From a virus, in the IMG/VR virus record IMGVR_UViG_3300018062_000002, positions 1 through 22,778 of that record: a DNA stretch of 22,778 nt. One strand, written 5' to 3'. The translations under genes and the position numbers were made by a program. Under the pieces are notes generated by a model, which worked only from the letters and a program-made list of their open reading frames with translations, had not been told where the DNA came from and searched no databases. Shown here piece by piece: positions 1 to 22,778 of the stretch (position 1 is its first letter; each line of letters opens with the position of its first letter).

Positions 1-58
1 CGATCAGCTTGCCAAGCTGAGACGGGTCGCGCGGACGTTGGGGACGACGGCGTGCCAT
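1..58 (-). CDS. Small basic protein, 5' fragment (cut by window edge)
   Basis: Reading the minus strand from the ATG at 58 gives MARRRPQRPRDPSQLGKLI before the window ends. This N-terminus (basic MARRRP, then RDPxQLxKxI) resembles a family of small basic proteins of unknown function that I recall from Bradyrhizobium, Rhodopseudomonas and relatives. Those members continue with Gly/Lys/Ala-rich, histone-H1-like sequence, but that part is not in the window. The gene diverges from the phage late operon. A weak promoter-like pair on the minus strand (TTGCGC, 16 bases, CATACT) would place transcription start almost on the ATG, so the mRNA could be nearly leaderless. It may be a host gene flanking a prophage or a phage gene. 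Only 19 residues are visible, so the call depends on the match to memory. Confidence 0.5.
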   Translation of the reverse strand, partial: MARRRPQRPRDPSQLGKLI

Positions 59-138
59 AGTGGCAGTATGCTGGCCCGCGCATCGCGCGCAAGTGGGGCT
101 GAATTTCAAACTGAGGCACTACCCCACGGCGCTCCCGT

Positions 139-167
139 TTGACGGCCGCGGCCACGCCTGATATATT
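139..167 (+). promoter_or_regulatory. Strong sigma70-type promoter of the late operon
   Basis: The -35 box TTGACG (139-144) is followed by exactly 17 bases and the -10 box TATATT (162-167). TG at 159-160 makes an extended -10 (TGnTATATT). Each hexamer matches consensus at five of six positions. The predicted start is near 174, only about 25 bases upstream of an intrinsic terminator, so the default product would be a short RNA of roughly 65-70 bases. It points towards the terminase and is the best promoter I can see for the late genes. Confidence 0.72.
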
Positions 168-198
168 GACCGCGTCCCCCTTTGGACTTTTTCTCCCT

Positions 199-241
199 GC
201 GGCCCCGCTCCATCCCGTCCTTGAGTGGGGCCGCTTTTTTT
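199..241 (+). terminator. Intrinsic terminator just upstream of the terminase gene
   Basis: GCGGCCCC (199-206) pairs perfectly with GGGGCCGC (227-234). Four more inner pairs (207-210 with 223-226, one of them G-U) extend the stem to 12 bp with a 12-base loop. Seven T residues (235-241) follow at once. There is no T tract in the other orientation, so it acts only on + strand transcripts. No + strand gene ends here; the only obvious transcript it could stop is the one from the promoter at 139-167. The U tract ends 19 bases before the terminase ATG. Confidence 0.8.
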
Positions 242-260
242 GGCACTGTCGCCGGCCAGC

Positions 261-2138
261 ATGGCAGACGACCCCCTGATCATCGACGAGCCGCCGGCGG
301 ATACCGCCGCGGCCGTGCAGTTGCCGGCGATCGATGTCGCTCCGTTCCCGCGCGAGCGCTTCCTGAATTGGTGCCGAAGCCTCAAGGTCAACACCAAGGA
401 CCATGGCATCCGGCCGTTCGCGCTGTTAGGCACGCAGCGCTACATTCTTGATGAAATCTGCAAGGGCATCGCCGAGGGCGTCACCACCTTCGTTTTCCTC
501 AAGGCGCGCCAGATCGGAGCGTCCACATTCTTCATCGCGCTCGACCTGTTCTGGGCGTTCGAGCACGCCGGTCTGTCCGGCGCCTTCGCCACCCACACCG
601 ATCAATCGAAAAATCAGTTCCGCCAGATCATCCGCGTGTTCTTCGCCCACCTGCCCAAGACCCACAAGGTCAAACCGCAGAAAGAAAACCGCGACATGCT
701 GATCCTGAAAAACGACAGCATGTTCGTCTATCTGGTCGCCGGCATCAAACAGAAGGAAGTGAGCAACCTCGGCCGCTCCGGTGCGTTTAATTTCCTGCAT
801 GCAACCGAGGTGGCGTTTTGGGGTTCGGAGGAAGATAAGAAGGAATTGTTCGCCACGCTGTCGACGCACTACCCGCACCGCATGACGGTCACGGAAAGCA
901 CCGCCAATGGCTTCAACCATTTCGAGGAACAATGGAACGCCGCCAAGCAATCGCCGACACAGCGCGCGATTTTCGTCGGCTGGTGGCGCAACGAGCTCTA
1001 TGCGTTCGCCAAAAATCATCCGTGGTATCGCATCTACATGCCGGAAGGAGAAGCCACGCCGCTGTCGCCGCTCGAGCGCCGGCGCGCCCGGCTGGTCAAG
1101 GAGCAGTACGGGTTCCAGATCGCTAGCGAGCAGATCGCCTGGTATCGCTGGAAGCTGACCGAGCAGACCGACGGCGACCAGGCCAAGATGGACGAGATGT
1201 TCCCTTGGCTCGAGGAAGATGCCTTTGTCGCCACCGGCGCCAAGTTCTTCACCAACGAGAGCCTGACCGAGGCGATGCGCGCCGCGCGCAAGATGCCGCT
1301 CCTGCCCTACCGCTATCGCGTGAGCGAGCGCTGGGAGGACTTGCTGGTGCTGCCGGCACAGCAGAAAGGGGCCGAACTCAAGCTGTGGCAGGAAGCGGTG
1401 GCGAACGGCGTCTATGCGATCGGCTGCGACCCGGCCTATGGCTCGTCCGACGACGCCGATCGCACCGTCGTTCATGTCGGCCGCTGCTTCGCCGATCGCC
1501 TCATCCAGGTCGCCGAATTCTGCTCGCCGCGGGTGTCGACCTATCAGTGTGCGTGGATACTGGCGCACCTGTGCGGCTATTATCGCAACTGCGTGGTCAA
1601 TCTGGAAATCACCGGACCGGGCACGGTGGTGTTCGACGAATTGAACCGGCTGCGCGTCGAACTCGCCAATGCCGATGTTCCCGAGAAGGGCGCGGCCGAT
1701 CTGCGCAGCGTCTTGTCGAACATGAAGCATTATCTCTACCGCAAGCCGGACAATCCGACCGGCGGCCTTGCCTTCCAGTGGCGCACCACCCAGGAAACCA
1801 AGACCGTCATCATGAACGGCTTCCGCGACGCCTTCGAGCTTGCCCGGCACATCGTCGCCTCGATGTATTGCCTCGAGGAAATGAAATCGGTGGTGCTCGA
1901 AGGCGGCTCGATCCACGCCGAGGGCCGCAAGAAGGACGACCGGGTGATGGCTGCGGCGCTGGCGCACGAGGCATGGCGGCGATGGGTGCAGCCGCGCATG
2001 CACGCCTCGGGCCTTACCTATGACAGAGTGATGAAGGACGACGTCACCGGCGGCCCGTCGAAGCTCGAGAAGATCGCGATCGACTATCTGCGGCGCGCTG
2101 GCGTGCTCAAGGCGGGACAGAACATCGGCGCACCATGA
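261..2138 (+). CDS. terL: Phage terminase large subunit (packaging ATPase/nuclease)
   Basis: This 625-residue protein is the motor that cuts concatemeric phage DNA and pumps it through the portal. The N-terminal ATPase domain has a deviant P-loop, KARQIGAST (residues 81-89), in which the usual Lys before Ser/Thr is Ala and a Lys sits at the front of the loop. A Walker-B-like LHATEVAFW follows, with E183 the likely catalytic acid. The C-terminal RNase-H-like nuclease shows GCDPAYG (D390), LEITGPG (E449) and KKDDRVMAAAL (D559/D560), which fit the three acidic metal-binding positions. I chose ATG 261 because the in-frame GTG at 225 lies inside the terminator hairpin. Neither start has a good Shine-Dalgarno, so the true start is less sure than the identity. 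The stop overlaps the next start (ATGA). Confidence 0.95.
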   Translation: MADDPLIIDEPPADTAAAVQLPAIDVAPFPRERFLNWCRSLKVNTKDHGIRPFALLGTQRYILDEICKGIAEGVTTFVFLKARQIGASTFFIALDLFWAFEHAGLSGAFATHTDQSKNQFRQIIRVFFAHLPKTHKVKPQKENRDMLILKNDSMFVYLVAGIKQKEVSNLGRSGAFNFLHATEVAFWGSEEDKKELFATLSTHYPHRMTVTESTANGFNHFEEQWNAAKQSPTQRAIFVGWWRNELYAFAKNHPWYRIYMPEGEATPLSPLERRRARLVKEQYGFQIASEQIAWYRWKLTEQTDGDQAKMDEMFPWLEEDAFVATGAKFFTNESLTEAMRAARKMPLLPYRYRVSERWEDLLVLPAQQKGAELKLWQEAVANGVYAIGCDPAYGSSDDADRTVVHVGRCFADRLIQVAEFCSPRVSTYQCAWILAHLCGYYRNCVVNLEITGPGTVVFDELNRLRVELANADVPEKGAADLRSVLSNMKHYLYRKPDNPTGGLAFQWRTTQETKTVIMNGFRDAFELARHIVASMYCLEEMKSVVLEGGSIHAEGRKKDDRVMAAALAHEAWRRWVQPRMHASGLTYDRVMKDDVTGGPSKLEKIAIDYLRRAGVLKAGQNIGAP

Positions 2139-2491
2139 CCCGGCTCTACGACATGAAACTTGAGGATTTGCGCCGCGAACTGCTGCGCTTCCGCTACGAC
2201 GCGCAATACAAGGGCCGCGACCGGCGCGTGCCGCTGCAGGCGTTCGCCGCCTTCGTCGGCGTGTCACGGCAGACCCTCTATGAGCTGATGGCGCGCCGCC
2301 CGCTGTTCGATTTAACGCCGCGCACGCGCTCGCGCATCGTGCAGGGCGTGGCGATGGTGCTCGAACAGGGATTGCGCTGGCGCCGGCGCCAGCAGGTGTG
2401 GGAACCGTACCTGCCCGACGGCTCGCTGCCGATGCCGCCGGCGAATGCCGCCGCGGTCTTTGGCGGGACACTGAGCGCGCGGGACGGCTGA
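2135..2491 (+). CDS. Small helix-turn-helix protein, possible terminase small subunit
   Basis: A 118-residue basic protein whose ATG overlaps the terminase stop by four bases, so it is probably translationally coupled. Residues 32-53 (VPLQAFAAFVGVSRQTLYEL) look like a helix-turn-helix: a small-residue first helix, the turn around GVSR and a recognition helix. The flanks are Arg-rich. No small terminase is seen upstream of TerL, and small terminases recognise packaging sites through HTH-like domains, so this is a reasonable candidate by position and fold. It could equally be a transcription regulator or a DNA-binding accessory protein. I do not recognise a named family. Confidence 0.7.
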   Translation: MTRLYDMKLEDLRRELLRFRYDAQYKGRDRRVPLQAFAAFVGVSRQTLYELMARRPLFDLTPRTRSRIVQGVAMVLEQGLRWRRRQQVWEPYLPDGSLPMPPANAAAVFGGTLSARDG

Positions 2492-2961
2492 TGGTCATCC
2501 GCAGCTACACTTGCCTCAACCGCAACTGCCGCAATGAATTCGACAGTAGCGAGGATCATCCGCCGTGCCCGCGCTGCCGCGGCCTGCGCGTGCAATGGCT
2601 GCCGCGGCCGGTCAATATCAACAGCCGCGGCCGCGCCGCGGCGATCGACAAGACGGTGCGCGAACTGGTCGAGGCTCACGGCATGACGGATTTCCGCTCG
2701 CCGCAGCGCGGCGAGAGCGTGATGAAGCGGCCGACGCCGCCGCCGTCCGGCGAAGCGCACGCGTTCGAGCCGCAGCCGGGCTGGCGCATCAACATGCCGG
2801 ACTCGGCCATGCAGGGCCGCGGCCATGCCGTATGTGCCACCACCGGCGTCACCGCCAAGGTCGCGGTGCCGTTCGACAGGGCGGTGCCGGCCTCGAAAAC
2901 GCTCGGCGCCGCCTCGCGGATCGAGGGCAGCTATCGCCCCAAGGGCGGCATCCCGACATGA
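2491..2961 (+). CDS. Zinc-ribbon protein of unknown role
   Basis: A 156-residue protein starting in a TGATG overlap with the preceding gene. The first 30 residues hold four cysteines in a zinc-ribbon spacing, C8-x4-C13-x12-C26-x2-C29 (the second pair is CPRC). This recalls the FmdB-type N-terminal ribbon found in small regulatory and phage proteins. The rest is a poorly conserved-looking Arg/Pro-rich stretch with no recognisable domain. It sits between the terminase and portal genes in a chain of overlapping starts, so it is expected to be made with the packaging machinery. An in-frame start at 2398 would add 31 residues overlapping the upstream gene; the coupled ATG at 2491 is preferred. Function is unknown. 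Confidence 0.75.
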   Translation: MVIRSYTCLNRNCRNEFDSSEDHPPCPRCRGLRVQWLPRPVNINSRGRAAAIDKTVRELVEAHGMTDFRSPQRGESVMKRPTPPPSGEAHAFEPQPGWRINMPDSAMQGRGHAVCATTGVTAKVAVPFDRAVPASKTLGAASRIEGSYRPKGGIPT

Positions 2962-4688
2962 TCGTCCCGCAGAAAGACCCCTACCGCGAGGAAAAGGTGC
3001 TGGCCGTGCGCGACGCCTGCCGGGTGTCGCTCGAAGAACGCCGGCAGATGTATTCGCGCCGCCGCGCCTTCTTCATGTTCGGCTGCGACGATAATCGCGA
3101 GGTTCGCTACAATCGTCTGTTCGCCCACTCCGACCTGGTCGCCTCGTTTCTCTATTCGCCCGACCACGCCATCTACAATCTGTCGGCGCCGCTCAATTCG
3201 CCCGACGACGTGGTGGCGCAGGCCCTGGCGCTGCAGGACGATTGGAACAACGAATTTCGCGACAGCGGTCTTGCCTACCAGTATGGCACGGCGCTGTTGT
3301 GGGCGCTGGTCTATGACAGCATGTTCTTGAAACTCGGCTGGAACGACGAGCGCGACAAATTGCTCGGCCGCATCGTGCTGCCGCATTCGTTCGGCGTCTA
3401 TGACGAAAGCGAGCCCGATCTCGACGCGCAAGAGGCGTTCCTGCACATCTACCGCGTCCCTTATGACAACGCGGTGATCCGCCTCTATCGCGCCGGCCGC
3501 CAGGCCGACGTGAAGCGGCTCGGCGTCGCCACCGGCTCCAACATCGAGGATTTGCCGCCGGTGCTCAAGCAGTTGTTGATCTCGCAGACCGGCGGCATGA
3601 ACATTTCCGGGAATATCATGGGCCAGGCGCCGCTCGATATTCAGCCGATGGTGCGCTACGAGGCCAAATCCGACATCGAGACGGTCGAGTTTCACGAATT
3701 GTGGATATGGAACGATGTCAGCGAGGACTATACGACCTTCATCATCGCCGCGCCCGACATTCTGTTGACCGACACGCGTGAGGCGATCAGCGCGCGCAAA
3801 GCCGCCAAAGGGGGCGACAAGATCGAGCACCTGTCCGACAGCAACGACTTTCTGCCGCAGGAACATGCCTTCGTGCCGATCACGCCCTATCCGTTGACCG
3901 ATTATTTCTGGGGCGAGAGCCATTGCGAGCGGTTGATCCCGCTGCAGACCTGGACGACCGAGCGGCTGGATCAGATCGCGGAAATCCTGGAGCAGCAGGT
4001 CGACCCGGCCAAGGTGTTCTCCGGGTTCATGGGCCTGTCGGACGAGAAGGCCGGTGCGCTCGGCGGCCCGAACACCTGGGTGCTCGACGCGCTGCCCGGC
4101 GCCAAGGTCGAACGGCTCGACCCGAAGATGCCCGAGGATTTGTTCGCCGAAGTCAAGGAGATCGGCGCCATGTTCCTCGAAGCCTCCGGCCTCACCGAGA
4201 CGGTCATCGGCAAGGGCGAGAAGAACGTGCGCGGCGGCGGCCACTCGAAGCAGCTGGCGCTCACCGGCTCCGGGCGCATCCGCAAGATCGCCGTCGGCCT
4301 GGAGCAATCGCTGGTGCAGCTCGGCGATCTCGGCCTCAAGTTGAAGATGCGCAACGACCCGAACGAGATTTTGCTGCCCGGCGGCGGCAAGTTTCTCCCC
4401 GCGCAACTGGCCGCCGACGACTGGAACATGCGCATCGCCGGCCACTCGCATTCGCCGCTGTTCCTCGACGAAAGCCGCGAGCTCGCCGCCGTGCTGTTGA
4501 AGGCGGCGGCGATCGACCGCGAGATGTTTGTGCGCTTGATTAACCCGCCGCAACGTGACACCATCATCACGTCGCTGCGCGCGCGGGAGAAAGTCGAAGC
4601 CGCGCAGCGCGCTCTCAACCCCGCCGCCCAGGGCGGCGGAAAGGCAAGGAAAGGAGAGACACATGGCGCGCAAAAAGGGCCGTCATAA
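2958..4688 (+). CDS. Portal protein (head-tail connector)
   Basis: A 576-residue protein with the size and composition of podovirus portals. As a dodecamer at one capsid vertex it would form the DNA entry channel, dock TerL during packaging and later carry the adaptor. Supporting segments are the strand-rich HELWIWNDVSEDYTTFIIA region (from residue 246), the WGESHCERLIPLQ segment (from 318) that resembles the portal signature before the stem helices, and a Gly-rich loop GKGEKNVRGGGHS (from 418). Long amphipathic helices at the C-terminus fit a wing/crown. ATG 2958 overlaps the previous stop (ATGA). The reading frame is open further upstream, but that part is antiparallel noise inside another gene. 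The 3' end overlaps a 14-codon mini-ORF. Confidence 0.88.
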   Translation: MIVPQKDPYREEKVLAVRDACRVSLEERRQMYSRRRAFFMFGCDDNREVRYNRLFAHSDLVASFLYSPDHAIYNLSAPLNSPDDVVAQALALQDDWNNEFRDSGLAYQYGTALLWALVYDSMFLKLGWNDERDKLLGRIVLPHSFGVYDESEPDLDAQEAFLHIYRVPYDNAVIRLYRAGRQADVKRLGVATGSNIEDLPPVLKQLLISQTGGMNISGNIMGQAPLDIQPMVRYEAKSDIETVEFHELWIWNDVSEDYTTFIIAAPDILLTDTREAISARKAAKGGDKIEHLSDSNDFLPQEHAFVPITPYPLTDYFWGESHCERLIPLQTWTTERLDQIAEILEQQVDPAKVFSGFMGLSDEKAGALGGPNTWVLDALPGAKVERLDPKMPEDLFAEVKEIGAMFLEASGLTETVIGKGEKNVRGGGHSKQLALTGSGRIRKIAVGLEQSLVQLGDLGLKLKMRNDPNEILLPGGGKFLPAQLAADDWNMRIAGHSHSPLFLDESRELAAVLLKAAAIDREMFVRLINPPQRDTIITSLRAREKVEAAQRALNPAAQGGGKARKGETHGAQKGPS

Positions 4689-4707
4689 GCGCCGCGGTCG
4701 GCGCTGA
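4663..4707 (+). CDS. Mini-ORF: 14-residue arginine/lysine-rich peptide
   Basis: ATG 4663 opens a 14-codon frame, MARKKGRHKRRGRR, ending at TGA 4705-4707. Nine of 14 residues are Lys or Arg, plus one His. It overlaps the last 26 bases of the portal gene in another frame. The reason to take it seriously is its ribosome site: AAGGAAAGGAGAG lies just upstream, among the purest Shine-Dalgarno sequences in the window, although it is inside the portal coding frame. No other start nearby would use that site. A nucleic-acid-binding micropeptide is an inference only. It could also be chance. Confidence 0.45.
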   Translation: MARKKGRHKRRGRR

Positions 4708-4733
4708 TCACCCGAGACTGTTGGGGGAACGGA

Positions 4734-4790
4734 ATGTACCGCCGGCAGCGGCCATCTCTGCCGGCGGTTTCAATTGGAAGTGACCTGTAA
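4734..4790 (+). CDS. Possible 18-codon leader ORF containing a hairpin
   Basis: ATG 4734 starts MYRRQRPSLPAVSIGSDL and stops at TAA 4788-4790. A GGGGG run ends about six bases before the ATG and could serve as a ribosome site. The strong inverted repeat 4738-4768 lies inside the frame, so translating ribosomes would melt it. Reality as a gene is doubtful; it is listed because it sits in the longest gap inside the operon and could be a leader peptide. Confidence 0.22.
   Translation: MYRRQRPSLPAVSIGSDL
4738..4768 (+). terminator. GC-rich hairpin, weak terminator or RNA-processing site
   Basis: ACCGCCGGCAG (4738-4748) and CTGCCGGCGGT (4758-4768) are perfect 11-base inverted repeats around a nine-base loop. 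Only a short broken T stretch (TTCAATT) follows, so full termination is unlikely. A partial terminator that lowers downstream expression, or a stabilising 3' structure for the packaging mRNA, would fit its place after the portal gene. Confidence 0.5.
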
Positions 4791-4791
4791 T

Positions 4792-4821
4792 TTGACGCGG
4801 TGGCCGCTGCCGCCCTACCAA
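4792..4821 (+). promoter_or_regulatory. Possible weak internal promoter
   Basis: TTGACG (4792-4797) has the same -35 sequence as the late promoter at 139. The best -10 at a usable distance is TACCAA (4816-4821, 18-base spacer), which matches consensus at only three of six positions. It lies just after the hairpin and before the capsid-assembly genes, where an internal promoter would make sense. Low confidence because of the poor -10. Confidence 0.22.
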
Positions 4822-4855
4822 TAGCTACGTTTGAACCGGGTGGGAGCACTGCGCC

Positions 4856-5281
4856 TTGCCGCCGTTGCCGCAACCGCCAATGACCGCCGGCGGTCCGTTG
4901 CCGGGAAAGCCGGCGTTGCCCGGCAATCCGATGGGCGGCCCGTCCGGTCCCGGCGCGCCGCCGATGGCCGCGCCCGGCGCCGGCGCCGGCAACGAGGCGG
5001 CCACCGATGCGATGGTCGCCGGCGTCATGCAGACGCTCTACAAGGCCCTGCAGGCTTATCCGCTCGGCAGCAAAAAGAACGGCGCGGTGCTCAACGCCAT
5101 CCGCGCCTTGAGCGCGAATTTTGCCACCGAGAAAGACAACCAGCTGGTGCCGGCGGCGATCAGGCAAATGGGCCTAGCGGCCAAGCCGCAAGGCCCGATC
5201 GCCAACGCACCGATGCCGCCGCTCGCGGTCGCCGCGCCGCCCGGCATGCCCGAAGGCGGCGAACCGGCGCTGGCGGCCTGA
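4856..5281 (+). CDS. Pro/Gly/Ala-rich phage protein of unknown function
   Basis: A 141-residue protein. Residues 1-45 are a low-complexity Pro/Gly/Ala tail, the middle (about 50-110) is predicted helical (TDAMVAGVMQTLYKALQAY and onwards), and the end is again Pro/Ala-rich. The start is TTG 4856: GGGAG about nine bases upstream is a good ribosome site and a stop lies in frame at 4832. ATG 4880 is the fallback but has no ribosome site. Between portal and scaffold, it may be an assembly or minor head protein. I do not recognise a named family. A competing frame across the same bases gives only Arg-rich low-complexity sequence. Confidence 0.7.
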   Translation: MPPLPQPPMTAGGPLPGKPALPGNPMGGPSGPGAPPMAAPGAGAGNEAATDAMVAGVMQTLYKALQAYPLGSKKNGAVLNAIRALSANFATEKDNQLVPAAIRQMGLAAKPQGPIANAPMPPLAVAAPPGMPEGGEPALAA

Positions 5282-5294
5282 TGGAGAAAAAGCC

Positions 5295-5489
5295 ATGACC
5301 ACCTACGTCAGCGCCGGCAACCTGCTCTCGGGCTTCAATGCCGAAAGCCTGATGGCCGTCGAACTGCGCGTGCTGTCGAACCTGATGCAGCGCGAGATGG
5401 CGAACGAGTCGCAGGACGAATTGAGAATTCTGCGCAACGACCAGGCGTTCGAGCTCGGCATCGCACCGCCTGTCATACCGGGTAACTAA
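5295..5489 (+). CDS. Small conserved-looking phage protein, unknown
   Basis: A 64-residue protein (starts MTTYVSAGNLLSGFNAESLM) with a GGAG ribosome site before the ATG. It is predicted almost wholly helical, with alternating hydrophobic and charged residues (MAVELRVLSNLMQREMAN) and no Cys, His cluster or membrane segment. It sits in a run of small genes between portal and scaffold. Size and location suggest a minor head or assembly factor, but nothing in the sequence fixes a role. Confidence 0.68.
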   Translation: MTTYVSAGNLLSGFNAESLMAVELRVLSNLMQREMANESQDELRILRNDQAFELGIAPPVIPGN

Positions 5490-5527
5490 CCGCGGCGCGT
5501 CTCGGCCGCCAAACACGGAGAAGGTCA

Positions 5528-6148
5528 ATGCCCGTCATGTTCGGCACCGTCGGTGCCCCCTCGTCGACGTCCGCCGCCGATGCATCGAACCAAGCGGTGC
5601 TGCAAGGCAAGGCCGGCGAAATCATCAAGGCCGACCTGCACGGCTACGGCTATACCGCAGCCTACCGCGGCCGCCTGTTCCTTGCTGCGACCGCTGCCGC
5701 CGGCGTCACCATCCCGATTTCCTCGTCGACCTCACCGACCTTCACTCTCTACAATCCGATCGGCTCGGGCGTGGTCGCCGAGCTCCTCAAGCTCAACATC
5801 GGCATCACCAACGCCACCACCGTCGTGTCGCCGCTGCTGCTCGGGGCGATTTCCGGGCTCATCGTGGCGCCGACCTCGGTCACGGCGCGCTCCATCATCT
5901 CGGCAAACCTCGGCGGCGCCGGCGTGGCGCTGGCGCAGCTCTACACCGCCGCAACGCTGGCCGCGGCCGCCACCAACTTCCTCACCGTCGGCTCGGTGTC
6001 GGCGACCTCGGGCGCGTTCCCGAACCTCAACTACGACCTCAACGGCTGCCTGCTGCTGCAGCCCGGCTCGCTGGTTCACGTCTGCGGCACGGCGGCGCAA
6101 ACCTCGGCGTCGACCATCTCGCTGCTCTACGCGGAATTCCCGCTGTAG
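5528..6148 (+). CDS. Phage structural protein, beta-rich, unknown function
   Basis: A 206-residue protein with a strong ribosome site (GGAGAAGG). It is dominated by short beta-prone Val/Ile/Thr/Ala segments with Gly turns, including GRLFLAATAAAGVTIPIS, LYNPIGSGVVAELLKLNIGI and PGSLVHVCGTAA. This layout matches a widespread family of about 200-residue proteins beside phage portal and capsid genes, which I remember only as uncharacterised structural proteins. A head-decoration or surface beta-sandwich is the best guess. Lack of Lys/Arg clusters and of membrane or signal sequences fits a virion component. Confidence 0.72.
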   Translation: MPVMFGTVGAPSSTSAADASNQAVLQGKAGEIIKADLHGYGYTAAYRGRLFLAATAAAGVTIPISSSTSPTFTLYNPIGSGVVAELLKLNIGITNATTVVSPLLLGAISGLIVAPTSVTARSIISANLGGAGVALAQLYTAATLAAAATNFLTVGSVSATSGAFPNLNYDLNGCLLLQPGSLVHVCGTAAQTSASTISLLYAEFPL

Positions 6149-6167
6149 GGCTTGAAGGAGAAACACC

Positions 6168-6503
6168 ATGCCGGGACCGACAACGCTTCTCGAACCGACC
6201 GCCTGGGCGGTCACGGTCGGGCTCACGTCGGCCTTGTGCATCACCTCGAACCCGTCGCGCTTCGGCATCGTGTTCGTCAACAACGGGCCGGTGGCGGTGG
6301 CGATCTGCCCCGCCACCGTCATCCCCGTCGTCGGCGGGGTGCCGCAGCCGCCGATCCCCGGCGTTGCCGCCATCGGCGGACCCGGCTCGATCACCATGCA
6401 GCCCGGCGACAAGTTCATCATCGACAATCTGCCATGCTCGGCGTCGTGGAACGCGATCGCCGCCGGCGCCGGCGGCGTGCTGACCATTCTCGAACACCCG
6501 TAA
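6168..6503 (+). CDS. Small beta-rich virion protein, unknown
   Basis: A 111-residue protein after a clear AAGGAGAAA ribosome site. Alternating beta segments (FGIVFVNNGPVAVAICPA, GDKFIIDNLPCSASWNAIA) with Pro/Gly-rich turns suggest a compact beta-sandwich. Similar small proteins recur in phage structural clusters; those at 19830 and 20720 in this window have a comparable plan but no strong identity by eye. A decoration or minor capsid protein is likely, without direct evidence. Confidence 0.68.
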   Translation: MPGPTTLLEPTAWAVTVGLTSALCITSNPSRFGIVFVNNGPVAVAICPATVIPVVGGVPQPPIPGVAAIGGPGSITMQPGDKFIIDNLPCSASWNAIAAGAGGVLTILEHP

Positions 6504-6519
6504 CGCTTGGAGGCTCATC

Positions 6520-6714
6520 ATGGCGTTCAAGGAAGATTTTCACCCCAAGGCGCGGCGGCCGTCGATCGAGCGCAAGAAACAGGACGGCATGTTTCAGAAC
6601 CCGCCGTCCTATCCGCAGCTCGGCGGCTTTTCCAGCGCCGGCAAGGAAGTGCGGCCCGAGCGGCCGCTGGCGCTCGAAAAGGGCGACCTCGTGCGCAAGG
6701 GCAGGCCGCTGTGA
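6520..6714 (+). CDS. Small charged phage protein, unknown
   Basis: A 64-residue protein, rich in Lys/Arg/Glu/Pro (starts MAFKEDFHPKARRPSIERKK), with an excellent GGAGG ribosome site eight bases before the ATG. It looks largely unstructured. Its stop overlaps the GTG start of the next gene, so the two are probably coupled. Nothing identifies its function; an assembly factor or a peptide inside the capsid are both possible. Confidence 0.65.
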   Translation: MAFKEDFHPKARRPSIERKKQDGMFQNPPSYPQLGGFSSAGKEVRPERPLALEKGDLVRKGRPL

Positions 6715-6971
6715 AGCGCTCGCGGCCGTGCAATTTCGCCACTCATCCGCTCTCGTCGTTCGGTCCCGGCGAACTCGGCAAGCATCATATCGAGGCGCGC
6801 ACCGATCTGTTTATCGACCCCAACCATTATCTCGGCCTCAACGGCCCGCAGCACGGCATCGAGCCATCCTATATGAAACGCAGCGCGCGCGTAGCGCGCG
6901 CGCGTACCAAGATCGACCACGATGCGATCAGGCGCTCGCGGGGCTTGCGCAATGTCGGCGCGCCGGGCTGA
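6711..6971 (+). CDS. Small basic phage protein, GTG start, unknown
   Basis: An 86-residue protein beginning at GTG 6711, which overlaps the preceding stop by four bases (GTGA). No ATG is available until the second half of the protein, and the upstream open frame lies within another gene. It is His/Arg-rich. The C-terminal third is strongly basic (RSARVARARTKIDHDAIRRS) and is encoded across an alternating CG tract at 6883-6905. Binding to nucleic acid or to acidic capsid surfaces is possible. No family is recognised. Confidence 0.62.
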   Translation: MKRSRPCNFATHPLSSFGPGELGKHHIEARTDLFIDPNHYLGLNGPQHGIEPSYMKRSARVARARTKIDHDAIRRSRGLRNVGAPG

Positions 6972-6984
6972 AAGGTGAACGATC

Positions 6985-7518
6985 ATGGCAGAGGAAAATT
7001 TTGACAACTACTCGCCCGAGACGCTGCAGGAACTCGGCAAGCTCATGCTCAAGATGTCGCGCAACAAGGACACGCGGCGATCGCTGATCCAGGGCGTCAA
7101 GAAGGTCGACCCGAATTACATGCTGCCGGGCGATCAGCAGGTCGAGGATTTGCGCCAGGAACTCGCCGACCAGCGCGCCGCCGACGAGGAAGGCCGCCGC
7201 GCCAGGGAAGTCACCGACCGTCTCGCCCGCCAGCGCGCCGGCTTGCTGGACGGCACGTTGATCCCCGGCCGCAAGTTCGACGAGGCCCAGGTCAAGGAAA
7301 TCGAGGAACAGGTGATGCCGAAATTCGGCGTCTCCGACTACGAGGCGGCGGCCAAAATCTACGCGCATGACCTCAAGCCGCCGAAGCCGCACAATGCGTT
7401 TTCGCCGACCGCGACGTGGACGCTGCCGGAAATCCCCGGATTGCTTGAGGACCCGGTTAAGGCGGCGAAGGAGGCGGCGTACAAAGTCATCGACGAATTG
7501 CACGGTGCCGCCGCCTGA
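6985..7518 (+). CDS. Probable capsid scaffolding protein
   Basis: A 177-residue, highly charged helical protein directly upstream of the major capsid gene, the usual scaffold position. Residues 50-90 (DQQVEDLRQELADQRAADEE and onwards) have heptad-like spacing and should form a coiled coil. The N-terminus contains another charged helix (LQELGKLMLKMSRNKDTRR). The C-terminal part is less charged with a Pro-rich segment (DLKPPKPHNAF) and a final helix that could contact capsid protein. Scaffolds template the procapsid and leave before or during packaging. Ribosome site AAAGGTGA precedes ATG 6985. No protease motif is seen. Confidence 0.7.
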   Translation: MAEENFDNYSPETLQELGKLMLKMSRNKDTRRSLIQGVKKVDPNYMLPGDQQVEDLRQELADQRAADEEGRRAREVTDRLARQRAGLLDGTLIPGRKFDEAQVKEIEEQVMPKFGVSDYEAAAKIYAHDLKPPKPHNAFSPTATWTLPEIPGLLEDPVKAAKEAAYKVIDELHGAAA

Positions 7519-7545
7519 CCGGCAGCACGCTAAGGGAGCAAGGCA

Positions 7546-8553
7546 ATGCCTCAATACGGTAGTGGCATAATTCCCCAACAGGGCGCCGTCGCCGCCGAGC
7601 TTGCCGCGATTACCCGCCGCGCGTTCCTGCCCAAGGTCTATATCCAACTGTGGCGGTCGACGCCGATGATGGCGGCGCTGCTCGCTCACGCGCAAGTCGC
7701 CTCGGGCGGCCTGTCGCCGATCACGGTGCCGCTGCAGGGCAGCCCGATGGTCACGATCCAGAACATCGGTTACGACGGATCGTTCAACCAGCCGGGCGTG
7801 ATCCCCGGCCTGCAGAACGCCGAATTCAATCTCAAGGGCTATCTGACGGCGATCCCGTTCCTCGGCATGGAAGGACTGGTGCAGGTCGATTACGCCGTGG
7901 TGCCGCTGATCGAAGCGCGTATGAACGACGCCACCAACGTCACGCTCGATCGCTTCACCAACGACCTCTACACCAACCTCACCAACAACCAGTCGATGAT
8001 CGGCCTGCCCGGCGCAATCGACGACGGCACGTTCCTCGCCACTTACGGCGGGGTCAACCGGCCGATCAACACCTTCTGGAAATCGACCTACGTTCACAAC
8101 GGCTCGCCGGTCACGCCGACGCGCAATCTGATGCTGCAGTACGTCGCCCAGGTCACCAAGCAGACCGGCGAAATCCCGCGCCTCGGCCTGATGGGCATGG
8201 GCACCTGGACGGCGCTGGCGCAGGACTTCACCAGCCAGGAACGCTACAACATCACGCCCAATCTCGCCTTCGGCGAGGGCAAGGTGCAGGCCGTGTTCCG
8301 CGCGCTCGATGTCGCCGGGGTGCCGTTCTACGCCGACCCGTACTGCCCGGAAGGAACGCTGTTCCTGATCAACAGCGATTATCTCTCGCTCTACATTCAC
8401 GAGCGCGCCGGCTTCTACTTCACCGGCTTCGAGAGTACGCTGCCCAACGGGCAATTCGGCTACATCGGCGCGCTGTTGACGCTGCTCGAACTGGTCGATG
8501 TCAAATGCAAGGCGCACGGCAAGTTCGACAACATCAACTATCTGAACATCTAA
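7546..8553 (+). CDS. Probable major capsid protein
   Basis: A 335-residue protein, the right size for an HK97-fold coat subunit, placed just after the scaffold-like gene. It has no Cys-rich, membrane or enzyme motif. An N-terminal segment with FLPKVYIQLWRSTPMMAALL is followed by beta-rich stretches (GLSPITVPLQGSPMVTIQNI) and a C-terminal half ending with LYIHERAGFYFTGFESTLP and YIGALLTLLELVDVKCK, features typical of phage coat proteins. The ribosome site AAGGGAGCA is very strong and nearly the same as that of the next gene, in line with high expression. Identification is mainly by context, size and general resemblance. A decoration or other structural protein is the alternative. Confidence 0.78.
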   Translation: MPQYGSGIIPQQGAVAAELAAITRRAFLPKVYIQLWRSTPMMAALLAHAQVASGGLSPITVPLQGSPMVTIQNIGYDGSFNQPGVIPGLQNAEFNLKGYLTAIPFLGMEGLVQVDYAVVPLIEARMNDATNVTLDRFTNDLYTNLTNNQSMIGLPGAIDDGTFLATYGGVNRPINTFWKSTYVHNGSPVTPTRNLMLQYVAQVTKQTGEIPRLGLMGMGTWTALAQDFTSQERYNITPNLAFGEGKVQAVFRALDVAGVPFYADPYCPEGTLFLINSDYLSLYIHERAGFYFTGFESTLPNGQFGYIGALLTLLELVDVKCKAHGKFDNINYLNI

Positions 8554-8566
8554 AGGGAGCACGCAC

Positions 8567-9763
8567 ATGCGCATCGGCGGCGCCTTTACCTTCGGCCAGA
8601 ACTCGGTGCCGGTGCCGCTCGCAGGCGGCGAGGTTTTCTACATGCCGCCGGGCAATTACCTCACTCTGCTCGGCACGCAAACCATCGCGCAATATTTCGA
8701 CAACGTCGATCTGTGCTGGCGCAATCTCGGTCCGCCCGGTGGTTTGGTTTCGGTCATTTCCTCCGACGGCTTCAACTACCGCCTGGTCAACATGTCGGGC
8801 GTCGTGCAGGGCTTGCAGATCACCAACGCCGGCTCGGGCGCGACCGTGAACGGCATCGGCGCGGCGGTGACCGGCGTCACCATCGGCTTCGGCGCGGCAC
8901 CGACGAACGGCATCGTCGCTGCCGCCTATCCGATCATCGGCGGCAAGCTCTCGGGCCTCACCATCGTCTCCGGCGGGTCGGCCTTCGCGTTCCCGCCAAT
9001 GCTGTTCATCGACCCGCCGCCGCTCGGCGGCATTCAGGCGACCGCGACCTGCACGATTTCCGGCGGCGCCATCAACGCGGTGACGCTGCAGAACCCCGGC
9101 GCCGGCTATGTGGCGAACCCGAACGTGTATATCGTGCCGCAATGGGCCACCTATCAGGGCATCGGCGCCCCGGTGAACGCCGGCCCGCCGTCGACCGTCA
9201 TCCCGCCCGGCACGCTGGCAAGCGGCACCTTCCAGCCGCCGTGGCTGCCCGGCGTGCAATGGCCGACCACCGTCGGCGGCGCGCAGATCACATCGAACGG
9301 CATCATCGGCTCGGGCACGCTCACCGGCGCGGTGATGACCTGCTACGGCCTCGGCTATACCGGCACCACCATCCCGACGGTCAGCTTCGCCGGCGGCGGG
9401 CTCGCCGGCGGCGTTGCCGCGACAGCGCTGATGGCGCTGTCGATCCAGTCGCTCGGGACCGGCGGCACCGTCGGCGTCGGCTACACCATCGGCACGCCCT
9501 GGATTTCTGACTTCGGCCAGCTGGTCGGCAACGACGGCTGCAACGGCATCATGGCGGCGCGCGTCGCCCGCGGCCGCATCGCCGCCACCACCGGCTTCAC
9601 CGGCACCGCGGCGGTGGTCGAGGACCCAGGATGGGGCTTCCAGACCGTGCCCAACATCGGCACGCTGTTGTTCACCACGCAGCCGTCGACCGTGTCGACC
9701 ACGACCGCGGTGTGCGGCGGCGTCGCCGACGTGTCGATCATCAACCCGGCGGTTGAGGAATAA
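8567..9763 (+). CDS. Repeat-rich virion structural protein next to capsid gene
   Basis: A 398-residue Gly/Thr/Val-rich protein with the same AAGGGAGCA ribosome site as the capsid gene, so probably abundant. Residues 1-75 form a distinct N-terminal domain. Then come at least four degenerate beta repeats of the type G-x-(I/L)-x-(G/A)-(V/L)-x-x-x-x-x-G-x-(G/A)-(Y/F)-x-x-x-P-x-(V/L): near 79-91, 126-148, 168-190 (GAINAVTLQNPGAGYVANP) and 250-273. The C-terminal 90 residues are less repetitive. Position and composition suggest a head fibre or decoration, or a neck component. The same repeat type occurs inside the next two large tail proteins. No enzymatic motif is seen. Confidence 0.75.
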   Translation: MRIGGAFTFGQNSVPVPLAGGEVFYMPPGNYLTLLGTQTIAQYFDNVDLCWRNLGPPGGLVSVISSDGFNYRLVNMSGVVQGLQITNAGSGATVNGIGAAVTGVTIGFGAAPTNGIVAAAYPIIGGKLSGLTIVSGGSAFAFPPMLFIDPPPLGGIQATATCTISGGAINAVTLQNPGAGYVANPNVYIVPQWATYQGIGAPVNAGPPSTVIPPGTLASGTFQPPWLPGVQWPTTVGGAQITSNGIIGSGTLTGAVMTCYGLGYTGTTIPTVSFAGGGLAGGVAATALMALSIQSLGTGGTVGVGYTIGTPWISDFGQLVGNDGCNGIMAARVARGRIAATTGFTGTAAVVEDPGWGFQTVPNIGTLLFTTQPSTVSTTTAVCGGVADVSIINPAVEE

Positions 9764-9767
9764 TTCC

Positions 9768-10163
9768 ATGACCGAGTACGTCAATCTGAAAGTCACCAAC
9801 AAGAACGACTTCACGATCCACGACCGGTTCGACGGCGTGCCGTACGATTTCGAGCCGGGCAAGCCGCTGGTGATCCCGGCCGATGCGGCGCAGCACATTC
9901 TCGGCTGGCTGCCCGGCATTGAAACCGAGGCGGTGCGCAAGTACGTCGAGAAGCGATGGGGCTGGAACACCCCGGAAATGCAGGCCAACGGCAACGCCAA
10001 GAAATTCTTCGCCAATCTCGAATTTGCGCCGGTGCGCTATCGCCTGATCGAGGTGGTCGAGAGCGAGGAAGTGGCCGACCCCCCGGCGGAAGCGCCGCCC
10101 CTTGCCGAGAACGAGCGCGGGCCGAAACCGGCCAAGGGGGCACGCACCAGCGCGGCCGCGTGA
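9768..10163 (+). CDS. Phage structural-cluster protein, unknown
   Basis: A 131-residue protein with GAGGAA before ATG 9768. The first 100 residues look like a folded alpha/beta domain (YVNLKVTNKNDFTIHDRFDG, then a PLVIPADAAQHILGW helix and an aromatic-rich segment RKYVEKRWGWN). The last 30 are a Pro/Glu/Lys-rich disordered tail. Small proteins at this place between capsid and head-tail adaptor genes are common in alphaproteobacterial phages and lack assigned functions. A head-completion role fits the position but not any visible motif. Confidence 0.7.
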   Translation: MTEYVNLKVTNKNDFTIHDRFDGVPYDFEPGKPLVIPADAAQHILGWLPGIETEAVRKYVEKRWGWNTPEMQANGNAKKFFANLEFAPVRYRLIEVVESEEVADPPAEAPPLAENERGPKPAKGARTSAAA

Positions 10164-10172
10164 CGATGACAC

Positions 10173-11054
10173 ATGTATCAGCTCTCCACCTACACCCTGC
10201 AGGTGCAGGAGCTCGTGCATGACACCGCGGCCATCGACTTCACGCAACCCGAGCTGACCAACTGGATCAACAACGCGCGCAACCGCGTCGCGCTCGATTT
10301 CCACAATGTCCGCTATTTGTTTCAGAATGCCTCGATCATCGGCGGTCAGGAACAGTATCCGATCCAGGGCGGCATCTATGGCCTGACCATCAACTCGGGC
10401 GGCCTCAACTACACTAACCCGACGGTCATTATTGCGGCGCCGCCCGCCGGCGGCGTGACTGCGACCGCCGCCGCGGTGCTGACCGGCGGCGTGATCAGCC
10501 AGATCAACATGACAAATTGGGGATCGGGCTACACGGCGATCCCCAACGTGACGGTCAGCGACGCGACCGGAACCGGCGCCGGGCTTACCGCGATGGCCGC
10601 CTTCAATGTTTTCGATGTCAATTCGATTTCGCCGCTGTGGGGCACGCAGCGCTACACGATGGGCTGGCTGCCGTTCACGCCGTTCCAGGCGTTCTGCCGC
10701 TCCAACCCGACCTTGAAGCGGCAGCCGGCGGTGTGGTCGCACATCGTCGAGGCCAATCTGATCTTCCTCTACCCGATCCCCGACCAGGCGTATTTGTGCG
10801 ACATCGACGCCATCGGCCTGCCGGCACCGCTCGTTAATACGACCGATGTCGACACGCAAATTCTCGATCCGGTCGCCGATTGCGTGCAGTATTGGGCGGC
10901 GCATCTGGCACTCGCCAAGATGCAGAATTTCGAGCAGGCGGATTACTACGAAAAGAAATACGAGAAGCGGGCGCTGCAGATGACCCACACCCGCCAGGAC
11001 CGCCGCATCCCCAACGTGTATCGCAACTGGTTCCGCCGCATCAACCGCTGGTGA
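10173..11054 (+). CDS. Head-tail adaptor, P22 gp4-like, with beta-repeat insert
   Basis: A 293-residue protein. The N-terminus (YTLQVQELVHD, then FTQPELTNWINNARNRVALD, residues 23-42) resembles the opening helices of P22 gp4-type connectors that bind below the portal. The C-terminal half (DPVADCVQYWAAHLALAKMQ and the following aromatic/basic helix YYEKKYEKRALQMTHTRQDRR) also fits that helical family. Between them, residues about 67-145, lie two Gly-rich beta repeats (GIYGLTINSGGLNYTNPTV and GVISQINMTNWGSGYTAIP) that the helical core would not need, so they look inserted. It sits directly before the gp10-like hub, as in P22 order (gp4 then gp10). P22 gp4 also degrades peptidoglycan; no such motif can be judged here. 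Confidence 0.8.
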   Translation: MYQLSTYTLQVQELVHDTAAIDFTQPELTNWINNARNRVALDFHNVRYLFQNASIIGGQEQYPIQGGIYGLTINSGGLNYTNPTVIIAAPPAGGVTATAAAVLTGGVISQINMTNWGSGYTAIPNVTVSDATGTGAGLTAMAAFNVFDVNSISPLWGTQRYTMGWLPFTPFQAFCRSNPTLKRQPAVWSHIVEANLIFLYPIPDQAYLCDIDAIGLPAPLVNTTDVDTQILDPVADCVQYWAAHLALAKMQNFEQADYYEKKYEKRALQMTHTRQDRRIPNVYRNWFRRINRW

Positions 11055-11058
11055 GCCG

Positions 11059-12825
11059 ATGCCCAAGCATCCCTCGCTCACCAGCATGCAGACGGCGACC
11101 AAGAATTATCTGGTTTTCGCCGAATTCAAGACGATGGACACGCAGCAGCAGCGGCAGGCGTTGCCTGTCGACCGCCTGGCGTGGTGCGAAAATCTGCAGC
11201 TGGTCGGGCCGAATTCGCTGTTGAGCGTGCCGGGTCCGGCGCCGGCATTGGCGATGATCGGCGGCCATCCGGCGCAGAAACTTTTCTATGCCTATCTCGG
11301 CGGCGTCGACTACGAAATCTATTGCTCGACCGACGGCTCGATGTACGCGGTCAATGCTTCGAGCGGAACTTCGACGCAGATCGCGCCGACCGCGACCTTC
11401 ACCAATCCCGACGTGACGGTGTGGCAGTCCGCGGCTCTCTTGATCGCCGACGCGCTGGCCGGTTATTGCGCCTGGAACGGCTCGTGCCTCTCCCAGGTGG
11501 GCGGCGTCTCGCCGAACCTTATCGTCACCGCCGGCGGCTCCGGTTACGGCGCCGGCGCCACTGCGGCCATCACCGGCGGCCACGGCTCGGGCGCGACCGC
11601 CACCGTGCAGGTGGTCGGCGGCATCGTCGTCGGCCTGACGCTGACCAGTGCCGGCACCGGCTATCTCGCCGCCGATACCTTGACGGTGACGATCACCGCG
11701 GTGTCGGGCGGCTCGGGCGCGACCGCCACCGCGAAGGTATGGCCGACGCTACCAGTCACGCCGACGACGCTCGCGGTCTATCAGGGCCGCGTGTGGATCG
11801 CCGGCGGCCGCGTGCTGGTGTGGACCGGCACCGCCGGCTACGACGACGCCGCTTCGGCCGACGCCTACGGCTTCACCACGATCGCCGACGCCGATCTGGT
11901 CCACCAGATCACCGCGTTGCGCGCGCTCAACAATTATCTGTGGATTTTCGGCGACAACTCGGTGAAGCAGATCGGCACGATCAGCATCTCGGGCACCTCC
12001 ACGATCTTCTCGATCATCACGCTCGCCTCAGATGTCGGCACCACCTTCCCGCTCACCATCCAGTCCTATAACCGTTTGGTGCTGTTCGCCAACAAGACCG
12101 GCGTCTATGCCGTGCTCGGCGCCTCGGTCGAGAAGCTGTCGGCGGAAATGGACGGCATTTTCCAGGACATCAATTTCGCCCAGTCGCCGGTCGCCGCGCT
12201 CAACGACATCAACAGCATCCGCTGCTATCTGCTGCTGGTGCGCTACAACGATCCGCTGCTCGGCTATCCGCGCTCGCTCATCCTCGTGTTTCAGAACCGC
12301 AAGTGGTGGGTCGCCTCGCAAGGCAATTCGGTCGCCGCGATGTCGACGGCGGTCATCGCCGGCTCGCTGGAAACCTTCGTCAGCTCAGGCAACGACGTGA
12401 CGCAAATCCTCGAAAGCACCACGGCGGCGGTCAACATTCTCTTGCGCACGGCGCTGTCGCATCACGGCAAGCCGTGGATGGGAAAGAAGGCGCTGCGCGC
12501 CGCAACCGCGCAATCGTCGGCCTCGCTCGGGTCGATGAACATGACCATCGACACCGAAAACGGCTCGGTGGCGGCGAATTATTCGGTCAGCTTCCCAATC
12601 ACCTGGCTCAACGCGCTCGGCCAGGTGGTCAACTGGGTCAACCGTCTGGCGCAACAGGTGATCTTTTCCGGCACCGGATTTTTGTTCCAGCGCGCGCCGG
12701 CGAGCGGCACCGGCATTTATCTGGGGTTGACGCTGTCGGGCTCGTTCACCAGCGGCTATAATTTCAACAATGGGATCGTCGAGTACCAAGAGACGACGGC
12801 GCTGGCGTCCAAGGTGTCGAACTGA
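11059..12825 (+). CDS. Tail hub / DNA-stabilisation protein, P22 gp10-like
   Basis: A 588-residue beta-rich protein, consistent with the P22 gp10 class that plugs the neck and keeps packaged DNA in the head. Typical features are the N-terminal LVFAEFKTMDTQQQRQALPV region, WIAGGRVLVWTGTAGYDDA, then LRALNNYLWIFGDNSVKQIG (a propeller-like blade pattern) and the later KTGVYAVLGASVEKLSAEMD and LILVFQNRKWWVASQGNS segments. Residues about 149-226 are two Gly/Ala/Thr-rich repeats (NLIVTAGGSGYGAGATAAI and VVGLTLTSAGTGYLAADTL) like those in the two preceding large structural proteins. GGTGAG lies before ATG 11059. It overlaps the next gene by one base (TGATG). Confidence 0.82.
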   Translation: MPKHPSLTSMQTATKNYLVFAEFKTMDTQQQRQALPVDRLAWCENLQLVGPNSLLSVPGPAPALAMIGGHPAQKLFYAYLGGVDYEIYCSTDGSMYAVNASSGTSTQIAPTATFTNPDVTVWQSAALLIADALAGYCAWNGSCLSQVGGVSPNLIVTAGGSGYGAGATAAITGGHGSGATATVQVVGGIVVGLTLTSAGTGYLAADTLTVTITAVSGGSGATATAKVWPTLPVTPTTLAVYQGRVWIAGGRVLVWTGTAGYDDAASADAYGFTTIADADLVHQITALRALNNYLWIFGDNSVKQIGTISISGTSTIFSIITLASDVGTTFPLTIQSYNRLVLFANKTGVYAVLGASVEKLSAEMDGIFQDINFAQSPVAALNDINSIRCYLLLVRYNDPLLGYPRSLILVFQNRKWWVASQGNSVAAMSTAVIAGSLETFVSSGNDVTQILESTTAAVNILLRTALSHHGKPWMGKKALRAATAQSSASLGSMNMTIDTENGSVAANYSVSFPITWLNALGQVVNWVNRLAQQVIFSGTGFLFQRAPASGTGIYLGLTLSGSFTSGYNFNNGIVEYQETTALASKVSN

Positions 12826-13178
12826 TGCCGTTATTTTTTCACGATACCTGCTTGTTCGGCGACCCGGTCGGCTTCTCGATCTACTGCCAGGAACACGCCT
12901 ACGAGCATGTGCAATTCCTGAAACTCTATCAGGCCAAGTCGCCGCCGGTGCTGCTGCCGGACTATGATCTAGGCTCATGGGAGAACGAAAAATCCTTCGT
13001 CACCGAATGGCTGGCGACACACGAGGCGGTGCATGAGCAGTTGCGGGCGTTGACCGGCGTCTCAGGTGTCAATCTGGCCGATGTTGACTTGACCAAGGAA
13101 GCCGAGTGGTATGTGTGGATGGACGACCATCGCGCCGAGCATGGTGCCTTGCGCGCGGCCCTGGGGATCACAAGCTGA
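12825..13178 (+). CDS. Small His-rich phage protein with three HxxxH motifs
   Basis: A 117-residue protein started within a TGATG overlap. It contains three H-x3-H motifs: HAYEH (24-28), HEAVH (66-70) and HRAEH (102-106), with the acidic segment VNLADVDLT between the last two. I recall a family of small phage tail-module proteins with the same H-x3-H and (N/D)L-x-x-VD pattern, function unknown. The arrangement fits a helical bundle in which paired histidines face each other, perhaps binding metal. It is followed by the acetyltransferase gene through another TGATG overlap, so the two may be functionally linked. Confidence 0.75.
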   Translation: MPLFFHDTCLFGDPVGFSIYCQEHAYEHVQFLKLYQAKSPPVLLPDYDLGSWENEKSFVTEWLATHEAVHEQLRALTGVSGVNLADVDLTKEAEWYVWMDDHRAEHGALRAALGITS

Positions 13179-13657
13179 TGGACGCGATCACCCGCCCCGC
13201 GGTCACGTTCCAGCCGGAAAAATTTTCCGATGTCTATGAGGAATGTGCGGCATTGGCGCCCGCGCACTATCAAGAAATTGCCGCCTATCAGGATATTTAC
13301 AGTCTGAATTGGAACACTGCGGCCTATAAAAAAGCAGAGGATGCCGACCAAATAGCCGTTATTGCGGCACGTTCTGGCCTGCGGTTGGTCGGCTATTTTA
13401 TTATGTTCATCATGCCTCATCCTCACTATGTCGGCACCTTGATTGCGACGGAGGACATTCATTATTTGGTGCCGGAATTCAGGAGGGGATGGACAGGAGC
13501 AAAATTGATCAGGGCCGCCGAGGCACACGCGCGCGAGCGTGGGTGCAAGGTCATATTTAGTCGCACCAAAGCCCGCCTGCACCATGATGCTTTTTACCGC
13601 AGGCTTGGCTATGAGCTGATGGACCTGACTTACACGAAACGGCTTGACGGAGATTAA
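13178..13657 (+). CDS. GNAT-family N-acetyltransferase
   Basis: A 159-residue GNAT protein that would transfer acetyl from acetyl-CoA to an amine. Beta4 (DIHYLVPEFRRG, residues 93-104) leads into the acetyl-CoA loop RRGWTGAKLIRAAEAHARERG (loop 102-109), followed by KVIFSRTK and the C-terminal FYRRLGYELMDLTYTKRL typical of GNATs. The loop departs from the classical RxxGxG/A but matches phage GNATs I recall near tail genes. ATG 13178 overlaps the upstream stop (TGATG); an earlier in-frame start would overlap the previous gene. The DNA is visibly AT-richer than its flanks (27 G+C of 60 at 13261-13320), hinting at separate origin. The substrate is unknown; virion-protein or host-protein modification are both possible. 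Confidence 0.88.
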   Translation: MDAITRPAVTFQPEKFSDVYEECAALAPAHYQEIAAYQDIYSLNWNTAAYKKAEDADQIAVIAARSGLRLVGYFIMFIMPHPHYVGTLIATEDIHYLVPEFRRGWTGAKLIRAAEAHARERGCKVIFSRTKARLHHDAFYRRLGYELMDLTYTKRLDGD

Positions 13658-13658
13658 G

Positions 13659-14939
13659 ATGCCAGATGCCGCAGCGGTGATATTTGGCATAGCCGGCGGC
13701 GCCGGTGAAGCGGCGACAGCCGTGGCGCCGGAAGTGGCGACTGATGTTGCCGCCGCTGCGGGGCCGGCCGCAGCCGGTGCCGGTGAGGCCGCAGCAGCGG
13801 TGACCGCGCCTGAACTGGTCGGTGGCACGGCGGCGACAGCGGCGGGCGACGTTGCCGCGCTCGAAGGTCCGCTGGTCGGCGGCACGGCCACTACAGCCGA
13901 CTTGGCGGCGCCCCCGACCGCGGCCGGGGCAGCGACATTTAGCGGTAGCGCATTGCCGTCCGCCGCCGGCACGGCAGGCACCGTCGCCTCGCCGACGGAG
14001 CTCTTGAGCGGGTCAACTGGGGCTACCGCAGCGTTAGACACCAGTAATGCCGGGTCGCCGTTTTCCGATGCCTGGAACCAAAACATCGTCGCACCGATCA
14101 ATCAGGCTGGCGGTGTCGGCTCGCTCGCAACCGGCATTAACCAGCCAGGCGAAGCCTTTGGCACATCGGCATTTGCACCGTCGGACATACCGCAACAGAC
14201 AGCCGCCCTGCCGCCGGGAATTATGTCACCTGGCGGCGAAGCCGTGCCATTTACGGAAGCTGGCACCGGCACCTCTGTGACACCGGCGGCGGCAAATGCG
14301 CTTGATACCGGCGCGCTGGCGCAGCCGGGTGCCACCGTCAGCACGACGACGACCGGAGGGCCTAGCGTCGGGGCTCCTACCGATCTTAATGCCCCGACGG
14401 CTTCCACGTCCGGTGTTGCAAGCCTGCTATCGAGCCAGAACTTGAAAACCTTGGCGCTCGCCGCGCCGCTCGGCGTGCTTGGCTATGACGTGCTCCGCGG
14501 CGAGCCGTCGCTGCCGCCCGCGGCCGAGCAGGCAGTCAACCAGCTCGGGCCGACGGAACAGCTTGCCAACCAATATCTCGGCTATGCCGAGCAGAACGAA
14601 GTGACACCGGCACAGGCGGCACAAATCCAGCAATACATACAGAGCGCGACCGACGCGCTCTATCAGCAATATGCCGCGATGGGCGTCGATCCAAATTCAG
14701 ACAGCGGTTACATTTCTGGCGTTGCACAGATCAACCAAAACGCGCTCGCCATGCAGGCAAACTTCATTCAGACGATGGTATCAGACGCAATCTCGGCCGA
14801 GGGCGCCGTGTCAAACACGCTGATGGCGGCAGCGCAGATACAAGTAGCGCAAGACACGGCGTTCCAGCAATCCATCACGTCGGCGGTGACCGCGCTCGGC
14901 ACGGTCGCTGCGATCAGCGCCATTACCACAAAGGCATAA
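13659..14939 (+). CDS. Ala-rich internal virion / DNA-ejection protein (first of three)
   Basis: A 426-residue protein with GGAG before ATG 13659. Residues 1-270 are extremely Ala/Gly/Thr/Pro-rich low complexity with no charge clusters. From about 275 a helical domain begins (LKTLALAAPLGVLGYDVLRG), then a Gln-rich helical section (EVTPAQAAQIQQYIQSATDA) and a hydrophobic Ala/Ile-rich C-terminus (SAVTALGTVAAISAITTK) that could insert into membrane. The position after the tail hub and before two other large helical proteins matches the three-gene ejection set of podoviruses (P22 gp7/20/16, T7 gp14/15/16). This small, membrane-prone member would correspond to the first to leave. The assignment rests on context and composition. 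Confidence 0.65.
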   Translation: MPDAAAVIFGIAGGAGEAATAVAPEVATDVAAAAGPAAAGAGEAAAAVTAPELVGGTAATAAGDVAALEGPLVGGTATTADLAAPPTAAGAATFSGSALPSAAGTAGTVASPTELLSGSTGATAALDTSNAGSPFSDAWNQNIVAPINQAGGVGSLATGINQPGEAFGTSAFAPSDIPQQTAALPPGIMSPGGEAVPFTEAGTGTSVTPAAANALDTGALAQPGATVSTTTTGGPSVGAPTDLNAPTASTSGVASLLSSQNLKTLALAAPLGVLGYDVLRGEPSLPPAAEQAVNQLGPTEQLANQYLGYAEQNEVTPAQAAQIQQYIQSATDALYQQYAAMGVDPNSDSGYISGVAQINQNALAMQANFIQTMVSDAISAEGAVSNTLMAAAQIQVAQDTAFQQSITSAVTALGTVAAISAITTKA

Positions 14940-14943
14940 TGAC

Positions 14944-16401
14944 ATGGCGGACGATCTGCTTACCTATGATCCATTGACGCCTGGCGGCACCGGCACCGCG
15001 GCCGCGCTCGCCGGCGCGCCGGCACCGACGAGTAGGCCCGGCGATGATGCCATCAAGGAATTTTCTCGCCTCAGCCAGGAAGATCAAAAACTGATGCGGC
15101 AGAGACAAGAGGAGTTGGCCCCCGCCTATAAAGCCTACGGCGCGGCAAGCGAGCAATATGTGAGCACCGGCCGTGAAGCTCTCGCTCGGCTCAAAACACA
15201 AACAAAGGACATCGAAAAATACACGCCCGAGAACATCCAGCAATCGTCGATGCAGTGGATGGCGATCGCGGCCGCGCTCGGCAGCTTGTCCGGCGCCTTC
15301 TCCCGCTATCACGCCACCACCGCGCTCAACGCATTCGGCGGAGCGCTGCAGGGATGGGCCAACGGCAATCTGATTAAAATGAACGAGAATTTCAGGGTGT
15401 GGAAGGCGAGTGCCGAGGCGGTGCGTGACAACAATGAAAAGGCGCTGCGCGAATATACCGAAGTCATGCAGAATGCCAAGCTGAACCTCGACCAGAAAGC
15501 GACGCAGGTTCAGATGATCGGCGCCAAGTATCAAGACCAGCTCGCGATCACTGCCGCGCAGAAGAAAGACTTGTTCACGATGGCCCAGTTGATCGACACG
15601 CGCGAGGCGAGCCTCCGCACCTTTGTGACGGACACCGAGAAGCTCAATGTGATGAAGCAGCACTATGAGACGATGGAAAAAATAGCGCTCGAAAGGTTAG
15701 AGAACCCATCACTAAACACCTATGAAGGTCTAATGAAAATGGCGGAGGATATTTGGTCAGAGCCCGATGAGCGCCGTGCGCGGGCGAAGTTCAGTCTCAT
15801 TCAGATGAAATATCCGTCGAGCAACGTCAAGTTTGAGAACCTGCGTCCCGAACAACAGGAACAGGCGAGCCGCGTGCGTACTTTTCTTGAGAGTTTCTTG
15901 GACGGCAAGGACCGCAAGACCGCGGCGGCAGAAGCGGGACTGCAGGTGCCTATGATCGCCGCGCCTAGCGCACCCGCCGCGACACCCGCTGCTGGCGCCC
16001 CTGCCGCGCCTCCTGGCGCGTCGGCGCCGGCGGCCGCACCAACGTCGCCGGTGGCACCGGCGAGTGGAACCGCGGCGCCGTTGCGTTTCCCCAAAAGCCC
16101 AACGGCTCCAGAGTTGCAGACTGAGGTTTACGGTCCGCCGCCGAGAACGGCTACGCCGGCCGGGGGGCCTCGCTCGTTCGCGTTTCAACCGCCCGCGGTC
16201 AGCGGCAGGCTTGACGGGAAAACCGAACAGACAGCGTTTCGGCTGACGCCAGGATACGAAAAACAGCAGGCGGCGAGGCTCCCGCCCGGCACCTGGTTCA
16301 TCAACCCGGCCGACGGCCGTCCGATCCAGAAAGGCGCACAAGCCCCGGCCGCACCCGCCGTCGCCGGTCAAACCGCGACGGATGCGCTAGGGGCGCCATG
16401 A
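14944..16401 (+). CDS. Helical internal virion / ejection protein (second of three)
   Basis: A 485-residue protein. Residues 35-330 are charged, Gln/Glu/Lys-rich helices with coiled-coil character (EDQKLMRQRQEELAPAYKAY; VRDNNEKALREYTEVMQNAK), interrupted by a hydrophobic Ala/Gly patch (WMAIAAALGSLSGAFSRYHA). An Ala/Pro linker (about 338-390) leads to a C-terminal tail with LPPGTWFINPADGRPIQKG, an end motif (GTWFxxPDG-like) that I have seen in other phage internal proteins. The ribosome site is weak (AAAGG) but the gap from the previous gene is only four bases. It fits an ejection protein forming part of the DNA conduit. A tape measure is unlikely since no other long-tail genes are present. 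Confidence 0.65.
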   Translation: MADDLLTYDPLTPGGTGTAAALAGAPAPTSRPGDDAIKEFSRLSQEDQKLMRQRQEELAPAYKAYGAASEQYVSTGREALARLKTQTKDIEKYTPENIQQSSMQWMAIAAALGSLSGAFSRYHATTALNAFGGALQGWANGNLIKMNENFRVWKASAEAVRDNNEKALREYTEVMQNAKLNLDQKATQVQMIGAKYQDQLAITAAQKKDLFTMAQLIDTREASLRTFVTDTEKLNVMKQHYETMEKIALERLENPSLNTYEGLMKMAEDIWSEPDERRARAKFSLIQMKYPSSNVKFENLRPEQQEQASRVRTFLESFLDGKDRKTAAAEAGLQVPMIAAPSAPAATPAAGAPAAPPGASAPAAAPTSPVAPASGTAAPLRFPKSPTAPELQTEVYGPPPRTATPAGGPRSFAFQPPAVSGRLDGKTEQTAFRLTPGYEKQQAARLPPGTWFINPADGRPIQKGAQAPAAPAVAGQTATDALGAP

Positions 16402-16402
16402 C

Positions 16403-19033
16403 ATGGCCGGCCCCGATCTTTCCTATCTCGGCGCCGATGCTGCGATCGCGCCCGCCCCGGCAACCGCACTCCCCGCGCCCGCCGCGACCGCCAGGACCGG
16501 CACGCCCGCGGTAAGTGCCCCACCGGATTTGTCCCATCTCGGCACTATGGGCCAAACTGGCCCCGACCTCTCGCACCTTGCCGCGCCTGCCAAGCGCAAA
16601 CCCATCGAATTCACACCGCTCACCACGCTCAAGAGAACTTTCGCGAAGAACATGCTCGATCTTATTGATGGTCTTAACGAATTTGCTCAAGCCCATACCA
16701 TCGGCGGCAAGGCATGGGCGGGCGTCGAGGCGGTCGCCGCCGGCCTGTCGATCCCGTTCACGCCGATCGAGGCCGGCCTGACCGAGTTTGCCGGCAAGCC
16801 GCTCGAAGCGTTGACCGGCATCCCGGCGCCATTGACCGGCGAAATCGGCTCGCTCGGCGCCATGCTGCTGCTCGATCCGATCGGCGGCGCCACGACGGTC
16901 GCGCGCGCGGTGCGCGGGGGTCGCCTTGCATCCGACATCATCGGCAAGCTGGCGCCGGAAGCGGTGAGCGAGGGTGCCGGCCGGATGGCCGGCCTCATCC
17001 GCGAAGCCGCCTCGCTTGAGACGACGCACAATCAGCGCGTGCGCCTGGCGCTGCAGCGCTACCGCCGCGAGATCGACCGCCAGCCCGACCCGTGGCAGTG
17101 GGCAGTCAAAATTCAGCAAGGGCACCAGCCGCAGGCGACGCCGCTGCTGCAGGAAGCGGCCGACGTGTTCCGCAAGCTGCAGGACGAGACGACGGTGAAG
17201 CTGCAGCAAATGGGACAGCGGCTCGGCAAGAACATTTTGCCCGACGCCAACAAGTTTTATTTCGGTCAGCGGTGGGCCGAGCGCGGCGAGGCAGAGGCGC
17301 TGCAAGCGCTGCAACAGGGCAAGCGCCCGCTTACCGGCTCGGGTTCGTTCCTGCGCCAGCGCACTTATCAGGACATCGCCGAGGGCCTTGCAGCCGGCGA
17401 GAAGGTCGCTTTCGACAGCCCGATCGACATGGCGCTGTTCAAGTTTCAGGAACAGCACCGCTTTCTGTACGGCACGCAGCTCGCAGGGGCGATCAAGAAA
17501 AGCGGCTTGGCAAAATTCTACCGTTCCGGCCAGCGCGTTCCGCTCGGCTGGAAGGAAATGGACGATCGTGTATTCCGGGCGATCCTGCCGCGCGCCGAAG
17601 GCGGCGCCGGGCCGCAGCTCGCCGGCAAATGGTGGGCGCCGGAAGATGTCGCCAAGGTGTTCAATAATTACGTCGGCCCGTCGAAGGCGCGCGGCGCATT
17701 CCCCGACAGCATCCGGGCGATGGCGATGGGCCTGAACATGGCACAGCTCGGCCTCTCGGCGTTCCATGCCACGTTCACCACGGTCGACGTGATGATCAGC
17801 CAGCTCGCGCGCTCGATCATGAGCGCCATGCGCGGGCATTTCGGCGAGGCGGCGATCCAGGCGCTCGCGGTGCCGACGGCGGCGGTCACTACGGTGCGCC
17901 GCGGCGGGCGGCTTTACCGCAACCTGATGAACCCGGAGAACCTGAGCAAAGAAGAAAAAATGCTGACCGAGAGCTTCAACCTCGGCGGCGGCCGGGCGAG
18001 CATGGACTGGTACATGAAGGCTACCGACCGATCGCTGGTGCGCGGCCTGCGCGACGGCACTTTCATTCGCTCGATCCAGCACGAATTCGAGAAATCTCCG
18101 CTTGCCGAAGTCCTCAAGCTGCCGTTCCAGATTGCCGGCGCCGCCGTGTCCGACATCGCCTATCCGATCATGGAATATCTGGTGCCGCGGCAGAAGCTCG
18201 GCGTGTTCGCCAACCTCGCGTCCGACTGGCTGCGGCGCAACCCCAATGCCACGCGCGCCGCATGGCAGCACGAGATGATCAAGATTTGGAACAGCGTCGA
18301 CAACCGTCTCGGCCAGATGGTGTACGACAACATTTTCATCAACAAGACCGCAAAAGACATCATGTTCATGACCGTTCGCTCGGTCGGCTGGAACATGGGC
18401 ACCATTCGCGAGCTCGGCGGCGGCGTGGTCGACGCGGCCAAGGCGATTTCGGCGCTGCGCGCGGGCGACCAGGCCGAATTCACGCACCGCATGGCCTATG
18501 TGATCGCCATGCCGATCGTCACCGGGATCATCGGCGCCGCGCTCACCTACCTTTACACCGGCCGCGGGCCGCGCGAGATGAACGACTATTTCTTCCCGCC
18601 GACCGGCAATATGACGCCGCGCGGGGCGCGTGAGCGCGTGATCATCCCGAGCTACATCAAGGACGTGCTCGAATACAACAACGAGCCGGTGCGCACGGTG
18701 GTCGCCAAGCTCAACCCGCTGTGGGAGACGGTGATCGAATTCTACAACAACCGCGACTTCCACGGCGGCCTGATCCGCGATCCTCGCGGCGACTTCGTGA
18801 GCCAGGCGCGCGATCTCGCCGTCTATATGGAAAATCAAATGCTGCCGTTCTCGATCCGCTCGGCGAAGCGTCTGGGCAAGGAAGGGGCGGCGCTGCCGCA
18901 ACAGGTCGGCTCGTTCTTCGGCTTCCAGGCAGCACCAGCCTGGATCACCGACCCCGAGCGGGCCGAAATGTGGCAACGGCTGCAGGACATGCGGGCACTG
19001 CGGCGGCGGATGCGCGGCGAGGCCACGCGATGA
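16403..19033 (+). CDS. Large internal virion / ejection protein (third of three)
   Basis: The largest gene, 876 residues. The first 60 carry three copies of a short motif, PDLS(Y/H)L(G/A), at 4-10, 41-47 and 54-60, joined by Ala/Pro linkers. After a basic segment (AKRKPIEFTPLTTLKRTF) the protein is long and mostly helical, with hydrophobic Gly/Ala stretches (GVEAVAAGLSIPFTPIEAGL; MPIVTGIIGAALTYLYTG near 710-725) that could enter membranes, and many aromatic/charged helices. Size, order and composition match the large ejected protein of podoviruses (T7 gp16 class). No lytic transglycosylase motif (E-S-rich catalytic start) is visible at the N-terminus. Start ATG 16403 follows the previous stop directly. 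Confidence 0.7.
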   Translation: MAGPDLSYLGADAAIAPAPATALPAPAATARTGTPAVSAPPDLSHLGTMGQTGPDLSHLAAPAKRKPIEFTPLTTLKRTFAKNMLDLIDGLNEFAQAHTIGGKAWAGVEAVAAGLSIPFTPIEAGLTEFAGKPLEALTGIPAPLTGEIGSLGAMLLLDPIGGATTVARAVRGGRLASDIIGKLAPEAVSEGAGRMAGLIREAASLETTHNQRVRLALQRYRREIDRQPDPWQWAVKIQQGHQPQATPLLQEAADVFRKLQDETTVKLQQMGQRLGKNILPDANKFYFGQRWAERGEAEALQALQQGKRPLTGSGSFLRQRTYQDIAEGLAAGEKVAFDSPIDMALFKFQEQHRFLYGTQLAGAIKKSGLAKFYRSGQRVPLGWKEMDDRVFRAILPRAEGGAGPQLAGKWWAPEDVAKVFNNYVGPSKARGAFPDSIRAMAMGLNMAQLGLSAFHATFTTVDVMISQLARSIMSAMRGHFGEAAIQALAVPTAAVTTVRRGGRLYRNLMNPENLSKEEKMLTESFNLGGGRASMDWYMKATDRSLVRGLRDGTFIRSIQHEFEKSPLAEVLKLPFQIAGAAVSDIAYPIMEYLVPRQKLGVFANLASDWLRRNPNATRAAWQHEMIKIWNSVDNRLGQMVYDNIFINKTAKDIMFMTVRSVGWNMGTIRELGGGVVDAAKAISALRAGDQAEFTHRMAYVIAMPIVTGIIGAALTYLYTGRGPREMNDYFFPPTGNMTPRGARERVIIPSYIKDVLEYNNEPVRTVVAKLNPLWETVIEFYNNRDFHGGLIRDPRGDFVSQARDLAVYMENQMLPFSIRSAKRLGKEGAALPQQVGSFFGFQAAPAWITDPERAEMWQRLQDMRALRRRMRGEATR

Positions 19034-19224
19034 CCCGTAATGTGCAAAAGGACGATGAATTCTTTAAGCTGCTGGAGAAGGGCGTCCGCGACGTTCTCAA
19101 CGACAAGGACGCCAAGGCGGCCGACCGATTGAAGGCCATCGAAATCGGTGCCAAACTCCTGCAGGTGCGTTACCGCATCAAGGGCAGCGAGGGAGGTGAG
19201 GATGGATCATTCTTCGAGCGTTGA
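19030..19224 (+). CDS. Small helical phage protein, unknown
   Basis: A 64-residue protein whose ATG overlaps the preceding stop (ATGA). It is charged and helical (DDEFFKLLEKGVRDVLNDKD, then AADRLKAIEIGAKLLQVRYR), ending in a Gly/Glu-rich tail with FFER. Similar short proteins with a KLL-x-K ... DRLxAIxxGxKLLxxRYR pattern seem familiar from alphaproteobacterial podophages, without assigned role. It overlaps the next gene, whose ribosome site is inside it. A DNA-binding or packaging accessory role cannot be excluded. Confidence 0.7.
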   Translation: MTRNVQKDDEFFKLLEKGVRDVLNDKDAKAADRLKAIEIGAKLLQVRYRIKGSEGGEDGSFFER

Positions 19225-19546
19225 CCCGGCCGACGAATATGACGGCCCGATCCCGCCCGACAATGTGACGCCGCTGCCCGGCCGCAACGAGCCCCTGGCC
19301 CGCTTCCACATATTGCCCGACAGGGAGCCGCCACGCGCGCGACGCGATTATGTCGCGGTCATGACCGCCGCGCTCGACGTGCTCAATGCGCGCCTGCTCG
19401 GCCTCATCGCCACGGTCGCGGCCTGCGTCATGTGGGGGTTCGCCGTTTATGACCCCTCGACGCTGCGCAGCTTGGCGGCAATCGGGTTTTCCGTAACCGT
19501 GCTCGCACCGATCGTGCTGTTGTATTGGCGGCGAGGCCAGCCATGA
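19202..19546 (+). CDS. Two-span membrane protein, holin candidate
   Basis: A 114-residue protein with a very strong ribosome site (GGAGGTGAGG) just before ATG 19202, overlapping the upstream gene by 23 bases. Residues 1-50 are Pro/Asp/Arg-rich and soluble. Two hydrophobic spans follow, LLGLIATVAACVMWGFAVY (about 65-83) and LAAIGFSVTVLAPIVLLYW (about 91-109), separated by a short loop (DPSTLRS). The end WRRGQP is basic. This hairpin plan, gene size and place at the end of the virion block fit a class II-like holin, though the long N-terminal tail is unusual. No endolysin is seen nearby, so a different inner-membrane role (for example, an ejection or superinfection protein) is possible. Confidence 0.6.
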   Translation: MDHSSSVDPADEYDGPIPPDNVTPLPGRNEPLARFHILPDREPPRARRDYVAVMTAALDVLNARLLGLIATVAACVMWGFAVYDPSTLRSLAAIGFSVTVLAPIVLLYWRRGQP

Positions 19547-19641
19547 GGACCAGATTGATCCGCCATGCGCGGTGGTCGCTGTTGGCGCTGATGGCGCTCT
19601 TGGTCGCGGCGCTGTTGCGCGGCGACGCGGAGTTGTTCTGA
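19543..19641 (+). CDS. Short single-span membrane peptide
   Basis: A 32-residue frame from ATG 19543 to TGA 19639-19641, overlapping the upstream stop (ATGA) and the downstream start (TGATG). It begins with a basic stretch (MRTRLIRHARW), followed by one hydrophobic helix (SLLALMALLVAALL) and a short acidic end (RGDAELF). Basic N-terminus plus one span is the plan of a small inner-membrane peptide. With the two-span protein just before it, this may be a lysis pair (holin with antiholin or spanin-like partner). The double coupling argues that it is translated. Function is inferred only. Confidence 0.55.
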   Translation: MRTRLIRHARWSLLALMALLVAALLRGDAELF

Positions 19642-19826
19642 TGCCGGCGGAGCGCTTCACCCGCAAGGCCGACACGCCGAAGCGCAAGCGGCAGTGGTCG
19701 CATGTCGAGCGCTCGATGCTCGAACGCGGCGCCTCACGCGGCGCCGCAGTGCGCGCCGCCAATGCCGCAGTGAAACGCTCCCATCGGAAATCCCACCGGC
19801 GATCGCGCCGGCACTCGCGGAGATAA
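19641..19826 (+). CDS. Highly basic 61-residue phage protein
   Basis: Starts at ATG 19641 in a TGATG overlap, with GGAG nine bases upstream. The core PAERFTRKADTPKRKRQWSHV, then ERGASRGAAVRAANAAVKRS, matches a pattern I recall from small proteins of alphaproteobacterial phages (K-x-x-TPKRKRQWxHV ... AxRAANAVVKR), which are of unknown function. The tail is a run of Arg/Lys/His/Ser. Nucleic-acid binding is likely from charge alone. It could help condense DNA or bind RNA. No zinc or HTH motif is seen. Confidence 0.72.
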   Translation: MPAERFTRKADTPKRKRQWSHVERSMLERGASRGAAVRAANAAVKRSHRKSHRRSRRHSRR

Positions 19827-19829
19827 ATC

Positions 19830-20174
19830 GTGCCGCTGCACAACATCCCGGAATGCCAGCATGCGATCGTGAACAGCGCCGCCGGCGGGACGCTCGCCAT
19901 CGTTTCCGGCGTGACAGCGCCGAAGCCGCAGCGCGTGGGTATCTATCGCATGATCCTGTTCGTCGGGGCGGCCACGACGCTGACGTTGCAGGACACGGCA
20001 TCGAATGCCTTGGCGGCGCCGTGGACGTTCGGCGCCGGCGGCGGCTCGCTGGTGCTCGACACGCCGATCAACGGCGATCCCTGGTGGCAGGCCGGCGCCG
20101 GCCTCGGCGTTCAATTTTCTTCGACCGCGGCGGTGCAGGTCAGCGCCGACATCTGGTATCTGCAGGGGCCATGA
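19830..20174 (+). CDS. Small beta-rich surface protein, 114 residues
   Basis: GTG start at 19830, with GGAG seven bases upstream; no ATG nearby fits. The protein is beta-rich with Gly turns: GGTLAIVSGVTAPKPQRVGI, RMILFVGAATTLTLQD, GGSLVLDTPINGDPWWQAGA and AVQVSADIWYLQ. The order of segments (Val-rich strand, RVxxYRMxLxV strand, xTLTLQD, then a GG-x-LVLxxPxNGxPWW turn, and a final SAxVQVSxxxxY strand) parallels the 114-residue protein at 20720, suggesting paralogy. This plan is common in phage appendage clusters and probably forms a compact beta-sandwich on the virion surface. Confidence 0.7.
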   Translation: MPLHNIPECQHAIVNSAAGGTLAIVSGVTAPKPQRVGIYRMILFVGAATTLTLQDTASNALAAPWTFGAGGGSLVLDTPINGDPWWQAGAGLGVQFSSTAAVQVSADIWYLQGP

Positions 20175-20175
20175 C

Positions 20176-20715
20176 ATGAGCGTGGGCAAAGTCGAACCTA
20201 CCACACAAGGCATGCTCGCCATCGACGCACTGCTTGGTCTTGTCGACTTGATCAAGGAATTCATCAAAGACCCCGACGCGATAGCCGCCCGCGTCGAGGG
20301 CTTGCGCGCCGCGGAACAGGCCGCTCTTGACGCCGAGGCCAAGCTGGCGGAAGCGGTCAAGGCCGATGCGGCGCGCAAGGCCGAGTTAACCAGGATGCAC
20401 GACGATCTGAACGAGAAGATAGATGCATTCCGAGCCGACCGCGCCGAGCACCAGCAGGCGTTGACGGCGCACCAGGCGGCGATGCGCGATGTGGCAAACC
20501 AGCGGGCCGCGCTGGCAACGACGCAGCAGGAAACCGACCGCCAAGTGGCTGAGCATCAAAACGAATGGCAAGACAGGGTGGGGCAACTGCGTCAACGGGA
20601 AGCCGAGGTTCAGGCGCGCGAGAACGCGGCCGCCGAGCGCGAACGGCAGATTGCCATCAACGAAAGGCGCGTCGCCGGCAAGCTGAGAAAGATACAGGAA
20701 GCGGAGGCGCTGTGA
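20176..20715 (+). CDS. Coiled-coil phage protein, unknown
   Basis: A 179-residue protein starting at ATG 20176, directly after the previous stop (ATGACATG junction). Residues 1-40 include a hydrophobic helix (MLAIDALLGLVDLIKEFIKD). From about 42 to the end the sequence is an almost uninterrupted Ala/Glu/Arg/Gln helix (EGLRAAEQAALDAEAKLAEA; QETDRQVAEHQNEWQDRVGQ) expected to form a long coiled coil. It lies between two small surface beta proteins. A stalk or trimerisation element, or an internal rod, fits that place. No enzyme or DNA-binding motif is seen. Confidence 0.72.
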   Translation: MSVGKVEPTTQGMLAIDALLGLVDLIKEFIKDPDAIAARVEGLRAAEQAALDAEAKLAEAVKADAARKAELTRMHDDLNEKIDAFRADRAEHQQALTAHQAAMRDVANQRAALATTQQETDRQVAEHQNEWQDRVGQLRQREAEVQARENAAAERERQIAINERRVAGKLRKIQEAEAL

Positions 20716-20719
20716 ATGA

Positions 20720-21064
20720 ATGAGCGCGCTGGTCCCCGTCACTTTTCCGCTGAGTGCGTTGCAGCCATCGACAATCGTCGCCTCGGCATCCGGCGGCACG
20801 ACGATTGTAGCGGCGACAGCGGGATTGCGCGTGCGGGTGATGTCGCTGCAGCTCATCGCCTCGGCCGCAGTCAATGTGAAATGGCAATCGCATGTTCTTC
20901 CGACTGATCTCACCGGGCTCGCCTACATGGCCGCGAACGGTGGTTATGTGCTGCCGTTCAACGAAACTGGCTGGTTTTGGACGCTGGCCGGGGAAGCGCT
21001 GGACATCAATCTATCGGCCGCCGTCCCCGTCGGCGGCTCGCTCACCTATACGCTGACGCCATGA
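20720..21064 (+). CDS. Small beta-rich surface protein, 114 residues, paralogue candidate
   Basis: ATG 20720 begins a 114-residue beta-rich protein: TIVAATAGLRVRVMSLQLIA, AVNVKWQSHVL, MAANGGYVLPFNETGWFWTL, AGEALDINLSAAVPVGGSLT. The G-x-R-V-R-V strand, xNVKxQS, GG-x-VLPFNxTGWFxT and GEALxxNLS-AxxVxGxLxY form a plan I know from many small phage proteins near tail or appendage genes. I have no confident function for them. A decoration or receptor-contact beta-sandwich is likely. A second in-phase-shifted ATG at 20716 opens another short frame and is rejected. Its stop overlaps the next gene (ATGA). Confidence 0.75.
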   Translation: MSALVPVTFPLSALQPSTIVASASGGTTIVAATAGLRVRVMSLQLIASAAVNVKWQSHVLPTDLTGLAYMAANGGYVLPFNETGWFWTLAGEALDINLSAAVPVGGSLTYTLTP

Positions 21065-21444
21065 CCTTGCTGCGCACATCGCACGACGGCGAAATGACCC
21101 TGGATCACACGGCGAGCCCAGGCATCCCCGCCGCGGACGCGGAACGGCTGGACATGCCTGCCGAGCTCGTCGGCGAGGGCAAGAAGATGACTGCGGCGGT
21201 CATGGGCTGCCCGCACTGCGGCGGCTGCCAGATGCTCAATCCGATGCGCAAGCGGCCGCGCAATGTCTGCCACAAGTGCGACAAGTATGTTTGCGATATT
21301 TGCGCCGGCGTGATGCGCCAGCCAGGCTATGTCCACCGGACCATCGAGGAAATCGCCGCGATGGTCCACTCGGGCAAATGGAAACTTATGGGTTCCATGT
21401 CCAATCCGATGATGATCCCGGTGACGGAGGCTGTCGATGGCTAA
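21061..21444 (+). CDS. Cys-rich putative zinc-binding protein
   Basis: A 127-residue protein from ATG 21061 (ATGA overlap). The centre holds seven cysteines: C50-x2-C53-x2-C56, C70-x2-C73 and C78-x2-C81, with H52 and H71 nearby (GCPHCGGCQML and CHKCDKYVCDICAGV). The pairs would make one or two zinc-ribbon sites. A helical C-terminal part (IEEIAAMVHSGKWKLMGSM) follows. Its last eight bases overlap the next gene. It is a rare kind of protein among surface-appendage genes. It may be a structural zinc protein or an assembly or regulatory factor. No known family is assigned. Confidence 0.72.
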   Translation: MTLLRTSHDGEMTLDHTASPGIPAADAERLDMPAELVGEGKKMTAAVMGCPHCGGCQMLNPMRKRPRNVCHKCDKYVCDICAGVMRQPGYVHRTIEEIAAMVHSGKWKLMGSMSNPMMIPVTEAVDG

Positions 21445-21961
21445 AAGGCTCTTTACCTCGCAAGGACTGACGTTCACGGGCCAGGCCGCCGGCTCGGTGA
21501 TCGGCACGGCGTCGAGCTACATGGCATTGAAGGGCGGCGCCTCGACGCAGATCATCGACGTGCTGGAAATCTTCATTTCTGGCATGGCAACCGCATCGAC
21601 CGTCGCGGGAATGATCATGGACAGGGTTTCCACGCTGGAAACGACGCCGACGGCGCTCGCCGCGCCCAATCGCGACGGCGGCATGAACCCCAGCATCACC
21701 GCACTGGTGTCGGGCTCGACCGTCGTTCCGTTCGTCACCGCCTCGACGCAGCCGACGCCGTCGAACACCGTCACGGACATTGCGCTCAATCTCGCGCTCA
21801 ATCTGTTCGGCGGCATTGTGCGCTGGAACGCGGCAACGACGCAGCAATGGTGGATCATCGGCAACACCGCGCCCGCAGGCGAGAGCATATTGTTCAATTC
21901 CTCGACCGGCGGCGGCTCGACGGGCTTGGCCAACGCCCATATCATGTACGAGCCCTACTGA
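21437..21961 (+). CDS. Virion surface protein, beta-rich, unknown
   Basis: A 174-residue protein with GGAGG just before ATG 21437, inside the end of the preceding gene. Thr/Ser/Gly/Ala-rich with beta-prone segments (SSYMALKGGASTQIIDVLEI; SITALVSGSTVVPFVTAST; GGIVRWNAATTQQWWIIGNT) and no long helices or charges. The end GLANAHIMYEPY closes with aromatic residues, as is common in phage decoration and tail-surface proteins. The DVLEIFISG and ALNLFGGIVRW stretches look like core strands. I recognise the general type but no named function. Confidence 0.72.
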   Translation: MAKRLFTSQGLTFTGQAAGSVIGTASSYMALKGGASTQIIDVLEIFISGMATASTVAGMIMDRVSTLETTPTALAAPNRDGGMNPSITALVSGSTVVPFVTASTQPTPSNTVTDIALNLALNLFGGIVRWNAATTQQWWIIGNTAPAGESILFNSSTGGGSTGLANAHIMYEPY

Positions 21962-21970
21962 TCGGCGGCT

Positions 21971-22778
21971 ATGAGCATCGGCACGCCGACGCCGTTTGTT
22001 TACAGCAATGGCGGCGGTTCCGGGGTCACCTCCGGCAGCGCCGTCACTCTTAACGCAGCGTCGGTCCCTGCCGGCGCGTTGATCGTTCTCTATGTAGGCT
22101 GTTTTAGCGTCACCGACGTAGCCGTCAGTACGGCTTTGGACTCGGCCGGGAACAACTACCACAAGGATGTCCAGAGTACGCCTACCGCTGGCCTCTACAC
22201 CAACGCGATCTTCTCCTGCCCCAACTGCAAGGCACTGACCAACGGCAGCAGCACAATTACCTGCACGGTGGCTAGCGGGACTTACGCCGTCGTTGGTGTC
22301 TATGTCACCGGAGCTAATGGCGGTCTGGATAAGAGCAACCAGGCTACTTCCACGACATCTGTCGAGACTCTTTCTGCCGCAACGGGCACGCTTAGTGTTG
22401 CAAGTGAATTTATTTTTGCCGGGATAAATTTAAATTCGCCAGCTACAACGTTTACGGAATCGAGTGCGTTCACGCAAATTGAGGCAAGCCAGAATTGGCC
22501 AATGACCGGTGGCTGGGGCATTGACGTAGCCACTGATGTAACAAGCGCGACGACCTCAGTGGCATACGCGCCGAGCTGGACACCCGCACAGGGGTGCAAC
22601 TCGGTCATCGCGTCGTACATGGCATCCGTACCAATCACAAATTTAGATTGGCCGCTGCCGATCCCGCCGCCAAATCCGCCGCCACCGACGATCACCGCGA
22701 GCTACAATCCGAACCTCGTCGGCCAAGATTATTTTCCTCCGGGCCGACTAGCCAACATGGCCGACTGGCCGCTGCCGC
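21971..22778 (+). CDS. Appendage / tail-surface protein, incomplete at window end
   Basis: ATG 21971 opens a frame that runs without a stop to the last base: 269 full codons visible. Residues 1-215 are a Ser/Thr/Val/Gly-rich beta-sandwich-like domain (SVPAGALIVLYVGCF; ALDSAGNNYHKDV; SSTITCTVASGTYAVVGVYV), resembling carbohydrate-binding-type domains of phage appendages. From 226 the sequence turns Pro/Trp-rich, with two DWPLP motifs (226-230 and 265-269) separated by a Pro run and by ITASYNPNLVGQDYFPPG; this linker type occurs in alphaproteobacterial phage proteins I recall. The middle of the gene is AT-richer than the rest (24 G+C of 60 at 22381-22440). The ribosome site is weak. Confidence 0.72.
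   Translation, partial: MSIGTPTPFVYSNGGGSGVTSGSAVTLNAASVPAGALIVLYVGCFSVTDVAVSTALDSAGNNYHKDVQSTPTAGLYTNAIFSCPNCKALTNGSSTITCTVASGTYAVVGVYVTGANGGLDKSNQATSTTSVETLSAATGTLSVASEFIFAGINLNSPATTFTESSAFTQIEASQNWPMTGGWGIDVATDVTSATTSVAYAPSWTPAQGCNSVIASYMASVPITNLDWPLPIPPPNPPPPTITASYNPNLVGQDYFPPGRLANMADWPLP

What the first reader, a model, noticed from the sequence alone, without database searches (positions are those of the whole stretch)
139..260. Promoter immediately followed by a terminator in front of the late operon: antitermination-type control
A near-consensus extended -10 promoter (139-167) would start RNA near 174, and a 12-bp stem with seven T residues ends it near 241, only 19 bases before the terminase ATG. 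No + strand gene lies between. This is the arrangement of lambda pR'-tR', where a constitutive short RNA is made and the Q protein lets polymerase read through into the late genes. The whole packaging and virion operon here would then depend on an antiterminator encoded outside the window. The short RNA (about 65-70 bases) might also act by itself. No such switch is known to me for this group of phages.
Basis: partly seen in the sequence, partly recalled or inferred. Interest (0 to 1): 0.78.

Follow-up and report, generated by a model that had tools for sequence, protein, structure and literature searches.

The report
Small-RNA gene heading phage packaging operon
Just before the DNA-packaging genes of a soil phage lies a tiny gene for a ~68-base RNA that resembles a well-known regulatory RNA (alphaR8) of the phage's probable hosts, and many unrelated phages of such bacteria carry the genuine alphaR8 RNA in the same place, so it may both regulate by itself and act as the gate to the late genes.

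Summary
The promoter and terminator are real and far from chance. Signals this strong occur about once per million bases of strand in related phages, and here both lie within 110 bp. The RNA between them resembles the alphaproteobacterial sRNA family alphaR8 (MmgR/SisA-D, Rfam RF00519): 4-bp 5' hairpin, exposed anti-Shine-Dalgarno 10-mer TTTTCTCCCT (canonical TTTCCTCCCT), terminator. The full-length match is 30.1 bits, E 1.2e-4, but below the family cut-off of 41 and without the usual spacer, so I call it alphaR8-like. About 65 distinct relatives with this terminase lack the unit upstream of it, so it is not conserved in the phage group; one relative (G004) carries its own alphaR8-like RNA elsewhere. 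Canonical alphaR8 genes occur in over 100 other viral contigs. They often sit directly before the packaging operon, across several unrelated terminase types, mostly behind an upstream terminator, ~20 bases before the first gene, and with U-tracts clearly weaker than chromosomal copies (longest T-run 3.5 vs 6.8). The packaging genes there, and here, seem reachable only by reading through the sRNA terminator. Best reading: an sRNA gene doubling as leader of the late operon, a pR'-tR'/StxS-like layout. A dedicated antiterminator remains unproven. I found no description of this arrangement.

The parts
1..58 (-). 5' end of a divergent gene (MARRRPQRPRDPSQLGKLI..., cut by the contig end), KGG-type small protein
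   Evidence: sequence; relative G013 has a full-length homologue on the - strand 3.1 kb upstream of terminase
139..167 (+). extended -10 sigma70-type promoter TTGACG-17-TATATT, TG at 159-160
   Evidence: rarity
174..241 (+). short RNA (about 68 nt), alphaR8-like
   Evidence: fold; RF00519 match at 169-248, 30.1 bits, E 1.2e-4; start at 174 is inferred from the distance to the -10
174..187 (+). 5' hairpin GUCC(174-177)/GGAC(184-187), equivalent of alphaR8 GCCC/GGGC with a compensatory pair
189..198 (+). exposed anti-Shine-Dalgarno 10-mer TTTTCTCCCT (alphaR8: TTTCCTCCCT)
199..241 (+). intrinsic terminator, 12-bp stem + T7
261..2138 (+). terminase large subunit, first gene of the packaging/virion operon; ATG 19 bases after the T-run, no clear Shine-Dalgarno sequence
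   Evidence: phrog_2 E 3e-16; start by inference
5283..5292 (+). possible own-mRNA target: GGAGAAAAAG at the ribosome site of the gene starting at 5295, perfect complement of 187-196
   Evidence: only 1 of 634 SD-type sites in the phage group has a 10-base match; weak lead

Best explanation
The unit at 139-241 is a small-RNA gene of the alphaR8 type placed at the head of the packaging operon. The promoter makes a ~68-nt RNA whose exposed CUUUUUCUCCCU stretch, probably with host Hfq, blocks Shine-Dalgarno sites of host and perhaps phage mRNAs. The same RNA is the leader of the late operon: polymerases that pass its terminator, by partial readthrough or with help of a factor not seen here, transcribe terminase and virion genes. 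Shown here by sequence: promoter, RNA fold, 10-mer, terminator, lack of room for another promoter, and the recurrent alphaR8-terminator-packaging layout in other phages. Inferred: transcription, Hfq binding, targets, and readthrough as the route to late expression.
For: Rfam RF00519 full-length match 169-248, 30.1 bits, E 1.2e-4 against all families; hairpin and 10-mer aligned column by column. With the terminator left out, a model of the alphaR8 5' half still ranks this site first in the whole window, though weakly (8.0 bits, E 0.78). A relative in the same phage group, G004, has TTTCCTCCCTA followed by a terminator with T6 (5'-half model 19 bits, best of 1.03 Mb). The canonical core GGGCGTTTCCTCCCTA is in at least 120 viral stretches, and the core reads as real alphaR8 (142 genomes: about 40 hits, reversed control 0). 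Large same-strand ORFs just downstream are terminase large subunits in about 30 of 54 cases (HK97-, GpA-, phrog_2- and Terminase_3-type), against 4-6 of 47 upstream or opposite (Fisher p about 1e-6 to 1e-5). In 17 of 25 such loci a terminator lies upstream, mostly ~50-60 nt before the alphaR8 core. The gap from alphaR8 terminator to the first gene is ~20 nt at the median. L334, and prophages of B. elkanii USDA 76 and B. diazoefficiens USDA 122, show the layout. U-tracts of packaging-linked copies are shorter than chromosomal ones (mean longest T-run 3.5 vs 6.8, p 1e-9).
Against: The match is below the family's curated cut-off (41 bits), lacks the AGACUU spacer, and part of its score is the terminator; chance hits of 26 bits occur once in a 5-Mb genome. 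The 5' half alone is not significant by itself. No relative with the same terminase has the unit at this place. The window's U-tract is strong (T7), unlike the weakened ones of other phages. The host is not known; an alphaproteobacterium is inferred.
Confidence: 0.55

Rival explanations
1. Lambda-type late switch: a constitutive promoter and terminator, with a phage antiterminator (Q-, P7- or gp82-like) that lets polymerase read into the late operon. The short RNA is only a by-product and its likeness to alphaR8 is convergence.
For: Promoter-terminator-late gene layout; strong T7 terminator that would need active override; no other promoter before terminase.
Against: No Q family in 26 relatives; no clear -10-like pause element in the first transcribed bases; relatives do without the unit; the alphaR8-like features are then unexplained.
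Confidence: 0.2
2. Stand-alone sRNA gene (a moron) that merely landed before terminase; late genes are transcribed from an unrecognised phage promoter or by weak readthrough of no regulatory meaning.
For: Complete unit with own promoter and terminator; absent from close relatives; alphaR8 genes are mobile among phages and lie elsewhere in most viral contigs, e.g. G004.
Against: The strong bias of phage alphaR8 genes to the site just before packaging genes and their weakened U-tracts there; no space for another promoter at 241-261.
Confidence: 0.2
3. Leader/attenuator without trans-acting role: the terminator tunes terminase expression, and nothing else.
For: Position and strength of the terminator; terminase starts 19 bases later.
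Against: No alternative antiterminator fold and no leader peptide in 174-241; does not explain the alphaR8-like 5' half.
Confidence: 0.05

Closest known systems
alphaR8 sRNA family (Rfam RF00519 suhB/mmgR; MmgR of Sinorhizobium meliloti, SisA-D of Caulobacter crescentus)
   Same: Short 5' hairpin, exposed anti-Shine-Dalgarno 10-mer directly behind it, intrinsic terminator with U-tract, 65-80 nt (PMC12559287)
   Different: Window RNA has one change in the 10-mer, no AGACUU spacer, a changed hairpin, and 30.1 bits against a cut-off of 41; it lies on a phage before terminase rather than beside a host N-formylglutamate amidohydrolase gene
StxS, the Hfq-binding sRNA made from PR'-tR' of Stx phages (PMC7873438), and lambda 6S RNA
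   Same: Short RNA between a promoter and a terminator at the border to the late genes; in StxS the by-product of late control is itself a regulator
   Different: No sequence relation; here no Q gene is known, the RNA is ~68 nt, and it resembles a host sRNA family
Canonical alphaR8 genes before packaging operons of other phages (L334, L299, L314, L404, L405 and others, found here)
   Same: Same order and spacing: promoter, alphaR8-type RNA, terminator, ~20 nt, packaging genes
   Different: Those RNAs are canonical and their U-tracts are weak; the window RNA is divergent with a strong U-tract

Membership tests
alphaR8 (RF00519) | covariance-model score at or above the gathering cut-off of 41 bits | tested here: not met
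   30.1 bits, E 1.2e-4, full length 1-77
alphaR8 (RF00519) | anti-SD 10-mer TTTCCTCCCT | tested here: inconclusive
   9 of 10 (TTTTCTCCCT), at the expected place right after the hairpin
alphaR8 (RF00519) | 4-bp 5' hairpin directly before the 10-mer | tested here: met
   GUCC/GGAC instead of GCCC/GGGC, i.e. a compensatory pair
alphaR8 (RF00519) | AGACUU-type spacer between 10-mer and terminator | tested here: not met
   absent; terminator stem follows at once
alphaR8 (RF00519) | Hfq binding and repression of mRNAs by the 10-mer | not testable with these tools
   needs experiment
lambda-type pR'-tR'/Q late control | promoter and terminator before the late operon with no gene between | tested here: met
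lambda-type pR'-tR'/Q late control | Q-type antiterminator gene | tested here: inconclusive
   none in 26 relatives (PF03589, PF06530); the other half of this genome is not held
lambda-type pR'-tR'/Q late control | sigma-dependent pause element (-10-like) just after the start site | tested here: not met
   read from the sequence: only GACTTT at 185-190 has A and T at the needed positions, 2 of 6 matches to TATAAT
StxS-type late-leader sRNA | stable Hfq-bound RNA made from the late promoter | not testable with these tools
   needs RNA-seq and Hfq pull-down

The most novel reading that the evidence does not exclude
Phages of alphaproteobacteria have repeatedly placed alphaR8-type sRNA genes, or evolved alphaR8-like RNAs, as the leader of their packaging operons. 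One promoter then yields an anti-Shine-Dalgarno sRNA when transcription stops and the late mRNA when it does not, which ties takeover of host translation to the late switch.
Probability: 0.35. Interest if true: 0.85.

Novelty: new variant of a known kind. Interest (0 to 1): 0.7.

Why it matters
alphaR8 is present in nearly all alphaproteobacteria, and in the species studied it controls carbon-related genes through one 10-mer. Its presence on over a hundred viral contigs, often directly before the packaging genes and with a weakened terminator, would give this phage world a late switch and a host-control RNA in one, comparable to StxS of Stx phages but built from a host sRNA family. It makes the open question of how such phages turn on late genes directly testable in Bradyrhizobium prophages whose host strains can be grown.

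Tried and rejected
(1) Conservation in the phage group: no promoter+terminator unit in the 400 nt before terminase in ~65 distinct relatives; DNA of 60-262 finds no homologue in 28 records nor the composite pattern in viral contigs. (2) phages, blastn of 1-2500: none; plasmids: only short, scattered matches. (3) Rfam at gathering threshold: nothing; the alphaR8 likeness appears only in e-value mode. (4) Q families and T7-type RNA polymerase in relatives: none, and the polymerase search had no ringing control, so it says nothing. (5) The promoter-micro-ORF-terminator units after portal in relatives were considered as homologues of the unit and rejected: they code for a 14-15 aa basic peptide; the window RNA has no ORF. 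(6) A first U-tract comparison with the best-scoring host alphaR8 genes was biased by selection and was replaced by a pattern-selected host set. (7) The 10-base complement to the ribosome site at 5295 is kept only as a weak lead.

Full report
WHAT WAS CHECKED. The window is a whole IMG/VR virus record of 22,778 bases, linear and without end repeats. Related contigs are mostly 38-45 kb, several with 97- or 127-base end repeats, so about half of this genome is missing. The left part holds a divergent minus-strand gene (starts at 58), then 200 bases without a gene, then terminase (ATG 261) and the packaging and virion genes. The promoter at 139-167 and terminator at 199-241 are exactly as described. 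Against 2.04 million strand-bases of 27 related contigs, extended-minus-10 promoters of this quality and terminators of this quality each occur twice, and neither occurs in 100 simulated windows. Two such rare signals 31 bases apart are not chance.

CONSERVATION IN THE PHAGE GROUP. Terminase and capsid searches gave 33 and 80 loci. Of about 65 distinct sequences upstream of terminase none has the unit. Relatives have + strand small genes running into terminase; two have a terminator 0.58-0.70 kb upstream that closes the previous operon. So the unit is not an inherited late switch of this phage group.

WHAT THE RNA IS. At the gathering threshold Rfam finds nothing. In e-value mode, 169-248 matches RF00519 (suhB/mmgR, the alphaR8 sRNA family) over its full length, 30.1 bits, E 1.2e-4 over all 4227 families. 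The alignment shows a 4-bp hairpin (GUCC/GGAC; canonical GCCC/GGGC, a compensatory change), then UUUUCUCCCU (canonical UUUCCUCCCU), then a G-C-rich terminator with U7. The AGACUU spacer is missing. In single-genome searches a 26-bit hit occurs by chance once in a 5-Mb Acidobacteria genome, so 30 bits at this one spot is unlikely by chance, but it is not a clear family member. Without the terminator, a model of the alphaR8 5' half gives 8.0 bits here: first place in the window, but E 0.78. I therefore call it alphaR8-like. In the same phage group G004 carries GCGTTTCCTCCCTA followed by a terminator with T6 near its contig end (19 bits with the 5'-half model, the best of 1.03 Mb).

WHAT alphaR8 DOES. 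alphaR8 RNAs occur in all alphaproteobacteria except Rickettsiales. SisA of Caulobacter is an abundant Hfq-bound RNA that represses many mRNAs through the 10-mer, which has an anti-Shine-Dalgarno signature; the sponge RNA CrfA sequesters it under carbon starvation. Sinorhizobium meliloti with MmgR lacking the 10-mer over-accumulates PHB (PMC12559287).

PHAGE alphaR8 GENES. The canonical core GGGCGTTTCCTCCCTA is in at least 120 viral stretches (the scan stopped at its limit). The core is specific: in 142 alphaproteobacterial genomes it gives about 40 hits, and the reversed control none. In 116 distinct viral loci, large ORFs that start within 2.5 kb downstream on the same strand are terminase large subunits in about 30 of 54 cases (phrog_9 19, phrog_15 6, phrog_2 5), from HK97-, GpA-, T4/P22- and Terminase_3-type families. 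Upstream or opposite-strand large ORFs are so in 4-6 of 47 and are mainly replication initiators and primases. Fisher p is about 1e-6 to 1e-5, with the caution that related phages are counted more than once. So alphaR8 often marks the border between early and late genes. Prophages of B. elkanii USDA 76 and B. diazoefficiens USDA 122 show alphaR8 - HNH - two small genes - terminase. L334 has a 77-bit canonical alphaR8 and the small terminase gene about 40-50 bases after its T-run.

THE READTHROUGH ARGUMENT. In 17 of 25 packaging-linked loci a terminator lies upstream, mostly ~50-60 nt before the alphaR8 core, and the first packaging-side gene begins ~20 nt after the alphaR8 terminator at the median. 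In those loci the only room for a promoter is that of alphaR8 itself, so the packaging genes must be reached through its terminator. Fittingly, U-tracts of these copies are weakened: longest T-run 3.5 on average, against 6.8 in chromosomal copies picked by the same core (p 1e-9) and 4.4 in other viral copies (p 0.003). The window has the same geometry (19 bases to ATG, no promoter in between), but a full T7. Either its late genes need a factor, or a few percent of readthrough suffices. Any + strand transcript that starts before base 199 must cross this terminator.

LAMBDA COMPARISON. Lambda pR'-tR' and StxS of Stx phages (PMC7873438) are the closest functional parallels: a short RNA made at the late promoter, which in StxS is an Hfq-bound regulator. 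But no Q family was found in 26 relatives, the early transcribed region has no good -10-like pause element, and the missing half of this genome cannot be searched. The antiterminator is therefore open, not shown.

POSSIBLE TARGETS. The single-stranded stretch 187-196 is perfectly complementary to GGAGAAAAAG at the ribosome site of the gene starting at 5295. Among 634 SD-type sites of the phage group only one has 10 bases of complement. This is a lead, not a result.

LITERATURE. In the open-access library no paper was found that describes alphaR8/mmgR RNAs on phages or before terminase genes; subscription papers, among them the phylogenetic study of alphaR8, could not be read.

VERDICT. Observation confirmed; interpretation partly supported. 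The feature is best read as an alphaR8-like sRNA gene doubling as the leader of the late operon. The general finding, alphaR8 sRNA genes with weakened terminators heading packaging operons of alphaproteobacterial phages, is stronger than the evidence for this single divergent copy.

Noticed in passing
window 4663-4707 (+); L062 7158, L091 8419, L024 ~12888: A 14-15 aa Arg/Lys-rich micro-ORF right after portal (MARKKGRHKRRGRR; MARRHKRGRRRHKR; MARRHRRGKRRHKR; MKRKHKRGRRRGRRK). In the three relatives it is followed by a strong terminator and preceded by promoter-like sites; in a dozen relatives a strong + terminator lies at this place.
   Followed up: partly
L403 (PP395640), L407 (OM681334): Two 'Microcystis' phages carry alphaR8 RNA sequence (94% over 36 nt in Mwe-JY08, weaker in yong2), which hints that their true host is an alphaproteobacterium rather than the cyanobacterium.
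   Followed up: no
L183 4271-4355 (G004 contig end): alphaR8-like RNA with exact 10-mer followed by two strong terminators in tandem in a relative of the window phage; function of the second terminator unknown.
   Followed up: partly
window 1-58 (-): KGG-type small gene (MARRRPQRPRDPSQLGKLI...) divergent to the late operon; a full homologue in G013 lies 3.1 kb upstream of terminase on the - strand.
   Followed up: partly
viral alphaR8 loci, alignment A3: One contig with the 16-base alphaR8 core encodes an RNA replicase beta-chain (PF03431), i.e. an RNA-phage contig; chance or a real anti-SD element was not examined.
   Followed up: no
window 13106-13657 (+): GNAT-type acetyltransferase gene inside the virion operon.
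   Followed up: no
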